A stretch of 36,030 nt of DNA from Holosporaceae bacterium (GTDB taxonomy: Bacteria > Pseudomonadota > Alphaproteobacteria > UBA3830): NCBI GenBank assembly GCA_031282425.1, contig JAITDT010000019.1, positions 1-36,030 of the forward strand. Reading direction: 5' to 3'. Both the position numbers and the translations under genes were made by a program. The notes under the pieces were generated by a model. That model worked only from the letters and a program-made list of their open reading frames with translations. It was not told where the DNA came from and made no database searches. Each line of letters opens with the position of its first letter. The first letter of the stretch is position 1. Positions 1-36,030 of this stretch are shown in pieces.

Positions 1-156
1 TTCCTCAATTCCACTTTCATCAACGTAAAAAAGCTTCTCTTCTTCTACGCTTTTGATTTCGTTGAGGTATTCCTCACGTTTCTCCTCGTCCCTTTCCTTA
101 TACAAAAATGTTTTTTTTAAGCGTAATTCCAAGCAATAAAATTTACATTCTTCCAT
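1..156 (-). pseudogene. IS630-family transposase fragment, open at the window edge
   Basis: Own translation of the minus strand from ATG 156: MEECKFYCLELRLKKTFLYKERDEEKREEYLNEIKSVEEEKLFYVDESGIEE. It resembles the 'KKKTFLYKERDEEKR...YVDESGI(D/E)E' segment around the first catalytic Asp of IS630 transposases. The N-terminal HTH part is missing upstream. Confidence 0.7.
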
Positions 157-225
157 CAAAATACACTTCGATTATAACAATAATCTTAAATATCTTCCGA
201 TGGGAATCCCGTGGATTTGCCGATT

Positions 226-1335
226 TTAGATAATTTTTTTCTTTCCCAACGCAAGAATCATTCCGATTGTGACACTGCAGGCGAGCATTGACGATCCTCC
301 ATAGCTCATGAACGGCAAGGTCATGCCCTTGGTAGGTATGATATGCAAGGCGGATGCAATATTCACAAAGGACTGTAGTCCTAACTGTGCCAATAAACCG
401 ACGGAAGCTAGTAGTACAAATAGGTTATTTTCCTTCATGGCTTTTATCATGCCGTAGATCACAATGAATGCAATTGTGACGATGACAAAAGCGCAGATAA
501 AAAATCCAAACTCCTCTCCTAAAACGGCGAATACGAAGTCCGCATGAGCGTCCGGAAGATATTTTTTTACAACGCCCTCTCCCGGACCAACACCAAAGAA
601 CCCGCCATTTGAAAATGCCTCCAAAGATCTATAGATTTGGTAATTGTCGCCGACTGCCGGATCCAAAAATCTATCAATACGCGCGCTTACATGAGGTAAA
701 AATAGATATGTGAGAATAAAACCGATCATGAATATGACCACAGCGACAATGGCAAGGATTATGGACAATCCATTTAAAAATAATTGTCCGAACCAAACAG
801 AACTGGTCACCAAGATCATTCCAATATCCGGTTGTAGCGCCAATGGACATACAAACAAAGATAGAAACAAAATCGCTAGCAAATGTCCTCTAAATTCAGG
901 ATGTTTTTGCTGTTGGGAAAACATCCAAGCCGTCAAAATCGCCAGAGCCGGCTTTGCGAATTCAGACGGTTGCATCGAAAATCCAAAAAATGATATCCAA
1001 CGGCGCGCCCCCTTAATCTCTGCGCCGTAAACAAGCGTTAGAATCATGAGTATCACAGCCAAAAAAAACAAAGCTAAAGATAGTTTTTTGATGTTGGAAT
1101 CGTTCAGCAGCGATACGAAAAAAATTATGGCCAAAGAAGGTGTAAGGTATAATAAATGTCGCTTGAGAAAGTAAAATTTTTCCAGACCCATTCGATCCGC
1201 AACCATGGGAGTTGCCGTTGCGGCTAGCAATATTCCCAGCGTCATCAATATCAAAAAAGCGAACAGGATTACTCTATCCACCGTCCACCACCATTGGCCG
1301 TAAATACTGCTGCTTCCTCTTGAAATGTCTAACAC
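226..1335 (-). CDS. ftsW: FtsW/RodA/SpoVE-family SEDS peptidoglycan polymerase FtsW
   Basis: 369-aa polytopic ORF with KGARRWISFFGFSMQPSEFAKPALAI, GPGEGVVKKYLPDAHADFVFAVLGEEFG and TLPFMSYGGSSML motifs; position in the dcw cluster. Confidence 0.96.
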   Translation of the reverse strand: MLDISRGSSSIYGQWWWTVDRVILFAFLILMTLGILLAATATPMVADRMGLEKFYFLKRHLLYLTPSLAIIFFVSLLNDSNIKKLSLALFFLAVILMILTLVYGAEIKGARRWISFFGFSMQPSEFAKPALAILTAWMFSQQQKHPEFRGHLLAILFLSLFVCPLALQPDIGMILVTSSVWFGQLFLNGLSIILAIVAVVIFMIGFILTYLFLPHVSARIDRFLDPAVGDNYQIYRSLEAFSNGGFFGVGPGEGVVKKYLPDAHADFVFAVLGEEFGFFICAFVIVTIAFIVIYGMIKAMKENNLFVLLASVGLLAQLGLQSFVNIASALHIIPTKGMTLPFMSYGGSSMLACSVTIGMILALGKKKII

Positions 1336-2666
1336 TTTTCTGCGCTCACCAGCTGCTTAAATATACTTCCGCGTTCTTCAAAATCTTTAAATTGGTCAAA
1401 ACTTGCACAGGCTGGAGATAGCAATACCACATCGGCCTGAAGCGTTTTGGATATTTCTTTGGCTCGTTTTACGGCAACGTCCAAAGTTTTAGTAATTTCG
1501 TTTTCTACCCCATGCTTTGCCAGTAGCTTAGACCAGTTCTCGGCGGCTTCTCCAATCAATAGGGCAAATTTTATGCGACTAAAATATTTTACTAAGTTTT
1601 CAATACCTTCTTCTTTAGGACGACCGCCCAGTATCCAAACAATATTATCGAAGCGCTTTAAAGCTTGTTCCACCGAGTCTGCATTGGTAGCTTTGCTATC
1701 GTTTATGTAGAGCACATTGTCAATGTTAGCGACCAGCTCCTGGCGATGTTCGAGCCCTCGAAATGAAAACAATCCCTTAGAAAACAACTCCTTACTTAGG
1801 CCATTGCGTCTACAGGCGACATAGGCCGCAGCAATATTCTGCCGATTGTGGATTCCGTCTAGAATAGGATTTTTTTCACAAATGACTTCGCGAAAACCGA
1901 AACTATTATCAATGAGTTTATTTTTATTCCAACCGACTCCATATTTAGGAACATGATTTCCTGAAATAGGAATTACGCATGGGTGATTTACATTTTTCAG
2001 AAATTGAAAAATTTTTAGGCAATGACGATCGTCTACTCCAATCACCGCAGTAGATTTTTCATGGAAATTGGCGAATATTTTCTGTTTATTATAAATGTAG
2101 CCTTCCATTCCTCCGTGTCTTTTTAGATGATCAGGAGTAATGTTTAGCAGTATCGCCGTATCGAATCCTAAAATATGACACGACTCCAACTGATAGGAAG
2201 ACAGCTCTAAAACAAAAAATTCAGACTGTGGAGCTAGTGAGAGTAGTGAATTACCGAAATTGCCGCCAATTGCAGTTTTTTCTCCGGCAGAACTAAACAC
2301 GTGATATACCAGGGCCGTCGTTGTGGATTTACCATTGGTGCCCGTAATACAAATGTTTTTACCGCTGATATGCTGTTGAAATAGATCGACATCATTCAAA
2401 ATAGGAATGGCATTCTTATGGGCAGTTTGAATCATTGGATGGACAGATGGCCACAGCAGACCTACGCCTGGACTAACAACCATAGCGTTCATCTGGGCAA
2501 CATCATCGATGTTGAAAGCGTTGCATTTTTTGTGGGAAATTATGTAATCGTCATATACTCTTACCTCTGCTCCACTTGCTATCAGCGCATTCACAACGGA
2601 TTCGCCGGTTTTTCCTAAGCCGATAACGCCTACGCGTTTGTTTTTATAAAAATCCAAAAAAATCAT
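1329..2666 (-). CDS. murD: UDP-N-acetylmuramoylalanine--D-glutamate ligase MurD
   Basis: Mur ligase P-loop ITGTNGKSTTTALVYH, NITPDHLKRHG, NDSKATNADS. Start set to MIFLDFYKNKRVGVIGLGKTG (2666), which overlaps the mraY stop as ATGA; the ORF-track start at 2720 runs into mraY. Confidence 0.95.
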   Translation of the reverse strand: MIFLDFYKNKRVGVIGLGKTGESVVNALIASGAEVRVYDDYIISHKKCNAFNIDDVAQMNAMVVSPGVGLLWPSVHPMIQTAHKNAIPILNDVDLFQQHISGKNICITGTNGKSTTTALVYHVFSSAGEKTAIGGNFGNSLLSLAPQSEFFVLELSSYQLESCHILGFDTAILLNITPDHLKRHGGMEGYIYNKQKIFANFHEKSTAVIGVDDRHCLKIFQFLKNVNHPCVIPISGNHVPKYGVGWNKNKLIDNSFGFREVICEKNPILDGIHNRQNIAAAYVACRRNGLSKELFSKGLFSFRGLEHRQELVANIDNVLYINDSKATNADSVEQALKRFDNIVWILGGRPKEEGIENLVKYFSRIKFALLIGEAAENWSKLLAKHGVENEITKTLDVAVKRAKEISKTLQADVVLLSPACASFDQFKDFEERGSIFKQLVSAEKC

Positions 2667-3739
2667 CTTATTTTTAGCGTAGCCAATCCAATTAGCGTAA
2701 ATAGAAACGAAATAATCCAAAATCTAATAACTACCGTCGATTCCGTCCATCCTTTTTTTTCAAAATGATGATGGATGGGCGCCATTAGGAAAATTCTCTT
2801 GCCGGTATATTTGAAATATGCAACCTGGAGCAAGACGGATAGAGTCTCTAGCACGAACAATCCTCCGGCGATAGCCAGAACGAATTCCTGTTTGATGATT
2901 ACGCTTGTTCCGCCTAGCGCACCTCCAATGGCTAGCGAACCAGTGTCGCCCATAAATATCATAGCTGGCGGCGCGTTATACCATAAAAAACCGAGGCAAG
3001 CTCCGATCAACGCTCCACAAAAAATACTCAATTCTCCAGCAGATGCGATATAGGTGATTTGTAAATAATTCGCAAAAACAAAATGCCCTACTATATAGCT
3101 AACAATTCCTAAACATAACGCTACCAGCATGGATGGGAAAGTGGCCAATCCATCCAGTCCATCTGTTAGATTTACAGCATTCGAACTGCCAACGATTACG
3201 AACGTCGTGAAAATAATCAAAAATATAGAGCTATTTACGGTGAAATTTTTAAAAAATGGAAAAGTTAAATGACCGACTATTTCTGGCGCTCTCAATAACT
3301 CAACACAGTAGGAGAAAATTAATGCCACAATTATTTGGAAAAATAACTTCTTTTTTCCTCGCACACCTTTAGAATTTTTAAACTTTACCTTCAGAAGATC
3401 GTCATAAAATCCCAACAGGCAATAGAAGAACGTCAGCGCCACCAATAGAATCAAATAGCCATTCAAAATATTTCCCCATAGAACGGAAGAGATTATCGTT
3501 CCTGCAATAATAACGGCTCCACCCATCGTGGGAACACCTTGCTTTTGCGTTATGTGCAGCGGCGGACCATCTTTTCGAATGGGCTGTGAAAGTTTTGAGC
3601 GTTTTATAAAATTTGGATAGAGTATAAAACTAATTACTAGCGACGTAAGCAACGCACACATCGTTCGAAAAGTAACATAGCGAAACAAATTTATTCTGGA
3701 AATAAAATTGGAAGACTGAAATAAAAAATAATAAAGCAT
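2663..3739 (-). CDS. mraY: phospho-N-acetylmuramoyl-pentapeptide-transferase MraY
   Basis: GPPLHITQKQGVPTMGG, NLTDGLDGLA, FMGDTGSLAIGGALG, MAPIHHHFEKKGW. Confidence 0.96.
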   Translation of the reverse strand: MLYYFLFQSSNFISRINLFRYVTFRTMCALLTSLVISFILYPNFIKRSKLSQPIRKDGPPLHITQKQGVPTMGGAVIIAGTIISSVLWGNILNGYLILLVALTFFYCLLGFYDDLLKVKFKNSKGVRGKKKLFFQIIVALIFSYCVELLRAPEIVGHLTFPFFKNFTVNSSIFLIIFTTFVIVGSSNAVNLTDGLDGLATFPSMLVALCLGIVSYIVGHFVFANYLQITYIASAGELSIFCGALIGACLGFLWYNAPPAMIFMGDTGSLAIGGALGGTSVIIKQEFVLAIAGGLFVLETLSVLLQVAYFKYTGKRIFLMAPIHHHFEKKGWTESTVVIRFWIISFLFTLIGLATLKIR

Positions 3740-3744
3740 TGGAA

Positions 3745-5118
3745 TTAAGCCGAATTTTTTATAATATTAACAATATGATTCATTTTCATTGAGTTGGATC
3801 CTTTCACCAAAACTCCGTCGCCATTGCGAATTTCTTCTAGAATTTTTTTAGCCAGTTCCGTTGAATTTTCGCACCAAACGCCCTTTTTACAGTCTCTTAA
3901 ATTATCAAACAGTCGCTTGGCCAAAGAACCACAGGCAAAAACTACGTCTATTCCAGATTTATCGATGGTTGCCGACAGATTTTCATGATAACGACCAGCG
4001 TCTTTTCCCAATTCGCACATATCGCCAATAACCAGCACTTTTCTGCGATCTTTTAGTTGCGCAAGAGAGTAAATCGCCAATTTCATAGATGTGGGACAGG
4101 CATTGTAAGAATCGTCGATAATGACAATATTTCGGTTCTTGAGATAAATGCGCCCTCCTCGCCCAACGGACGTTTCAAACGATTCAATTTTATCGGCAAG
4201 ATTCTGGAGAGATATTCCGGAAATCACGTGAGCTCCCAGAAGAGAGGATAAGCTATTATTAATCAACGAAATATTATCGCCGTAAATTAGATATTTTACT
4301 TTTTTCCCTAAAATTTCTGCGGTAATTCTAAAATGATCGTTAACACGACTGCACTCAAGAACTTTTGCGTCGGCCTGTGGAGAACAAAATGTAAGGACAT
4401 TCTTAATTCCTAGCGCATTGGCTTTTTGTCGCAAAAAATCTGCATAAGGCGAATTCGCCGGAATAATTGTCGCTTCTTGCCTTTGGAGCGTTTCGAAAAT
4501 TTCAGATTTTGCTTTAGCAATGCTCCAAACTGAATCGAAAAATTCCAGATGAGCTTCGCAAACCTGAGAAATAATAGAAATTGATGGCGAAATTATAGAT
4601 GTTAATTTTTTGATCTCTCCAACAGCGCTAATACCCATTTCAAAAATTCCAATCGCAACTTCCCGCGACATCGTCGCCGCGCAGATGGGTAACCCGATTT
4701 GACTATTGAAGTTTTTTCGCGTTGCGTAGATCTTGTTTTTCAATTCCGGTTGAGTGGAAAGAATGTGATAAATTAAATTCTTGGTGAGTGTTTTGCCAAC
4801 GCTGCCGGTAATACCAACGTACTTAGCGTTAGATTTTGCGACGTTGCACTTCGCTAACTTCTCTAAAGCTTCTAGAGAAGATTGCACTTTTATTACACTA
4901 CCCTGTTTCTCGTGCTCAATATTTTTTTCTGAGATTGCAAGGACTGCGCCGTTGCTCAGCGCATGACTGATAAAATCATGCCCGTCTGTCTGTTTTCCCT
5001 TCAAAGCAATAAACAAATCTTTTTCTTTAGCGTCGTTTGAATTAATGCAGATGTCATCCACATCCTCGGTAACGGTCTGCTCGAAAATCTCCGATAATTC
5101 ATGTTTAGAAAAAATCAT
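3745..5118 (-). CDS. murF: UDP-N-acetylmuramoyl-tripeptide--D-alanyl-D-alanine ligase MurF
   Basis: GITGSVGKTLTKNLIYHIL, FEMGISAVGEI, IIDDSYNACPTSM, VLVIGDMCELG; ATGA overlap with murE. Confidence 0.94.
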   Translation of the reverse strand: MIFSKHELSEIFEQTVTEDVDDICINSNDAKEKDLFIALKGKQTDGHDFISHALSNGAVLAISEKNIEHEKQGSVIKVQSSLEALEKLAKCNVAKSNAKYVGITGSVGKTLTKNLIYHILSTQPELKNKIYATRKNFNSQIGLPICAATMSREVAIGIFEMGISAVGEIKKLTSIISPSISIISQVCEAHLEFFDSVWSIAKAKSEIFETLQRQEATIIPANSPYADFLRQKANALGIKNVLTFCSPQADAKVLECSRVNDHFRITAEILGKKVKYLIYGDNISLINNSLSSLLGAHVISGISLQNLADKIESFETSVGRGGRIYLKNRNIVIIDDSYNACPTSMKLAIYSLAQLKDRRKVLVIGDMCELGKDAGRYHENLSATIDKSGIDVVFACGSLAKRLFDNLRDCKKGVWCENSTELAKKILEEIRNGDGVLVKGSNSMKMNHIVNIIKNSA

Positions 5119-6566
5119 TTCTCAGATTCTACTTTCTCTAATATAACGCTCCTATCGCTAAATTCCAGTAACTTGCTTCCCACCTGTTGATGAGTTTCAT
5201 GTCCTTTGCCAGCTACCAATAGCGTGTCGCCATCAGACAGCATTTCCATTGCGAATTCAATTGCTATTTTCCTATCTGCGATTTCAATGGCATTCTGGCA
5301 TCCTTCCAAAATCATTTTTCTAATTTGCTTAGGGTCTTCATCCCGAGGATTATCGTCGGTCACAATAACTAAGTCGGAAAACTTTTCGGCAATTTTACCC
5401 ATAAGAACTCGCTTTTGATGGTCGCGATTTCCTCCACATCCAAAAATGGTAATAATCCTGCGCTTTGTGTGATTTTTTAAGGATAAAATTGCATTTTGCA
5501 GAGCGTCGGGAGTGTGAGCATAATCTATATATATATGTGCTAATTTGAACGAAGATACCAATTCCAATCGCCCATTAATTGATTGTAATTTCTGAAGTTT
5601 TTCCACGATCTCTTCACTATCTAGACCGATAACATAAGCAATTGAAGCCGCGCATAAGGCATTATGTATCTGAAAAATTCCCTGCAGCGGCAAAACAAAT
5701 GAAAATTTCTTTCCATAAAAAGAAACCCGTACCCGCTGATGCAATCCAGCCGCAACAACATCAATGATTTTTACATCCTGGGAGTTATACCCATACCCTC
5801 TGCATTCTATACCGCGATCTCGGGCAATCGCATAGATTTTTTTAGAACGGGGGTCGTCGTCGTTAACGACAAAAATAGATTCTTTAGAGGCCAATTCCAT
5901 GAATAATCGAGCTTTAGCATTCCAATAATTTTCAAACGTTTGATGATAATCCAGATGATCCTGCGTGAAATTTGTAAAGGCGCATACGGAAAATTCAATT
6001 TCATCGATTCTATACTGCTCTATTCCCTGACTGGTCGCCTCCATCGCGATATTTTTAATTCCACTTTCCCTCAATTTATGCAAAATCTTGTGCAATTCCA
6101 AACAATCTGGAGAAGTCATATTGTGCGGAAGTTTTTCGCAGCTTTCCGCTGTAATTACGCCCAACGTTCCGATGCTGGCGGATTTAATTTTAGATTTAAG
6201 CCAGATTTGTCTTAAAATATCGAGCGCAGAGCTCTTTCCGTTTGTTCCGGTAATGGCTACTATATTTTCAAAATCACTTTCAAAAAATCTTGACGCTATA
6301 CGCGCCCACTCTGCGCGAATATTTTTTACGAAAAGAAATAAAACACCATTCTCCATGGTTATATGTGGATTCTCGCACTCCTGCAAAATATATTTTGCTC
6401 CCCGTGAGATAGCTTCGTTAACATGATTTTCCCGATCTTCAGCATTTTTACTTAACGCCGCAAACATGCACCCTGGAACGATGCATCGAGAATCGTCATA
6501 TAGATCCGTTACTACTTCTTCTCGGCACGAATGCTTTACTTCCAAAAGTTCGTACAACTTTTTCAT
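5115..6566 (-). CDS. murE: UDP-N-acetylmuramoyl-L-alanyl-D-glutamate--2,6-diaminopimelate ligase MurE
   Basis: AITGTNGKSS, NFTQDHLDYH, YIDYAHTPDAL, FGCGGNRDHQKRVLMG, VTDDNPRDEDP (DNPR motif of meso-DAP-adding enzymes), GKGHETHQ. Confidence 0.95.
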   Translation of the reverse strand: MKKLYELLEVKHSCREEVVTDLYDDSRCIVPGCMFAALSKNAEDRENHVNEAISRGAKYILQECENPHITMENGVLFLFVKNIRAEWARIASRFFESDFENIVAITGTNGKSSALDILRQIWLKSKIKSASIGTLGVITAESCEKLPHNMTSPDCLELHKILHKLRESGIKNIAMEATSQGIEQYRIDEIEFSVCAFTNFTQDHLDYHQTFENYWNAKARLFMELASKESIFVVNDDDPRSKKIYAIARDRGIECRGYGYNSQDVKIIDVVAAGLHQRVRVSFYGKKFSFVLPLQGIFQIHNALCAASIAYVIGLDSEEIVEKLQKLQSINGRLELVSSFKLAHIYIDYAHTPDALQNAILSLKNHTKRRIITIFGCGGNRDHQKRVLMGKIAEKFSDLVIVTDDNPRDEDPKQIRKMILEGCQNAIEIADRKIAIEFAMEMLSDGDTLLVAGKGHETHQQVGSKLLEFSDRSVILEKVESEK

Positions 6567-6604
6567 ATTATTTTTCTAAGTAATTAGAAAGAATTTCTCT
6601 CTAA

Positions 6605-7093
6605 CTAAAATTTTTTAATAGCCCAAGCTCTAAATTCTGAAAAATTTTGAAACACTTGTAGTCTTTCATTTGTTTCTTCCTGCTTTTTTAGCCATATTTT
6701 AGCTCCTTTTCTAGCTGCTGGCGCATCTAAAACAACAATAGTTTTATAGGGAGGATATTTATGTTTTATATTTTCGTTTAAGTAAGGATATTTTTCATCA
6801 ACGCTTCCAGTTGATGTTTGAGATTTGCATTCAATGATAATATATTTTCCTTCTTTGCTTGGATCATAAATAACAAAATCTGCTCTTAATTCATGTTTGC
6901 GTTCCTCCGTTGAGTAAATACTTTCACAGATTACCAACTGTTGCGTATATAATTTCTGTTTAAGTCCATTTGTAGCAAGAAAGAATTTATTATTTTCAAT
7001 AAATTGATATTCACAATCATCAAGCATTTTTTTTACAAGCTCTTCTAATTGCCCACCATTTTCTGTCGCAGTTTTTCCACCTTGTTTTGCCAC
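6605..7093 (-). CDS. putative type II restriction endonuclease, PD-(D/E)XK-like
   Basis: 162 aa with ELRADFVIYDPSKEGKYIIIECKSQTSTGS (D...ECK, PD-(D/E)XK arrangement). Abuts the methylase gene directly (7093/7094). Confidence 0.7.
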   Translation of the reverse strand: MAKQGGKTATENGGQLEELVKKMLDDCEYQFIENNKFFLATNGLKQKLYTQQLVICESIYSTEERKHELRADFVIYDPSKEGKYIIIECKSQTSTGSVDEKYPYLNENIKHKYPPYKTIVVLDAPAARKGAKIWLKKQEETNERLQVFQNFSEFRAWAIKKF

Positions 7094-7948
7094 TCAAAAA
7101 TTCCTTATTAATATTTCATACACTGATTGCCTCTTGTCGGATTTACAGTTTACAACTCTCGGGGCAGATACTCTATTTATATTGAAATTTTTTTTGTAAA
7201 TATCTATTATAAACTCCGCGTCCGAATTTGAAATCATAACGTTAACGCCGCTTTTTATTAATTCTAAAGCAAAGTCTCTTAGTCTCGTTTGGTCTTTTTC
7301 AGAAAATCCAGTACTTAGATATTTGGTAAAGGAATCCTCACTGGTAGGATGATAAGGAGGATCGAAATAAACAAAATCACCTCTTTGTGGAGTGATTTTC
7401 GTAAAATCTTGATACTTTATGGTTGCATATTTCAATGCTTGAGTTACCGCTAAAATATTTTTCTTATCGCAAATATTAGGATCTTTATAACTTCCAATTG
7501 GAGTATTGAATTCATTGTTTTTGTTTACTCTGTAAAGTCCGTTAAAACATGTCTTCATTAAATAAATAAACCTTGCGGAGTTCTCGACAGGGTCTTTTAA
7601 ATTCTGCATTGCTCTTATTTTGTAATAATACCCTTCTTCATCGTGATTTTTTTTATGTTTGCTCAACAGCTCTATAAGTTTTTTGGGTTCACTCTTGATA
7701 GTATTATAAGTGACGATAAGGTCGACATTCAAATCAGACAAGTAACTATGATTAACAGTATTATATATTTCAAAAAATAGAGCTCCTCCTCCAACAAAAG
7801 GCTCATAGTAATTATTTATTTGCTTTGGTAGTCTTTGTAAAAGTTCATTTATAATAGAACGCTTCCCCCCGATCCATTTTACAAATGGTTTTGGCTGATT
7901 TGTGCTTTCAATTTGCTTTATGTTTGCTTTCATAAAATAACCCCCCAT
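7094..7948 (-). CDS. D12-class N6-adenine DNA methyltransferase (Dam/DpnM-like)
   Basis: KPFVKWIGGKRSIINELLQRLP (motif I), YYEPFVGGGALFFEI, GDFVYFDPPYHPTS (DPPY motif IV), CFNGLYRVNKNNEFNTPIG. Confidence 0.92.
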   Translation of the reverse strand: MGGYFMKANIKQIESTNQPKPFVKWIGGKRSIINELLQRLPKQINNYYEPFVGGGALFFEIYNTVNHSYLSDLNVDLIVTYNTIKSEPKKLIELLSKHKKNHDEEGYYYKIRAMQNLKDPVENSARFIYLMKTCFNGLYRVNKNNEFNTPIGSYKDPNICDKKNILAVTQALKYATIKYQDFTKITPQRGDFVYFDPPYHPTSEDSFTKYLSTGFSEKDQTRLRDFALELIKSGVNVMISNSDAEFIIDIYKKNFNINRVSAPRVVNCKSDKRQSVYEILIRNF

Positions 7949-7991
7949 TTATAATTATACAATATTCTTAATTAAACCATATAATTACTAA

Positions 7992-9638
7992 TTATAGCTT
8001 TCTCATAATACTTTTCCAATCCGGCTCTTCATTCCTCGAGATTGTTATTCCTAGCAGTGGTCCTACTCTCTTTATGATATGAGCGACAATGGGAGCTGCA
8101 TTCCAGCCGGCGGTTCTGTAGCCATGGGTTTCTGGAGTAGCTTGCGGCTCGTCCAGCACTACATAAATGGCATATTCCGGATTTGTCATGGGAAACGCTC
8201 CAATAAATCCAGCATAGTTTGCATTTTTTAGATATCTACCATGCTTCTGTTTTTCCGCAGTTCCAGATTTTCCACCAACAAAATATCCTGGAACGTCAGA
8301 AAATCTATTTCTACCTTCTGTTACGTTTATTCGTAGAAGTGCTTTCATTAAATTAGATGTTTTGGAAGAGACAATTCGACGCCTCTCAACTGCATTTTCA
8401 CGCTTTAATAACGTTGGATTATTTAAAACGCCATCATTTAGAATTCCGGATACTGCCGTAATCATGTGTAGCGGGCTTACAGCAATGCCGTGACCATAGG
8501 ATATAGTGACAGAACTAACATCCGTCCATGAAGACGGGTAGAGAGGATGCGACGTTTCTGATAGTCCACAGGATACTGGATCAAGCAACCCTATGTCCTT
8601 GAAAAATTTTTTTTGAGTCGCCCGTCCTATCTCTAAAGCGATCTTGGCTGAACCTATATTAGACGAATACTTTAGAATCTCCTCCACCGAAAGAAACTTT
8701 CCAAGCCCTTTAAAATCTGAAACGGTAAATTTCCCTATTTTTATTGGAAATCTTGCGTCAAACATAGAAAATGGCGTAATTCGTCCGGATTCTAATGCCA
8801 TAGCAGTATTGAAAATTTTTGCGGACGATCCTGGTTCCACTGATGACGACGTAATCATATTAAAACGTTCCTTCGCCTTGGGATCTGAAATTTTATTGGG
8901 ATCAAAATCCGGAAGAGAAACTAAAGCTATTATTTCGCCAGTCGATATTTTCATCAGCACGGCCGCTCCTCCGAGTGCGCGAAATTTCTCAACTCCTTTT
9001 TGCAGCTCGTATCGAACGGCATGCTGAATTTTTAAATCTATTGATAGAATGATTGGCTTGGACGATTCGCGCAGTAGATCGTCAAAAACTTTTTCGATAC
9101 CGGAGATGCCGATGTTATCTACGTCCGTCCCACCAATAACATGCGCCAATAGATTCCCATCCGGATATACGCGGCGTTCTGTTTTGAGGAAATGCATGCC
9201 AGGAATGCCTTGATTTAAAACAGCCTGTTCCTGTGTCGGAGATAAATTCCTCTTTATCCACAGAAATTTTTTTTTTGTGGAGAGCTTTTTTATTAGATCT
9301 TCCTTGTCCAATTCTTTCAGGACAGTCGCTATTTTCTCGGCAGATTCCTCAATATTTATTATTTCGTGCGGACATGCATACAACGATACAGTCGGTAAAC
9401 TGGTCGCTATTATATCGCCGTTGCGGTCCCAAATATCCGCCCGCGAAATAACGGAGGGCGCAAACTCTAGACTTTGCAATCTATTTTTGCCATTTAAAAT
9501 CATTACTTGCGCAAGCCGAATCACCAGCAAAAAAAATAAAACAAAAAAAACGCTAATGGTAAACAGTGTTCTTTGTCTTGCAACCTTTAAAGATCGCGTC
9601 GATAGAGAATATAAATTATTCCCATAGCCCCTATACAT
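7992..9638 (-). CDS. ftsI: peptidoglycan D,D-transpeptidase FtsI/PBP3
   Basis: 548 aa, N-terminal TM, transpeptidase motifs VEPGSSAKIF (SxxK), YSSNIGSAKIA (SxN), VGGKSGTAEK (KSGT); upstream of murE apart from the inserted R-M pair. Confidence 0.94.
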   Translation of the reverse strand: MYRGYGNNLYSLSTRSLKVARQRTLFTISVFFVLFFLLVIRLAQVMILNGKNRLQSLEFAPSVISRADIWDRNGDIIATSLPTVSLYACPHEIINIEESAEKIATVLKELDKEDLIKKLSTKKKFLWIKRNLSPTQEQAVLNQGIPGMHFLKTERRVYPDGNLLAHVIGGTDVDNIGISGIEKVFDDLLRESSKPIILSIDLKIQHAVRYELQKGVEKFRALGGAAVLMKISTGEIIALVSLPDFDPNKISDPKAKERFNMITSSSVEPGSSAKIFNTAMALESGRITPFSMFDARFPIKIGKFTVSDFKGLGKFLSVEEILKYSSNIGSAKIALEIGRATQKKFFKDIGLLDPVSCGLSETSHPLYPSSWTDVSSVTISYGHGIAVSPLHMITAVSGILNDGVLNNPTLLKRENAVERRRIVSSKTSNLMKALLRINVTEGRNRFSDVPGYFVGGKSGTAEKQKHGRYLKNANYAGFIGAFPMTNPEYAIYVVLDEPQATPETHGYRTAGWNAAPIVAHIIKRVGPLLGITISRNEEPDWKSIMRKL

Positions 9639-9994
9639 TAATCAGCGCCTTTGGACGACATGATTTCGTTTACCAATTCTGACAATCTTTTCGTTTCTTT
9701 ATATTTACCTTTTTCCGAATGAAATATAGATGGATCAAATTCTCGCAATTGCGTCGGTTCGATTTGGTGCATGTGCAAATGTTTTACGGCAAGCTGTTGT
9801 ATTCGTTCTGGAGTCGTCAATGTTTTCCACTCGGCTTTTAGTATATGGTGATTCTTTTTCTCAATGGCCAGTTCCTTTTTAGTATGGCGTATTCTTTCCT
9901 CAAGAAAAACAACCGCATATTTTAGGTAAAACAACCACGATCCAAAAATAAAAATAAGCAAAGCAAAGAATATCGACGATCTTTTGATTATCAT
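9638..9994 (-). CDS. ftsL: FtsL-like cell division protein
   Basis: 118 aa, single N-terminal TM then coiled coil; located between rsmH and ftsI. Called mostly by position and topology. Confidence 0.65.
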   Translation of the reverse strand: MIIKRSSIFFALLIFIFGSWLFYLKYAVVFLEERIRHTKKELAIEKKNHHILKAEWKTLTTPERIQQLAVKHLHMHQIEPTQLREFDPSIFHSEKGKYKETKRLSELVNEIMSSKGAD

Positions 9995-10015
9995 TTTTAC
10001 AACGCTAGAAACTCG

Positions 10016-10873
10016 TCAATATAACACAGTAATTCCGCGGAGTTTAGCAGATCTTGATTTGTGGTTGCGGCTAATTTCTTCTAGAGTTGGAGTAATCGGC
10101 TTTTTGGTTAAAAGTTTAAAGCGATTCTTCTCCAATGCTAGTTCTTTGAAAAAAGACTTTACTATACGGTCTTCCAATGAATGAAAACTTACGACAACGA
10201 GCTTTCCATTTGTATTCAACAAATGAGCGGAATCTCGTAAAACTTTTTTCAATTCCTCCAGTTCGTCGTTCACAAAAATTCTCAAAGCCTGAAACGTTTT
10301 GGTAGCCGGGTCTGTTTTCCCTATTTTTTTTATACAAGAGCGAATAATGTTAGCCAAATCCTGTGTGTTGCTTATTTTGTTTAGATTAAGTTTTATGTTT
10401 TTCGCGATTCTGCGTGAAAAGCGCTCTTCACCAAAAGTGTATATAATATCTGCCAAGTCCCGCTCTGAATATTTTCGGATAATATCCTGAGCCGTCCCTT
10501 CGCATAGCCCCATTCCCATATCCAGCGGTCCAGATAGATTGAACGAAAAACCGCGAGATGGATCTGATAATTGAAAACTAGAAACGCCCAAATCCAGAAC
10601 GAGACCGTCAAATTTTGATTCGATGATTGATCTGATATCCCCATATTTGGCATGGAAAAAATTGAATCTTTCCTTATAGTCAGCCTCAAATTTATCGGCA
10701 ATGACTTTTACGTATGGATCTCGATCAAAAGCGATAACTTTACAATTAGCAGATTCCAGAATCGCCTTTGTATACCCGCCGCCACCGAAAGTTCCGTCAA
10801 CATACACGCCGACGTCCTGCGGCGCTAATAAATCCAGCATCTCCTGCCGCAAAACTGGTATATGCTGCATCAT
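10016..10873 (-). CDS. rsmH: 16S rRNA (cytosine(1402)-N4)-methyltransferase RsmH (MraW)
   Basis: HIPVLRQEMLDLL, VDGTFGGGGYTKAIL, LVLDLGVSSFQLSDPSRGFSF, VVSFHSLEDRIVKSFF. Confidence 0.96.
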   Translation of the reverse strand: MMQHIPVLRQEMLDLLAPQDVGVYVDGTFGGGGYTKAILESANCKVIAFDRDPYVKVIADKFEADYKERFNFFHAKYGDIRSIIESKFDGLVLDLGVSSFQLSDPSRGFSFNLSGPLDMGMGLCEGTAQDIIRKYSERDLADIIYTFGEERFSRRIAKNIKLNLNKISNTQDLANIIRSCIKKIGKTDPATKTFQALRIFVNDELEELKKVLRDSAHLLNTNGKLVVVSFHSLEDRIVKSFFKELALEKNRFKLLTKKPITPTLEEISRNHKSRSAKLRGITVLY

Positions 10874-10879
10874 GGCGAA

Positions 10880-12193
10880 TTACTTTAAAAAATATGAAAT
10901 AACGACAAAAATCGGCCCCAATATCAAAATAGACCATCCCATATATCCCAAAAATGACGGAACTTTTACGCCATGATGGATAGATATTGACTTTACTATC
11001 AAGTTTGGGGCGTTTCCGATGTATGTCAGAGCCCCCATGAACACTGTAGAAATGGAAAATGCCGTCAATATATTAGATTTTACCGTCATAAGCATATGCG
11101 GATCTCCGGAAGTGAGATGAAAGAAAATCAAAAACGTCGGCGCGTTGTCTAAAATCGCTGATAACATCCCGCTAATCCAAAAGCACCTTTCCGCTATGTA
11201 TTCGCCACCTGGGGCTATCCACTCAAATATCCGTCTAAATTCTCCGGCCATCCCCTGACGTAAAATGTCTATGATGGGTGCTACCGTCACAAAGATCCCC
11301 GCAAATAATTCCGCAATTTCTCTTATGGGCGCAAAGGAAAAATCATTTTTTGCTCGAATTTCTGTCGGCGTAATTTTTAATGAAATCAATGAGATAACAA
11401 AAAGTAAAGAGTTTCTTAAAGCCGATGCGAATGAAAACTTTTCTCCGTATATCATAAATTCCCCACTGAAGTTGCAAAAAATAACAACCAGCAAAATTAT
11501 GACTATTAAAATAATATTTTCTAGACCATTAATTTTTAGAAAAGCACCATCAACTTTTTCATAGTAAATTCCCTGATCCAATCGAAACAAAATGAAATCT
11601 ATTATAAAAAATATTACGCACAGAACCGTAATCGTACCGCCTAAAACCATGTACAAGTTTTTGATAAACCAAAAGAAATCCACTCCTTTTAGAAACCCAA
11701 TGAACAGCGGCGGATCTCCTAGCGGCGTGGCCGCTCCGCCTATATTTGCTACTAAAAATATGAAAAATACCATCAGATGGGTTGTATATTTGCGTCCCAA
11801 ATTTGATCGCAAAAAAGGACGAATTAACAATGCCGCCGCTCCGGTTGTTCCAATCCAACCGGCGATCATACTTCCCACGAACAAATAAGCTGTGTTAAAG
11901 AATGGCCCAAATCCCCTGGAGAAACTCACGAAAATACCACCGGCAACAACGTACAACGTAGCAATCAAAACTATAAATGGTATGTAGTCTCCCAACAGTG
12001 GCTCCATAATTGCTGGAATTACCCTAGACACTCCCAAAAAATAACAGACAGATAACACATAGAGCATCGTCCAAAACAGTGGAACATAACAGGCGTATCT
12101 ATTCCAGAATATAGGACATAACAATGGCAGAAACGACATCGAGAAAATAATTCCCAAAAACGGTATCGACCAAAGCGAACTAACGAACTCCAC
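10880..12193 (-). CDS. sodium:proton antiporter / CitMHS-like (NhaD-type) membrane transporter
   Basis: 437-aa polytopic protein with NIGGAATPLGDPPLFIGFLKGVDFFWF, SAILDNAPTFLIFF and TYIGNAPNLIVKSI motifs typical of the ion transporter superfamily. Confidence 0.8.
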   Translation of the reverse strand: MEFVSSLWSIPFLGIIFSMSFLPLLCPIFWNRYACYVPLFWTMLYVLSVCYFLGVSRVIPAIMEPLLGDYIPFIVLIATLYVVAGGIFVSFSRGFGPFFNTAYLFVGSMIAGWIGTTGAAALLIRPFLRSNLGRKYTTHLMVFFIFLVANIGGAATPLGDPPLFIGFLKGVDFFWFIKNLYMVLGGTITVLCVIFFIIDFILFRLDQGIYYEKVDGAFLKINGLENIILIVIILLVVIFCNFSGEFMIYGEKFSFASALRNSLLFVISLISLKITPTEIRAKNDFSFAPIREIAELFAGIFVTVAPIIDILRQGMAGEFRRIFEWIAPGGEYIAERCFWISGMLSAILDNAPTFLIFFHLTSGDPHMLMTVKSNILTAFSISTVFMGALTYIGNAPNLIVKSISIHHGVKVPSFLGYMGWSILILGPIFVVISYFLK

Positions 12194-12248
12194 TGTAACC
12201 TACGGTTCAAAAAACGATATACTAACACGAGATTTTTCGCTGTGCTAA

Positions 12249-13574
12249 TCAGAAATTAAGTTTGACTCCAATCATAGCCATATTAGCTTCGTTTTTTCCA
12301 ATCGTTGGTAGTCCACAAGCAGCAGCATACGTTTGCGCTCGATTGCATGCTTTTGTAGAAACATAGTCATATTCCAAATACAATTTTATATTTTTCTGAG
12401 GTTCATACTCGATCGCTAGTGCAATCATATCGGCTTTCGACTTCTCATATTTCGAAAACTTCACTTCGGACATGAAATACCCGGCGGAGGCCTTCCAGTT
12501 CTTGCAAAACCTATGAGCCAAACCTATTGAATAAACTTCACCTGCATTCGCTCCAGGCATTAATCCTACGTCCGGGTCTGTTATTTTGTACTTTCTGTTT
12601 TCATTGAACGCCTCTCCCTCATGTGTCGCCCACTCTTTGGCCAGCAAAGATTTCGTATTATTCGTATAACCAAGGGATAGTTCTGTATCAGAATGGCAAA
12701 TCATTGCACCTATGTTATAAGCCTTAACGTCGTGCAGTTTGATACCATTTACTGATTTGCCTTTTCCGTACCAGGTTGCAATGGCGATTCGTACGTTCAA
12801 ACCATTCGGATCTCCAAACTCATAGGCCACGCCTCCAGTTACAATGTTTTCTGAGTACGCCCCTTTCGTGTGAGAAAAATCCAATTTTTCATGACCATCT
12901 CCAAGCTTTTCGAGGTATTTTGTTTTAGCCGGTCCCGCATCTCTGCTGTTCGGAGTAAACGATATACCATACGAAAAGCCGGAAATAACAGGAGATAACC
13001 AGGCGACTTTAAGAGCCCTCGAATCATCATATGTAAAACTGTTTTCTATATATGATCCGGCAGACTCCTCCAAAAGACATGGAAGATTTCTACTACCAGC
13101 ACCATAGTACCCGACCAAAACATTCGCTCCGTCGACGCAGTATTTATCGGCTGCAGTATTTGTCCACCCAAACTTTAGCATTCCTATAATGTCAGATTCC
13201 CAAAATGAGTACAAAGAACGCCATATGGTACCATTGCCTCGAACATTTTTCGAATCGAGCTTGAGAGCTGTCTCAATTCCATAACGATGTCCATTAGTTA
13301 TCCACGAGTACACAGCGATCACATCACCCTGTAACGATGCCACAGCTCCATCATTGTCGCCTTTTCTCTGTTTTATAAACATCGATGTGAAATGCAAATC
13401 CCCATGAATGCTAAAATTAGGCGACACTCCAAGTCTAGCTAACAATTCGTCAGCAAGACCATCTTGCAACGATCCTTCGTTATTTTCTTCTGAACTCTCA
13501 AAATCCGTTGATGCTCCCCAAACATCTACAAACAAAAGAAGAAGCAAAAAGATTACATTCCTACAAGCCTTCAT
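12249..13574 (-). CDS. outer-membrane porin (Gram-negative porin-like beta-barrel)
   Basis: Signal peptide MKACRNVIFLLLLLFVDVWGA; alternating amphipathic strands (AYNIGAMICHSDTELSLGYT, YSIGLAHRFCKNWKASAGYF); C-terminus ...MAMIGVKLNF with terminal Phe. Confidence 0.82.
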   Translation of the reverse strand: MKACRNVIFLLLLLFVDVWGASTDFESSEENNEGSLQDGLADELLARLGVSPNFSIHGDLHFTSMFIKQRKGDNDGAVASLQGDVIAVYSWITNGHRYGIETALKLDSKNVRGNGTIWRSLYSFWESDIIGMLKFGWTNTAADKYCVDGANVLVGYYGAGSRNLPCLLEESAGSYIENSFTYDDSRALKVAWLSPVISGFSYGISFTPNSRDAGPAKTKYLEKLGDGHEKLDFSHTKGAYSENIVTGGVAYEFGDPNGLNVRIAIATWYGKGKSVNGIKLHDVKAYNIGAMICHSDTELSLGYTNNTKSLLAKEWATHEGEAFNENRKYKITDPDVGLMPGANAGEVYSIGLAHRFCKNWKASAGYFMSEVKFSKYEKSKADMIALAIEYEPQKNIKLYLEYDYVSTKACNRAQTYAAACGLPTIGKNEANMAMIGVKLNF

Positions 13575-13597
13575 ATTTTATTACCCTGAGGATATTT

Positions 13598-13625
13598 AGA
13601 ATACTGTACTTTTTGTTGAAGTCAA
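13598..13625 (-). promoter_or_regulatory. putative sigma70 promoter of the porin gene
   Basis: Minus strand TTGACT (13625-13620), 16-nt spacer, TATTCT (13603-13598), ~24 nt upstream of the porin ATG. Confidence 0.4.
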
Positions 13626-13811
13626 TAAGCGGTTTATAATAACACTAGAAAAGTGTGAGTTCTGTGGTTTGAGGAAAGGGACCATAAGGATTACCCAACT
13701 GATTAGAAAAGAGAAAATAGTGAAAGATTTATCACTTTAAGAATCTTTTAAACTCGTCAGCCATTGTATTTCTGCTATCTTGTTCTATCAAATAAGTCAT
13801 GATTAAAGTGG

Positions 13812-14834
<1,023 letters not shown>

Positions 14835-14974
14835 CTAGGCTAGCACGATTCCTCTCTCTGCTCAAACATTTCGGATTTTCATAAATTCTACTTCACAAAA
14901 AAAGAATTTGAATTTTGGCAGTATAATTTCCATAAGGTTTTTGATAGCCTACAGAATCCTAAAAAGGTATTAAT

Positions 14975-15967
14975 ATGAAGAAAATTTGTACGCTGACAAT
15001 ATTGTTCCTAATGGCAAGTAATGTATTTTCTATGAGAATAGTGGACAGCCATTTGAATAATAGCAAATGCAAGTGCGGGGTAATGTATAAACCATGGAGG
15101 GAAGCTTGGCAAGGAAAAGGTGTTGATAGAGAAAGTCATTCCTATGAATACATAATTGCGCATTATACCGTATGTAAGGACTTTAGAAGTACACGTGCCG
15201 CTTATGAGGGGGCTGGAGTTTCTGCGCATTATACAATAGAAAATGATGGTACAATAAATCTTACGGTTGACCCCGAAAAATACATAGCATTTCATGCGGG
15301 ACCATCCGCTTTCGACGATCGAGAAAGTTTGAATTATTATTCAATCGGCATAGAAAATATTAATCCAGGTTTTACAAATGAATATGAAGAAATTCCGCCT
15401 TTTGGACCTCCAATTAGAATATCAGGAGATCAAAGATGGTGGTTTCCATTTGATGAACGTCAATTTACCGCCAGCATGACGTTAGCTCGGTGTCTTCATG
15501 ATAAATATAGGATCCCAAGTTGGAATTTTGTTACGCATGCTGATGTGGCAGTCGGCAGGAAATCTGACGTCGGACCAATGTGGGATTATGAGAGAGCTTT
15601 TAGAGAATTTGGTGTTGGATACTTTCCTGAAGAAACTCACCAAGTAGTTTTTGATCATTTTGGGAAATTTATAGATTCTGATTATATTGATTTCATAGGA
15701 GCGTTTGGATATCGTTTACCTGCCGGTGTTGGTGTAGCCGATATGGTTCGTGCGTATCAGATGCATTATTCAAGAATGGATATTTCTGGAGAGCTGTCTC
15801 AACCTACAAAGATCAACATCTTAAAACATGTAGTCGGTCTTGCTGGATATGTCGACCCATATACTCATGAATCATATGGGAGGTTTCACTCCTTGTTGCG
15901 GCAGTGGGCAATCAAGAATCCGGATAAAGCACTAACTTTTGAAGAGTATTGTGATATTACCCAATAA
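14975..15967 (+). CDS. N-acetylmuramoyl-L-alanine amidase (AmiD-like, amidase_2/PGRP fold), secreted
   Basis: Signal peptide MKKICTLTILFLMASNVFS; IIAHYTVCKDFRSTRAAY, VSAHYTIENDGTI, IGIENINPGF, FVTHADVAVGRKSDVGPMWDYERAF. Confidence 0.87.
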   Translation: MKKICTLTILFLMASNVFSMRIVDSHLNNSKCKCGVMYKPWREAWQGKGVDRESHSYEYIIAHYTVCKDFRSTRAAYEGAGVSAHYTIENDGTINLTVDPEKYIAFHAGPSAFDDRESLNYYSIGIENINPGFTNEYEEIPPFGPPIRISGDQRWWFPFDERQFTASMTLARCLHDKYRIPSWNFVTHADVAVGRKSDVGPMWDYERAFREFGVGYFPEETHQVVFDHFGKFIDSDYIDFIGAFGYRLPAGVGVADMVRAYQMHYSRMDISGELSQPTKINILKHVVGLAGYVDPYTHESYGRFHSLLRQWAIKNPDKALTFEEYCDITQ

Positions 15968-16006
15968 GCATAGACAGCTAGTTACTCTACGATTTTTCGA
16001 CACTAT

Positions 16007-16034
16007 CTATCTGTAACGGCCCTTGTACAGATAG
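16007..16034. other. perfect 9-bp-stem hairpin (CTATCTGTA / TACAGATAG, 10-nt loop) between the amidase and murJ
   Basis: Read directly: ctatctgta-acggcccttg-tacagatag. No T-tract follows, so it is not a classic intrinsic terminator. Confidence 0.6.
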
Positions 16035-16054
16035 CGGTTATGTGATATCTCGAG

Positions 16055-17617
16055 ATGTTCAACAATTGGAGCGCTCGTTTGAATTTAATCAATAACATTC
16101 TTACCGTTGGCGGATGGACTTTGGCCTATCGCGTTAGTAGCTTTATCAGGGACGTGGCTCAGTCATATATTTTGGGAGCCGGGTTGTTTGCTGATGTCTT
16201 TTCTCTTGCGTTTAAATTCGCCAATTCTCTGAGAAAAATGTTCGCCGAAGGAGCTTTCAATGCCTCTTTTCTTCCGATATTTTCCAATGCATTAAGAGAT
16301 AAAGGGCACGATGAAGCAAAAAAAATCGCTTCTCAGATTTTTACTTGGCTATCGCTAATGGTTTCATTTCTTTCGATAGTTTGTTTGATTTTTTTCAGAA
16401 AAATCATGTGCGGATTTGCCGCTGGTATAGATCCCTCCAGTGAAAAATTTGAACATTTGATTCACATTGGAAGGATTTGCTCCCCATATGTTGCCGCGTC
16501 ATTTTTGGCGGCGATGTTCGGAGGTATTTTGAACACGCTGAACCGGTTTGCTATGCCGGCGGCAGTGCAACTGATACTAAATATTTCCGTTATTGCCGCT
16601 TTATTTATCGGTCCACTCTTCTTTCCCAGCACAGCCTATACCATGGCATTAGCAACGCTTTTGAGTGGAATAGCGCAGGTTATAATTCTATGGGGCAACG
16701 TAAAACGTTACGGATTTGGCGTAGATTTTGATTTTTCTTCCCGAAGAAAAGAAGTGAAAGTTTTTTTTAAGAAGCTTTTGTCTGGAGTTATTGGATCTGG
16801 CGTGTTGCAGTTAAATATCTTGGTGGATTTTGCCATATTATCATTTTTGCCGACTGGAGCGGTTTCCTATTTTTACTATGTGGATCATGTAAATCAATTT
16901 CCCATAGGGATTTTAGGGATTGCCTTTAGTACGGCGCTTCTGCCTCCCATAACCAAAGCGATAAATGCCAAAAACAACGAAGTCGCTCAAAAACAAATGA
17001 ATTTTGGTCTACTATTTGCTTTTATATTTACGCTACCGGCCGCCGTAATTCTGACGACGCTCTGCGAGCCCATCGTAGGAGCTATTTACGGCCGTGGGAA
17101 CTTTACTCCAGAACATGTGGCCGCAGCAGCACCAGCATTGACGGCGTTTGCAGTTGGATTGCCAGCATATATGGCGGCAAAGGTGTTTTCCACGGTGTTT
17201 TTCGCCAATCGAGACACCGCTGTGCCATTTCGAGGGGGTATTATTTCAATAGTCGTCAACCTACTATTCATCGGACTACTTATGCCATGTATGAAGCACA
17301 CGGGCATTGCCTGGGCAACAACGTTCGCTACTTGGAGTAATTGGATATATCTACTGTTGAAATTGAAGAAGCGTTGCAAAATCTGCATGGATTATCATAC
17401 TCTGCAAGAGTGCGCAAAACAGGCGTTAGTTTCGGCGATCATGTTGGGAGTAATTTTAATTCTGAACGATAGCGCCGCGTTGTATTATATGGCCGGAGGC
17501 GCCGAGAGAAACATTGTTCTACTCAGCGTTTCTGGAATTGGCGTTTTGGCCTTTTGGATAGTGGGAAAAAGCATGAAGATCTTCTCCTTCATGAGAGAAA
17601 TAAAAGCACTCAATTAA
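16055..17617 (+). CDS. murJ: lipid II flippase MurJ (MviN)
   Basis: 520-aa MATE/MOP-like protein; SSFIRDVAQSYILGAG, FNASFLPIFSNALRDKG, ILVDFAILSFLPTGAVSYFYYVDHVNQFPIGILGIAFSTALLPPI, AAKVFSTVFFANRDTAVPF. Confidence 0.95.
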   Translation: MFNNWSARLNLINNILTVGGWTLAYRVSSFIRDVAQSYILGAGLFADVFSLAFKFANSLRKMFAEGAFNASFLPIFSNALRDKGHDEAKKIASQIFTWLSLMVSFLSIVCLIFFRKIMCGFAAGIDPSSEKFEHLIHIGRICSPYVAASFLAAMFGGILNTLNRFAMPAAVQLILNISVIAALFIGPLFFPSTAYTMALATLLSGIAQVIILWGNVKRYGFGVDFDFSSRRKEVKVFFKKLLSGVIGSGVLQLNILVDFAILSFLPTGAVSYFYYVDHVNQFPIGILGIAFSTALLPPITKAINAKNNEVAQKQMNFGLLFAFIFTLPAAVILTTLCEPIVGAIYGRGNFTPEHVAAAAPALTAFAVGLPAYMAAKVFSTVFFANRDTAVPFRGGIISIVVNLLFIGLLMPCMKHTGIAWATTFATWSNWIYLLLKLKKRCKICMDYHTLQECAKQALVSAIMLGVILILNDSAALYYMAGGAERNIVLLSVSGIGVLAFWIVGKSMKIFSFMREIKALN

Positions 17618-17633
17618 AAAGCATAGACGTTCG

Positions 17634-20600
17634 TCAATCGCAGAGTTTTGCGGGCGTATAAGTGGCCCATACTTTTATGTCGTTAGCAATATCTTGAAGA
17701 TAATTTTTGATGTCTAGTTCATTTGCGTCATAGACGTAATCTTTGTTCGTGGCGCATTCGTCGATGTAAGAATAGTCGAAGTCGACGTTAGCGCCAGTGA
17801 TTTTATGCTTAAATTGACTTTGTTTACGATATTTCACGACGTAGATGCGGAGATTGTTGCCGTATGCCTCTTTAAGTTTAGCGCATGCGGCAACTGTGAG
17901 TCTCTGACACGCTCGAGTAGCATCGTAATCCATCTGATTGTTACCATCGAAGTACCATCCGCCCTCTCCCACTCTGGTGCTACCGAAGCCGTGGTACAGA
18001 GTTGCGTTAATTGGTAATGTCAGGCCAGCAAAAATCAGCGGCATGTCGGTGTTATAGGTTTTCCAGCGGTATCCACATTCGCCGACGACCTCCATATTTC
18101 GGTGAGAGAGAAACGGCCAAAAGCTACGATTCAATCCGGTCCCAAAATAGTCGTTAATATCATTCGGACTGGAAAGAATTTTGTGATAAAGTAAAATATT
18201 ATGTGTTACTTCTAGGTCTGTCATCATAAAAAAATCTCCCCAAAATGTTCCCGAACGAAGGTAGTTGCCGTCGGAATGATCGCCGGCATTTCGATAAAGT
18301 TCCCATCTGTCTATAATCGCATTCCAGCGGATACCCATAGTACCAGGCTCATCGGCAGATGAGCCGCACGATATATAATCATTGCCGGCGTCGAGTTTCA
18401 AATCACCGATATTATAAACAAATTTATTGTCACCGGTTTTTTTCGAAAAGTCCACTACCCGAGACATCTCCGGCAATCGCAACGCCGTATATGTATAGAC
18501 GCCATTCTCTACAGAATATGGCCGATTTGTAATTTCCGCGAAAATAAGACGGCTATTACGTAACTCTAGATCCACATAATAACTGCTGTCGGTATTCTGC
18601 TTGGCAATGCTTCCCGACTCGATGTAAAATTCCTGTCGATGGACGAGTTTATGAGAAGCGTCATCGATGGTGATGGAACCATTAATACAGTCTGAGATCA
18701 TGATATTACCGTGCTTGCGTAAAAGGACTAGTTTTTCATTATTGAGAGTAATAGCTTTCCAATCGGTAGATTCAAGTGCGGCATTCGAAGTATCGTTTAC
18801 TTCGCTCCATGTATCCCCGCCATCAATACTAGCAACAGCCGTGCCATTCTCATTCAGAGCTATCAAAGCACTTCCAGTAAATATGATGGCAAACCAGTTA
18901 GAGCCGATGCCGCTGATAGAACCTTTATTCACCCATGTTGCGCCACCGTCGGCGCTAACAGCCACTGAACCATTATCATTTAGAGCAACTAGCGTGTTAT
19001 CGACGGTAGTAATGGATCTCCAGCCTGATTCGCTGATGCTGATAGAACCTTTGTCCACCCATGTTGCACCATCGTCAGTGTTGGCAGCCACTGAACCATC
19101 GTAATTCAAAGCCACCAACGTACTGCCGATTGCAGTAATGGCACTCCAGTCTGAGTTGCTTGTTAGATTGGTTTTAGGCGTCCAGGTTGCGCCACAGTCT
19201 GTGCTGGTAGCTACTGAACCATCGCAATTCAAAGCCACTAGCGTACTGCCTATGCTAGTAATAGCTTCCCAGCCGGAATTCATAAAAGCGTGGAGCGACG
19301 ACGATTCAGAAACGGATTCCCATTTCAATTCCTGCTGCTGCTTTACCGGTTCGGCTACCATCTTCAGTAGATACTTTTGTGGAAAGGATAGACGAGCAGA
19401 GACCGGCGCGTTAATGGTGGAAGTTTCATAATAGCCAGAAGTAGCATTGTAACCAAAATTACCATCGCTTATGGAGAATTTTAGAATTTGCTTAAGACCT
19501 GTAATCAACTGCGATCCACTGGCCACATCAAACCTAATTCGATCTGATTCTACCATGGGGATTTCCGAATAGTCGTTGTCGAAGCCCAGATATGTAAGCT
19601 CGTGTGGCTCAAACCAATCTGGCTTGTTGATGATGAGGATCAGAGCTTTCTTCCGGTCCGCAACAATGAATTTCCCTTGATGTAATAGCCTACCGCCTGT
19701 TTCACTATCGTCCGCCGTGTCCACGGGTCCACAACCTGGATCGTTTGTCCAGTCGCAAAAAAGATTGTGAGCCCAGGAGACTGGTATAAAAAGAAAATTT
19801 GACACGGCGCGCTCGGAAAATGGCCCCATCACTGACAGCAAATCGCAAATTTTTCCAACATCCGACTGCAATTCGATAAGAAAATACGGGTTCTGGGTAT
19901 GCCCCTGCGGCCAACCGGCGCCATGATACGGATGTGGATATAGCAGACCTTCATTGGTTTTCATGCTGAGCAAATTCGCGTACCCAAGATAGCAAGGATA
20001 CATGTTAACACGGCGCCACTTCCTTTGGGTTGGCGCTTCCGTTGACAGCGGATCGCCAATATAGTCGGAGTTAGCTCCATCGCCACAGCGGCACATAACG
20101 CCGGTGCCTGGTCCCTCGCTTCTACTATAGATGGTCTGCTCATTTAGCGCGCCCCAAAGCGCGACGTAACTAGACAGGTTATAGGACGCAGGAATACTTA
20201 AAGAAGAAGTCTGCGGCCTAAACGAGTTGTCCACATAAGGATTTTGGGGAGAATTTGTCGGTGGAATTAAATTCGTACCGGCTTGGGCGCCATTGACGCT
20301 GTAAAGAAAACAGCCGCGTAGATAGGCGAGACATGCATTCTGATCTGTCAGAAATTTTGTGGCATCAAACGGTGAAATATCGACGGTCCACTCATAGTTT
20401 CGATCCGGTGGCAGCGACAGTTTCCCGGAATAGGGTATTAGTCCCACATTGACTCCGCGCGTAAACTCGAAATTATTTCGCAAAAACGTCTTTAACTCCT
20501 GCGCTATCTGATAAATAGGAGTTTTTCTGATGGATTTTGCCACAAACTCGCTCGCTTCTAGCTCTGCGCCATTTATGGTTGTGGAGTACCATTTGTCGTT

Positions 20601-21563
20601 ATGTGGCAAAAGCGTTATATGAGAAGCACCTATCGTCGGCGTTGTGGAATCGCAATTATTTGCGTTGGTAGCAGCGCCGTTAATTGGAATCGCCAAAACA
20701 ATATCAACGTTGCATTCCGCCGGAACCGCAAAAGCAACGTCCGAATCGGCTTGTACCGCTATTTTATCGGAAGCAACTGTTATTTGCACTCTTGGATCGT
20801 CTGTAGCGGATGCCGTTCTGATTGTATAAGTCGCTTGCTCTGTAGCTCCATAGCCGTCGCCCCATGCGGTGTTATAGGGTCCACCGTCGAACACTTCAGT
20901 GCGAGCTGTCAGAGCAGCGGCGCGGTAGCCGTGCCCAATGCCAGGTATGTAGTCCCAAAACATGTCCTCCGATATCCAATTACCCAGCTCTCGTTTCAGT
21001 AGAAAACGAGGGTCCTTGGTGCTTCCATACATTATGCGATAAAACGCTTGGGCGCCGCCGAAAGTGAACACCCGACGCGTATGCATTGTATCTACGGTCT
21101 CGTAGGGAATGACGTCTTCGGTCATGGGAATATTGGGTTCGCCCTCAAAGCCGGCGCCGAACCAAACCCAGCGGTAGGGATCGAAGATTCCGCCCGCGAC
21201 GGTATGAACAGTATAAACTTCCAGTCCCGGAATCGCCGCATGAACCGGCGCTATTCGATTGGTAGTAGAAGTGTTGTAGATATCGTCCGCAATGCGCAGC
21301 AGCGATATTTTCTGTTGATTCAGCGTCAAGCCAGGATTCCATTTCTTGGCCACCGCTAATGCCGCTTCGTGCGCGCGGGATTTGTAGAGCGTAACGCTAC
21401 CGCTTCCGTAAATTTTCGCCCGATAATAGTTCATCAAATCAATGCCGTAGCGAAATAACAGCAATAGCAGAGGTAGTGCTGCACACAATATAATCCAAAT
21501 GGCTCCGATCTTCCGTCGCCGTAATTTACGCTTCCGGCCGCTCGGAATAACTGCTTTTGCCAT
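17634..21563 (-). CDS. 1309-aa TadG-like membrane-anchored protein with internal Asp-box (BNR/sialidase-type) repeats
   Basis: Basic N-terminus plus one TM (RRRKIGAIWIILCAALPLLLLLFRYGIDLMNYYRAKI) typical of TadE/TadG pseudopilin-like anchors; C-terminus LRIYVVKYRKQSQF...DIKNYLQDIANDIKVWA resembles TadG/vWA ends; central Asp-box repeats. Confidence 0.72.
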   Translation of the reverse strand: MAKAVIPSGRKRKLRRRKIGAIWIILCAALPLLLLLFRYGIDLMNYYRAKIYGSGSVTLYKSRAHEAALAVAKKWNPGLTLNQQKISLLRIADDIYNTSTTNRIAPVHAAIPGLEVYTVHTVAGGIFDPYRWVWFGAGFEGEPNIPMTEDVIPYETVDTMHTRRVFTFGGAQAFYRIMYGSTKDPRFLLKRELGNWISEDMFWDYIPGIGHGYRAAALTARTEVFDGGPYNTAWGDGYGATEQATYTIRTASATDDPRVQITVASDKIAVQADSDVAFAVPAECNVDIVLAIPINGAATNANNCDSTTPTIGASHITLLPHNDKWYSTTINGAELEASEFVAKSIRKTPIYQIAQELKTFLRNNFEFTRGVNVGLIPYSGKLSLPPDRNYEWTVDISPFDATKFLTDQNACLAYLRGCFLYSVNGAQAGTNLIPPTNSPQNPYVDNSFRPQTSSLSIPASYNLSSYVALWGALNEQTIYSRSEGPGTGVMCRCGDGANSDYIGDPLSTEAPTQRKWRRVNMYPCYLGYANLLSMKTNEGLLYPHPYHGAGWPQGHTQNPYFLIELQSDVGKICDLLSVMGPFSERAVSNFLFIPVSWAHNLFCDWTNDPGCGPVDTADDSETGGRLLHQGKFIVADRKKALILIINKPDWFEPHELTYLGFDNDYSEIPMVESDRIRFDVASGSQLITGLKQILKFSISDGNFGYNATSGYYETSTINAPVSARLSFPQKYLLKMVAEPVKQQQELKWESVSESSSLHAFMNSGWEAITSIGSTLVALNCDGSVATSTDCGATWTPKTNLTSNSDWSAITAIGSTLVALNYDGSVAANTDDGATWVDKGSISISESGWRSITTVDNTLVALNDNGSVAVSADGGATWVNKGSISGIGSNWFAIIFTGSALIALNENGTAVASIDGGDTWSEVNDTSNAALESTDWKAITLNNEKLVLLRKHGNIMISDCINGSITIDDASHKLVHRQEFYIESGSIAKQNTDSSYYVDLELRNSRLIFAEITNRPYSVENGVYTYTALRLPEMSRVVDFSKKTGDNKFVYNIGDLKLDAGNDYISCGSSADEPGTMGIRWNAIIDRWELYRNAGDHSDGNYLRSGTFWGDFFMMTDLEVTHNILLYHKILSSPNDINDYFGTGLNRSFWPFLSHRNMEVVGECGYRWKTYNTDMPLIFAGLTLPINATLYHGFGSTRVGEGGWYFDGNNQMDYDATRACQRLTVAACAKLKEAYGNNLRIYVVKYRKQSQFKHKITGANVDFDYSYIDECATNKDYVYDANELDIKNYLQDIANDIKVWATYTPAKLCD
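18690..19280 (-). repeat. five tandem ~41-45-aa (123-135 bp) Asp-box/BNR repeats inside the 1309-aa ORF
   Basis: WEAITSIGSTLVALNCDGSVATSTDCGATW / WSAITAIGSTLVALNYDGSVAANTDDGATW / WRSITTVDNTLVALNDNGSVAVSADGGATW / WFAIIFTGSALIALNENGTAVASIDGGDTW / WKAITLNNEKLVLLRKHGNIMISDC (degenerate). W-to-W spacings 41, 42, 42, 45 aa. Confidence 0.93.
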
Positions 21564-21861
21564 AACCTTCGTACAATCTTTCCCTTTGTCTTTTTTTTAG
21601 CACGACAGAGTTAATGGAAAATTAAGACCAGCACTTATAAATGAAACCACCTATAGCGGAAATTAAACTCTATTGCCGATCATGAATTTTCCACGCCAAA
21701 TCGCGATGAAAGTTTTTATGATGGGAAATAACTCAAGTTCTGACTTTACCGATGATAACATCCCGTTTTAGAAATATCATACCAAATTCCATATTAAGCA
21801 TCCGAAAATTATTATTGCATAATTGAGCAATTGTTGAGTCATACAGCGAATCAATAAAAAT

Positions 21862-22622
21862 TTAAAGGGATAATAGAGTTACTCGAGTGTTTGGAATAAT
21901 CTGTTGCGCAGAACATTTTGTTTCAGATATCTCCAAAATCGTTCCACCGGATTCAACTCCGGAGAGTAAGGAGGCAAAAAAAGATATCCATGTTTTCAGG
22001 AATTTTAAGATCTTTTGATCTGTGCTAACCGGCTCCGTCCATAATGATTGCAATTTTTTTGATAAAAATAATTTCTCGAAAGAATTTTTTAAAAATTCAT
22101 TCATGCTTTCAGTATTTACGTTCGGAAAACTTATACTGTAATTTGAGCCGGTTTTAGCAGAAATTGCTCCATAAACATAAAATGCTTTATAGCCGATTTT
22201 TACTTTTACCGGAGTTCTTTTGCCTTTTTTAAACCACCCGTAACTGATTTTCGCGTGAGTTCCGAATCTCGCCTCATCAAAAAACAAAACGTCGACATAG
22301 CTCTTTTTCTTTTAACCTTTCGTTGATGTTTTTTAAAAAGTCTCAACCTCTGCCTTATCCTAGTGCTGCGGATGAGGAGTTAAGAATATTTCAACTTTTG
22401 CATTTCGCGTACTGCTGCGACTTATTTTTTTGCCGCACTCCTGTACTTTTTGCACCATAAAATCTGTCGTAATCCGAGAATTTCCGTCAATGATTTCCTT
22501 AATAAGCGCTCTGTCCGAGAGGTCGTTTTTATTGGCCCTCTAACAAATTGTTTTTCCCATTTTTTTAGAGACATTTTGTCGGTGTTGGTTTTTCCTTGAC
22601 AGAAACAATCTAAAATATAAAG
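21862..22622 (-). pseudogene. IS630/Tc1-mariner-superfamily transposase, multiply frameshifted remnant
   Basis: FFDEARFGTHAKISYGWFKKGKRTPVKVKIGYKAFYVYGAIS, then IAIIMDGAG*HRSKDLKIPENMDIFF and LPPYSPELNPVERFWRYLKQNVLRNRLFQTLE in other frames. TAG replaces the usual Trp codon; 1-nt losses at T7 22054-22060 and A7 21976-21982; a further frame change near 22300. Confidence 0.88.
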
Positions 22623-22630
22623 GGGCATTT

Positions 22631-23549
22631 TTGTCTAATGTTAAAAATCCTCCTTATTTTGATCTTATATACGAACTTTTTGAATGCATAGGCGTAGATC
22701 CAGGAAATCTGATAGAAATAAAAGAAGCGACACAATTTCGCACTGTGATTGTTCCGGAACAGGCGTACGAATTAAATACGAATTATCATAATAAATATAG
22801 AGAGCTAATTGATTTTGCCAAAGGATATGTTCCTGCAGCTGAATATAGAAAGGTTTATTTTGCAAAGTTGCCGAGCAGAAGTATTGGAGAAAACTTAGCC
22901 GTAGATCTGTATAAAAGTAACGGCTTTAGTATATTCGCTCCGGAGTGTTTGGGAACAAAGGAGATGATATCGATTTTGAATGAATGCGAGGAGTTTGCTG
23001 CATCTTCTGGATCTAAGCTCATAACGCTCTTTTTCTTAATGATGGCGTGAAATTAACAGTTTTGAATCGTTCCGAATATGTACATCCAACATAAACAATG
23101 ATCGATAACATGAGAAATTTGAAAACGTGCTATGTAGATTGCTTTGCCGATATTCTTCCCGTCGGTTATAGCTGTGGACCTTTCATGTTTGGGTACACAA
23201 AATATTTAAAGAATTATTTAAAACATCAAAAGATGAAATTTAATGCATGGAGGATGGTTTGTACTACAGCAAAAAATACTATTTTATTTATTATTGGTGC
23301 AAGTGCTACAAAGATCCTGAACATAGTCGCTTCCTAAGAAAAAATGAATTGAGGTCTGTAAAATATCTTATTTATTTTTCCACAAAAATATGTGGTTTTA
23401 TGGATTGTTTAGATAATGTATGGTCGTGGTGGAAATCATTATGGCTGCAGAAATTGTTTTGGCAGCGTATTTTTTCCGTTAAAAATCAAGGCAAATATAA
23501 GGTATTAAGGTTTTTAGGGATAAAAATTAGTCTCAGGAGAAAAATATCC
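22631..23549 (+). pseudogene. GT61 (DUF563)-like glycosyltransferase remnant
   Basis: KGYVPAAEYRKVYFAKLPSRSIGENLAVDLYKSNGFSIFAPECLGTKEMISILNECEEFAASSGSKL, then after a frameshift near 23020 HNALFLNDGVKLTVLNRSEYVHPT*TMIDNM (CAA to TAA-type stop), then another frame change near 23240. Apparent TTG start. Confidence 0.7.
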
Positions 23550-24238
23550 GTGTATAAAGAAATTATTTCCTGCAGAATATGCAGTTCGGCGAACATTGAG
23601 ACGGTAATTTCGTTGGGAAAGCAGTGTTTAACTGGAGTATTCCCCCCCCCCCTCCCTTTTTTCGATCACTTAAAAAAAAGTTTCTTCAGGACCGCTTGAC
23701 GTTGTTTTTTGTAAAGATTGTAGCTTACTACAGTTAAAACAGTCTTATTCCTTAAATGAAATGTACGGAGAGAATTACGGATACAGATCGGGGTTAAATG
23801 TTTCAATGGTGAAACACCTTGAGCAAAAAGCCAAAAGTTTAGAGAAATATGTATCTCTAAAAGATCAGGATCTTGTAATAGATATAGGCAGCAATGATGC
23901 GACTTTATTGAAAGCATATAGTAAAAAGTGTGTAAAAATTGGGATTAATCCCACAGGTCTGAAATTCAAAAAATTTTATACTGACGACATATGCCTGATT
24001 GCAGATTTTTTCTCTGCCAGCAAATTTTTGAAACAATCGGGCGGGCGGAAAGCGAAAGTAATAACGTCGATTGCCATGTTTTATGATCTCGAAGACCCAT
24101 GTGAATTTGTAAAAGACATTAAACTGTGCTTAGAAAAAGACGGAATCTGGCATTTTGAGCAGAGCTATTTGCCTTTTATGTTGCGGACCAACTCATACGA
24201 CACAATATATCATGAGCATCTTGAATTTTATTTCCATG
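23550..24238 (+). pseudogene. SAM-dependent (sugar C-)methyltransferase-like gene: one frameshift, 3' end truncated by an IS
   Basis: GTG start after AGGAG; CRICSSANIETVISLGKQCLTGVFP (zinc-binding domain). Removing one A from A8 (23672-23679) gives HLKKVSSGPLDVVFCKDCSLLQLKQSYSLNEMYGENYGYRSGLNVSMVKHLEQKA...VIDIGSNDATLLKAY...FEQSYLPFMLRTNSYDTIYHEHLEFY, then homology ends. Confidence 0.8.
23642..23652 (+). repeat. C11 homopolymer inside the methyltransferase-like pseudogene
   Basis: gtattCCCCCCCCCCCtccctttttt; count consistent with the ORF translation GVFPPPLPFF. Confidence 0.9.
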
Positions 24239-24239
24239 G

Positions 24240-24830
24240 GGCCGGGTGTAAACCTTACGCTTTAGCATGTAATCGAAGATCACGAAGTGAACTGCTTTAG
24301 CATACTAGTAGTTGTAAGTTGAGGCATGAATAATACTCGAGAAAGATATGCTAAAGGTGCACACACAAGTATTGGACGTACAGTATCACTATGTGTGGAA
24401 GACAAAGTATTCTTATAAGGTACTAAGTGGTGATATTGCTCTCAGATTGAGAGATTTGCTGAAAGAAGTATGTGGCTTGCAGGAAATGACAATTGTGCGC
24501 GGAAATATCAGAGCTGATCATGTGCATATTCTTGTAAGAGCTCCAAGTTATCTGTCTCCGGCGAAAATTGCTCAATATCTGAAAGGACGTACGGCACATG
24601 CAATGTTAAGGGAATTCTCCGAACTTAAAAAAGATATTGGGGATGTCATTTGTGGGCTAAAGGTTATTTTTGTAACACAGTAGGAGCAGTTACCGAGGAA
24701 ACAATAAGAAAGTATATCGAAGACCAAAAAGATGAAGATTCTGTCTTCAAAGTTTGGAATGAAAAGAAGGATTTATCCGCTCTCGGCGAACCTTTAGGTC
24801 TTTAGCATTCTTCGTGCTTTAGCACGTAGT
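24240..24830 (+). mobile_element. tnpA: IS200/IS605-family insertion sequence remnant; tnpA (24348-24805) frameshifted, 3' subterminal hairpin retained
   Basis: VQYHYVWKTKYSYKVL...VRGNIRADHVHILVRAPSYLSPAKIAQYLKGRTA (HVH HUH motif); after A6 24627-24632 the frame shifts to RYWGCHLWAKGYFCNTVGAVTEETIRKYIEDQKD...LGEPLGL*. Hairpin CGTGC-TTTA-GCACG at 24813-24826. Outer boundaries are approximate. Confidence 0.85.
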
Positions 24831-25138
24831 AATTGAACTGTCCGCAGAGGCATTGATTGAGATTCTCCAGTTCCCCTAAAAACATCAGCATAATTGTCCC
24901 ATAAAAATGTTATGGAGAAGTTAAGAGCTGCGGGATTAATGGTTTTTTGACAGAATTCCGATAGTATGCGAGTTGGTGGAAGAGGTACCGCATCGGTAGA
25001 TTAATTTATCCAGTCCATGCAGCCTTTTTCACAATTTAATCTCTTTATCACCTGAAATATCGTGGGAATGTTATCACTCAATCCAGACACTGCGACACCT
25101 CTTCCATTAGATTCTTCACCAAAAGCATTAAAATTTTA

Positions 25139-26108
25139 TCAATTTGCATGAAAAAATCCATTGACATGCCAAAAGATGTATCTTATAAGTTGTCCCGCTT
25201 TGACTTTTTCTTTCGATTCGGCAATCTTATCCGCAATACTGACTTCTCCGGAACTTAGAATGGACAAAGTCCATTCTTTGTTTTTCTTCAGTTCGGAGTC
25301 GGCGTTCATTCTGCTCTTCCCCTTCGAGTTGCCCAACATATAGACTGTATTTCCGATGTCCTTGGCTTGAACCTGCCCTAATTCATCCAGAATCAGCAGA
25401 CAATCGTTGTAAGACTCGGCAACAGCCTCCAAGGCATTAGAGGTCGATCGCCATTGTTGGATGAATTTTTTCGGTTCTCCCCATACAGAAGCTGCTACAT
25501 GCAATGCCGTCGTTTTTCCTATTGAGCTCTTACCTATAAAATTAATGATTGCAGTATTGAAATGCTTTAATCTCCTCAGTAATACTCCCGATAACCCGAC
25601 GCACAACGCTAGAGTCAAGATTTTATTTCCTTCGCATAGCGTGCTCACATTTTGCGTCCATTCCGCAAGGGTTCCTCTTTTGGCAAAACCGGAGGTTTTA
25701 GTATTACTGACTAAAGAAAAAGAAGACTTTTCGTTCTGCGATGTCGAGAACGACGGGCATACAAATGAATCGTCGCCTATCCATCCCACAGTATAAACAT
25801 CAGTGATTCTTTTTTTTTGGTTTTGCGCTTGTTAAATACGTTATAAGTTTCTGACGATTACACGATGTATCGAATCCGTTTTCAAACAGGATCTCGATAA
25901 TCTCTTTTGGAGTACATAAAGTTTTCCGTTCAATATCAATCGACAATTCGTTTCCGTCCATGTTCTTAAACAGAACGCGCTTTTTCCATCGACTGCTACT
26001 TGTATCTCGTGATAGAGCTATAACTTCAATATAATTGCTTACTCTCTTGCCGTCATGAAAAAGACCTTTTTCTTTATCAACAACAAAAACTCTGATATCA
26101 TTAACCAT
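25139..26108 (-). pseudogene. DUF927-domain (helicase/primase-associated ATPase) protein, frameshifted
   Basis: MVNDIRVFVVDKEKGLFHDGKRVSNYIEVIALSRDTSSSRWKKRVLFKNMDG... then, with A9 (25810-25818) read as A8, KPKKRITDVYTVGWIGDDSFVCPS...FIGKSSIGKTTALHVAASVWGEP...LLILDELGQVQAKDIGNTVYMLGNSKGKSRMN. C-terminus also broken (AGQLIRYIFWHV*). Confidence 0.85.
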
Positions 26109-27077
26109 TGACGGTCTCCTTTTCTGTGCTTTGAAGTATAAAAAATCTGAGATCGTCGCAACTTGTTTTAATGAGCATGTCATTAAAATCTTTTTCATAC
26201 GTTGGGCAGATAATTTGAGCATTGTACCCCAACGCATGAAATGTATCATTTGCGGCTTTTATCCCTACATCATCGTTGTCTGCTGCTATAATAATCTTGG
26301 AATTCGGTAACAATTCTCTGATTCGCATAGCAACAGCATTCATATTACAGGCTGATATAGCGGCGATTGTATATAATTCTGTTGATTCGATATGCTGCAT
26401 GCGGTAGCATATCCCTCGGCAAGAACAATTGTATTTTGTTTGCAATCATAGTCGGATGCAACGTAAAATAATTCTTTAAAAGGCATTGGAAAACTCTTAC
26501 TTCCGTCTTCTCGAATGAATTGAAGACCTTTTATGCAAAGATTACTCTTATTCTCCGGAATAGAATCAATTAGCGGTATAACAAGCTGTTTTTTATCTTG
26601 GTAGCAATTAACTTTTGCGTTACCGATTGAGATGCGTTTTCGTTTTAAATATTCGTGATCTTCAGATTTGAAAGACTTGCTCCAGATATAATTCGGATTA
26701 ATTTTTTTCTTTTTAGCGAGTTTTGCTACGAAAGATGAAATTTTCGAACACGATGCGACAGAATTGTTTCCGATTATATCGGACAATTTTTTCGCTGCTG
26801 TGGGCAAGTCGCAACCATACGCAAATGCCGTCAGATCAATGATGCTGCCTCCTTTATTGCCGGAAGCAAAATCGTGAAATTTTCCTGTTTCAATATCTAT
26901 TCTAAAAGAGCCTGGTTTACTGTCATTTCGCCCTGGGTTAAGAGCAACATAGTCGCTACCTTGTATGGTTTCTCTTCCGGGAATGAGTCGCTGAAGCACC
27001 ACAATCTTTTCATCGCGAGAAAGAAAACGGTACCGGGATTTTAGCTCTTCGAAATTAACCATATCATCCCGGCTCAT
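26101..27077 (-). pseudogene. Toprim-domain DNA primase of a mobile element, frameshifted
   Basis: ORF 26340-27077 (RFRIDIETGKFHDFASGNKGGSIIDLTAFAYG...NTIVLAEGYATA) and ORF 26101-26445 (ESTELYTIAAISACNMNAVAMRIRELLPNSKIIIAADNDDVGIKAANDTFHALG) are two parts of one Toprim primase; frame change near 26395. Confidence 0.83.
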
Positions 27078-27256
27078 TTCATGCCTCCCTTCGATCCGGT
27101 TTTCTGAACTTTTTCTTCCAAAAATTCGATAACGTTCCTTACCGGATACGCAACAGTTTTATATCCGACGGTAAACTTCCCTTTAATACCTTTATTAATG
27201 CAATCAAGATTTCGTAGAGTCTTTGCGTTTAGAATTCCTTCCGTTATTTTCGGCAA
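27074..27256 (-). CDS. AlpA/excisionase-like small protein at the head of the primase module
   Basis: ITEGILNAKTLRNLDCINKGIKGKFTVGYKTVAYPVRNVIEFLEEKV; abuts/overlaps the primase start. May be 5'-truncated: the open frame extends upstream (SYEEPFPRNQLPKITEG) without an obvious ATG. Confidence 0.5.
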   Translation of the reverse strand: MPKITEGILNAKTLRNLDCINKGIKGKFTVGYKTVAYPVRNVIEFLEEKVQKTGSKGGMK

Positions 27257-27439
27257 TTGATTCCGAGGAAAAGGCTCTTCATAAGAACGTTTTCTGATGG
27301 AAAAGTCGGTTTGTTTTTGGTAACCCTCCGCAAGCAGTGGTTGAAGAATTTAATCAAATTTATGATGTAAACTAATAATTGTACAGAAAGACCAAACATT
27401 TGAGCAGATTTACAACAGCATTACATCTCACAGCACCCC

Positions 27440-27471
27440 CGGTCGCTCGGGTTGTATGAATTAAGCGACCG
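27440..27471. other. 8-bp perfect inverted repeat CGGTCGCT / AGCGACCG (16-nt loop)
   Basis: Read directly; GC-rich stem in AT-rich intergenic DNA. Confidence 0.55.
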
Positions 27472-27533
27472 ACAAAATCATTATGCCAACTATAAGTTGC
27501 AAATAGAATCATTTTTTTTAATTTTTTTAGGGA

Positions 27534-27545
27534 GGGGGGGGGGGG
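27534..27545 (+). repeat. G12 homopolymer in a polypurine tract
   Basis: agggaGGGGGGGGGGGGagggtgataggaaagg. Confidence 0.9.
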
Positions 27546-27629
27546 AGGGTGATAGGAAAGGATTGTTTTTATGTAGGAAGGCATAACAAATTGCAAGAGG
27601 TGTGGTGGCGACGAGTTGAACAAGAGAGG

Positions 27630-27757
27630 ATTGTTAGTGAACTTTTTTTAAGAAAAATATTATTGACTTCGAAATCCCTCTTTTGTATAAGCAAAAAGCT
27701 ACGAGGTAGATTGCTAGTAAAGATATAACCTTCAAAAATTAAGTTCTAACTAACAAT
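27630..27757 (+). mobile_element. MITE-like element, copy 1 (128 bp)
   Basis: Left end ATTGTTAGTGAACTT; right end AAGTTCTAACTAACAAT (reverse complement ATTGTTAGTTAGAACTT). Ends shared with copy 2. Confidence 0.6.
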
Positions 27758-28224
27758 CCATGCAAACGAATTTTTAGACACTATCTCGCAAGACTTTATC
27801 GAAAACAAAGTGTTATAGCAAGAGTATGAAAATGCTCAAACTTTCTGTTGCTCTATTGCTGCATTATGCCTTTGGTAGGCAAGCCCGGTTTTAAATTTGT
27901 ACTTTAAACTTCTTTCGAAAGTGTATTTTGATTCATTGATTCGACTAATTGATCAGTTCTGCAGTGATAAAGTCTCCATAGATTTCAGACAACTTTAGTG
28001 TCTGATACTCAAATAACATTCAAAACGTATAATGCATTGTAAATTAAGCAAAAAAGAGCAGATCAGACCGATGGAATTCTCATCAAACTATCTCTTTCCT
28101 AGAAGGGCTTAATGGTCTCGGTTCAAGAAGGAAGTGGGTATATGGTCGGAGAAGCGCCACGTACAGCGCATGCGCTTTTTGTCCATACTGCAATGACAAA
28201 TAGAACCGCTGCCGAAATAACCGG

Positions 28225-28296
28225 AGCGGGCGAAGGGATTCGAACCCTCGACACCAACCTTGGCAAGGTTGTACTCTACCACTGAGCTACACCCGC
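28225..28296 (-). tRNA. tRNA-Gly(GCC)
   Basis: Minus strand GCGGGTGTAGCTCAGTGGTAGAGTACAACCTTGCCAAGGTTGGTGTCGAGGGTTCGAATCCCTTCGCCCGCT; cloverleaf pairs by eye, anticodon GCC in loop TTGCCAA; CCA not encoded. Confidence 0.97.
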
Positions 28297-28564
28297 TAAC
28301 GTGGATATAATATCAATTTTCTGCTAAAAAAGCAATTGCTGTTTTCGGGAATTGCCCTACAAAGATGGATATAGTTCTGTAGATTTGCTAATGTTTCAGC
28401 GCCTAATAAGAACTCAGCAACTACTCCTTAGCATAGAGAGCTGATAATAATTCTTTCCGAATAAATCTATCATACAATGCAATCCCCGTTTTCGGACATA
28501 AAGAATTGCGCATAGATACGGTACTTCGCAGTTCTGTTCTAACTTCTATATATCAGAAACCGGC

Positions 28565-29875
28565 TTAATCCGATCGTAGATATTCTTTGTAGTCTCGTTC
28601 CAGTAACTCTTTGAAATATTTCGCTTTTTTAACCTGAGCGGATTCGGTTTTGCGATTTAGTTTTTCCAAACAACAAACTAGCAACTCATTGGCGCGCATA
28701 TGATTGCCGAGCAGCATCTGTTCTTGTGCCAACAGGAGCATAGATAGCCCTTCCTTTTTTTGTTTGCCGTATCCTTTGGCTAATAATCTATAGATATCGC
28801 TATTAAAGTAATCCTCATATTTGGCGGATTCTAAAATTGATATGGCAAGTTCGATATTTTTATTTGTTTCGATTAGTACATTGGCATAATCAATTCTGAT
28901 TAATACATTGATATTCTTGTTATAAATTTTTTCGTATATTTTTATTGACTCGTCTAATTGACCAGCTTCATAAAAGGTCTGAGCAAGTGTTTCCTGATAA
29001 AAAATGTCTGTCGGATTGGTTTTTAACAACTTTTTTAGTATATCAATTGCATCCTTTGATCTGCCGATCCTGTGAAAATAAATGGCTTTCGAGTAGTTGT
29101 CGTTGGGGACTGTCATTCCAATAGAATGCTTCTTCAAATACGCTTCCAGCTTAATCAAAACACGATCATACTGCTCTGCCAATTCTGTGGGCGCTTTATA
29201 AGTTTTTGATTTTGCTCGTTTCTGAAGCGCAGAGATTCTATCGCAGATTTTGGGATGCGTGCTAATATAAATGGGGAGGTTTATTTCACCATTCAAAATA
29301 TCCATACGCTGGAATATGTCAAATGCTTCTATCAGAATGTCAGCTCCGAACCCTAGCTTTTCCAAATATGCTGCCGCCGAAGCGTCTGCCGCTAGTTCTT
29401 CTCCGCGAGAATATCTTAAATAAAATCTCTCGTCAGTTATCGCATAGCCGAGCATAAGAGCCAATGCTTCTTCTGATCCGGTAACGACGGTCCCTAAAAT
29501 TCCCGCCAACATCGCCCACAAAAAATTTTGGGAACGCTGTTGCATTATGCCAATACGCCGAGGAATATGCCCGCCTGCGAGATGTCCGGTTTCGTGGCAT
29601 AATATTCCCAAAACATGCAGTGGATTTCTAAATCGAAGAAGTAATCCGGAGCTCAGGAAGATATATCCATTCCCAATGGTAAATGCATTGATGGTTTCGG
29701 ATTTTATGACATATACCTTTGCCGATTCCGAGCGAAGTCCTGCCACTTTAAAAATAGATTTTGCCATGCCTTTAAGAATTTCTTCAATTTCGGCGTCTCG
29801 AATAATATTAATCGCTGCCGCAGTACTGCTTGCAAGGATAAAGACAAACGTCAACAAGATTCGCAGCACTCTCAT
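28565..29875 (-). CDS. M48-family metalloprotease with TPR repeats (BepA/YfgC-like), periplasmic
   Basis: Signal peptide MRVLRILLTFVFILASSTAAA; HETGHLAGGHIPRR (HExxH); SRGEELAADASAAAYLEK; C-terminal TPR-like helices. Confidence 0.92.
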   Translation of the reverse strand: MRVLRILLTFVFILASSTAAAINIIRDAEIEEILKGMAKSIFKVAGLRSESAKVYVIKSETINAFTIGNGYIFLSSGLLLRFRNPLHVLGILCHETGHLAGGHIPRRIGIMQQRSQNFLWAMLAGILGTVVTGSEEALALMLGYAITDERFYLRYSRGEELAADASAAAYLEKLGFGADILIEAFDIFQRMDILNGEINLPIYISTHPKICDRISALQKRAKSKTYKAPTELAEQYDRVLIKLEAYLKKHSIGMTVPNDNYSKAIYFHRIGRSKDAIDILKKLLKTNPTDIFYQETLAQTFYEAGQLDESIKIYEKIYNKNINVLIRIDYANVLIETNKNIELAISILESAKYEDYFNSDIYRLLAKGYGKQKKEGLSMLLLAQEQMLLGNHMRANELLVCCLEKLNRKTESAQVKKAKYFKELLERDYKEYLRSD

Positions 29876-30447
29876 CGCACCCTACCTTGCCTAACATCAT
29901 TTATTTTTTCCAAAATATCTCCAGCCGTTGTGGCTATATCAGAATTTTTGAAGCGGAAATCGTAAAATTTTGATTTGCCAATATCTTTTCGAGCCACGCC
30001 GATTCTGCGCGCAATCGTTTCCGGCGAATCTTCTCCGCGCTGTCGAATGCGCATCTCCAACGCCGCAATGGTTGGCGGCAGAATAAATAGGCCACAGACG
30101 CGTTCTTTAAAAATGCTTTTTATTTTCAAAAAACCATCCCAATTAATAATTAAAATGGAGTCTCTGCCAGCGTTAATTTTTTCTTCGACGGTGGAAAGCA
30201 TGATTCCATAATAATTACCATAAACTTCCGAAAATTCGATTAAATTTCCCCTATCGATTTCCGATAAAAAGTCGTTTTTTTGAAAAAATAAGTAATCCTC
30301 TCCGTGTTTTTCGGATTTTCTCTTCTCGCGAGTAGTGCACGTGATAATTCTATCTAGTGTATTATCTCTTTTGAGTATTTCATTGACGATGGAGCTTTTT
30401 CCAACTGCAGATGGTCCTGAAACCACAAATAAATATGCTTTTCCCAT
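29872..30447 (-). CDS. gmk: guanylate kinase
   Basis: VVSGPSAVGKSSIVNEIL, TCTTREKRKSEKHGEDYLFF, EFSEVYGNYYG, RIRQRGEDSPETIARR; ATGA overlap with the M48 gene. Confidence 0.95.
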   Translation of the reverse strand: MGKAYLFVVSGPSAVGKSSIVNEILKRDNTLDRIITCTTREKRKSEKHGEDYLFFQKNDFLSEIDRGNLIEFSEVYGNYYGIMLSTVEEKINAGRDSILIINWDGFLKIKSIFKERVCGLFILPPTIAALEMRIRQRGEDSPETIARRIGVARKDIGKSKFYDFRFKNSDIATTAGDILEKINDVRQGRVR

Positions 30448-30463
30448 ATTTTCTGTAAACAGC

Positions 30464-31270
30464 TCAATGACTTTTATGTAAAGCTCCGCAAACTCTAATG
30501 GAATTTATGGACGCGGCGAGACCGGTTTTGTCATTAACGTCGATTATAGTTCCACACAGCGTCGCTTCGCCAAATGATGGAGACATTTTTTTATAGGAGT
30601 AGCCATTCACAAACCTTTCGACGATAGCTTTTTGTATCCCGATTATCGAATTATAATCTCCGCACATTCCAACGTCGGTTTGGTAGGCTGTTCCACACTC
30701 TAGAACTCTTTCATCTGCGGTGGGAATATGAGTATGCGTTCCGATCACTGCTGAAACGCGTCCGTCAAGATAGTAGCCGAGGGCGTTTTTTTCGGATGTT
30801 GTTTCCGCGTGAAAATCAACAATAATAGCATCAACATTTCTGCCAATCTGATATTTAGACAACAGTTCATCCATATGGCAAAACGGATTGTCGCCAATTA
30901 TGGGCATATTCACTTGACCTATCAGATGAATCACAACGATTTTTCGTCCTCCGACAGTTGTGGTTTCTAAAACGCCGCTTCCCGGAACAGCGTCGACCAT
31001 GTTGGCCGGACGTAGTAATCGTTTTTCGCTCTCGAGAAGACCAAACGCTTCTTTTTGGTCAAATATATGATTCCCGCCCGTTAAAACATCAGCTCCGCAT
31101 TTCAAAAATTGATGCGCCATATCCGGAATTATACCAAAGCCGTGGGCAGCATTGTCTACGTTAACTATCGTAAAATCTATGGCGAATTTCTTTTTTATGT
31201 CCGGAAGGTTATGTAGAATTACATCTCTACCAGATCGTCCCATTACATCGCCACACATCAAAAACTTCAT
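30464..31270 (-). CDS. YmdB/TIGR00282-family metallophosphoesterase
   Basis: MKFLMCGDVMGRSGRDVILHNLP, TGGNHIFDQKE, DFHAETTSEKNALGYYLDGRVSAVIGTHTHIPTADERVL, YQTDVGMCGDYNSIIG. Confidence 0.93.
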   Translation of the reverse strand: MKFLMCGDVMGRSGRDVILHNLPDIKKKFAIDFTIVNVDNAAHGFGIIPDMAHQFLKCGADVLTGGNHIFDQKEAFGLLESEKRLLRPANMVDAVPGSGVLETTTVGGRKIVVIHLIGQVNMPIIGDNPFCHMDELLSKYQIGRNVDAIIVDFHAETTSEKNALGYYLDGRVSAVIGTHTHIPTADERVLECGTAYQTDVGMCGDYNSIIGIQKAIVERFVNGYSYKKMSPSFGEATLCGTIIDVNDKTGLAASINSIRVCGALHKSH

Positions 31271-31302
31271 AACAATTCCTCTACAATTGATGAAAGTATA
31301 TA

Positions 31303-32025
31303 TTATCTGTCACCATATGTAAAAAATTTCGGCATGTTGCGGTTAAGTGTTTTTCTGCTCAATTGATGAAGTTTTGCTGTAATTTCGCCATCAACAAGAG
31401 AGTAGTAGGATGGTAAAAACGATATCTTGGATTTCACTTCAGACGAAGCTTGCCACATTTTTGGAGAGCAGTTAGTTGCTCTGTTTCTCACATTTGTCCA
31501 TGCGTTATAAACGGTTGCACAATAAGGTTTATAGTACTTTGCCGCTTTCGAATGATAATAGCCGACCGCTCTAGTCCAGGAGTTGTATGTATTTTTCAGT
31601 TCCATAAAAAATCTTGCGGCATAATCGACGTTGTGTTTCGGCGTAAAAGCTTCTTCCAGAGTTTTAAAAGCACGACTATGATGCAACAGATTCACCTGCA
31701 TACATCCGACGTCGATATTTCTCTTACCCTTTGCAATAAGTCTCCTGACAGCAGAAATTGCAGCGCTTTTGGTGGGGAAAAAATAACTTTTCCCGTCTAC
31801 GCAAACAGCCCACGGATAGGGTCGCTTTGGCTTTGAATCCAGGGCATATCCTGATTCTACTGTCCCCATAGCCATAAACAGTTTACATGGAATACCATAT
31901 TTTTTTTCGGCTTTCTCAATTTCATATTCGCACAAATTATGCGGCGCGAAATACGGAGCTGAGTCGCCTCTCACAGTAGCGTAGTTTGCCAAGAACAAAT
32001 AAAAAACTAACACAAACCTATGCAC
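31303..32025 (-). CDS. lytic transglycosylase (SLT-domain), secreted
   Basis: Signal peptide; LFMAMGTVESGY (catalytic Glu), IDVGCMQVNLLHHSRAF, NVDYAARFFMELKNTYNSWTRAVGYYHS. Confidence 0.85.
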   Translation of the reverse strand: MHRFVLVFYLFLANYATVRGDSAPYFAPHNLCEYEIEKAEKKYGIPCKLFMAMGTVESGYALDSKPKRPYPWAVCVDGKSYFFPTKSAAISAVRRLIAKGKRNIDVGCMQVNLLHHSRAFKTLEEAFTPKHNVDYAARFFMELKNTYNSWTRAVGYYHSKAAKYYKPYCATVYNAWTNVRNRATNCSPKMWQASSEVKSKISFLPSYYSLVDGEITAKLHQLSRKTLNRNMPKFFTYGDR

Positions 32026-32199
32026 TTCTACTCCTGAACTGCAATTCCCTAAATTCTAGGATGTAAAAGTAAATTAAATGATACTAAGAACCAGTAATCA
32101 TGAATTAGTGTGGATTTGTTAATATAACAGGTGTTTTTTAGTATTAAGAGGTTTATAAATGAAGTATCAGAGTGATGTAACAGAGAATCAATGGGATTA

Positions 32200-32570
32200 A
32201 TAAAGGCAGAAAGCGTCACATGGTCGTTGGTACTGAAAGATTACATATCAATGTTCACCGCAGCGAACTGATACAGTTGCCGAAAGTTTTGTGTTTGCTG
32301 AAGATTTCGCGAAAATGTCTGCCTTCAAAAGGAGTTTGTGCCGATGGCAGCGAGGAACCGTGTTTGTAACAACCACACTTCGCAAAACAGTGGCAATTTC
32401 TAAAAAGATCTCTACCAAATGTGAGATCATTGCAAAACAATGGACCGTCGAGAGAACTTTTGCTTAGTTTAGCAATTTTAAACGATTAGCTAAGGACTAT
32501 GAGATATCAACAAAATCTGCTAAAAACATCATTATAATCTCTCATATCTTAGGCACTGTTAACAAACGTA
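32200..32570 (+). pseudogene. IS5-family (IS427-like) transposase C-terminal remnant
   Basis: Own translation: RKRHMVVGTERLHINVHRSEL...(frameshifts)...TVAISKKISTKCEIIAKQWTVERTFA*FSNFKRLAKDYEISTKSAKNIIIISHILGTVNKR, matching the 'GRKRHxxVDTxGL' and 'WVVERTFAWLxxxRRLxKDYE' pattern of IS5-group DDE transposases. Confidence 0.75.
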
Positions 32571-32665
32571 TATTTATGGTGAAAAGTCATATTGCGAGAG
32601 GTATTTTATGTCTGACAGGCTTTATCTATTGAGCGAGAGTGTGCTTAATATCTGAGACACACACA

Positions 32666-32675
32666 CCCCCCCCCC
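32666..32675 (+). repeat. C10 homopolymer following an (AC)n tract, ~107 bp upstream of the E2-like gene
   Basis: tgagacacacacaCCCCCCCCCCaacgag. Confidence 0.9.
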
Positions 32676-32782
32676 AACGAGAATAAATCTGTCTTATATA
32701 ATTCTATATAAATCCTTGGTTAAATTAACATAATGGAAACTTTTTTGATGTTTAATCATCTTAGATTGCTGGAAAATTAACA

Positions 32783-34924
32783 ATGCTAATAGACATAATT
32801 GTTCCAAATTTTGATAATTCTTCCGAAGAGGTAGTTTTATCTTCATGGTACAAAAAAGTCGGAGATAAAATTTCAAAAAATGAAATTGTTGCGGATGCTG
32901 AAACGCCATTTGTAGCATGCGGTATCACTTCTAGTCATGATTGTATATTGGTAAAAATATTGGTTAAAGAAGGAGAAACTATAGCGCCTGGAACAAAAAT
33001 TGCCGTCATTGAGACAGATTTGGACGCTACTATTTCCGAAATCAAAGAAGAGGCAAAAGTTGTAAAAGCGGAAACGTTGCCAGACGACAATGCTGCCATC
33101 TCGATTCAAGAATATAAGAGCACACCGATGGAATCGACCTACGACAACAAATACGACCTATCGGTTCCGCTGAATGCCGATGCAGAAATCGTTGAAGAGG
33201 TGGTCGAAGAATTTTCAGAACATGCCGAAGAAAAATATAAAGATATTCTTAAGAACGCCGAAAACCAAGCCAGGGAAGAAGCCATAAAATTAAAGGAAAA
33301 AATTCTGGAGGATACTCGAAAGATAGCTTTACTTCAGGCGGAGGAGCTAAAGGCTAAAACATTAAAAGAGTACGAGGAAAAAGCCCTCATAGACGCCGGT
33401 GAAATGCATAAAAAGATAATTCAGGGCTCCATTCAGGAAGCAGGAAGCACAAAAACAAAATTAATAGAAGAAACCCGTGAAAAAGCCATACTGGAGGCTA
33501 AAAGACTTGAAAATGATATTATTACCGATGCCCGAGAAAAAGCAAATCTGAAGGCTGAAAAAATAATACGAGAAGCCAGCGACGCTGCAAGAGAAGAAGC
33601 CAAACTACGCTCAGAATCACTATCTAGAGAGATTATCGAAAAAGCCATTGCCGAATCAAAAGCCAAAGCCAAAGCCGTTAAAAAAGATATCATATGTTCG
33701 GCACGTAAGCATGCGGTTAAGATATCTACCAAGATCATAAGAAAATCTGCCAAAACTCATACTAAACAGATGGAAGATTTCGTGGCATCGGCAATTCATC
33801 CTTCTTTGGACAAAATAGATTCGTTGCGGAAGGAAATCCTCAGAAACGTTCGAGAAGAAATTCAAGTAGCGTCGAATTCGCTGTTAAATTCCATTGAAAA
33901 TGGTATGCGCAGGAATGTTACGAGCATGACAGGTTATTTCCAAAAAGCCATTGAAGATACAAATGGCAATATTAAAAGCATAAAAAGTGAGATTGAGAAA
34001 AAAATCGAAAGTAGATCTGGTGAAAAGAATGCCATCGCTAAAACTCTTCTAAACACAAGTAATAATGATTTATGCCAAAAAATAAAGGCTGAGAAAGATT
34101 ATCAAACAAAAGAGCAGTCAGAGATCATCAAAAAACTACTGCGGGTGGAAGAGGAAAACAGTTCGCCTGACTTATATGCGGACAATTGGAATAAACCGCA
34201 ATTTTTTGAATCGCCAGGAGATTACAAAGAACCAATTGATCTTCTTAAGCGTAGAATTTCGGAAAAAATAAAGAGCACATATGACGCATCCGTCATTTCC
34301 ACCGTATCAAACGAGGTTGATATGAGCGCCGTTTTGGCTTTAGAAAAAACCTTCGGCAACGCATTCTCCAAAAGACACAATGTCCGACTTGGATTTACGC
34401 CGTTTTTTATATCCGCTTGCATAGCAGCGCTGAAACAGTATCGCATTTTTAATGCCCACATTCATAATGATGAAATCATATACAAAAATAATTTCGATAT
34501 ATCAATTATTACCTGCGGAAATGATGGGATTGCAACGCCCGTCATTCGACATGCCGATACTCTAACGATCGCTGAAATAGAAAAATCCATGATTACCCTT
34601 TCTAAAAGAGCTATAGAAGGAACATTATCCGTCGAAGAAGTTTCCGGAGGTACGTTTACGGTAATTAATGCTGGAATTTATGGATCGCTCATTGGAACAG
34701 ATCTACTAACGCCGCCACAGGTGGCGACTCTTAGCGTTCATAAAATGCACAATCGTCCGGTTGCTTCTGATAACAACATGACAATAAAGCCGATGCTATA
34801 TATTTCCCTCTCCTATGATCATAGGATTTCCGATACTCGAAAGGCTTCTGAATTTCTATCAAACATAAAAAATTACGTGGAAAATCCTGGCTGGCAGATA
34901 TTGGGACTCACCTATGCTCGCTAA
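32783..34924 (+). CDS. 2-oxo acid dehydrogenase E2 acyltransferase-like chimera: degenerate lipoyl-like domain, long coiled coil, acyltransferase domain
   Basis: N-term IIVPNFDNSSEEVVLSSWYKKVGDKISKNEIVADAETPFVACGITSSHDCILVKILVKEGETIAPGTKIAVIE (lipoyl-like, ETDK replaced by ETPF); aa ~140-460 Glu/Lys/Ala coiled coil; C-term PIDLLKRRISEKI...FTPFFISACIAALKQY...SGGTFTVINAGIYGSLIGTDLLTPPQVATLSV...SLSYDHRISDTRKASEFL. Confidence 0.85.
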   Translation: MLIDIIVPNFDNSSEEVVLSSWYKKVGDKISKNEIVADAETPFVACGITSSHDCILVKILVKEGETIAPGTKIAVIETDLDATISEIKEEAKVVKAETLPDDNAAISIQEYKSTPMESTYDNKYDLSVPLNADAEIVEEVVEEFSEHAEEKYKDILKNAENQAREEAIKLKEKILEDTRKIALLQAEELKAKTLKEYEEKALIDAGEMHKKIIQGSIQEAGSTKTKLIEETREKAILEAKRLENDIITDAREKANLKAEKIIREASDAAREEAKLRSESLSREIIEKAIAESKAKAKAVKKDIICSARKHAVKISTKIIRKSAKTHTKQMEDFVASAIHPSLDKIDSLRKEILRNVREEIQVASNSLLNSIENGMRRNVTSMTGYFQKAIEDTNGNIKSIKSEIEKKIESRSGEKNAIAKTLLNTSNNDLCQKIKAEKDYQTKEQSEIIKKLLRVEEENSSPDLYADNWNKPQFFESPGDYKEPIDLLKRRISEKIKSTYDASVISTVSNEVDMSAVLALEKTFGNAFSKRHNVRLGFTPFFISACIAALKQYRIFNAHIHNDEIIYKNNFDISIITCGNDGIATPVIRHADTLTIAEIEKSMITLSKRAIEGTLSVEEVSGGTFTVINAGIYGSLIGTDLLTPPQVATLSVHKMHNRPVASDNNMTIKPMLYISLSYDHRISDTRKASEFLSNIKNYVENPGWQILGLTYAR

Positions 34925-35162
34925 ATAATGAGAATGCAGCGCAATTTATTCATTAACAAATAAAATCTCCCTAAAATATCGGTTATTTTGTCGTCTTTGT
35001 ATGTGAGCATTGACTTTTCTTTAATGATATATTGACCCACTATTGGTGGCAATAACTTTTACCTTCAATTTATCAAAGAACGGCCGAAAAATTTTCACCA
35101 AATTAACTTTATGTAAAAAAAATTGTCTTACTCTAATAACATTAAATGTTGTGAGTTTACAT

Positions 35163-35627
35163 ATGAAGGAAGAAGTATTATCCATTCGAGTCGCCGGCCG
35201 TATAAAATGGTTTAACCAATTTAAGGGGTATGGTTTTCTGGAAGTAGAAAATATACCAGAAGATATATTTTTGCACTTTTCAGTAATCGACAAGTCAGAA
35301 GTCAAGCATTTAAGCAATGAAGATATAATTTTATGTGATATTACTAGAACGGAGAGAGGATTTCAGGTTAGCAATATTGTAGAATTGCTGCATTCCAACA
35401 AATATGAAGTGGGAAGGCAGGAGAAAAAACATGTTACAGCTATAATGAAATGGTTCAATCCTTCCAAAGGATTCGGATTTGCGCAACTGAATTCCGGAGA
35501 AGATGTTTTCATACATTCCAGTCTTTTGAAAAAGCATAGATTAACCGAGATTGAACAGGGATGCCCCATAAAGTTGATAGTTCATTATACAAATTTTGGG
35601 TATGAAGCTATCGACATAATCCCATGA
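35163..35627 (+). CDS. tandem (two-domain) cold-shock-domain protein
   Basis: GRIKWFNQFKGYGFLEVENIPEDIFLHFSVI and AIMKWFNPSKGFGFAQLNSGEDVFIHSSLLKK: two CSD RNP1-like motifs. Start set at MKEEVLSIRVAG (35163) rather than 35043. Confidence 0.9.
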   Translation: MKEEVLSIRVAGRIKWFNQFKGYGFLEVENIPEDIFLHFSVIDKSEVKHLSNEDIILCDITRTERGFQVSNIVELLHSNKYEVGRQEKKHVTAIMKWFNPSKGFGFAQLNSGEDVFIHSSLLKKHRLTEIEQGCPIKLIVHYTNFGYEAIDIIP

Positions 35628-35648
35628 TTTAGGACCTGTACTAAATTG

Positions 35649-35769
35649 ATTGCTAGTTAGGACTTTATTTTTTGAAGAAGTAATTTATATTGGCTAACGT
35701 ATCTTATTGTTTTTACGATGAATTCAACCTTAACATAAATTTTTCTTCAAAAAGAAGTTCACTAACAAT
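35649..35769 (-). mobile_element. MITE-like element, copy 2 (121 bp, opposite orientation)
   Basis: ATTGCTAGTTAGGACTT ... AAGTTCACTAACAAT. Reverse complement starts ATTGTTAGTGAACTT, identical over 15 nt to copy 1's left end; right end CTTCAAAAAATAAAGTCCTAACTAGCAAT is close to copy 1 CTTCAAAAATTAAGTTCTAACTAACAAT. Confidence 0.6.
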
Positions 35770-35781
35770 GTAGGTGAATGG

Positions 35782-36030
35782 ATGAGCGCAGTTTATAGAT
35801 TCCGCAAAAAAGATATTAAGAGTACCGGAATAAAGATATTACCGACGACGGAGCGTGGGTTTGAAAGGATATGTTATCTGACAAAACGGTCATTAAAGTC
35901 TGGAGGAGGACCGGAGGTATGGGTCGACCCATTTGATTCGTCTAATTGTAATTTTCTTTGCGTATGCGAGAGAACCATTCGGAATCACTTGAAGATGTTA
36001 TGTGAATTAGGGGTAATACGCCGCGTGCAT
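35782..36030 (+). CDS. partial CDS: HTH-containing protein, runs off the window
   Basis: Own translation MSAVYRFRKKDIKSTGIKILPTTERGFERICYLTKRSLKSGGGPEVWVDPFDSSNCNFLCVCERTIRNHLKMLCELGVIRRVH; 83 uninterrupted codons with a winged-HTH-like segment CERTIRNHLKMLCELGVIRR. Confidence 0.55.
   Translation, partial: MSAVYRFRKKDIKSTGIKILPTTERGFERICYLTKRSLKSGGGPEVWVDPFDSSNCNFLCVCERTIRNHLKMLCELGVIRRVH

Follow-up and report, generated by a model that had tools for sequence, protein, structure and literature searches.

What does an E2 protein do in a genome where its lipoyl lysine and its partner enzymes are missing? E2 proteins belong to obligate multi-enzyme complexes. The window, which is the whole analyzed stretch of 36,030 nucleotides from the contig JAITDT010000019.1 of a Holosporaceae bacterium, includes a gene (32783..34924, + strand) recognized by open reading frame and domain searches. 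Its 713 aa product is composed, from the N- to the C-terminus, of a lipoyl-fold head, a long helical coil, and a full SucB-type acyltransferase domain. It is very likely, with a probability of about 0.93, that this chimera is a repurposed SucB, the E2 of 2-oxoglutarate dehydrogenase, which acts outside any dehydrogenase complex.

Two Pfam matches were found in the protein: PF00364 at aa 5-76 with the e-value 3.3e-7 and PF00198 at aa 482-702 with the e-value 6.7e-54. Between and beyond them, no other Pfam match was detected up to the e-value 10. The peripheral-subunit-binding domain (E3_binding), which had been noted as missing, is absent from the window protein at this threshold, and was found in none of 13 family members at the e-value 0.01. 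Among the NCBIfam models, sucB (TIGR01347) is the nearest, and the score of 302.8 bits is under the equivalog cut-off of 378.65. The full-length AlphaFold model, predicted with 13 sequences, is poor (pLDDT 54.5) and was used for helix assignment only. A phage origin of the chimera was rejected, as no PHROG match was obtained. Just upstream of the gene, around 32655-32678 of the window, a CA run is followed by a C run, which is a possible slippage site or assembly artefact.

The lipoyl-fold head (aa 5-76; 32795..33010, + strand) contains no modifiable lysine. It is aligned with canonical lipoyl domains without internal gaps. AlphaFold predicted the head alone with a pLDDT of 85.4, and the best Foldseek matches of this model are lipoyl domains (3crk_C, e-value 6.2e-6; TM 0.73-0.79). 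The gap-free alignment, the family alignment and the head model all place Phe43 (32909..32911, +) at the hairpin tip, where E2 proteins have the lipoyl Lys. Among the 28 family members, this column is occupied by Ser (12), Thr (10), Gln (3), Phe (2), and Met (1), and Lys was looked for and found in none. Both the lipoyl-like N-terminus and the loss of the lysine, as claimed in the original prediction, are thus observed. In the family alignment, two Cys residues are invariant (28/28). Cys46 (32918..32920, +) corresponds to Leu, Val, Ile, or Met in canonical E2 proteins, and Cys54 (32942..32944, +) to Gly in all 17 canonical E2 proteins compared. Both are located in strands beside the hairpin tip in the head model; Cys46 is three residues past the tip, within a strand, and its side chain probably points inward.

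The E2 acyltransferase (CAT-fold) domain of the SucB type (aa 482-702; 34226..34888, + strand) is full-length, as had been proposed, and among solved structures, it is nearest to the E. coli SucB core (PDB 1c4t, e-value 4.1e-59). In CAT-fold enzymes, Ser or Thr stabilizes the oxyanion. The oxyanion-stabilizing Ser of E2p is Ser551 (PMC8421416). In the family alignment, Ile628 of the window protein (34664..34666, +) corresponds to E. coli Thr323, and this position is Ile or Val in 28/28 members. Asp679-His680-Arg681...Asp684 (34817..34834, +) corresponds to E. coli Asp374, His375, Arg376, and Asp379, whose roles have been described (PMC5986005). The four residues are conserved in 28, 28, 27, and 27 of the 28 members, respectively. 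The next residue, Thr685 (34835..34837, +), corresponds to E. coli Gly380, which is Gly in 18/18 canonical E2 proteins compared and Thr in 28/28 family members. The retention of SYDHRxxD and the Gly to Thr change noticed in the window protein therefore extend to the family. The CoA-stacking Phe (F247 in C. thermophilum E2o) is also kept in 28/28. Five positions invariant in SucB have changed together and are near-fixed in the family: V280A, P335D, N338T, G346S, and G380T.

In E. coli SucB, Asp374Ala and His375Ala leave 2.1% of the activity, Asp379Ala about 9.5%, and Thr323Ala 45% (PMC5986005); thus, the residues kept in the family are those mattering most. Thr323, which is lost in the family, matters little in E. 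coli SucB, where the mutant data cover Ala, not Ile or Val. The substitution of Thr323 with Ile or Val was rejected as proof of inactivity, since E. coli Thr323Ala costs just twofold (PMC5986005). The Asp-His-Arg of E2 additionally forms a structural salt bridge (PMC8421416). Judged from the sequence, the conserved Asp-His pair and the CoA-stacking Phe appear compatible with a structural assembly and with an acyltransferase alike. The hydrophobic C-terminal knob (H7) joins E2o trimers into a cube (PMC9681731). Comparison with this E2 C-terminus indicated PGWQILGL (34886..34909, +) as the counterpart of the knob, and its conservation across the family is partial.

The head and the acyltransferase domain are separated by the long helical coil (aa 140-404; 33200..33994, + strand), in which helices are predicted with modest confidence at aa 140-212 and 221-404. 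The hydrophobic period is 3.78 residues in the window protein and 3.77-3.81 in 14/14 non-redundant coils, and the power of 15-48 exceeds the maximum of about 12 reached by shuffles. The autocorrelation peaks at 4, 11, 15, 19, 34, 38, and 53 represent a mix of 15- and 19-residue repeats. At the heptad period 3.50, the power is just 0-2.4 in these 14 coils. A coil period above 3.6 leads to right-handed supercoiling. The period of 3.78 is thus a sign of a right-handed coil and not of a classical heptad coiled coil. The coiled coil of the original prediction was supported by the helix prediction and by a periodicity far above shuffles, with the refinement that it is not of the classical heptad form. 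No homologues of the coil were found among solved proteins or Pfam families. The coil region is about 300-830 residues long among family members, and because of this wide variation, its reach, rather than its exact length, seems to be important.

The acyltransferase profile of the window protein matches 36 of the 41 family genomes, two of the 36 partially. These genomes are MAGs, of which 18 are at least 90% complete, and the named records are Holosporaceae or Alphaproteobacteria MAGs, several of them of ruminant-gut origin. The members of the order UBA3830 have been described as putative endosymbionts from termites and ruminants that are equipped with an ATP/ADP transporter, and the rumen alphaproteobacteria were reported to be without TCA-cycle enzymes (PMC11257099, PMC9177762). 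As one of the family records is UBA3830 itself, the window probably belongs to this order. The search for other proteins of the same architecture gave 28 copies that could be compared end to end, on which all residue counts above are based; they are 677-1204 aa long and share one common architecture. No copy was detected in five of the 41 genomes, G003 (94% complete), G020 (97%), and three poorer ones, and the chimera may therefore be dispensable in some lineages. G008, a MAG with 7% contamination, has two different copies of 716 and 896 aa (L003 and L045), the second of which is preceded by genes resembling a type II secretion/pilus operon. Within the coil, in-frame stops or a broken frame are seen at L047:7033-7035, near L049 2931, and near L012 1498-1526 (G036, G030, and G018, respectively), which represent either sequencing error or decay.

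The phylogenetic analysis of the acyltransferase domain revealed the family as a monophyletic clade (100/100) on the SucB side and beside alphaproteobacterial SucB proteins, without resolving which SucB lineage is its sister. The stem of the family is 2.03 changes per site, in contrast to the short branches inside the clade. The dN/dS values were read from the less saturated pairs, as many others are saturated at silent sites. These pairs show about 0.02-0.04 for the acyltransferase domain, which is among the slowest-evolving parts of the chimera, and 0-0.04 for the head. Between G029 and G023, the values are 0 for the head, 0.02 for the acyltransferase domain, and 0.09 for the coil; between G013 and G024, they are 0.04, 0.02, and 0.08, the last being near saturation. 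Purifying selection on both end domains is strong, and thus the chimera is no relic. A new function is expected to show rapid change at birth and strict conservation afterwards, as seen here.

The chimera is the sole E2 of its genome. The lack of adjacent E1 and E3 genes had been pointed out for the window, and this turned out to be an understatement. SucA was found in 0/41 family genomes, and neither E1_dh, nor lipoamide dehydrogenase, nor the lipoyl synthase LipA was found over the cut-off in any of the 41; two E1_dh stretches of 19 bits are under it, and the best lipoamide dehydrogenase score is 64 of 409 bits. Among proteins similar to lipoamide dehydrogenase, the type of ~540 aa (L086 3497-5104) was rejected as a GltD-like/PorD fusion far below the cut-off, and those of ~310 aa, also far below it, are probably thioredoxin reductases. 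The window genome has two biotinyl/lipoyl domains, the chimera head and one in a 162-aa frame that is probably BCCP. Lipoate scavenging was rejected because the single PF03099 protein of the window genome is BirA. Of the seven LplA/LipB-type matches tested, six are biotin ligases (birA_ligase) over the cut-off, and the exception is a weak BirA-like piece in G015. Two sister families within the order, f2 and f4, whose genomes are 0.9 Mb in size, served as positive controls and showed LipA at 346-370 bits and Lpd at 530-563 bits, and they also hold a PDH-type E2. Since these genes are found in sister genomes of equal size, the absence in the family is real. Pyruvate:ferredoxin oxidoreductase (PFOR) is found in 40/41 family genomes and 4/5 genomes of f3, and in none of f2 and f4; it replaces PDH in the family. 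These absences and the distribution of PFOR indicate that the family exchanged PDH for PFOR, dropped lipoate, and retained one E2. Together with the monophyly on a long stem and the purifying selection, they support the repurposed E2 of the original prediction.

The gene neighborhood is variable. In about 14 genomes from four genera, uppP, encoding undecaprenyl-diphosphate phosphatase, precedes the chimera gene in the same orientation at a distance of roughly 60-110 bp (L088, L090, L092-L098, L039, L047, L051, L052, and L055). The genes before uppP vary and, as read from the sequence, include biotin carboxylase genes, Asd-like, TrmL-like, rplU-rpmA, and fmt. The chimera is not adjoined by uppP in the window, G011, G008b, G024, G019, and G016. 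At most, this pairing hints at a link to the envelope. PFOR genes adjoin the chimera gene divergently in G011 and are near it in G016, accompanied by the GltD-like/PorD fusion (L086:3497-7799, - strand; L038:695-2406, - strand). In the window, a protein with two cold-shock domains is encoded downstream of the chimera (35142-35627, +). Elsewhere in the window, a DUF927 domain is divided between two adjacent ORFs (25139-25789 and 25800-26249, both -) as if interrupted, and a 1309-aa protein (17634-21563, -) shows a weak BNR-repeat match alone.

For the new task of the chimera, a scaffold or tether is slightly favored. The lineage abandoned 2-oxoacid dehydrogenase complexes and lipoate, and the remaining SucB was very likely recruited to another task. 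The C-terminal domain may still trimerize, perhaps into a 24-mer cube, and with PGWQILGL in the place of the knob such a cubic assembly is plausible. From each trimer, three coils would emerge as a single right-handed bundle with a length of tens of nanometres. The lipoyl-fold heads would sit at the tips as non-catalytic docking modules, and CoA could still be bound in the old channel. A protein with a trimeric core, a coil bundle, and docking heads would act as a scaffold or tether. The fixed changes at the lipoyl tip, Thr323, and Gly380 are as expected if lipoyl catalysis no longer constrains the protein. On the other side, Asp374, His375, and the CoA Phe in 28/28 and Asp379 in 27/28 exceed the needs of a pure scaffold, and the oligomer is a prediction, with a poor full-length model and a partly conserved knob. 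More speculatively, the chimera might form a large spoked particle with cubic or trimeric SucB hubs and with right-handed rods, 30-100 nm long, that carry the lipoyl-fold heads. Its role, sketched with as much reserve, might be that of an intracellular scaffold or, following the uppP hint, an envelope-linked tether in endosymbionts without any lipoate metabolism.

The same conserved residues are the starting point of the main alternative, a tentative one, in which the chimera still works as a CoA-dependent acyltransferase with the CAT/E2 fold, acts on a new acceptor, a small molecule or a protein, and is supplied with acetyl-CoA by PFOR. In this case, the coil and head would possibly position the enzyme or recruit the acceptor. 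This reading is kept in view of the retained catalytic pair and CoA Phe, and the five coordinated near-fixed changes, the slow evolution of the domain, and the PFOR genes adjoining the chimera in G011 are consistent with it. However, Thr323 is replaced by Ile or Val and Gly380 by Thr in all members, neither a substrate nor an operon partner suggesting one was found, and the PFOR adjacency is seen in few genomes. It is improbable that the head carries another chemistry, in which the thiols of Cys46 and Cys54 would replace the lipoate dithiol in a redox or acyl-carrying role and visit the acyltransferase channel. The invariance of both residues, at positions of aliphatic residues and Gly in canonical E2 proteins and next to the hairpin tip, agrees with such a carrier, but the probable inward orientation of Cys46 and the absence of the reductase partner Lpd do not.

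That the chimera is a genuine E2, with E1, E3, and lipoylation genes missed through assembly gaps or divergence, is strongly contradicted. The MAG nature of the genomes and the two weak E1_dh stretches would allow it, but the absence extends over 41 genomes, including 18 with a completeness of 90% or more, the controls of the same order are positive, and no lysine is available for lipoylation. A decaying SucB relic is equally hard to credit. The three copies with a stop or frame break and the five genomes without a copy would be accommodated, but both end domains show dN/dS values far under 1 and the new residues are invariant across the family.

The repurposed SucB is thus retained by the family under strong selection after the loss of the complex, the cofactor pathway, and the modifiable lysine. 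It offers a clean natural example, in reduced genomes, of a self-assembling enzyme core that underwent exaptation. An altered E2 piece kept by gut bacteria with tiny genomes points to a new job for an old protein. The annotation of such genes as sucB, and the TCA-cycle step deduced from it, are misleading.

A narrow literature search found no precedent for a repurposed E2 with a coiled coil. The coil resembles YadA-type trimeric stalks in its 15-residue repeat, for which a right-handed sense is expected from the period above 3.6 (PMC3539135), but the likeness is in periodicity only; a sequence relationship was not found, and the chimera coil mixes 15 and 19. The E3-binding protein (protein X) of eukaryotic PDH is likewise a noncatalytic E2 relative used structurally (PMC9681731), but it works within PDH and binds E3 via a subunit-binding domain, and neither E3 nor such a domain was found here. 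Actinobacterial OdhA also includes a SucB-type catalytic domain within an unusual protein, but it is a single active polypeptide that combines the steps of E1 and E2o (PMC10415282), while no E1 is present here. SucB itself (TIGR01347; PDB 1c4t, 1e2o) differs from the chimera, which has no lipoyl Lys or subunit-binding domain, a coil region of 300-830 residues, a score below the equivalog cut-off, and a genome missing the dehydrogenase complex; the catalytic fold and sequence (e-value 4e-59), the Asp-His-Arg...Asp motif, and the lipoyl-fold N-terminus are nevertheless those of SucB.
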